Part shown: positions 1-34,125 of the stretch, piece after piece
Position numbering within the stretch: position 1 is the first letter of the stretch
Layout of the letters: each line of letters begins with the position of its first letter
Assembly: GCA_028821115.1 (NCBI GenBank)
Contig: JAPPHF010000061.1
Coordinates: 1-34,125, forward strand
DNA length: 34,125 nt
From: Deltaproteobacteria bacterium
Lineage (GTDB): Bacteria > Desulfobacterota > Binatia > UBA9968 > JAJDTQ01
Direction: 5' to 3'
Position numbers and translations under genes: made by a program
The notes under the pieces: generated by a model
The model's input: only the letters and a program-made list of their open reading frames with translations
Told to the model about the DNA's origin: nothing
The model's database searches: none

Positions 1-230
1 CTCTCGATCTCGCGACGGATGATATCGTCGAACAGCGCGGAGCGATAACGGACCAACTCCATCCCTTCGGGGAGCAGCGCAAAGACCTGACCGACCTTCC
101 GTCGGATGTCGTCGTTGACGAACCACTCCGCGTAAGGATCCTTGAACAGCGGGTGTTCCCGATCTTTCTCCTGCTCCCGGATGCCCGCGATAAAGAATGC
201 CGTGGCGCCGACTTCGTTGATGTCCGACAT
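1..230 (-). CDS. Class I SAM-dependent methyltransferase, LCM/PPM-like family (N-terminal part, runs off left edge)
   Basis: Reverse-strand translation from ATG at 230: MSDINEVGATAFFIAGIREQEKDREHPLFKDPYAEWFVNDDIRRKVGQVFALLPEGMELVRYRSALFDDIIRREIE; DPYAxxFV and R(Y/T)R..FDD motifs typical of this family. Confidence 0.6.
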   Translation of the reverse strand, partial: MSDINEVGATAFFIAGIREQEKDREHPLFKDPYAEWFVNDDIRRKVGQVFALLPEGMELVRYRSALFDDIIRREIE

Positions 231-335
231 CTCACCCTCCCGTTGGTCCGCCCTGATAAACGGTGGAACAATCCGATGACTACGAAGAAATTCTAGACCG
301 TTCCACGTTGCCGCACAAACGCGCGCAAACCCCGC

Positions 336-887
336 TCACAGGCACTCGATGAAGAACAGCGCCCAAGGTCCGAGGCCGATCTCCTTGGCTACGGCCGGGC
401 GGTCGCCCGGAGGATCGAAGACCAGCCAGAGAGGGCCGCGGTCCCCGATGCCAAGGGGGCGACCGTCGGCCCGTGTCGCCACGATCCAATCGCGCGCCTT
501 TACATCCGCCCCCGACAACCTGAAGCGGAACCCATCGAGCGCTAGCACGTCGAGCGCCCTTCCCTCGCAACCCGCGGCGTTGAGGACGTCGGCCAGGCGG
601 GGGCCGGTTGCAGTCCTGGGGCCGCCCCAGCTCTCGTCGTCGACGCGCACTTCAGCGACCCCGAGACCCTCGAGCATCGGACGGTCGAACACGAACGCCT
701 TGTCGAAAGGGCGCTTGTGATACTTGAAGAACACGTCGCGCCGCTCATCGTAGGCGGGCCGGTTGGTGTTCGCAACGCTGCCCGCGACCGTCAGCACCAC
801 CGGTCCGGCGACCATCTCTGCCTCGACCGGCCCACGAACAACCCCACACACCAAGACGATGATGCCAACGGCGACGACCTTCTTCAT
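336..887 (-). CDS. Secreted molybdopterin-oxidoreductase-domain-like protein
   Basis: 183 aa; N-terminal signal peptide MKKVVAVGIIVLVCGVV; GPRLADVLNAAG and DWIVATRADGRPLGIGDRGPLWLVFDPP resemble sulfite-oxidase/YedY-like pterin-domain fragments. Confidence 0.55.
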   Translation of the reverse strand: MKKVVAVGIIVLVCGVVRGPVEAEMVAGPVVLTVAGSVANTNRPAYDERRDVFFKYHKRPFDKAFVFDRPMLEGLGVAEVRVDDESWGGPRTATGPRLADVLNAAGCEGRALDVLALDGFRFRLSGADVKARDWIVATRADGRPLGIGDRGPLWLVFDPPGDRPAVAKEIGLGPWALFFIECL

Positions 888-1018
888 GCAATCCTCCCTG
901 TCTCACGCCCGGGTGCCGCGCTTCTTGTCGTTCTCCCCGGCCATCGCGCCCCCTGTTCGTCAAAGCCGCCATGGCAGCCGCACAAACCCGCAGGCGCTCC
1001 GGACTACACCTCCGTACA

Positions 1019-2470
1019 TCACTCATATCCCGGAGGCGAAACGAAGCTTCGATAGTGTTGTTCGAGCAACCGCGCGAAATGAATGCAAGTCAGGTCACCG
1101 TACTGCGGGCCGATGATCTGGATGCCCACCGGTAGCCCTTCACCGTCGAGTCCGATGGGGGCCACGGATGACGGAAGGTACGCGAGGTTGGCGTAGCCCG
1201 GCAGCGAGACCTGGTTCATGAACGGCTGCATGGCGCCATCCACCGGCACGGAGCGTTGATACGGCGGCGTGGGGTCGTGACGCATGGCGGTCGATACCGT
1301 GATGGGAGCCAGCAACAGGTCGTAGCGCCGGAAGAATTCGTGCCACTTCCACCGTATCCGGTGCCGCGCCTCGTCAAGCCGGAGCCAGTCCAGGTGCGGC
1401 AATGTCATGCCTTGAAGCATTCGCGCCCGCTTGCCGTCGTCCCCGGGCGCGAGCTTCTTCCGTTCTTTCTCGTTGGCGGCGAACTCCTCGTCGGTCTGCC
1501 GGCCGGAAGTCGCGGCCCGAAGCAGCACGTCGAAGACACGGTGGGAATCGGCCACGTCGAACCCCGGCCTGGCGCCGGCGCCCACCTTGACCCCGTTGTG
1601 CCGGAGAAAGCGGGCGAGGGCTTGGTGCAGAGCGCGGATCCGCCGCGACGTGGGCACGGTCTCGTCGTCGAGCAGCAGCGCTACCCGGTATTCTTCCAGT
1701 TTCTTCTTGCCGGGCCTGGGCAGAGTCAGCCGGAGTCCGGCGGCGTCGATCTCGTCGGGCCCGGCGATCACCGAGAGCAGCAGCGAGAGATCCCCGGCGC
1801 TTCGCGCCAGCGGCCCGATGACGAGCATGTCCAGCGGCGCCCGGTTGGCGCCCAACGCGTGTCCGTCGGTGGGGCAGATGCCCTGGGTCGGCTTGTGCGC
1901 GAACAGGCCGCACCAGGCCGCCGGGTTGCGCACCGAGCCGGCGATGTCGCTCCCCATCTCGAGGCCGGTCAGCCCTGCCGCGAGGGCGGCCGCCGAGCCG
2001 CCGGAGGAGCCGCCAGGGGCTCGTTCCGGATCCCAGGGGTTGCGGGTGGTGCCGTAGATGTCGTTGAAGCTCTGGGCGTCGGCCAGCCAGATGGGAACAT
2101 TCGTCTTCCCGAAGATCATGGCGCCAGCATCCCGCAGGCGCTTGACGGAGAGGGCGTCGGCGCGGGCGATGTTGTCCCGCCGTGCCGGCACTCCCCACGT
2201 GGTCGGCAATCCGGCCACATGGAAGGAATCCTTCACGGTCATGGGTACGCCGTGCAGCGGCCCCCACCGCTCGCCCCGGGCGAGCGCCCGGTCCGCCTCC
2301 CGGGCCCGCCGCCGCGCCCGCGGAATGTCGGTGGCGACGATCGCGTTGAGGGTCGGGTTGAACCGATCGACCCGCGCCAGATAGTGGTCCAGCAGCTCGA
2401 GGCACCCGATCTTGCGGCGGCGGATGAGACTCGCCAGACGTGTTGCCGGAAGAAAGGCCGGGTCGGTCAT
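1019..2470 (-). CDS. Amidase (amidase signature family)
   Basis: 483 aa; MTVKDSF catalytic Lys, APGGSSGGSAAALAAGLTGLEMGSDIAGSVRNPAAWCGL amidase signature. Confidence 0.93.
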   Translation of the reverse strand: MTDPAFLPATRLASLIRRRKIGCLELLDHYLARVDRFNPTLNAIVATDIPRARRRAREADRALARGERWGPLHGVPMTVKDSFHVAGLPTTWGVPARRDNIARADALSVKRLRDAGAMIFGKTNVPIWLADAQSFNDIYGTTRNPWDPERAPGGSSGGSAAALAAGLTGLEMGSDIAGSVRNPAAWCGLFAHKPTQGICPTDGHALGANRAPLDMLVIGPLARSAGDLSLLLSVIAGPDEIDAAGLRLTLPRPGKKKLEEYRVALLLDDETVPTSRRIRALHQALARFLRHNGVKVGAGARPGFDVADSHRVFDVLLRAATSGRQTDEEFAANEKERKKLAPGDDGKRARMLQGMTLPHLDWLRLDEARHRIRWKWHEFFRRYDLLLAPITVSTAMRHDPTPPYQRSVPVDGAMQPFMNQVSLPGYANLAYLPSSVAPIGLDGEGLPVGIQIIGPQYGDLTCIHFARLLEQHYRSFVSPPGYE

Positions 2471-2477
2471 GTCCCGC

Positions 2478-3362
2478 TTACAACAGATGCTTCTTGAAGA
2501 AGGCCACCGTCCGCTCCCATGCGAGCTTGGCGGCGGCTTCGTCGTAGCGCGGCGTCGAATTGTTGTGAAAGCCGTGGCGCGTTCCCGGATAGGTATGGGC
2601 CTCGTATGCCACGCCGTTGGCCTCCAGAGCGGCGTGGTAGGCCGGAGCCTGCTTGTTGATGCGCGGATCGTTCTCCGCGTACTGGATCAGCAGCGCGGCC
2701 TTGATCCTGGCGACATCGTCGGCCGACTTCGGGGCCGAGCCGTAGAACGGCACGCCGGCACTCAGATCGCCTCCCATCTGCACCGCGAGGAAATTCACCA
2801 CGCCGCCGCCGAAGCAGAAACCGGTGGCGCCCAGCTTCCCGTTGGACAGTTCGTGGGCCTTGAGATACCTCGCGCTGTTGAGAAGGTCCGTGCGCAGCTT
2901 GCCGCGGTCGAGGCTCCTCTGCATTTTCTTGCCGTCGTCGTCGTTGCCGGGATAGCCGCCGATGGGCGAGAGGCCATCCGGCGCCATGGCGAGAAAGCCC
3001 GCCACCGCGGCCCGCCGGGCGACGTCCTCGATATGCGGGTTCAGGCCCCGGTTCTCGTGAACGACAAGAACGGCGGGAAACGGGCCCGCCCCGGCCGGCC
3101 GGACCAGATAGCCACGCATCTTGCCGGAGTTGCCACCGGGCGAATCGTACGTGACATAGCGCGCCTTGATGCGTTTGTCGGTAAAGGAAATCATCTGCGC
3201 CCTTGCGTAGCGCGGCAGCATCGCCTCCGCCATCGCCAGCGCCGACCCGCCGACAACGACGAGAGCGGCCGCGCGTCGAAGGAACTCACGGCGCTCCATG
3301 TTGCTGTGGCAGTACTCGTCATACAGGTCGTAGACCTGTGGATCGATCAGATGCTTGTCCAT
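2478..3362 (-). CDS. Dienelactone hydrolase family protein, putative Tat-exported
   Basis: 294 aa; RREFLRRAAALVVVGGSALA twin-arginine-like signal; GFCFGGG nucleophile elbow; GTRHGFHN. Confidence 0.88.
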   Translation of the reverse strand: MDKHLIDPQVYDLYDEYCHSNMERREFLRRAAALVVVGGSALAMAEAMLPRYARAQMISFTDKRIKARYVTYDSPGGNSGKMRGYLVRPAGAGPFPAVLVVHENRGLNPHIEDVARRAAVAGFLAMAPDGLSPIGGYPGNDDDGKKMQRSLDRGKLRTDLLNSARYLKAHELSNGKLGATGFCFGGGVVNFLAVQMGGDLSAGVPFYGSAPKSADDVARIKAALLIQYAENDPRINKQAPAYHAALEANGVAYEAHTYPGTRHGFHNNSTPRYDEAAAKLAWERTVAFFKKHLL

Positions 3363-3515
3363 CGGGGGGCCTCCCTGCCTTTGGGTTAGTCAACCACGGC
3401 TTTCGAAATGCTGCCGACGCTCGCACGGTCAGGCAACCCTGTCCGGTTCCTGAGCACATTCTATGGCGAAGAATCCAGAATGCAACCTGATGGGGGCGGC
3501 TGCGGCCCCGTTACC

Positions 3516-4655
3516 TCATATCGGCGGCCTGCTGTTCTCGCCGTAGCCTGTCAACTCCACATACCCGTGCCCGATCCGCGCGCCGCTTCCGGATTCGATC
3601 CGGACCGAGCCCTCCCAGTAAAACAGGTTCGGGATGAGCGCACTCCGGTTCTCCTGATCGGCCACTCTGGGAGCGATGACGGCGCGGATGGCGGCGTCCG
3701 GGATGTCCAGAATCCAGCCGGCCGGATAGGGGGCGCCGGAGGCCGGGCTGGTCCACTGGCCGGTGGCGTTGAGCTTCCATTCACCCGGCTGCAGGTAGCG
3801 GACGGCACCGCCGGTTTCCACCAAGGTCGCGCCGGCGTAGCGGGTCCCGCCATCGCGGTTTCTGAGCAGGTAGAGCATGACCTCGCGGCCGTCGTCGAAC
3901 TGGAGGCTGAACCAGTCCCACCCTTCGGTGTCCTGGCCAAGTTGGTTGGAGCCGAACTCCTTGTCCATCCAGCTCGTTCCGCTGACCTCCCACTCCTTTC
4001 CATCCAGGCGGACCGTGCCGCTCGTGGCCATGCGGGTGAAACTGTAGTAGTGGCTGGCCTCGGTGGCACCCTCCCCTTTGCGGCTCACGCCGCCGGGACC
4101 CTGGTACACCAAGGGCTTGAGCGGGCGGGTGGAAAGGCTGAAGCTGAAGGACTTGCCGGCGTCCGCCATGATGAAGTCGAAGCCCTTACCGTTCCAGCTC
4201 AACTGCCATTTATCGGGCGTGCCCGGAGGACCGACGCTCCAGGCGATGCGCGGGTCTGGATGGCGGCCGAAGCCGGCCAGCAGCGGCGCCGCCCGCACCA
4301 CCAGCTCGCTGAAGCGGTGACGGCCGGTTTCCAGGTCGGTGAGGGCGGCGTGACCCATGATGATGTTGTTGGCGGCCCATGCGGAGCCGCCGTCGGGCGC
4401 ATCCCGCGACACGCCGACCCTGAAGAACGTGAACTGAAACCCGAAGCGCGGAGCCGGCTCCCCGCCGGTGCCCAAGTGGCCGGTAAAGTACCACCACTCG
4501 GTCTTGTAGCCGTCCCGGGCCCAGTGGTCCCGCGGGAACGACCATACGTAACCCGGTTGGGCGGAGGTCCAGGCGTGAGCAAGGCCGGTCCAGAGAATGA
4601 TGCCGACCAGCGCGAGGATGCAAGCCCCCGCTCCCAACTCTTCACGCGTCCGCAT
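3516..4655 (-). CDS. AttH-type lipocalin-like / carotenoid 1,2-hydratase (CrtC)-like secreted hydrolase
   Basis: 379 aa; signal peptide; PRDHWARDGYKTEWWYFTGHL and FQFTFFR motifs; SGTSWMDKEFG; overlaps upstream permease by 14 nt. Confidence 0.85.
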   Translation of the reverse strand: MRTREELGAGACILALVGIILWTGLAHAWTSAQPGYVWSFPRDHWARDGYKTEWWYFTGHLGTGGEPAPRFGFQFTFFRVGVSRDAPDGGSAWAANNIIMGHAALTDLETGRHRFSELVVRAAPLLAGFGRHPDPRIAWSVGPPGTPDKWQLSWNGKGFDFIMADAGKSFSFSLSTRPLKPLVYQGPGGVSRKGEGATEASHYYSFTRMATSGTVRLDGKEWEVSGTSWMDKEFGSNQLGQDTEGWDWFSLQFDDGREVMLYLLRNRDGGTRYAGATLVETGGAVRYLQPGEWKLNATGQWTSPASGAPYPAGWILDIPDAAIRAVIAPRVADQENRSALIPNLFYWEGSVRIESGSGARIGHGYVELTGYGENSRPPI

Positions 4656-7179
4656 GACACAGCTCGTTGGCCGGCGTGCGGCTGGCCTTGAACGCCGGGT
4701 AGAGGCTCGCCAGCACCGCGGCGCACACGATGGCGAGGGCTTCTCCGGCCAGCGGCCACCACGGCCAGGCCCATTCGATGCTCCACCCGAAGTAGCTCTT
4801 CTGGATGACGAAGATCAGGATCGCACCCAGGCCGATGCCGCCGGCGAAGCCCAGCACCAGGCCCAGGAATGCCATAGCGGTCCCCTTGCTGACGAACAGC
4901 AGGAACACCTGCCTGCGAAAGGCGCCCAGGGTGCGGTAGAGGGCGATCTCGCTCGCCTTCTCCTGCGCCACCACCAGGAGGGTCAGGGTGATGGCGCAGG
5001 CCGCGATGATCAGGCTCATGACCTGGAGGATCCGGGTCACCGCGAAGGTCTGGTCGAAGACGCGGAAAATGTCCTCCTTCAGGTGGCGGTTGCTCCGCAC
5101 TCGCAAGGAACCGCGCGGATGCCGGCTTTCGATGCCCGCTGCCACCGCTTCCGGGTCCGCGCCCGGCCTCAGTTGAAGCGCGACGCTGGTGAGGGCGCCG
5201 GGACCCAAGGTTTCCGCCATGAGGCCGAGATCCATGGTGACCGAGCCGCCCTGCGTGTAGTCCCGGTAGATCCCCGACACCGGCAGGCGCACCGGTCCCT
5301 GCGACCCCTCGATCTCTATCGTATCCCCCACCGTGACCGACGCGCTCGAGGACAGCGGCTCGCCGATGAGGATACCGCGCTCCCGTATCGCGCGCCCCAC
5401 GACATCCCCGCCCGACAGAAGCGCCAGGCGCTGCCGCGCCGCCGGACGGCTGAGGTCTACGCCCACCACCGCCACGCGCTGGCCCTCTACCGCCAGGAAC
5501 AGGCGGCGCAGCGGACCGACTCCCTCCACGTCGGGCCTGCCCGCCAGCCGCTCCACGAGTTGCGCGCTCAGGGTCGCGTCCGGCCCGGGCCGCGCTCCGA
5601 CGGTCGCGGTCACGAAGACGTCTGCGGTTAGTGAACGGTCCACCCAGCGCACCAGGGTCTCGCGGAAACTTTCCACCAGCAGGGTGATGCCCACCAGCAG
5701 GCACACGGCCATGGCCAGGGACGACACCGAGAACGAGGTGTTGGCCAGGGTCGCCCCGAGGCTCCGGACACCATACCGGAAGCCGAAGTCCGGGACCCGG
5801 ACCCTCGCGGCAAGATGCTGCACCAGCCAAGGGGTCAACAGCGGCAGACACAGCATCACGGCGGTGGAAAGGACGAAGCCCGTGAGCCGCCAGCGCCAGG
5901 CGATCAGCCAGTACCACGCCAGCGCCCCGACGACGAGCACGAGGCCGATACGGAAGAGCACGCGGGTGACGGCCGTCCCCGCCGACTGGGCCGGCAAGGT
6001 GTCCAACAATGTCCGCGTGTCCCTTCGCCACACGTCCAGGGCAGGCAGCAAGGTGCCGCTCAGGGCGCCCCCCAGGCCCGCGAACACGGCCAGCGCCAGT
6101 GTGCCGCGCGAAACCTCCAACGACTCGATCTCCCGGAGCATGTAGACGTTGGTCAGGGTGGAACTCACCGCCTCCAGGTTCCAGACCGCTGTCCAGTAGC
6201 CCGCAAGAATGCCGATGGCCACGCCCATGACCCCGAGCAGCGCGGCCTCTCCCAGGATCAGCGCCAGGACCTGGCCCGGGGTTGAACCGAGGGAGCGCAG
6301 CACCCCGAACTCCCTTCGCTGCCACACCAGACAGGCGCGCATGCTGCTGAACACGAGGAACGTCCCCACCAGGAGGCTCACCAAGCTCATGGCGGTAAGG
6401 TTCAACCGGAACGCCCCGAGGAGCTCCCGCGCCTGCCCGGTGCGCTCCGACGGAGTCACCGCGTCCGCCCGACCGCCGAGCCTGTCCTCGATTCGGGCCG
6501 CCAGCGCCGGAAGATCGGCACCCTCGGCCGCCGTCACGCCGATGCGGTGGAGGGTCCCGGCGCCGCCGAACAGGGACTGGGCGTCCGCGATGTCCATCAC
6601 CAGCGCCTGGCGTTCGCCGGACGCCCCCCACCGCTCGAAGTCGATCAACGCCCCGAACCGAAGCTGTCGCGAGCCGGCGCCGTCACGGACCTTGAAGCGG
6701 TCGCCCGGCACCCATCCCATGACCCTTGCCAACTCCGGGGTGGCCGCCGCCCAGCCGCGGCCGGCGGCGACCGGCGCGCCCGGCGCGAATCCCGAAAACG
6801 CCCCCCAAAGGTCCAGGGCGGGCGCCAGCAGGTCCACGCCCAGAAGCCGCGCGAACGTGCCGGGCCGTCCCTCCACCGCTACCGTGGTCTCGAACGCCGG
6901 CCAGGCCGCGGTTACCCCGGGCGTGCCCCGGACAAGCGGATACGCCGCGTCGGGAAGGGTGCCGCCCTTGCCAGTGACGACGATGTCCGCGGCGCCGCCG
7001 ATGGTGCGGACCCCGGCGGCAAATGAAGCCACGGCGCTCTGATTGAGGATGCGGATACTGATGACCGAGGCCACCCCCAGGGCCACGCCAAGGACGGTAA
7101 GAGCGTAGAGCACGGGATTGGTGCGCCAGTGGGCGGACACGGTCCTGTAGAAGTAGCGTACCATCGTTCCGGCGCTCAC
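4642..7179 (-). CDS. FtsX-like ABC transporter permease (two FtsX domains)
   Basis: 845 aa; N-terminal TM, two multi-TM FtsX-like blocks (LVSLLVGTFLVFSSMRACLVWQRREFGVLRSLGSTPGQVLAL; TLLVVAQEKASEIALYRTLGAFRRQVFLLFV); 4-nt overlap with ATPase gene. Confidence 0.9.
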   Translation of the reverse strand: MSAGTMVRYFYRTVSAHWRTNPVLYALTVLGVALGVASVISIRILNQSAVASFAAGVRTIGGAADIVVTGKGGTLPDAAYPLVRGTPGVTAAWPAFETTVAVEGRPGTFARLLGVDLLAPALDLWGAFSGFAPGAPVAAGRGWAAATPELARVMGWVPGDRFKVRDGAGSRQLRFGALIDFERWGASGERQALVMDIADAQSLFGGAGTLHRIGVTAAEGADLPALAARIEDRLGGRADAVTPSERTGQARELLGAFRLNLTAMSLVSLLVGTFLVFSSMRACLVWQRREFGVLRSLGSTPGQVLALILGEAALLGVMGVAIGILAGYWTAVWNLEAVSSTLTNVYMLREIESLEVSRGTLALAVFAGLGGALSGTLLPALDVWRRDTRTLLDTLPAQSAGTAVTRVLFRIGLVLVVGALAWYWLIAWRWRLTGFVLSTAVMLCLPLLTPWLVQHLAARVRVPDFGFRYGVRSLGATLANTSFSVSSLAMAVCLLVGITLLVESFRETLVRWVDRSLTADVFVTATVGARPGPDATLSAQLVERLAGRPDVEGVGPLRRLFLAVEGQRVAVVGVDLSRPAARQRLALLSGGDVVGRAIRERGILIGEPLSSSASVTVGDTIEIEGSQGPVRLPVSGIYRDYTQGGSVTMDLGLMAETLGPGALTSVALQLRPGADPEAVAAGIESRHPRGSLRVRSNRHLKEDIFRVFDQTFAVTRILQVMSLIIAACAITLTLLVVAQEKASEIALYRTLGAFRRQVFLLFVSKGTAMAFLGLVLGFAGGIGLGAILIFVIQKSYFGWSIEWAWPWWPLAGEALAIVCAAVLASLYPAFKASRTPANELCHADA

Positions 7180-7871
7180 CCGGGGGCTTCGGCCTCCTCC
7201 AGAAGGCCGCTATGGAGCCGCAGAGTGCGGTCCGCCATGGAGGCCAACTCGCGGCTGTGGGTGGCGTAGACGAGGGTGGCGCCCTCCTCCGCCACCATTT
7301 TCAGCATGAGGTCCATCACCACCTCGCCGCTGGCGTCGTCCAAGCTGCCGGTGGGCTCGTCCGCCAACAACAGGCGGGGCCGGCGCAGCAGCGCCCGGCA
7401 GATGGCCACGCGCTGCATCTCGCCGCCGCTCAACCCCGCCACCGGGTCGGCCGCCCGATCGGCAAGTCCCACCCGCTCCAGCAGCGCTGCCACCCGCTCG
7501 CGGTAGTCCCGTTCCCGCGCCCCGGCGATGAGATCCGGCAGGGCCACGTTGTCCCGCACCGTGAGATGAGGCAGCAGGTGGAACAGTTGGAAGACGAAGC
7601 CGATGTCGCGGCGGCGGAGTCGGGTCCGGGCGGTCTCGTTGAGGCTTTCGAGGGGCGTGCCGTGCACCGCCACCGACCCGTGCGTGGGCACGTCGATACC
7701 GGCAGCGAGATGGAGCAGTGTGGACTTGCCGCTGCCGCTGCGGCCGACGATGGCCACGGTCTGGCCCGAGGTGATCTCGCAGGAGACATCGCGCAGCGCG
7801 TAGCGCTCCGCGGAGCCCGCCCCGTCGTACACCTTCGAGACGCCGGCGAAGGTAAGCGCAGCCGCGTCCAT
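7176..7871 (-). CDS. ABC transporter ATP-binding protein (LolD/MacB-like)
   Basis: MDAAALTFAGVSKVYDG... start at 7871; Walker A GRSGSGKST, signature LSGGEMQRVAICRALL, Walker B LLLADEPTGSLD. Confidence 0.95.
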   Translation of the reverse strand: MDAAALTFAGVSKVYDGAGSAERYALRDVSCEITSGQTVAIVGRSGSGKSTLLHLAAGIDVPTHGSVAVHGTPLESLNETARTRLRRRDIGFVFQLFHLLPHLTVRDNVALPDLIAGARERDYRERVAALLERVGLADRAADPVAGLSGGEMQRVAICRALLRRPRLLLADEPTGSLDDASGEVVMDLMLKMVAEEGATLVYATHSRELASMADRTLRLHSGLLEEAEAPG

Positions 7872-8767
7872 CAGCGGGCGCCGAGCACGTAACGCAAACC
7901 CTCTTCCAGGGAGCCGTGGCGGAATGCGTACCCGGCGGCGGTCAGGCCGGCCGGTTTGACGCGGGTGCTGGCCAGCAGCAACGCGTCCGCCATCTCGCCG
8001 AAGGCCAGCCGCGCCGCGAAGCCAGGCATCGGGAAAAGCGTGGGCCGCCGCAGCACGCGGCCGAGGGTCCTGGTGAATTCGCCGTTGGTCACGGGCGCCG
8101 GCGCCACCACGTTCACGGGCCCGGCCGCCGAGTCGGTGGACAGCAAGTGCCCGATGGCCGCCACGGTGTCGTCCAGGGTGATCCAGCTCATGTACTGCCG
8201 GCCATTGCCGATGACGCCTCCGGCGCCGAGCCTGAAGGGGGTCAACATCTTGGCCAGGGCGCCGCCGTCCTTGCTGAGCACGACCCCCAGACGGGCATGG
8301 GCCACCCGGATACCCTTCCCTTCCGCCGCTTCGGTGGCCGCCTCCCACTCGCGGCAAACCTCGGAGAGGAAGCCGGAGCCCGGCGCGCTCCCCTCGGTGA
8401 GTTCCTCGTCGCCGCGGTCGCCGTAGTAGCCGATGGCTGATGCCGACACCAGCACCCGCGGCGGCCGTTCGAGCCCGGCCAGGGTCGCGGCCAGCAACGA
8501 CGTGCCCTTCACGCGGCTCTCCCTGATGCGGCGCTTCTTCTCCGCGGTCCAGCGCCCGGTGGCGATGTTGTCCCCGGCCAGGTGGACGACACCGTCGAAC
8601 CCCTCCAGCGCGTCCGGCTCCAGCACGCCGGCCTCCGGGTCCCAGCGGATGTCGCCGGCCCCCGGCGCCGACCGGCCCAGCTGTACTACCTCATGGCCCC
8701 CGCCGGCGAGAAACCGGACCAACGCACCCCCCACCAGTCCCGTCGCTCCGGTCACCAGAATCTTCAT
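7871..8767 (-). CDS. TIGR01777 family NAD-dependent epimerase/dehydratase
   Basis: MKILVTGATGLVGGALVRFLAGGGHEVVQLGRS; DGVVHLAGDNIATGRWTAEKKRRIRESRVKGT; ATG at 8767 preceded by GGGAGG Shine-Dalgarno. Confidence 0.92.
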   Translation of the reverse strand: MKILVTGATGLVGGALVRFLAGGGHEVVQLGRSAPGAGDIRWDPEAGVLEPDALEGFDGVVHLAGDNIATGRWTAEKKRRIRESRVKGTSLLAATLAGLERPPRVLVSASAIGYYGDRGDEELTEGSAPGSGFLSEVCREWEAATEAAEGKGIRVAHARLGVVLSKDGGALAKMLTPFRLGAGGVIGNGRQYMSWITLDDTVAAIGHLLSTDSAAGPVNVVAPAPVTNGEFTRTLGRVLRRPTLFPMPGFAARLAFGEMADALLLASTRVKPAGLTAAGYAFRHGSLEEGLRYVLGAR

Positions 8768-8839
8768 CAGCGGGCCTCCCTTGTACAACCTCTCTTTTGC
8801 CATGATAGCATTTACGACCGGCCTTCATAGAACCCGCGC

Positions 8840-8882
8840 GCTGTTTGACGCTGTTTGACTTACCTGACAAGTCTCCTTAAAT
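8840..8882 (+). promoter_or_regulatory. Putative sigma70-like promoter for trpBA, overlapping a 10-bp tandem repeat
   Basis: GCTGTTTGAC repeated at 8840-8849 and 8850-8859; TTGACT (8855-8860), 16-nt spacer, TTAAAT (8877-8882). Confidence 0.35.
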
Positions 8883-8943
8883 GGTTCGGTGAACGGGACT
8901 TCGGCGATTCAACCCCCTCCCATGCTTTCCGTCCCACTAACAC

Positions 8944-10192
8944 GATGCTCGACAGCCTGCTGAAAAACGTGGAAGCGCGCACCGGTTACTTCGGCGCCTA
9001 CGGCGGCGCGTTCACGCCGGAGATCCTGCGCACGACCCTTGACGAGCTGATCGCCGCCTTCGAGGACGCGCGCAGGGACCCGTCGTTCTGGGAGGAGTTC
9101 CGGACGGTCATGCAGACGTACTCGTGCCGGCCGACACCCCTCACCCCTCTCAAGAACCTGAGCGAGGCCTTGGGCGGTCCCGCGATCTACATGAAGCGGG
9201 AGGACCTCAACCAGACCGGCTCCCACAAGATCAACAACGTCATGGGCCAGGGGCTGCTGGTGGCGCGCATGGGCAAGAAGCGCGTCATCGCCGAGACCGG
9301 CGCCGGGCAACACGGCGTCGCCACCGCCACCATGGCGGCGCGGCTGGGGCTCAAGTGCACCATCTACATGGGCGCGGTGGACGTGGAGCGGCAGCGGCCC
9401 AACGTCTTCTGGATGGAGCGGCTCGGCGCCGAGGTGGTGTCGGTGGAGGACGGCTCGGCCACCCTGAAGGACGCCATCAACCAGTGCCTGCGGGACTGGG
9501 CCTTCTCCATGGACGATACCCACTATGTGCTGGGAACCGCCTGCGGGCCGCACCCGTTCCCCCAGATGGTGGCGTGGTTCCAGCAGATCATCGGGCAGGA
9601 GTGCCGCGAGCAGATGCTGGCCGCCACCGGGCGCCTGCCGGACCGGGTGTACTGCTGCGTGGGCGGCGGCTCCAACGCCACCGGCACCTTTCTGGGCTTC
9701 CTGGACGACGAGGAGGTGGAGTTGGTGGGGATCGAGGCCGGCGGCGAAGGGCTCGACACCGGCCGCCACGCCGCCCGGCTGGCTGGCACGGACGGCAGTC
9801 CCGGCGTCGCCCAGGGGTACAAGACCTACTTCCTCCAGGACAAGGAAGGCCAGATGCGCCACACCCACTCCGTGGCCGCGGGGCTGGACTACATCGGCGT
9901 GAGCCCGATCCTCGCCTGCCTGCGAGAGAGCGGACGGGTCCGCTACGAGGCGACCACCGATGGCGAAGTGCTGGAGGCGTTCCAGACGCTCCTGCGCCGG
10001 GAAGGCATCATCGCCGCCCTGGAAAGCGCCCACGCCGTCGCCGGCGCCATCCGCGAGGCGCCGGACATGGGCAAGGACAAGACCGTGCTGCTGACCCTTT
10101 CCGGCCGCGGCGACAAGGACATCTTCACCATCGCCGAGGCGCTCAAAGACCCCGGCTGGCAACGGTTCCTGCAGCGGAAAGCCGGCCGTTGA
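8944..10192 (+). CDS. trpB: Tryptophan synthase beta chain
   Basis: MLDSLLKNVEARTGYFGAYGGAFTPEIL; KREDLNQTGSHKINN PLP-Lys motif; AETGAGQHGVATAT; internal ATG at 8944 preferred over ORF start 8855. Confidence 0.93.
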
Positions 10193-10965
10193 GCGTCCGC
10201 ACATACATACAGAGCCGGCTGGGCTCCCGGAAGATCCTGCTGATGACCCACGTTATCGTGGGCTATCCGTCGCTCGACGTGAACTGGCGGATGCTGGAGC
10301 GGATGGAGCAAGCGGACGTGGATCTGGTGGAGTTGCAGATGCCCTTCAGCGAGCCCATCGCCGACGGGCCGGTGTTCGCCCGGGCCAACCAGGAAGCGCT
10401 CAAAAAGGGCCTTTCCACGGACCAGTACTTCGATTTCATGGCGCGGGCCACCGAGCGCTTCGGGTTCCCTCACGTGATGATGGGCTACTACAACACCGTG
10501 TTCCGGCTCACCCACCGCACCTTTTGCGAGCGGCTGAGGGCGGCCGGCGGCGCGGGCTTCATCGTCCCCGACCTCCCCATCGAGGAGTACCACGACCTTT
10601 TCCCGCTCAGCGAGTCCCACGGGTTGACGCCGGTGGCGCTGTTCACGCCCACCAACACCGATGCGCGGCTGGTCGAGATCGGGCGCCACGGACGCGGTTT
10701 CGTCTACGGCGTGGCGCGGCGCGGGGTGACGGGCAAGCGCACCGACCTGAAGGCCGGCATCGACGCCCTCGCCGCCCGCTACCGCGCCGCCACCGACGTG
10801 CCCCTCGCCCTGGGCTTCGGCATCGCCGGGGGCGACGACGTGCGGCAACTTCACGGCAGTTGCGAGATCGCCATCGTGGGCTCGGCCCTGCTCGAGCACT
10901 GGGAGAACGGCGGCGAAGAAGAATACCGGAGCTTTCTGGAGGAGCTGCAGAAGGCGCGCTTCTGA
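10189..10965 (+). CDS. trpA: Tryptophan synthase alpha chain (TTG start overlapping the trpB stop)
   Basis: In-frame TTG at 10189 (TTGA overlap); VELQMPFSEPIADGP retains catalytic Glu and Asp; GVTGKRT; LALGFGIAGGDDV. Confidence 0.85.
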   Translation: MSVRTYIQSRLGSRKILLMTHVIVGYPSLDVNWRMLERMEQADVDLVELQMPFSEPIADGPVFARANQEALKKGLSTDQYFDFMARATERFGFPHVMMGYYNTVFRLTHRTFCERLRAAGGAGFIVPDLPIEEYHDLFPLSESHGLTPVALFTPTNTDARLVEIGRHGRGFVYGVARRGVTGKRTDLKAGIDALAARYRAATDVPLALGFGIAGGDDVRQLHGSCEIAIVGSALLEHWENGGEEEYRSFLEELQKARF

Positions 10966-11000
10966 GGCGAATCCCTGTTTGCCGCGAGGACACCCGAACC

Positions 11001-11951
11001 ATGAAGGCAGTCTTCATCCCTGAAACCGGCGGCCCCGAGGTCCTGACCTACGGCGACGTTGCCGAACCCGCCATCGGCGCCGGTGATCTCCTGGTCCAGG
11101 TGAAGGCGGCGGCGCTCAACCGCCGGGACCTGTTCGCCCGAGCGGGCACCCACGGTGTCAAGCCGACCCTGCCCCACGTCCCGGGTCTGGAGGTCGCCGG
11201 CGAGGTGGTGCGGGCTGGGCCGGAGGCAACCACCTTCAAGATCGGCGACCGGGTGCTGGGGCGGTGCAGAGGCGGCGGCTACGCGGAACTCGCGCGGATG
11301 GAAGCCGCCGACGCCTACCCCTTCCCCGAGTGGATGTCGTTCGAGGAAGCGGCATGCATCGCGGTGCCCTTCGGCACCGCCTGGCGCATGCTGGTGCGCC
11401 GGGCCATGCTGAAGTCGGGAGAGGACCTGCTGGTGATCGCCGCGGGCAGCGGCATCGGCAGCGGCGCCATCCAGCTCGGCAAGCTGTTGGGAGCGCGGGT
11501 CATCACCACCGCCAGCGCTCAATGGAAGCTCGACAAGGCCGCCGAGCTGGGCGCCGACGCGGGCATCAACTACAAGGAGTTCCCCGAGTTCAGCAAGAAG
11601 GTCCAGGAGTTGACCGGCGGCGAGGGCGTGCACGTCATCTTCGAGCACGTGGGCGCGGCAGTGTGGGGGGAGTGCTTCGCCAGCCTCCGGCGGGGCGGCC
11701 GCTTCATCAACTCCGGGGTCACCGCCGGCCACCGGGTGGAGCTTCACCTGGGGCAGCTCTGGACCCGCGAACTGACCCTCATGGGCACCACCATGCGGCC
11801 GCGGGACGACATGCCCGCGGTCATGACCCTGGTGCGCGGCGGAAAGCTCCGCGGCGTGGTCTCCGAGGTGCTGCCGCTGCGCGAGGCCGCCCGCGCCCAC
11901 GATCTCATGGAACGAAGCGAGTTCTTCGGCAAGATCGTGCTGGTCCCCTAG
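11001..11951 (+). CDS. Zinc-type/quinone oxidoreductase-like MDR family protein
   Basis: MKAVFIPETGGPEVLTYGDV; HVPGLEVAGEV; VIAAGSGIGSGAIQLGKLLGARVITTAS nucleotide-binding site. Confidence 0.92.
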   Translation: MKAVFIPETGGPEVLTYGDVAEPAIGAGDLLVQVKAAALNRRDLFARAGTHGVKPTLPHVPGLEVAGEVVRAGPEATTFKIGDRVLGRCRGGGYAELARMEAADAYPFPEWMSFEEAACIAVPFGTAWRMLVRRAMLKSGEDLLVIAAGSGIGSGAIQLGKLLGARVITTASAQWKLDKAAELGADAGINYKEFPEFSKKVQELTGGEGVHVIFEHVGAAVWGECFASLRRGGRFINSGVTAGHRVELHLGQLWTRELTLMGTTMRPRDDMPAVMTLVRGGKLRGVVSEVLPLREAARAHDLMERSEFFGKIVLVP

Positions 11952-12092
11952 ATGGCGTCCTTCGACTTCGCTTCGCTACGCTCAGGACGAACGGAACTTT
12001 GGTGTCCCGCAGCAGCAACCCCACCACGCCACAGGTTTTCCAAAACCGTTCGTCCTGAGCGTAGCGAAGCGAAGTCGAAGGACGCCATCTAG
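11948..12092. repeat. Perfect 47-bp inverted repeat (arms 11948-11994 and 12046-12092) with 51-nt spacer; REP/MITE-like element
   Basis: Left arm CTAGATGGCGTCCTTCGACTTCGCTTCGCTACGCTCAGGACGAACGG; right arm is its exact reverse complement; outer ends are CTAG. Confidence 0.95.
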
Positions 12093-12109
12093 AACGGACA
12101 AGAAAGATC

Positions 12110-13057
12110 ATGCGGTTCGGGATCATGGGGACCGGCGGGGTTGGGGGCTATTTCGGCGGGCTGCTGGCCCGTGCGGGGCTGCCGGTGTGCTTCATCGCCA
12201 GGGGCGGCCATCTCCAGGCGCTGAAGGAAAACGGCCTCGCCGTGGAGTCCGTGGAACCCGGCAGGTTCAACGTCCGGGATACACTGTTCACCGACGACGC
12301 CGCGGAGGCCGGACCGTGCGACGTGATCCTTTACTGCGTGAAGACGCCCGCCAACGACACGGCCATTCCCTTCATGCGGCCGATGATCGGCCCTGATACC
12401 GTGGTCATCTCGCTCCAGAACGGCGTCGACAACGGCGAGTTGCTGGCCCGCGAGTTCGGTGAGGGCCGGGTCATGGAGGGAGCCGCCTATGTCTTCAGCA
12501 CCATCACGGCGCCGGGGAAGATCCACCAGACCGGCGGGCCTCGCAAGATCGTGTTCGGGCGCCTCGGCGGGGGTGGCAGTCAAAGTGGCGAGGAAATCGT
12601 CGGCGTCATGCGTGGGGCCCAGGTCGACGCCCGTCTCTCCGAGGACATCCGCATCGAGCTGTGGAACAAGTTCATCCTGATCTGCGCGGTGAGCGGCATG
12701 ACCGCGCTGACCCGACGGCCGCTGGGCGAGATCCTAGGCTACGACGGCACCGCGCGCATGGCGCGGGAGGTGATGCGGGAGGTCTACCAACTGGCGCTGG
12801 CCATGGGGATACCGCTGGAGCCCGAATCCGACGCCGCCAACTACCGCTTCATGGCGCAACAGGACCCTTCCGGCAAGGGAAGCATGTGCCATGACCTGGA
12901 AGCGGGACGGCGCCTCGAGATCGACTCATTGTGCGGGTACGTGTCGCGCATGGCCCGCGTCCACGGCGTCGCCACCCCGCTCAACGACTATCTCTACGAC
13001 ACACTCAAACTGGAGGACCTGCAGGCGGTGAGGCGGTCGAGGGAGGCGCCAGCATGA
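12110..13057 (+). CDS. Ketopantoate reductase (PanE/ApbA) family
   Basis: MRFGIMGTGGVGGYFGGLLARAG; CVKTPAND; SLQNGVDN; ELWNKFILICAVSGMTAL. Confidence 0.92.
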   Translation: MRFGIMGTGGVGGYFGGLLARAGLPVCFIARGGHLQALKENGLAVESVEPGRFNVRDTLFTDDAAEAGPCDVILYCVKTPANDTAIPFMRPMIGPDTVVISLQNGVDNGELLAREFGEGRVMEGAAYVFSTITAPGKIHQTGGPRKIVFGRLGGGGSQSGEEIVGVMRGAQVDARLSEDIRIELWNKFILICAVSGMTALTRRPLGEILGYDGTARMAREVMREVYQLALAMGIPLEPESDAANYRFMAQQDPSGKGSMCHDLEAGRRLEIDSLCGYVSRMARVHGVATPLNDYLYDTLKLEDLQAVRRSREAPA

Positions 13058-13755
13058 CCGCTCCCCGCCAGCACGTGGAGAAGATCCCCGTAGACCGCGG
13101 CATGCAGGTGTCCGCGGTGGTGGCGGAGCCGGCAGCGTACCACGCCGGTGAATCCGACGTCATCGTCCTCGCCCACGGCGCGGGCGCGGACATGCACCAC
13201 CCGTTCATGAGCTTCTTCCACGAGTCCCTGGCGCGGTCGGGCTGGCTCTCGGTGAAGTTCAACTTCCCGTACAAGGAGTTGGGCCGGAAGGCGCCCGATC
13301 CCGCGCCCCGGTTGGAGGACGCCTTCGAGCGGGTGCTGACCCACGTGCGGGAGACTCTCCGCCCGGCGCCGGGGCGGCTCTTCATCGGCGGCAAGTCCAT
13401 GGGCGGCCGCATCGCCGCCAACGTCGCCGCCAGGGAGGCTGAGGCCGGGGAGCAAGGTCTGGCGGGTCTCGTCTTTCTCGGCTACCCGCTGCACGCGCCC
13501 AAGCGCCACGACCGGCTCCGGGCCGACAACCTCGTGAAGATCGCCGCGCCCATGCTGTTCGTGGAAGGCACCAACGACCCCTTCTGCCGGCTCGACCTGC
13601 TGGACGAGGTGCTGAAGCGGGTCCGGGCGCGGGCCCGGACCCACGTCATCGAAGGCGGCAACCACGACTTCCGCGTTCCCAAACGCCTGGGCCGCGAGGC
13701 CCAAGACATCTGGCGGGAAGTGGTGGAAACGATCTGTGAGTGGCGGGCCAGCTAG
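13054..13755 (+). CDS. Alpha/beta hydrolase (KANL3/Tex30-like, dienelactone hydrolase superfamily)
   Basis: ATGA overlap with upstream gene; VLAHGAGADMHHPFM; GGKSMGGR nucleophile elbow; GGNHDF. Confidence 0.85.
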   Translation: MTAPRQHVEKIPVDRGMQVSAVVAEPAAYHAGESDVIVLAHGAGADMHHPFMSFFHESLARSGWLSVKFNFPYKELGRKAPDPAPRLEDAFERVLTHVRETLRPAPGRLFIGGKSMGGRIAANVAAREAEAGEQGLAGLVFLGYPLHAPKRHDRLRADNLVKIAAPMLFVEGTNDPFCRLDLLDEVLKRVRARARTHVIEGGNHDFRVPKRLGREAQDIWREVVETICEWRAS

Positions 13756-13760
13756 GCCGG

Positions 13761-14357
13761 CTACTTTGCGGGTTCCTTGCGCCGGGCCGTGTTGGTGACG
13801 ATGGGCTCCACCGGCACGTCGCTGTGGTGACCGCGGTCGCCGGTCTTCACGCCCGCGATCTTGTCCACCACGTCCATGCCCTCCACCACCTTGCCGAACA
13901 CCGCGTAGCCGAAGTCCCGGGTGCCGTGGTCCAGGAACTCGTTATCCTTCAGGTTGATAAAGAACTGGGAGGTGGCGCTGTTGATGTCGGAAGTGCGCGC
14001 CATGGACAGCGTGCCGCGGGTGTTCTTGACGCCGTTGTCGGCCTCGTTCTTGATGGGCGCCCGGGTCTCCTTCTGGTTCATGTCGGCGGTAAAACCGCCG
14101 CCCTGGATCACGAAACCGGGGATCACCCGATGAAAGATGGTGCCGTCAAAGAAGCCGGCGTCGACGTAGTCGAGGAAGTTCTTCGCCGTGATCGGGGCTT
14201 CCTCGGAAAGTAGCTCGATCGTGATGTCGCCCATCGACGTAGAAAAAATCACCACAGGTCTGTCTCCTCCCTCTGCTGTTGGGCCGAACGCCGCGGCGCC
14301 CAGAAACAAAATGACTGCCGCAATCAGGCACCTGAGTGCCGTACCCTGCTGTGCCAA
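13761..14357 (-). CDS. Peptidylprolyl isomerase (cyclophilin), exported
   Basis: TSMGDITIELLSEEAPITAKNFLDYVDAGFFDGTIFHRVIPGFVIQGG; start moved to TTG at 14357 because GAGGAGG lies 6 nt upstream, followed by a signal peptide. Confidence 0.9.
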   Translation of the reverse strand: MAQQGTALRCLIAAVILFLGAAAFGPTAEGGDRPVVIFSTSMGDITIELLSEEAPITAKNFLDYVDAGFFDGTIFHRVIPGFVIQGGGFTADMNQKETRAPIKNEADNGVKNTRGTLSMARTSDINSATSQFFINLKDNEFLDHGTRDFGYAVFGKVVEGMDVVDKIAGVKTGDRGHHSDVPVEPIVTNTARRKEPAK

Positions 14358-14383
14358 GAAGTACCTCCTCACTGTGTTTCCAC

Positions 14384-15220
14384 TCACGCCTCACCCGCCG
14401 TGACTCGGTCCAGTATCCAGTCCACCACCCGCGGCTTGCCTAGTATGACATCAAAACGCCGGTCGCGGAGGTCCTTCCCTGCCCTCTGGAAGCTCACGTA
14501 GCGGCCGCCGGCCTCCTCCATCAACACCTTGCTGGCCATGGTATCCCAGAGTCGCAGGTCGAAGTCCACCATGGCCCCCACCGAGCCCCCGATGGCCAGC
14601 GCGTGGCCGAAGCAGTCGGTGTAGGTCCGCACCGCTGGGTGTGCCTCCATCAACGCGTCGAACACGTTCGCACGACCGGCGCTGACGAACTGCTGCCGGT
14701 CGCCGATGCCGATAATCTCCTTTTCCAGGGCCTCGTCCGCGCCCAGGTCCTCCAGCTTGAGAGCCTCATCGTTGCAGCGGGTCCCGAGGCCCCTGGCCGC
14801 GCTGTAGGTCCTGTCCAGGCCCGGCAGGTCGATGATCCCGAGGACCGGGTCTTCGCCGTGGAGCAGGGCCAGCAGCGTACCGTACAGCGGCACGCCGTGC
14901 CGGAAGCTCTTGGTGCCGTCGATGGGATCGATGACCCAGGTAAGGGCCTGGCCGCTTCCGGTGTCGGAGAGCTCCTCGCCGATGATGCGGTGGGTGGGAA
15001 AGCGCGACGCCAGCAGGGTCCGGGCCTTCTCCTCCACGGCGATATCCACGTCCGTCACGAAGCTGCCGTCGGCCTTGGACCGATGGGTAAAGCCCTTCTC
15101 CAGCAAGGTTTCGATGAGGGCTCGCGTCTGCCGGACGATGCCGCGAGCCTCGGACAGCAACTCCCGCAACTCCGCCGCCTCGGGTGCGCCGCTCACCGCG
15201 AAACCCTCCCCCCACAACAC
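14384..15220 (-). CDS. Inositol monophosphatase family protein (HisN-like histidinol phosphatase candidate)
   Basis: GEELSD, WVIDPIDGTKSFRHGVP, RLWDTMASKVLMEEAGG signature motifs. Confidence 0.85.
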   Translation of the reverse strand: MLWGEGFAVSGAPEAAELRELLSEARGIVRQTRALIETLLEKGFTHRSKADGSFVTDVDIAVEEKARTLLASRFPTHRIIGEELSDTGSGQALTWVIDPIDGTKSFRHGVPLYGTLLALLHGEDPVLGIIDLPGLDRTYSAARGLGTRCNDEALKLEDLGADEALEKEIIGIGDRQQFVSAGRANVFDALMEAHPAVRTYTDCFGHALAIGGSVGAMVDFDLRLWDTMASKVLMEEAGGRYVSFQRAGKDLRDRRFDVILGKPRVVDWILDRVTAGEA

Positions 15221-15388
15221 GCCGTGGCCTCCCCCGAACCCATGGGCCGAGTATACACGTTGCTCAGGACGCAGGGAAACGAGGGCCGGATCCGCACGGG
15301 CTCCCCAGGAGACGGTGGACGGGCGGTTGTGCCGCTGTTAGGGTTACCAGCGGCGGTTCGGGCCGCCGGACTGCCACAGGGAGGCCCC

Positions 15389-16147
15389 ATGGACCACAAG
15401 ATCTTTGCCATGACCGTCGGCATCGCGGAGAACTGGCGCCCCTCGGGCATCATGCCGTGCATCCGCAGCGACGCGGAGCGGGACGAGCCGGTACCCTACA
15501 TCGTCTGGTGCATCGAGACCCCGGACGGGCCGGTGGTGGTGGATACGGCCTACCACCCGGACTACGTCCCTGCGGAATGGGCTCAGGGCAACCAGTTCCG
15601 GGAACCGGCTCAACTTCTGGGCGAGCTAGGGATGCGCCCGGAGGATGTGGCAACCGTTATCGTGACCCACTTTCACGTGGACCATTTCACCGGTTTCGAC
15701 TTCTTCCCCAAGGCGAACTTCGTTATCCAGAAGGACGAGTACGACTTCTGGACCGGGCCGATGATGCGCTTCGACTACCTCAACAACCTGATCCGGCCCA
15801 AGGTGCGGCCGGCGCTGCAACGGCTGGTGGACGACGGCCGCGTTACGCTGGTGGACGGCGACCACCAACTGGTCCCCGGGGTGGAGCTCCTGAAGGCCGG
15901 CGGCCACACGCCCGGGTCGCAGATGGTGGCGGTGGAGACGGCGCGGGGCAAGGCGGTGTTGTGCGGCGACATCGCCTACACCTACCGTAACCTGCGCGAG
16001 CGCATCCCGGTGGGCTGGTACTTCAACCTGCCGGACTCGGTGGTGGCGCTGGATCGGGCGCTTGAGACAGCGTCCAGCCCCGAGCTGTCGTTCCCCAACC
16101 ACGATCCCGAGATCATGCAAGGCAAGCGGGTGATACGGGTGGCCTGA
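15389..16147 (+). CDS. N-acyl homoserine lactonase-like metallo-beta-lactamase fold hydrolase
   Basis: MDHKIFAMTVGIAENWRPSG...; VIVTHFHVDHFTGFDFF (HxHxDH), GGHTPGSQMV, LCGDIAYTYRN. Confidence 0.85.
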   Translation: MDHKIFAMTVGIAENWRPSGIMPCIRSDAERDEPVPYIVWCIETPDGPVVVDTAYHPDYVPAEWAQGNQFREPAQLLGELGMRPEDVATVIVTHFHVDHFTGFDFFPKANFVIQKDEYDFWTGPMMRFDYLNNLIRPKVRPALQRLVDDGRVTLVDGDHQLVPGVELLKAGGHTPGSQMVAVETARGKAVLCGDIAYTYRNLRERIPVGWYFNLPDSVVALDRALETASSPELSFPNHDPEIMQGKRVIRVA

Positions 16148-16159
16148 GAGGCATCGCAG

Positions 16160-16636
16160 GTGGCGACCCAAAGCCCGGCCGTCCGCCGAATCGGCGTCAT
16201 CTCGGACACCCACGGGCTGGTGCGGCCCCAGGCCGTGGAAGCCCTCCGGGGGTCGGACCTGATCATCCACGCCGGCGACATAGGCAAGCCCGAGGTGCTG
16301 GAGCAGCTTCGCTCGCTGGCGCCGGTGGCCGCGGTGCGTGGCAACGTCGACCGCGGGGCCTGGGCCGGCGAAATCCCCGAGGAACGGACCGTCGAGGTAG
16401 GCGGCGCCCGCATCCACGTGGTTCACAACCTCAAGGCCATGGCCTCGGAGCCGGAAGGCTGCCGCATGGTGATCAGCGGCCACTCGCACAGGCCGTCCAT
16501 CCAAAGGCGCGACGGCGTGATCTACCTCAACCCCGGCAGCGCCGGCCCGAGGCGCTTCACACTGCCGGTGGCGGTGGCGACCGTCCGGTTGAGCATGCGG
16601 AGCCTGCAGCCGAAGCTGCTGGAGCTCGCGGTCTGA
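16160..16636 (+). CDS. YfcE/MJ0936-type metallophosphoesterase (GTG start)
   Basis: RIGVISDTHGLVRP; IIHAGDIG; VRGNVDRG; VISGHSHRP; NPGSAGPRRF. Confidence 0.92.
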   Translation: MATQSPAVRRIGVISDTHGLVRPQAVEALRGSDLIIHAGDIGKPEVLEQLRSLAPVAAVRGNVDRGAWAGEIPEERTVEVGGARIHVVHNLKAMASEPEGCRMVISGHSHRPSIQRRDGVIYLNPGSAGPRRFTLPVAVATVRLSMRSLQPKLLELAV

Positions 16637-16691
16637 CGCGCCCCGGGGCAGTGTTTCACGGACCCGGCACGCAACGCGGGGAGACAACCTC

Positions 16692-17477
16692 ATGGACCTT
16701 CAGGACGCGCTGACAACCGCGCGAGAGGCCGTGCACCAGGCGGGAGAGAAGCTCCTCTCCTACTACACGTCGAAGTACACCATCCAGCACAAAAGCGGCG
16801 GAAACCCCGTCACCACCGCCGACATCGAGGCCAACACCATCCTGCGGGAAGCCCTGCTCGGCGCGTTTCCCGAATCCGGCTGGCTGTCGGAGGAATCATT
16901 GGATGACGGCAAACGGCTGCAACGGGAGTGGGTATGGATAGTCGACCCCCTGGACGGAACCGTGGAGTTCATCAGGGGGATCGATGAGTTCGCCGTGTCC
17001 GTGGCCCTGGTGCACGGCGTGACGCCGGTGGTGGCGGTGACCTACAACCCCGCGACCGGGTGCATGACCCATTGCCGTCGCGGCTCAGGAACCTTCCGGA
17101 ATGGCGCACCCGTGCGGGTGTCGAACCGCTCGCGGCTGGCAGGGGCCACCGCGCTGGCCAGCAGGAGCGAAACCCGGAGAGGCCTTTTCGCGAGGTTCCG
17201 GGGAATTCTCGAGATCACGCCCACGGGCAGCATCGCCCACAAGCTCGCGGAGTTCGCCGGCGGACAGGCCGACCTGACCGTGAGCCTGGCGCCGAAGAAC
17301 GAATGGGACGTGTGCGCGGGCGTGCTGCTTGCCGAGGAAGCCGGTGCCAGGGTCACGGACCTGGACGGAAAGCCCTTCTCCTTCAATCAGGCCGACACGT
17401 TGCGCAACGGCGTGATCGCCGCCAATCCGACGCTCTATCCCGACCTGTTCCGCCTGGTCGCCGAGCGCGAGCCCTAG
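16692..17477 (+). CDS. Inositol monophosphatase family protein (CysQ/bisphosphate nucleotidase-like)
   Basis: GWLSEESLDD, WIVDPLDGTVEFIRGIDEFAVSVALV, NEWDVCAGVLLAEEAGA. Confidence 0.85.
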   Translation: MDLQDALTTAREAVHQAGEKLLSYYTSKYTIQHKSGGNPVTTADIEANTILREALLGAFPESGWLSEESLDDGKRLQREWVWIVDPLDGTVEFIRGIDEFAVSVALVHGVTPVVAVTYNPATGCMTHCRRGSGTFRNGAPVRVSNRSRLAGATALASRSETRRGLFARFRGILEITPTGSIAHKLAEFAGGQADLTVSLAPKNEWDVCAGVLLAEEAGARVTDLDGKPFSFNQADTLRNGVIAANPTLYPDLFRLVAEREP

Positions 17478-17782
17478 CCGTCGTCTTCGGGGTCGGTTTC
17501 TTCCGGGTCGGTGACTTCAGGGTCGGTGACTTCAGGTTCGGTGACTTCAGGTTCGGTGACTTCGTGCAGCAGCTCCAGGGCCTCCTCGGCCTCGTCTTCC
17601 GGCACCTGGATCACCGCGGCCACGCCGGCCGAGCCGAAGCCGCCCCACAGGGGGGCCACCGGCAGCAGCGTCAGCGCCGACTCGCCCTGCACCACGTAGG
17701 TGATGCCCGCGCTGTCCAGGACGGACTTGACGACGGCCAGGGTGGACACGTCCACCGTCCGAAAGACGTCGACATAGTTCAC
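17474..17782 (-). CDS. DUF2007-like putative signal-transducing protein with acidic tandem-repeat C-terminus (GTG start)
   Basis: (V/M)NYVDVFRTVDVSTLAVVKSVLDSAGITYVVQGE...VIQVPEDEAEEALELLHEVTEPEVTEPEVTDPEVTDPEETDPEDDG. Confidence 0.7.
   Translation of the reverse strand: MNYVDVFRTVDVSTLAVVKSVLDSAGITYVVQGESALTLLPVAPLWGGFGSAGVAAVIQVPEDEAEEALELLHEVTEPEVTEPEVTDPEVTDPEETDPEDDG
17490..17564. repeat. 15-bp tandem repeat, about 5 copies, in frame
   Basis: Units GGGTCGGTTTCTTCC / GGGTCGGTGACTTCA x2 / GGTTCGGTGACTTCA / GGTTCGGTGACTTCG. Confidence 0.95.
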
Positions 17783-18507
17783 GGCAAGGGTCCTTCCTCT
17801 GAGGGGTTCACGGCGGCGCCAGCAATGTCCAGCACCAGCTTCGTCACCGCGACGCGCCCGCCCAGGCACACGTCCACGTCCCGGCCGGGCTGTCGCGGGC
17901 GTTCGTGGTACACCGCATCGTAGACGAACGCCCCTTCTTCCCTCCGGTAGGCCACGCCCAGGGGCTCTGTGTCCAGGGCACAGAACGCCAGGTCCACGGC
18001 GCCGTCGGTGGGCGGGTGCGGCAGGTTCACGTTCCAGAACTCGCCCTTGGCCGGCTCGCCGGCAAGAATCCTCCTCAGCACGAGCGCCGCCCGGCGATGC
18101 GTGACTTCCCAGTCCACCGGCCGCCCCTTGGCCACGTACTGTGAGATGGCGAGAGAGCGGCAGCCCAGCAGCGCGGCCTCGCGGGCCGCCGCCACGGTGC
18201 CCGAGGTGTAGATGTCGGCGCCGAGGTTCGCTCCCCGGTTGACGCCCGACAGCACCCAGGACGCATCCGGCGCGATCTCCGTGAGCCCGATCCGGACGCA
18301 GTCCGCGGGGCTGGCCTGAACGCGGTACCATCCGTCATCGGTGCGCTCCACGGCGATGGGCCGGTCCGTGGTTAGTTTGTGCCCCACGCCGGACTGCACC
18401 TCCGCCGGCGCCACCACCACGACGTCGGCCCATTCGCGCACGGTCCGCTCCAGCACTTCCAGGCCGGGCGCATCGATGCCGTCGTCGTTGGTCAGCAGGA
18501 ATTTCAC
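17779..18507 (-). CDS. surE: 5'/3'-nucleotidase SurE
   Basis: MKFLLTNDDGIDAPGLEVLE; SGVNRGANLGADIYTSGTVAAAREA; NVNLP. Confidence 0.95.
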   Translation of the reverse strand: MKFLLTNDDGIDAPGLEVLERTVREWADVVVVAPAEVQSGVGHKLTTDRPIAVERTDDGWYRVQASPADCVRIGLTEIAPDASWVLSGVNRGANLGADIYTSGTVAAAREAALLGCRSLAISQYVAKGRPVDWEVTHRRAALVLRRILAGEPAKGEFWNVNLPHPPTDGAVDLAFCALDTEPLGVAYRREEGAFVYDAVYHERPRQPGRDVDVCLGGRVAVTKLVLDIAGAAVNPSEEGPLP

Positions 18508-18510
18508 CGG

Positions 18511-20211
18511 CTACATCCGCTCCAGGGACTGGATGCCGAGGATGGTGAGGCCGCTGTGGAGCACCTGCTTCACGGCGGTAAAGAGCAGCAGCCGGGCCTG
18601 CGCCTTGCCGGCATCCTCTCCCTTGACCCGAAGGACCGCGTAGCTGGCGTGCAGGCCGCGGGCCAGCTCCAGCAGGTAGTTGGCCAGCACGGAGGGTTCG
18701 TAGAGGCGGCCCGCTTCGCGCAGCACGTCCGGGTAGCGGGCCACCAGGCTTACCAGCCGATGGGCCTCGGGTTCCACCAGCGGAGCCACGTCGGCATCCG
18801 GGTCCGGGTCGAGGCCGCAGTTGCGCAGGATGCCGGCGATGCGGGCGTGGGCGCTCATCAGGTAGGGGCCGGTGTCGCCGTCGAAGGAGATGGCCAGGTC
18901 CCAGTCGAAGCGGTAGTCCTTGATCCGCTGCTTGGACAGGTCCGCGAAGAAGATGGCGGCGATACCGACGGCCTCGGCCACGGTCTCCTCGTCCTCCAGA
19001 ACGAGCCGCTTCTCGATCTCGCCGCGCATGTACGCCAGCGCCCGCTCCCGCGCCTCGTCCAGCAGCTCCTCCAGGTATATGACGTTGCCCTTGCGGGTGG
19101 ACATGCCCTGGACCAGCCCGAAGTTCACGTGCACGCAGTCCTTGGCCCAGGGGTGGCCGAGCAGCTTCAACACGGTGAACAGCTGCCGGAAGTGCAGCGA
19201 CTGGCCGCTCGCCACCACGTACACGATGCGGTCGCAGCCGTAGGTGTCGTGCCGATACCTGGCGGCGGCCACGTCCCGGGTGAGGTAGAGGGTGGTGCCG
19301 TCGGCCTTCTCCAGCAGGGCCGGCGTGTCGATGCCCTCCGCCGAGAGGTCGATGATGAGCGCCCCTTCCGACACCGTGGCCAGGCCCTTGGCGTGGGCTT
19401 CCTCGATGACCGCGTCCATCTTGTCGTTGAAGAACGACTCGCCGGTGTAGGAATCGAAACGCACGCCGAGCCGCTCATAGATCCGCTTGAAGTAGTCGAG
19501 GCTGGTGTCGCGGATCCTGCGCCACAGCGCCAGCGCCACCTCGTCCCCGGCCTCCTGGCGGCGGAACCATTCCCGCGCCTCCTCCACCAGCTCCGGGGCG
19601 CCGTCCGCCTCCTCGTGGAACTTGACGTACAGACGGTTGAGGCTCATCAGGTCGTCGGCGTCCTCGGGCCTTCCGAAGCGCTTGAGGCCCACGATCTGCC
19701 TGCCGAACTGGGTCCCCCAGTCGCCCACGTGGTTGATGCCCACGACCTTGTAGCCGAGGGCCTCGAAGATACGCACCAGCGCGCCGCCGATGATGGTGGA
19801 GCGCAGATGGCCCACGTGGAAGGGCTTGGCGATGTTGGGGGAGGAGTAGTCGATGGCGATGGTGTGACCGGCGCCGTCCCGGGAACAGCCGTACGCCTCG
19901 CCGGCCGACACTGCCTCTCGCAGCACCGCCTCGGCGTAGCGCGTCCGGTCCACCGACAGGTTCACGTAGCCGCCCAACGCCTGGGCGCCGCGCAGCAGCT
20001 CCAGGTCTCCCGCCGCCTTCTCGGCGATCTCTTTCGCGATGGCCGGCGGGGCCTTGCGCAGCTTCTTGGCCAGGGTGAAGCACGGGAACGCGAAATCGCC
20101 CATGTCCGGCTTCGGCGGCACCGTCAGCATGCGTTCCACCGCGTCGCTCTCAAGCTCCGCGTGCCGGGCGATGACCCGGGCCGCCTCGCCGCGGAAATCT
20201 TCGACCCTCAT
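18511..20211 (-). CDS. argS: Arginyl-tRNA synthetase
   Basis: 566 aa; IDYSSPNIAKPFHVGHLRSTIIG (HIGH-like), GVRFDSYTGES, VNFGLVQGMSTRKGNVIYLEELLDEA; terminal IQSLERM. Confidence 0.96.
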   Translation of the reverse strand: MRVEDFRGEAARVIARHAELESDAVERMLTVPPKPDMGDFAFPCFTLAKKLRKAPPAIAKEIAEKAAGDLELLRGAQALGGYVNLSVDRTRYAEAVLREAVSAGEAYGCSRDGAGHTIAIDYSSPNIAKPFHVGHLRSTIIGGALVRIFEALGYKVVGINHVGDWGTQFGRQIVGLKRFGRPEDADDLMSLNRLYVKFHEEADGAPELVEEAREWFRRQEAGDEVALALWRRIRDTSLDYFKRIYERLGVRFDSYTGESFFNDKMDAVIEEAHAKGLATVSEGALIIDLSAEGIDTPALLEKADGTTLYLTRDVAAARYRHDTYGCDRIVYVVASGQSLHFRQLFTVLKLLGHPWAKDCVHVNFGLVQGMSTRKGNVIYLEELLDEARERALAYMRGEIEKRLVLEDEETVAEAVGIAAIFFADLSKQRIKDYRFDWDLAISFDGDTGPYLMSAHARIAGILRNCGLDPDPDADVAPLVEPEAHRLVSLVARYPDVLREAGRLYEPSVLANYLLELARGLHASYAVLRVKGEDAGKAQARLLLFTAVKQVLHSGLTILGIQSLERM

Positions 20212-20300
20212 GATGCGGCCCGCCCCGTGCTTCCCGTCGACATCATCTCGCCGAGTCTAACACAAAAGGCGCACGTGTGAGCAGGGAGGCGCCGATGACA

Positions 20301-20330
20301 AGGTGTAGGGCGGGTTTCCAATCCGCCCGC
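20301..20330. repeat. REP-like hairpin GTAGGGCGGGTTTCCAATCCGCCCGC
   Basis: Stem GGGCGGGTT (20308-20316) / AATCCGCCC (20320-20328), one G-T pair, loop TCC; intergenic between argS and ppk2. Confidence 0.7.
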
Positions 20331-20460
20331 GGCTCGAACACATGCGGCGAACCCGTCCGAGGAAAGCCGGCTTTTCTGGACAAGCGCCGCGCTTTTCGAG
20401 TATTTCTGTGGTTCCCGAGTCGCCCGCGCGATGCATTCATGTGCGTTCAAAGGAGCAGAC

Positions 20461-21318
20461 ATGGCCAAGACGAACAAGCATGAGAAGAAGTTGAAGGACT
20501 CGGTCCGTGACGACGCCGGCGCAGCCGTGGATCGGCCGAAGAAGATCGACAACAAGCGTTACGAGAAGGAGCTTCTCAGGCTCCAGATTGAACTCGTGAC
20601 CATGCTCGAATGGATCAAGCAAGAGGGGCTCAAGGTGGTGGTATTGTTCGAGGGTCGCGACGCGGCGGGCAAGGGCGGCGTCATCAAGCGCATCACCCAG
20701 CACCTGAGTCCCCGGATATGCCGCGTCGTGGCGCTGCCCGCGCCCACCGAGCGCGAGCAGACCCAGTGGTACTTTCAGCGTTACGTGCCCCATCTGCCGG
20801 CCGCCGGGGAGATGGTGCTGTTCGATCGCAGTTGGTACAACCGCGCCGGGGTCGAGCGGGTCATGGGCTTTTGCACCAACGAGGAATACCAGGAGTTCCT
20901 GCGTAGCTGCCCGGAGTTCGAGCGCATGCTGGTCCGCTCCGGCATCATGCTGATCAAGTACTGGTTCTCGATCTCCGACGAGGAACAGGAGCGGCGCTTC
21001 CAGAGCCGGCTCAAAGCCAAGCACAAACGCTGGAAGCTGAGCCCGATGGACCTGGAGTCACGGCGGCGCTGGGTGGACTATTCGAGGGCGAAGGACGAGA
21101 TGTTCGCCCACACCGACATCAAGCAGGCGCCGTGGTACGTGGTCGAGGCGGACGTGAAGAAACACGCGCGGCTGAACTGCATCAGCCACCTGCTGAGCCT
21201 GATCCCCCATCAGGATTTGACGCCCGAACCGATCAAGCTGCCGAAACGGACGGATGCCGGCGCGTACGTCCGCCCGCCCATCACGGACCAGACCTTCGTC
21301 CCCGCGGTGTATCCCTGA
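20461..21318 (+). CDS. ppk2: Polyphosphate kinase 2 (PPK2), single-domain
   Basis: VVLFEGRDAAGKGGVIKRI Walker A; FDRSWYNRAGVERVMGFC Walker B/lid; AGGAGC upstream of ATG 20461. Confidence 0.95.
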   Translation: MAKTNKHEKKLKDSVRDDAGAAVDRPKKIDNKRYEKELLRLQIELVTMLEWIKQEGLKVVVLFEGRDAAGKGGVIKRITQHLSPRICRVVALPAPTEREQTQWYFQRYVPHLPAAGEMVLFDRSWYNRAGVERVMGFCTNEEYQEFLRSCPEFERMLVRSGIMLIKYWFSISDEEQERRFQSRLKAKHKRWKLSPMDLESRRRWVDYSRAKDEMFAHTDIKQAPWYVVEADVKKHARLNCISHLLSLIPHQDLTPEPIKLPKRTDAGAYVRPPITDQTFVPAVYP

Positions 21319-21370
21319 AAGCACGGATCACCTTTCTGGGGTTGCGTCCCCGGGATGGCCGCGCGCGGAA

Positions 21371-22411
21371 CTAGACCTCGAACGCCGGCGCCACGTGGCG
21401 GCTGAAGCGCTCCATGGAGGCGAGGACCTTGTCCTGCTTGAGGCCGCCGAAGTGGAAGCACAGGCCGATGTGGTTGGGGCCGACGACGTCGATGATGACC
21501 TTGAGGTGCTCGATGCAGGTGTCTGGGCCACCGAAGACGCCGCGGTTGTCCTGCACCATCATGTCGTAGGCCAGGCGCGCGTAGATCTTGTCCAGCATGG
21601 GCACGCGGGCGGGGTCGAGACGGACCTCGTCCAGGGCGAACTCGCGCCAGCGGTGCCACGCATCCTCCACTTCGGCGCGGGCCTGGCTGTCGTCCTCGCC
21701 GACGTAGATCGGGTACATGACGAAAACATCGTGGTCTTCCTCGGAGTAACCCGCTTCCCGCAGGCTTTCGAGGTAGACCTCGATGCGACGACGCTGCTCC
21801 TCGTTGCTGCCGATCCACGGCAGCGTCATGAGGTGGTAGCCGTGGCTTCCGATCATGCGGAAGTTGTCGAGGTCCCGGTTGGCCGGCACGTAGATCGGCG
21901 GATGGGGCTGCTGGTGCGGCCTGGGCCGCACGGTCATGCCGTGGTAGCTGAAGAACTCGCCGTCCCACTCCACGGTCTCCTCGGTCCACGCCATGCGGAT
22001 GACATCCAGGGCCTCCACGAGCCGCGGCTGCGCGGTGGGCCAGTGGTGTCCGTACACCTCGTACTCGTGAGGGCTCATGCCCCGGCCGGCGCCGAAGAGC
22101 AGGCGTCCGCCGGAGAGGAGATCCAGCATGGCGTAGTCCTCGGCGATCTGCAGCGGGTGGTGCATGGGCACCAATGACACGGCCGAGCCGAGTTGGAGCC
22201 GCCGGGTGCGCTGTGAGGCCGCCGACAGAAGCATCTGCGGACTGGGCATCATGCCGCCGAACAGGCGGAAGTGGTGCTCGGTGACCCACAGGCTGTCGAA
22301 CCCCATTTCCTCCGCGGCGTCGATCTGCTCGAGCCAGCGGGAGTAGAGCTCGCGCGAGTCCCCGTCGAGGTCGGGAACGTAGGTGTTGAGCAGGTAGTAT
22401 CCGAACTTCAT
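21371..22411 (-). CDS. LLM class flavin-dependent oxidoreductase (luciferase-like)
   Basis: MKFGYYLLNTYVPDLDGDSRELYSRWLEQIDAAEEMGFDSLWVTEHHF; GAGRGMSPHEYEVYG. Confidence 0.92.
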   Translation of the reverse strand: MKFGYYLLNTYVPDLDGDSRELYSRWLEQIDAAEEMGFDSLWVTEHHFRLFGGMMPSPQMLLSAASQRTRRLQLGSAVSLVPMHHPLQIAEDYAMLDLLSGGRLLFGAGRGMSPHEYEVYGHHWPTAQPRLVEALDVIRMAWTEETVEWDGEFFSYHGMTVRPRPHQQPHPPIYVPANRDLDNFRMIGSHGYHLMTLPWIGSNEEQRRRIEVYLESLREAGYSEEDHDVFVMYPIYVGEDDSQARAEVEDAWHRWREFALDEVRLDPARVPMLDKIYARLAYDMMVQDNRGVFGGPDTCIEHLKVIIDVVGPNHIGLCFHFGGLKQDKVLASMERFSRHVAPAFEV

Positions 22412-22460
22412 GGCGGTCCTTCGCATCTCGACACTGTCATTTCCGAACCGTGTCCTCGTT

Positions 22461-23687
22461 TCACCCGAGCCGCGCCTTCAAGGCGTCCAGGCTCGGCTCC
22501 ACCGGTTGCAGCTGCTCCGGCGGCACGGTCACGCTGGCGACCTGCTTGAGGCCGTGGCCGGTGATGTTGCACACGACCATGTCGTCGGCGCGGATGACGC
22601 CCTCCCGCCTGAGCCGCGCGGCCGCGGCCAGCGACACCGCGGCCGAGGGCTCGGCGAACACTCCGGCCAGACGGCCCAGCAGGTCCTGGGCCTCGAGGAT
22701 CTCGCCGTCCGGCAGCCCTACGCCGGTGCCGTTGCTGGCGCGCACCGCGCGCAGGGCGCGCAGCCCCAGCGCATGGGGGTTGCCCACCCGGATGCTCTCC
22801 GCCACCGTGGCGCCCGCGGCCACCGGCTCCACGGTGGCGCTGTTGGTGTTGAGCGCCGCGGCGATGGGGGCCGCGGCCTCGCTCTGAGCCGCCACCAGCC
22901 GGGGGAACCGGTGCACCCAGCCGAGGCCGTGCAATTCCAGGTAGCCCTTCCACATGGCCACGAGGCCGGCCCCGCCGGCCGTGGGGTGGATGATCCAATG
23001 GGGCACGTGCTCGTCCAGTTGATCGAACAGCTCGAAGGCGTAGGACTTCTTGCCCTCGTTGCGGTACGGGTTGGTGGACAGGCAGTCGTACCAGCCGAAC
23101 TCCTTGACCGCGGCGCGGTACAACGCGCCCATGCCTTCGAGGCTTTCCCCCTCCACCACCACGACGGTGGCGCCGCAGGCATACGCCTGGGTTACTTTGG
23201 CCGCATCGGTGCCCGCCGGCACCATGACGACGCTGCGCAACCCCGCGGCCGCGGCGTAGGCGGCCACCGACGCAGCGGCGTTGCCGGTGGACGGTACCGC
23301 CACGGTGTCGAAACCCAGCTCCACTGCGCGGGAGATACCCACGCTGTTGCTGCGGTCCTTGAGAGAGCCCGTGGGCAGCAGCGTGTCGTTCTTGACGTAG
23401 AGCCGTTCCATCCCCAGGTGCTCGCCCAGACGGCGGCAACGCATGAGCGGCGTGTAGCCCTCGCCCAGGGACACCACCGAGCCGCGGCTCTTGACCGGAA
23501 AGAAATCGAACCAGCGCCACAAGGTGTTGTCGGCGCTGGAGCGGATGATGCGCACGTCGGAGCGGGTGAGATGTCCGAGGTCCATGTGGACCTCCAGCAC
23601 GGCTCCGCAGGAGCCACAAACGAAGGTGTCGTCGGTCACCGCCTCCCAGCCGCACTGCGGACAGCGTAGGGCCGCGAACCTGCCCAT
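22461..23687 (-). CDS. Threonine synthase-like PLP-dependent enzyme with N-terminal zinc-ribbon-like motif
   Basis: CPQCGW...CGSCGA; LPTGSLKDRSNSVGIS; PSTGNAAASVAAYAAAAGL; TAGGAGL. Confidence 0.85.
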   Translation of the reverse strand: MGRFAALRCPQCGWEAVTDDTFVCGSCGAVLEVHMDLGHLTRSDVRIIRSSADNTLWRWFDFFPVKSRGSVVSLGEGYTPLMRCRRLGEHLGMERLYVKNDTLLPTGSLKDRSNSVGISRAVELGFDTVAVPSTGNAAASVAAYAAAAGLRSVVMVPAGTDAAKVTQAYACGATVVVVEGESLEGMGALYRAAVKEFGWYDCLSTNPYRNEGKKSYAFELFDQLDEHVPHWIIHPTAGGAGLVAMWKGYLELHGLGWVHRFPRLVAAQSEAAAPIAAALNTNSATVEPVAAGATVAESIRVGNPHALGLRALRAVRASNGTGVGLPDGEILEAQDLLGRLAGVFAEPSAAVSLAAAARLRREGVIRADDMVVCNITGHGLKQVASVTVPPEQLQPVEPSLDALKARLG

Positions 23688-23693
23688 GACCCC

Positions 23694-26585
23694 TCAGGCC
23701 CCGGCTTCCCGGGCGTCTTCCCACAGCACCTCCACCGGATGGAGCGCCCGGCGCCCGGTGAGATGCTCGATCTGCTGCCGGCAGGATATCCCCGACGCCA
23801 CCACGCGCGCGTCCTCGGGGGCGGCCTCCACCGCCGGCACCAAGCGGCGGTTGGCGATGGCCACGGACACGTCGTAGTGTTCCTTCTCGAAGCCGAAGGA
23901 GCCGGCCATGCCGCAGCAGCCGGAATCCACCTCGCGCACCTCGTGGCCGGCTTCCCGCAGTACCGACACCGTGGGCGTCATGCCCACCAAGGCCTTCTGG
24001 TGGCAGTGGCCGTGCAGCACCACCGGCGGCCTGGCGTCGCCGCCGTTCTTCAAAGCGCCCACCGCCTCGTCGCGTATCAGCAGCTCCTCGATGAGCAACG
24101 TGTGGCCTGCGACCATGCGCGACGGCTCGTTGCGCAGCAGGTCGGGGTACTCGTCCCGGAGCGTCAGGATGCAGGAAGGCTCCAGGCCCACCACCCGCAC
24201 TCCCTGCTCCACGTGGGGCAGCAGCCGGGCGACGTTCCAGGCGGCGTGGTCCTTGGCGTCCTGCAGCATGCCCTTGGAGATCATCGGGCGGCCGCAGCAG
24301 CGCCGCGGCACGGTCATCACCCGGTAGCCGAGATGCTCCAGCAGGTGGGTGGCCGCCACCGCCACGTCGGGCGTGTTGTAGGTGTTGAAGGTGTCGTGGA
24401 ACAGGATCACCGAGCCGCGGGAGCCGCTTCCCGCGGCATCGCGCTTGTTCCACCAAGTCTCGAAGTTGTTGCGCGCGAAGCTCGGCAACGGGCGCCTGCG
24501 GTCGATGCCCAGGAAGCGGTCCAGGAACCAGCGGCTGATGAAGCTGCCGTTGACCCGGTTCGTGACCGGCGCCGTCAACGAGCCCCAGCGGCTCAGGGCG
24601 CCGATGCGGCCGAACAGGCGGCTCCGCAGCGACACCCCGTGCACCTGCTGGTAGTGGTGCAGGAACTCGTACTTGAGCTTGGCCATGTCGACGTTGGAGG
24701 GGCACTCGGCCTTGCAGCCCTTGCACTCGAGGCACAGGTCCAGCACCTCGTGGAGCCGCTCGCCGGTGAACTCGGAGCGCGGCACCTTGCCGGACAACAC
24801 CGCGCGGAAGGCGGTGGCGCGCCCGCGGGTGGAGTGCTCCTCCTCCATTGTAGCCATGTAGGACGGGCACATGGTGCCGCCCAGGGTCTTGCGGCAGGCG
24901 CCGGTGCCGTTGCACATCTCCACCGCCGCCACGAAACCGCCCTGGTCGCTGAAGTCCAGCATCGTGTCCGGCTCCCAGGTCTTGTAGGAGGTGCCGTAGC
25001 GGAGCGAATCGGTCATGGGCGGCGCGTCCACGATCTTGCCGGGATTGAGCAGGTTGTCGGGATCGAACAGGCGCTTGACCTTGCGGAACTCCTGGTACAG
25101 CTCGGGGCCGAAGAGCTTCTCGTTCAGGTGGCTGCGGGCCAGGCCGTCGCCGTGCTCGCCGGACATGGCGCCGCCAAACTCCATCACCAAGTCCGAGATC
25201 TCGCGGGAGATCACCGTCATCTTCTCCACCTCGCCCGCTTCCTTGAGGTTGATGAACGGGCGGATGTGCATGCAGCCCACGGAGCAGTGGCCGTAGTAGC
25301 CGGCGCGGACGCCGTGGCTGCCGAGGATGCCGCGGAAGCGCTTGATGAACTCGGGCAGCCTCACCGGGTCCACCGCGGTGTCCTCGACGAACGCGATGGG
25401 CTTCTTCTCTCCCTTGATGCCCAGCAGGAGCCCCAGGCCGGCCTTGCGCACGCCCCAGATCTGATTCACCTCCCGTGGCTCGTAGGCCACGGAGGCGGCG
25501 TAGCCCATGCGCTCGCGCTGGCGGATCACCTCCAGCTTGTCGACCTTGTCGCGGACCTCCTCCAGGGTGTCGCCGTCGTATTCCACCATGAGGATGGCGT
25601 CCGGGTCGCCCTGCACGAAGCCCAGCCGCTTGGACTGCTCGATGTTGTTGCGCGCCAGGTCCAGGATGGGCTTGTCGGTGAGCTCCATGGCGTAGGGGTC
25701 GGTGGCGAGGATGGTTTCGGACACCGCCAGCGCGTCCTGGAGGTCGTGGAAGTGGATGACGTCCAGGGCGGTGAACTTCGGCTTGGGCACCAGCCGCATC
25801 TTGGCTTCCACCACGCACGCGAGGGTGCCCTCGGAGCCCACGATCAGGCGCGAGAGGTTGAACGGCTGGTCCTTGGTGAACTCGTCCAGATTGTAGCCCG
25901 AGACCCGCCGCATGAGCTTGGGATAGCGCTCCGCGATGAGCCCGCCGGCGGACTCCACCAGCGGCGGGAGCTGCTGGTAGATGCGGTTTTCCAGCCCCTT
26001 CCCTCCCTGCCTGGCGGCGAGCCCGTCCGTCGAGAGGTCCGTCAGCACCGCCTCGCTTCCGTCGGCCAGGAGCACGGTCAGCTCCAGCACGTGGTCCAGG
26101 GTTTTGCCGTAGACGACGGAATGGGCGCCGGCCGAGTTGTTGCCGATCATGCCGCCGATGGTGGCCCGGTTCGAGGTGGAGGTGTCCGGCCCGAAGAGCA
26201 TCCCCATGGGCGCCACGTGGGAATTAAGGGCGTCCTGGACCAGCCCCGGCTGGACGCGGGCCCAGAGCTCCTCCTGGTTCGTTTCCAGCACCTGGTTCAT
26301 GTACTTCGAGAAGTCCATGACGATGGCGTGGCCCACGGTCTGGCCCGCCAGTGAGGTGCCGCCGCCCCGGGCCAGCACCGGCACCCTGTGCCGGTTGGCC
26401 ACCTCGATGACCGCCTGCACGTCGCCCTTGTGCCTAGGGATCACCACGCCCACCGGCTCCATCTGGTAGATGGACGCATCGGTGGCGTAGAGCAGCCGCG
26501 AGTAGTGGTCGAACCGTACCTCGCCCTCCACCCGCTTGCGGAGCTCGGCCTCGGTCTCCCGGTAATCCTGCACTTCACGCGCCAT
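23694..26585 (-). CDS. FAD-binding / Fe-S-binding fusion dehydrogenase (GlcD+GlpC-like, YdiJ-like)
   Basis: About 963 aa from ATG 26585; PVLARGGGTSLAGQTVG FAD_binding_4; CLECKGCKAECPSNVDMAK 4Fe-4S; C-terminal CCGRPM and CCGMAGSFGFEK CCG motifs. Confidence 0.92.
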   Translation of the reverse strand: MAREVQDYRETEAELRKRVEGEVRFDHYSRLLYATDASIYQMEPVGVVIPRHKGDVQAVIEVANRHRVPVLARGGGTSLAGQTVGHAIVMDFSKYMNQVLETNQEELWARVQPGLVQDALNSHVAPMGMLFGPDTSTSNRATIGGMIGNNSAGAHSVVYGKTLDHVLELTVLLADGSEAVLTDLSTDGLAARQGGKGLENRIYQQLPPLVESAGGLIAERYPKLMRRVSGYNLDEFTKDQPFNLSRLIVGSEGTLACVVEAKMRLVPKPKFTALDVIHFHDLQDALAVSETILATDPYAMELTDKPILDLARNNIEQSKRLGFVQGDPDAILMVEYDGDTLEEVRDKVDKLEVIRQRERMGYAASVAYEPREVNQIWGVRKAGLGLLLGIKGEKKPIAFVEDTAVDPVRLPEFIKRFRGILGSHGVRAGYYGHCSVGCMHIRPFINLKEAGEVEKMTVISREISDLVMEFGGAMSGEHGDGLARSHLNEKLFGPELYQEFRKVKRLFDPDNLLNPGKIVDAPPMTDSLRYGTSYKTWEPDTMLDFSDQGGFVAAVEMCNGTGACRKTLGGTMCPSYMATMEEEHSTRGRATAFRAVLSGKVPRSEFTGERLHEVLDLCLECKGCKAECPSNVDMAKLKYEFLHHYQQVHGVSLRSRLFGRIGALSRWGSLTAPVTNRVNGSFISRWFLDRFLGIDRRRPLPSFARNNFETWWNKRDAAGSGSRGSVILFHDTFNTYNTPDVAVAATHLLEHLGYRVMTVPRRCCGRPMISKGMLQDAKDHAAWNVARLLPHVEQGVRVVGLEPSCILTLRDEYPDLLRNEPSRMVAGHTLLIEELLIRDEAVGALKNGGDARPPVVLHGHCHQKALVGMTPTVSVLREAGHEVREVDSGCCGMAGSFGFEKEHYDVSVAIANRRLVPAVEAAPEDARVVASGISCRQQIEHLTGRRALHPVEVLWEDAREAGA

Positions 26586-26661
26586 GGGAAATGCTCCTCG
26601 CCGCCACCCCGTCACGAACGAGATGGCGATGGCTCAGGTATCCCCGCCTCTGCGGAAAGAC

Positions 26662-26955
26662 TCAGTCGATGGGATCGTACCGCTTGACCACGGCCCGCGC
26701 GCCCTGCAGCGCCCGCGCATGTGTCTGGATGGCCTGGTGGTCCTCGCTTTCGCGATAGCGATCGATGTCTTCCTGGCTATCCCACTCGGCGTAGGAGATG
26801 TATTCTCCCGGGGAATCGATGCACTTCAGCAACTGCTCGGACTTGCAGCCCGGCTGAGCGAGCATGCGCGGGCCGCAATCCTCTTTCCATATGCGCTCCG
26901 CCTCCGCGGCTTGGCCGGGGTCGACGTTGACGTGGATCAATCTGACGATGGACAT
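26662..26955 (-). CDS. Antibiotic biosynthesis monooxygenase (ABM) domain protein
   Basis: 97 aa; EQLLKCIDSPGEYISYAEWDSQEDIDRYRESEDHQAI. Confidence 0.75.
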   Translation of the reverse strand: MSIVRLIHVNVDPGQAAEAERIWKEDCGPRMLAQPGCKSEQLLKCIDSPGEYISYAEWDSQEDIDRYRESEDHQAIQTHARALQGARAVVKRYDPID

Positions 26956-27221
26956 ATCAAGTCCTCCTCTTTGCGATTCGTCTGTTACGGTTTATTGCAA
27001 CTCTTCCGTATACCACAAGCGACTCGGAAGTTGATGAGAATTGGCGTACGGTCAAGTAGTCGGTTGGCTACAGCGAATCAACCCCAGTCCCTTGGAACCG
27101 GCTCGACGCAAATTGAGACAGGTAGACGAACCGGTTCGGCGAGAACACTCTCCTCGATCGCGGGAGCGATGGATGTTGAGGTTGATGATCTGATCCGAGC
27201 CGCGCGGTCCGAAAGGACTGC

Positions 27222-27575
27222 TCAATCACGCACGCGAATCCTCGACTCCTCCACGATCCAGAGCTGGCCGTCGACGGAGCCGGTGGAAAGCTGCTCAAGA
27301 AACCGCGCTCCAATTTCCAGAAGATGGTCGCGTGCTTGATTGTCCAGTCGAAACACGACGATTCCCGGATATGCGCCGGGCCGATATGTTCGGATGTCCG
27401 AAAAGTCACCATCGAGCGTCACGATTGCGCGGCGCTCCTGAACACAGACGGTCGCCAGGTCCGGATCGCTTACGCCGCCCAGTTGCTGATCGAGAACGGT
27501 CACCGCATCGTGACCCGCCCTATTAAACAACTCCGCCATTTCTGCGGGAAGGTTTTCGTCCAGCTTGAACCGCAC
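27222..27575 (-). CDS. DUF5615 family PIN-like protein (putative toxin)
   Basis: MRFKLDENLPAEMAELFNRAGHDAVTVLDQQLGGVSDPDLATVCVQERRAIVTLDGDFSDIRTYRPG. Confidence 0.88.
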   Translation of the reverse strand: MRFKLDENLPAEMAELFNRAGHDAVTVLDQQLGGVSDPDLATVCVQERRAIVTLDGDFSDIRTYRPGAYPGIVVFRLDNQARDHLLEIGARFLEQLSTGSVDGQLWIVEESRIRVRD

Positions 27576-27587
27576 TAGGGCTGTCCC

Positions 27588-27839
<252 letters not shown>

Positions 27840-27883
27840 CTAGGTACGCGAAAACGGCCTCAGTTCCAATAAGGGGGCGTTCG

Positions 27884-28573
27884 CTAGCCGTCGAGAAGTT
27901 CCCGGGCCGTGCGAAAGACGCCGTGGAACATGGGCACGGTGAGTTTGCCGGTGAAGGTGTTCTGCTGGCTGGGGTGGTAGGAGCCCAGAAGGGTCAAGCC
28001 GTTGTCGAGGTCGTGGCGGATGTCGTGGCCGAATTTCGGGCGGGGCCGGGGAATCGGTTGTCCTGCCTCGGCCGCCGCCTTGAGGTAAGAGTCGAAGGCG
28101 ATCTTGCCGAGAGCGATGACCACCCTGAGACGGCGGAGCAGCCGGAGGTCGCGGACCAGGTAGCCGCGGCAGTTGTCGAACTCGTCACGGGCGGGCTTGT
28201 TGGCGGGGGGCGCGCAGCGGACCGCGGCGGAGATGTAGCAGTCGGTGAGCTCCAGGCCGTCGTCGCGGTCCACGGACTCGGGCTGGTTGGCGAAGCCGTG
28301 CTCGAAGAGCGCGCGGTAGAGCCAGTCGCCGCTGCGGTCTCCGGTAAACATCCGGCCGGTGCGGTTGCCGCCGTGGGCGGCGGGCGCCAGACCCACGATC
28401 AGGAGCCGCGCGGCGCCGTCGCCGAAGCCGGGCAGAGGCCGGCCCCAGTACTTGTGGCCATGATAGCGGCGCGGCGGATTGGCCGCGGTTTCGGCCCGCC
28501 AGGCCACCAGCCGGGGGCACCTCCGGCACCGGATCGCCGCCCGGTTGACGCGTGTCAGGGAGTCCTTTTTCAT
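27884..28573 (-). CDS. Type-5 (UdgB-like) uracil-DNA glycosylase
   Basis: CRRCPRLVAWR; LLIVGLAPAAHGGNRTGRMFTGDRSGDWLYRALFEHGFANQPES; GSYHPSQQNTFTGKLT. Confidence 0.92.
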   Translation of the reverse strand: MKKDSLTRVNRAAIRCRRCPRLVAWRAETAANPPRRYHGHKYWGRPLPGFGDGAARLLIVGLAPAAHGGNRTGRMFTGDRSGDWLYRALFEHGFANQPESVDRDDGLELTDCYISAAVRCAPPANKPARDEFDNCRGYLVRDLRLLRRLRVVIALGKIAFDSYLKAAAEAGQPIPRPRPKFGHDIRHDLDNGLTLLGSYHPSQQNTFTGKLTVPMFHGVFRTARELLDG

Positions 28574-28680
28574 ACGCGTCACGGCATAGCGCATCGGCCG
28601 CCCGCGCGCCACCGGGGGACCCGCGCCGAGGGGTTGACGCGGTCTGTCGCAAGGCCTCGGGGAAGGCCCGAAAACCCACC

Positions 28681-28736
28681 TTGACGCGTCCGAGCGGGTT
28701 TTGCTATACCCCTCGAAAACGCAATGAATTTGCGTT
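28681..28736 (+). promoter_or_regulatory. Putative sigma70-like promoter plus 7-bp dyad for the Sdh-like operon
   Basis: TTGACG (28681-28686), 18-nt spacer, TATACC (28705-28710); dyad AACGCAA-TGAAT-TTGCGTT (28718-28736). Confidence 0.45.
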
Positions 28737-28764
28737 CCTCTCGCCAAAGAAAAGGGGATCCCCA

Positions 28765-30375
28765 GTGCCGCAATTTGACGTTCTCGTTATCGGTGGAGGC
28801 GCATCCGGTCTGCGCGCGGCCATCGCCGCCAAGCGCGCCGGGGCGTCGGTGGCGGTGCTGAGCAAGGTCCATCCGCTGCGAACCAACTCGGCGCTGTCCC
28901 CGGGCGGCCTGAACGCGCCCCTGGGCAGCGACGACTCCGCGGAAAAATTCGCCCAGGATATCAGAAGCGCCGGCGACGGCCTGTGCGACACCGAGGCCGT
29001 GAACATTCTGGCGGCGGACGCGGCCCGAGAGGTCATCTGGCTCGAGCGCGTCGGCGTTCCTTTCAACCGCGATGCCGAGGGGCGTATCGACCGCCGCGCG
29101 TTGGGTTCCAGCAGCGTGCAGCGCGCCGCCTATGCCGACGACCGTACCGGCCACATGGTCCTCCACGTGCTGCACGAGCAATTCCAGAGAGAGGACATCC
29201 CCTGTTTCAGCGAATGGTTCGTCACCTCGCTGATCCAGGACGGCGGGGCGTGCACCGGAGCGGTGGCCCTGGGGCACAGGAGCGGCCAGCTCGAAACCTT
29301 CGCGGCCGGCGCGGTGGTCCTCGCCACCGGGGGCGCCACCCAGCTGTACCGTCCGTGCACCTCGGCCGTGGGCACCACCGGCGACGGCCTCATGCTCGCC
29401 TACGACTTGGGCGTCGGCCTGGTGGACCTGGAGATGGTGCAGTTCCATCCCACGGTGTACAGCACGGACCGGACGGCGCTCGTCAGCGAAGCGGCCCTGA
29501 GCGAAGGCGCGCAACTCGTCAACGAGGCGGGCGACGCGGTGGTGGATGCCGCCGGGCTCTCCAGGGCGGAACTGGCGGCGGCGGTCCACAAGGCGGGCCA
29601 CAACGGCGGCGGGCCGGTGTCCCTCGACCTTCGCCCGGTTGCGGACCTGGCGTCGCGCTTTCCCGGGGCGCTGGAGGTGGTCAAGTCCATGGCCGGCATC
29701 GACGCGTCCCAGAATCCGGTTCCGGTTCAGCCGGTGGCGCACCGGCCCATGGGCGGCATCGAGACCAACGCGGCCGGCGAGACCTCGGTGTCCGGGCTCT
29801 ACGCCGTCGGCGAGTGCGCCCACAACGGCCTCAACGGCGCCGGACGGCTTCCGGGCAACACCCTCACCGAAGCGGTGGTGTTCGGTAAGCGGGTGGGGGA
29901 AGCGGCGGCGTCCCACGCCAGGTCGGCGGGCGCCAAGGAGGCGGCCGGCTCGGCCGCGCGGGACAACGAACGGCTGGCGGAGATCACCTCCGGAGGCTCG
30001 TCCGGCGACACCCTGGGCACCATCCATCGCGAGTTGGGCGAGCTGATGAGCGCCAACCTCGGGGTGACCCGCACGGATGCGGGGCTGGCCGAGGCCCAGG
30101 ACAAGATCCGCGCGCTGCAGCAGCGCCACGCCGCGCTTCGCGTCAACAACAAGTCGCGAATCTACAACTATGCGCTGGCGGGCCATATCGAGCTTGGGAA
30201 CCTCCTCAAGCTGGCGGAGGCCACGGCGCTGGCAGCCCGGGGCCGCGCCGAGAGCCGCGGCGCCCATCTCAGAAGCGACCATCCGGAGAAGGACGACTCG
30301 AACTGGAAGGCGCACACCGTGGTGCGCTCGCAGGACGGCTCGCCGAAGCTCGATACCCGGCCGGTATCGGCGTAA
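28765..30375 (+). CDS. SdhA/FrdA/NadB-family flavoprotein, divergent (GTG start)
   Basis: FDVLVIGGGASGLRAAIAAKRAGASVAVLSKVHPLRTNSALSPGGL; VQFHPT; AHRPMGGIETN; GLYAVGECAHNGLNGAGRLPGNTLTEAVVFG. Confidence 0.88.
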   Translation: MPQFDVLVIGGGASGLRAAIAAKRAGASVAVLSKVHPLRTNSALSPGGLNAPLGSDDSAEKFAQDIRSAGDGLCDTEAVNILAADAAREVIWLERVGVPFNRDAEGRIDRRALGSSSVQRAAYADDRTGHMVLHVLHEQFQREDIPCFSEWFVTSLIQDGGACTGAVALGHRSGQLETFAAGAVVLATGGATQLYRPCTSAVGTTGDGLMLAYDLGVGLVDLEMVQFHPTVYSTDRTALVSEAALSEGAQLVNEAGDAVVDAAGLSRAELAAAVHKAGHNGGGPVSLDLRPVADLASRFPGALEVVKSMAGIDASQNPVPVQPVAHRPMGGIETNAAGETSVSGLYAVGECAHNGLNGAGRLPGNTLTEAVVFGKRVGEAAASHARSAGAKEAAGSAARDNERLAEITSGGSSGDTLGTIHRELGELMSANLGVTRTDAGLAEAQDKIRALQQRHAALRVNNKSRIYNYALAGHIELGNLLKLAEATALAARGRAESRGAHLRSDHPEKDDSNWKAHTVVRSQDGSPKLDTRPVSA

Positions 30376-30441
30376 CGGCGGGCACGACGCCCGCACGTCC
30401 GCGCGCGGACAACGGCGGGAGGCGCCGGCCAAGGAGGACTC

Positions 30442-31398
30442 ATGGAAGTCACCTACAAGATCAATCGCAAGGACCCGGAGAACGGCGGCGAGTCGGGCTA
30501 CGCCACCTACCAGGTGGACCTGCCCGAGGACGCCACGGTCCTGGACGGGCTCCAGAAGATCCGCGACGAGCAGGATGACAGCCTGGCTTTCCGCGCCTCC
30601 TGTTGCCAGGGCACCTGCGGCGAGTGCGCGGTGCGCATCAACTACAAGGCCCAGTTCACCTGCACCACCCGGATCGGCGACGTCACCAAGAAGGCCCCGG
30701 AGGTCCAGTTGGATCCGGTGCGCAACATCTCGGTGATCAAGGACCTGGTGTTCGACATGGACGCCTTCACCTGGGACAAGATGGCCGCCGTAAAGCCCTG
30801 GATGGAGCCGGACGAGGAGTTCGCGCCCACCGAGAACATCGTGTCCGAGAAGGACATGGCGGACGTGCGCAAGACCATGAGCTGCTACCAGTGCGGCCTG
30901 TGCGACGAGGGGTGCGCGGTGCTTCCGGTGAACTTCGACTTCCTCGGGCCCGGCGCCATGGTCAAGAGCTACCGCTTCGTCATGGACCCGCGGGAGAGCG
31001 GCGCCCAGATGGACGCCCGCATGAAGGTGGTGGAGCAACCCCAGGGGCTTTGGGACTGCGTCCACTGCTACGAGGCCGACGGCAAGTGCCCGCGCGGGCT
31101 GACTCCCTCCACCAAGATCATGGAAATACGCGACGTGTCCTTCAAGGAAGGCATCAAGAACGAGAAGGTCGGCCGGCACCACGCGAGCTTCATCAACTCG
31201 GTGAAGCAGACCGGCTGGCTCGACGAGCGCAAGCTGGTCATGGAGACCGAAGGCTTGACCAACGTCGCCGGACTGATGAAGCTGCTGCCCACCGCGGTGC
31301 GCGCCATGCGGCGCGGGAAAATGCCCGGCCGTCACGAGAAGCGCCCCGGGGCCGATCAAATCAAGCGCATTATCGAAAAAGCGGAGGAGTCCAAGTGA
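30442..31398 (+). CDS. Succinate dehydrogenase/fumarate reductase iron-sulfur subunit
   Basis: AAGGAGG upstream; [2Fe-2S] motif CCQGTCGECAVRINYKAQFTC; CYQCGLCDEGCAV and CVHCYEADGKCPRGLTP cluster motifs. Confidence 0.92.
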   Translation: MEVTYKINRKDPENGGESGYATYQVDLPEDATVLDGLQKIRDEQDDSLAFRASCCQGTCGECAVRINYKAQFTCTTRIGDVTKKAPEVQLDPVRNISVIKDLVFDMDAFTWDKMAAVKPWMEPDEEFAPTENIVSEKDMADVRKTMSCYQCGLCDEGCAVLPVNFDFLGPGAMVKSYRFVMDPRESGAQMDARMKVVEQPQGLWDCVHCYEADGKCPRGLTPSTKIMEIRDVSFKEGIKNEKVGRHHASFINSVKQTGWLDERKLVMETEGLTNVAGLMKLLPTAVRAMRRGKMPGRHEKRPGADQIKRIIEKAEESK

Positions 31399-32273
31399 AA
31401 TACGCGTTCTATCCCGGATGTGTGGCCAAGGGCGGCTGTCCCGAGCTCTACTCCGCAGCCGTGAAGGTAGCCGAGAAGCTCGACATCGAGCTCGAGGAGA
31501 TGACCGACGTGTCGTGCACCGGCGCCGGCTGCATGCCGACGCAGCTTTCGGACCCCATCAACGCGCGGACCTTTGCCAAGGCGGAGCAGATGGGACTTCC
31601 CATCATGACCATCTGCAGCACCTGCCAGGGCGTCTTCAGCCAGGCCAACCACCGGCTGCAGGACCCCGAGTACCGGGAAGAGATCAACCGCGAGTACCTG
31701 GCCGACGAAGGGCTTTCGTACCAGGGCACCACCGAGGTCACGCACATGCTGTGGGTGCTGTTCGAGGACTACGGCATCGAGAAGCTCCAGTCGCTGATCG
31801 AGCGTCCCCTGAACGGCCTCAAGGTTTCGCCCTTCTACGGCTGCTTCATACGCCGGCCCGGGAACATCATGGTGCCCACCAAGGAGGTGGGCGGCCGCCG
31901 GACCTACCTGGAGGACCTCACCCGCATCCTGGGGGCGGAGAACGTGGACATCAGCGGCAAGACCAAGTGCTGCGGCTTCCCGATCCTCACCGCCAACGAG
32001 GAGGCCTCCCTGGGCATGGTGTCCAAGCACGCCGGCGAGTCAAAGGGCAACGGCGCCGACTGCATGGTGACCCCCTGTCCGCTGTGCCATCTGAACCTCG
32101 ACGGCAACCAGCCGAGAGCCGAGAGCCAGAAGGGTGAGAAGATCGACTTGCCGATCATCCATCTGCCGCAGCTCGTGGGGCTGGCGCTGGGGTTCGACCC
32201 TGACGAAATGCAGCTCAGCCGGCACATCGTGTCCACCAAGGCGGTCAACGACAAGATCGACATGCTCACTTAG
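31395..32273 (+). CDS. CCG-domain protein, HdrB/SdhE-like (GTG start overlapping upstream stop)
   Basis: YAFYPGCVAKGGCPELY; second CCG motif FYGCF...TKCCGFPILT...TPCPLCHLNLD intact. Confidence 0.9.
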   Translation: MKYAFYPGCVAKGGCPELYSAAVKVAEKLDIELEEMTDVSCTGAGCMPTQLSDPINARTFAKAEQMGLPIMTICSTCQGVFSQANHRLQDPEYREEINREYLADEGLSYQGTTEVTHMLWVLFEDYGIEKLQSLIERPLNGLKVSPFYGCFIRRPGNIMVPTKEVGGRRTYLEDLTRILGAENVDISGKTKCCGFPILTANEEASLGMVSKHAGESKGNGADCMVTPCPLCHLNLDGNQPRAESQKGEKIDLPIIHLPQLVGLALGFDPDEMQLSRHIVSTKAVNDKIDMLT

Positions 32274-32276
32274 AGG

Positions 32277-32480
32277 ATGGGCAAGGACGAGTACAAGCCC
32301 AATCCCGTCAACCTGGCCCGGGAGCTGTTCAAGTTCCGCAAGGCGCAGCGTCCCTTCGGCTACTACTACGCCGTGAAGGTCCGGCTCGGCCACGCATGGG
32401 TCGAGAACGAGACGGCCCTGGCGGAGATCCTGTCCGGCATCGACGAACTGGGCTACGAGGTGGTCCGGAAGAAACAGTGA
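32277..32480 (+). CDS. Small uncharacterised 67-aa protein in the Sdh-like operon
   Basis: MGKDEYKPNPVNLARELFKFRKAQRPFGYYYAVKVRLGHAWVENETALAEILSGIDELGYEVVRKKQ; lies 3 nt after the CCG gene stop, in operon orientation. Confidence 0.75.
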   Translation: MGKDEYKPNPVNLARELFKFRKAQRPFGYYYAVKVRLGHAWVENETALAEILSGIDELGYEVVRKKQ

Positions 32481-32517
32481 AACCACACGCGAAGAGGAGC
32501 GCGGACACCGTCAAATC

Positions 32518-33276
32518 ATGAGTACCGTAGCAATCGACAACAAGAGAACCCTGCGACAGGACACTTGGTGGGTGGAGCCCATGCTGGTGGTGCTGGGTCT
32601 GGGCGCCTTCGCCGTCTACTCGACCTGGGCCGCGTTGCAGAACGGCAACTACTACGCGGACCCGTACCTTTCGCCCTTCTACTCGCCGTGCCTCGCCATC
32701 AACTGCGAGCACGTGAGCGTGCCGCTGTTCGGCTCGTGGTACAACTGGTCACCGGCGATCCTGATCCTGTGGATCCCGGGCGGCTTCCGGCTGACCTGCT
32801 ACTACTACCGCAAGGCCTACTACCGCTCCTTCTTCTGGTCGCCGCCGGCCTGTGCGGTGAAGGACGCGGCCAGCAGCTACTCGGGCGAGACCCGTTTCCC
32901 CTTCATCCTTCAGAACGTCCACCGGTACTTCTTCTGGGCCTCGATACCGATCCTGGTTTTTCTCTGGTGGGATGCGCTGATCGCCTTCAACTTCGGCGGC
33001 AGCTTCGGCATCGGCCTGGGCACCCTGGTGCTGATCGCCAACGCCGCCCTGCTGTCGCTCTACAGCTTTTCCTGCCACTCGTGCCGGCATCTGTGCGGCG
33101 GCGGGCTCAACAGCTTCAAGGCCGCGCCGGGTCGCTTCAAGGTCTGGGGAATCGTCACCAAGCTGAACGAGAAGCACATGCAGATCGCCTGGGTGAGCCT
33201 CGTGTGGGTGGGCCTGACCGACGTCTACGTGCGGCTGCTGGCCCACGGCGTGATCCAGGATCTGAGGATCATCTGA
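32518..33276 (+). CDS. Succinate dehydrogenase membrane-anchor-like protein (actinobacterial Sdh1-like)
   Basis: 252 aa with about 5 hydrophobic segments; YLSPFYSPCL; SFSCHSCRHLCGGGLN; directly precedes SdhA (TGATG overlap). Confidence 0.7.
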   Translation: MSTVAIDNKRTLRQDTWWVEPMLVVLGLGAFAVYSTWAALQNGNYYADPYLSPFYSPCLAINCEHVSVPLFGSWYNWSPAILILWIPGGFRLTCYYYRKAYYRSFFWSPPACAVKDAASSYSGETRFPFILQNVHRYFFWASIPILVFLWWDALIAFNFGGSFGIGLGTLVLIANAALLSLYSFSCHSCRHLCGGGLNSFKAAPGRFKVWGIVTKLNEKHMQIAWVSLVWVGLTDVYVRLLAHGVIQDLRII

Positions 33277-34125
33277 TGGCCGGCGAGAGCTACGAGACGC
33301 ACGACTACGACGTGGTAGTGGTGGGAGCCGGGGGCGCCGGGCTGCGGGCCGGCATCGAGGCCCACGACAAGGGCTGCAGGACCGCCATCATCTGCAAGTC
33401 GCTGCTGGGCAAGGCCCACACGGTCATGGCCGAGGGCGGCATCGCCGCGGCCATGGGCAACGTCTGGCCGGAGGATAACTGGAAGGTCCACTTCCGCGAC
33501 ACCATGCGCGGCGGCAAGCTCCTGAACAACTGGCGCATGGCGCAAATCCACGCCCAGCAGGCGCCCGACCGGGTGCTGGAGCTGGAGGAATGGGGCGCGC
33601 TGTTCGACCGCACCGACGAGGGGCTGATCTTGCAGCGGGACTTCGGCGGCCACCGCTACGCGCGATTGGCCCACGTGGGCGACCGCACCGGCCTGGAGAT
33701 GATCCGCACCCTGCAGCAGCGTGCCGTGGCGCTGGGCATCGACGTCTACATGGAGTGCAACATCCAGCACCTGCTGATGAACGACGGCCGGGTGAGCGGG
33801 GCCGTGGGCTACTGGCGCGAGAGCGGCGAGCTCGTCGTGTTCACCTGCAAGGCCGTGGTGCTGGCCACGGGCGGATCCGGCAAGTGCTGGCAGGTGACCT
33901 CCAACTCCTGGGAGTACAGCGGAGACGGCATGGGCATGGCCATGGAGGTGGGCGCCGATCTCATCGACATGGAGAAGGTCCAGTTCCACCCCACGGGGAT
34001 GGTCTGGCCCCCCAGCGTCCGCGGCATCCTGGTGACCGAGGGGGTGCGCGGCGACGGCGGCACCCTGCTGAACTCCGAGGGCGAGCGCTTCATGTTCAAC
34101 TACATCTCCGACTTCTTCAAGGCGG
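33276..34125 (+). CDS. sdhA: Succinate dehydrogenase/fumarate reductase flavoprotein subunit (partial, runs off right edge)
   Basis: YDVVVVGAGGAGLRAGIEA; GKAHTVMAEGGIAAAMGN (covalent-FAD His conserved); VQFHPTGMVWPPSVRGILVTEGVRGDGGTLLNSEGERFM (catalytic Arg conserved). Confidence 0.93.
   Translation, partial: MAGESYETHDYDVVVVGAGGAGLRAGIEAHDKGCRTAIICKSLLGKAHTVMAEGGIAAAMGNVWPEDNWKVHFRDTMRGGKLLNNWRMAQIHAQQAPDRVLELEEWGALFDRTDEGLILQRDFGGHRYARLAHVGDRTGLEMIRTLQQRAVALGIDVYMECNIQHLLMNDGRVSGAVGYWRESGELVVFTCKAVVLATGGSGKCWQVTSNSWEYSGDGMGMAMEVGADLIDMEKVQFHPTGMVWPPSVRGILVTEGVRGDGGTLLNSEGERFMFNYISDFFKA

Follow-up and report, generated by a model that had tools for sequence, protein, structure and literature searches.

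An A1-B1-E gene set of Binatia, a divergent relative of SdhABE, whose predicted flavoprotein has lost a proton-relay arginine and retains the catalytic one

The flavoprotein A1 belongs, together with an iron-sulfur subunit (B1) and an HdrB/SdhE-like subunit (E), to what its sequence identifies as a three-subunit relative of fumarate reductase in Binatia, a divergent SdhABE complex in which all three subunits carry unusual motif changes. In A1 the histidine that links FAD covalently is replaced by asparagine and the second proton-relay arginine by leucine, and the catalytic arginine is kept. The reading preferred here, to which a probability of roughly 0.38 is given, is that A1 serves as catalytic flavoprotein in a distinct and probably soluble A1-B1-E complex, with non-covalently bound FAD, which reduces fumarate or a similar acid and is probably linked to electron-transfer flavoprotein (ETF). 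The genes lie in the window (the whole 34,125-nucleotide stretch analysed, which is the end of a contig from an incomplete genome, the nearest named relatives being metagenome assemblies labelled Candidatus Binatia / 'Deltaproteobacteria'), all six on the same strand, with the following features:

28765..30375, plus strand: A1, FAD-binding flavoprotein of the SdhA/FrdA family, 536 aa; GTG start closely preceded by AAAGGGGA, stop at 30375
28885-28887, plus strand: codon of Asn41, aligned at the covalent-FAD His position (SdhA His45, FrdA His44)
29497-29499, plus strand: codon of Leu245, aligned at SdhA Arg258 / FrdA Arg248, the Arg of TEGCRGEGG and second proton-relay Arg
29563-29565, plus strand: codon of Arg267 in LSRAEL, kept and aligned as the catalytic Arg (SdhA Arg286 / FrdA Arg287)
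30442..31398, plus strand: B1, iron-sulfur subunit, 318 aa; [2Fe-2S] and two further cluster motifs, HdrC-like C-terminal extension
31057..31092, plus strand: third-cluster motif of B1, CVHCYEADGKCP; Ala replaces the third Cys of CxxCxxCxxxCP
31395..32273, plus strand: E, 292 aa, a subunit resembling HdrB/SdhE and bearing two CCG domains; its GTG start overlaps the stop codon of B1 (GTGA)
31413-31439, plus strand: extra Cys of E, at PGCVAKGGC
31515..31529, plus strand: first CCG motif of E, CTGAG; second Cys replaced by Thr
32277..32480, plus strand: small conserved protein of no known family, 67 aa, 3' of E
32518..33276, plus strand: C, membrane protein, 252 aa, first gene of a neighbouring Sdh1 set; named by position and resemblance
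33276..34125, plus strand: A2, flavoprotein of Sdh1 type, truncated at the end of the contig; retains KAHTV and TEGVRGDGG

Judged from its gene content, A1-B1-E is an SdhABE-type unit without a membrane-anchor gene; it has the A-B-E gene order and the HdrB-like E with CCG domains of non-classical SdhABE, and lacks the two intact CCG motifs in E and the CxxCxxCxxxCP motif in B of that class. The first-pass annotation had described A2 as a second flavoprotein of the same operon in which both altered residues were kept; both residues, the His and the relay Arg, are indeed retained in A2, but A2 is part of a separate neighbouring Sdh1 (C-A-B) set and not of the same complex, since the order in the complete relative L037 is A1-B1-E-small-C-A2-B2, with full-length A2 and B2. 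A single operon in which two flavoproteins share B1 was rejected for family f1, where relatives have a full second set, C-A2-B2. The closest model for A2 in the NCBIfam search was PRK07803, and on this match we take its gene set to be of Sdh1 type. No Pfam or NCBIfam match was obtained for the membrane protein C, and a scan for promoters and terminators returned matches no more frequent than expected by chance. On the minus strand of the window, a 973-aa fusion of FAD-linked oxidase, 4Fe-4S and CCG domains, resembling glycolate/lactate dehydrogenase, was observed at 23694-26615 as a second CCG protein near the locus, and a short ORF resembling by eye a PIN-type (DUF5615-like) protein at 27222-27575.

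The 67-aa protein follows E in families f1 and f3, in part of f11 and in L042, and is absent from f6. It is conserved at about 51-62% across f1, f3, L041/L042 and parts of f11, with the motif NPxxLAxExxKFRKxxxPFGYxYAVxVRLGHA...ELGY; it had no Pfam match and no meaningful match in NCBIfam or the PDB, its AlphaFold model was poor (pLDDT 58.6), and the only match in the phylum sample was the window itself.

A1 was aligned to E. coli FrdA, SdhA and NadB (MG1655 record) and to relatives. The earlier coordinates, frame and motif readings were borne out (28765-30375, 536 aa, GTG start), with QFHPT, AHxxMGG and GRLPGN all present as described, and the alignment agreed with the proposal that the flavin-linking His had become Asn. 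Because Asn41 replaces this His, covalent FAD is not expected in A1, and the non-covalent FAD that had been suggested is well supported as a prediction; in Wolinella 8-methylmenaquinol:fumarate reductase (MFR), which provides a precedent, Ala86 occupies the FAD-linking His position and the enzyme reduces fumarate and shows no succinate oxidation (PMC2680327). Replacement of the His in the E. coli and yeast enzymes has likewise been tied to lost succinate oxidation (PMC2680327).

The same alignment did not uphold the other half of the first-pass annotation, which had taken the Arg missing from SEAALSEGA to be the catalytic proton-shuttle residue FrdA Arg287; the missing residue is FrdA Arg248 / SdhA Arg258. 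The key catalytic Arg has been named as E. coli FrdA Arg287 / SdhA Arg286 (PMC9557727), and it sits in GPRD, AGRD or APRD some 28-40 residues past the TEG motif. On the basis of the alignments and of a predicted helix (residues 267-279) that opens at Arg267 in the AlphaFold model, Arg267 is identified as this residue; Arg occupies the position in 68/68 sequences of a wider alignment and in all 42 of another. An Arg placed at the equivalent position was what the annotation had named as speaking against its claim, and for the Arg half this was found. Pairwise tblastn places Arg267 wrongly, at a nearby gap, in more distant sequences, which the multiple alignments do not. A loss of Arg287 was rejected, its counterpart being Arg267. 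The retained catalytic set comprises His228, Glu242, Arg267, His326 and Arg361 (SdhA His242, Glu255, Arg286, His354 and Arg399). The second relay Arg258 of TEGxRGEG, absent from A1, is present in the other superfamily members aligned and is not formally defining of the superfamily. As the His-13-Glu-3-Arg spacing is identical in SdhA (242, 255, 258) and Fcc3 (365, 378, 381), the lost residue corresponds to Fcc3 Arg381, which has been proposed to take part, along with Glu378 and Arg402, in transferring protons (PMC6242907). Activity is reduced in the equivalent yeast mutant, Osm1 R304A (PMC6242907), and Leu at this position therefore speaks against fumarate reduction of the ordinary kind.

When 68 flavoproteins were placed in a tree, every one of the 26 with Leu at position 258 fell into a single group (support 100/99, recovered in all 200 bootstrap trees), and the remaining 42, all with Arg258, fell outside it. 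The loss of Arg258 is not due to chance, because Leu is found in 26/26 members of one clade and Arg in 42/42 others, and a chance or sequencing substitution at Leu245 was rejected. Within the clade the His45 position is Asn in f1, f3 and f11 and His in f6, L042 and L151; since these last still have His45, the FAD-linking His was probably lost later than Arg258.

The change in A1 is accompanied by changes in both partners. The signature consists of Arg258 to Leu in A1, CxxCxxCxxxCP to CxHCxEAxxxC in B1 and CCGAG to C(T/N)GAG in E, and all three were present in 30/30 members scored and in 0/14 relatives (the 14 include two more distant ones, L043 and L051, the latter with a divergent cluster-3 motif peculiar to it; for the other twelve, the coverage of E leaves out the second CCG domain). 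In full, the clade pattern is C[VTA]HC[FY]EAxxxC[P/A] in B1, compared with CxxCxxCxxxCP in relatives, and C[TN]GAG with an extra Cys (GCV..GxC) in E, compared with CCGAG. The signature is fixed across four families and one genome of another class, and the matching of unusual changes in all three subunits suggests a distinct electron-transfer route. E was the most highly conserved subunit and A1 the least. No E without A1 was found in the class genomes searched, except for two distant matches at 31-35% identity, and the relatives of E on plasmids were only ordinary HdrB-like proteins (32-35% identity). Genome searches were carried out within the phylum, in addition to a single pattern scan of genome contigs that was seeded with peptides from the window, and no description of an A1BE complex was found in open-access literature text.

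By fold, A1 is a member of the SdhA/FrdA complex II flavoprotein superfamily, with both Pfam domains (FAD_binding_2 and Succ_DH_flav_C) and a confident AlphaFold model (pLDDT 93.6) that matches E. coli FrdA with a TM score of 0.96. Catalytic residues are also common to A1 and E. coli FrdA/SdhA, from which A1 differs in lacking the covalent-FAD His and Arg248/258 and in an identity of about 35%; with Asn41 it also lacks the His for covalent FAD by which classical succinate dehydrogenase is recognised. In the profile search A1 did not reach the cut-off of any NCBIfam model shown, and all three subunits fell under the curated equivalog cut-offs, B1 passing only the general dhsB subfamily model. 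Assignment of A1 as NadB (L-aspartate oxidase) was rejected on score (340 of the 453 bits of the nadB cut-off) and gene context; NadB has the non-covalent FAD that is predicted for A1 and, like A1, a catalytic Arg, which in NadB lies in APRD, but its relay Arg is retained and the Phe119 position is occupied by Glu121, where A1, which sits with B1 and E, has Leu.

A conventional explanation, possible if doubtful, is that A1BE works as a non-classical fumarate reductase of ordinary MFR or thiol:fumarate type, taking electrons from a quinol or a thiol pair, and that its motif changes represent lineage drift with the role unchanged. MFR (the SdhABE of Wolinella/Campylobacter) shares with A1BE the subunit plan of A, B and HdrB-like E and the absence of the FAD-linking His; its non-covalent FAD (PMC2680327) is predicted for A1 from Asn41, as is fumarate reduction for A1BE; fumC lies directly upstream of A1 in f3 (L118, L119), which supports the same activity. 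The A1BE scores, however, are far below the cut-offs of the MFR models NF042982, NF042952 and NF042965 (326/1100, 147/600 and 203/500 bits), and Arg258 to Leu and the altered cluster motifs of B1 and E are on the A1BE side only. TfrAB (thiol:fumarate reductase; NF004900, NF004898) likewise combines an SdhA-like flavoprotein with SdhB and HdrB-like parts, but TfrB is one fused chain and A1BE remains under the cut-offs (335/718 and 121/385 bits). Among sequenced complexes built on the A-B-E subunit plan, the nearest are the canonical SdhABE of the same phylum (L155-L172), which, unlike A1BE, retain His45, Arg258, CxxCxxCxxxCP and CCGAG. An ordinary enzyme is at odds with three subunits that changed together and were then fixed in four families and one genome of another class, with first CCG and cluster-3 motifs unlike those of canonical SdhE and SdhB, and with a unit that has no anchor gene.

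A doubtful reading is that the substrate of A1 is a different acid (a 2-enoate or a substituted dicarboxylate) and that A1 works as an enoate reductase or dehydrogenase with a re-tuned pocket. The pocket in the window's genus carries Phe119 to Leu (Leu113), Gln50 to Pro (Pro46) and Gly401 to Pro (Pro363), which together with Leu245 weaken the case for fumarate reduction. In f6 (L122, L123, L124, L125, L138-L140, L142, L143, L145 and L147) the substrate-binding Arg399 is replaced by Gly, Ala or Leu and Leu252 by Phe, with the FAD-linking His kept, so not all members of the clade can catalyse the same reaction, and f6 members probably use a different substrate. Against a general change of substrate, the A1 pocket stays near-canonical in f3 and f11, and the window protein keeps Arg399, His242 and His354. 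The first-pass annotation had proposed a reaction other than that on fumarate or succinate from the supposed Arg loss; this does not follow, since A1 retains the residues for substrate binding and catalysis, and it is the pocket changes in the window's genus and the Arg399 loss in f6 that would allow an altered substrate. A structural or electron-bifurcating A1 without an organic substrate of its own, also suggested earlier, would agree with the lost relay Arg and the further loss of a substrate-binding Arg in f6, but is very improbable, and the window protein is unlikely to be structural only, as the catalytic His, Glu and Arg286 are invariant throughout the clade, a constraint for which a pseudo-enzyme would have no need. 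Least probable is that A1BE is a succinate dehydrogenase, to which family resemblance and TCA-type gene neighbours point, since the window's clade is without the covalent-FAD His, the absence of which has been linked to lost succinate oxidation in work on MFR and the E. coli and yeast enzymes (PMC2680327), and a complete Sdh1 set adjoins A1BE.

The candidate link of the preferred A1-B1-E reading to ETF comes from f11, where A1 is immediately preceded, on its own strand, by a gene for a fused EtfB-EtfA (four genomes, two genera). This adjacency was found in f11 only, where EtfD-like proteins exist too, and the link is suggestive only, because the ETF gene has other neighbours in f11 genomes without A1BE; in f1, etfBA is not adjacent to A1BE. 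Fused EtfB-EtfA genes of about 610 aa were observed to be widespread in the class (L180:6597-8420 and homologues).

E further resembles EtfD, the mycobacterial ETF:menaquinone oxidoreductase, in having C(T/N)G as its first CCG motif and an intact second CCG domain; the link to ETF is also a likeness, suggestive for A1BE. In the first CCG domain of mycobacterial EtfD, Thr539 replaces an Hdr Cys and a linear [3Fe-4S] cluster is bound (PMC13083937). EtfD-like proteins of the window's class read CTG or CNG at this place, the same two residues as in E. Against the parallel, the additional Cys of E could bring the ligands of its first cluster back to five. EtfD differs in having membrane helices, heme and a CPHC motif with a His ligand, none of which E has (it reads CSTC there, and no membrane helices were found in a hydropathy scan of E from the relative G004, L276), and A1BE has a fumarate-reductase flavoprotein.

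An ETF-QO domain (PF05187) was found in none of 145 class genomes, in a search covering ETF oxidoreductases that carry this domain (FixC-type enzymes may lack it). An EtfD-like protein was found in 125 of the 145, but all nine from the window's genus (G000-G008) gave no match, including one closed and one four-contig assembly; a scan of the closed genome for CCG proteins gave none of EtfD size. Members of the genus that were checked retain etfB-etfA, standing alone. From these genomes, the genus appears to lack both ETF-QO and EtfD, the two ETF acceptors covered by the search.

In the mechanism proposed for A1-B1-E, FAD would be bound non-covalently by A1, the enzyme would run in the reductive direction, and fumarate or a closely related unsaturated acid would be reduced. 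Less certainly, electrons may enter at E, its first CCG domain being remodelled as in EtfD into a wire-type cluster, and may pass via B1 to the FAD of A1; the donor to E would probably be ETF, which is the least certain step. The succinate formed might then be re-oxidised by the adjacent Sdh1 (or Frd-type) enzyme; A1BE adjoins another succinate/fumarate enzyme of a type that varies between families, and in f3 (L118, L119, L120) the genes that come after the unit encode a different flavoprotein, FrdA-like, and SdhB. In its fullest and unlikely form, the proposal would make A1BE an anchorless ETF:fumarate oxidoreductase with an EtfD-like linear [3Fe-4S] cluster in E, and a complex-II relative of a new class. 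Electrons from beta-oxidation would be handed to fumarate and would reach the quinone pool by way of the adjacent succinate dehydrogenase, A1BE replacing the missing ETF-QO and EtfD in the window's genus.

A relay Arg that was lost once and fixed in a fumarate-reductase flavoprotein with the catalytic Arg kept offers a natural test of the role of the relay, and the three-subunit signature defines a complex that is missed by the curated models. If the link to ETF is true, it would explain where the electrons of beta-oxidation go in a bacterial genus that has neither ETF-QO nor EtfD.
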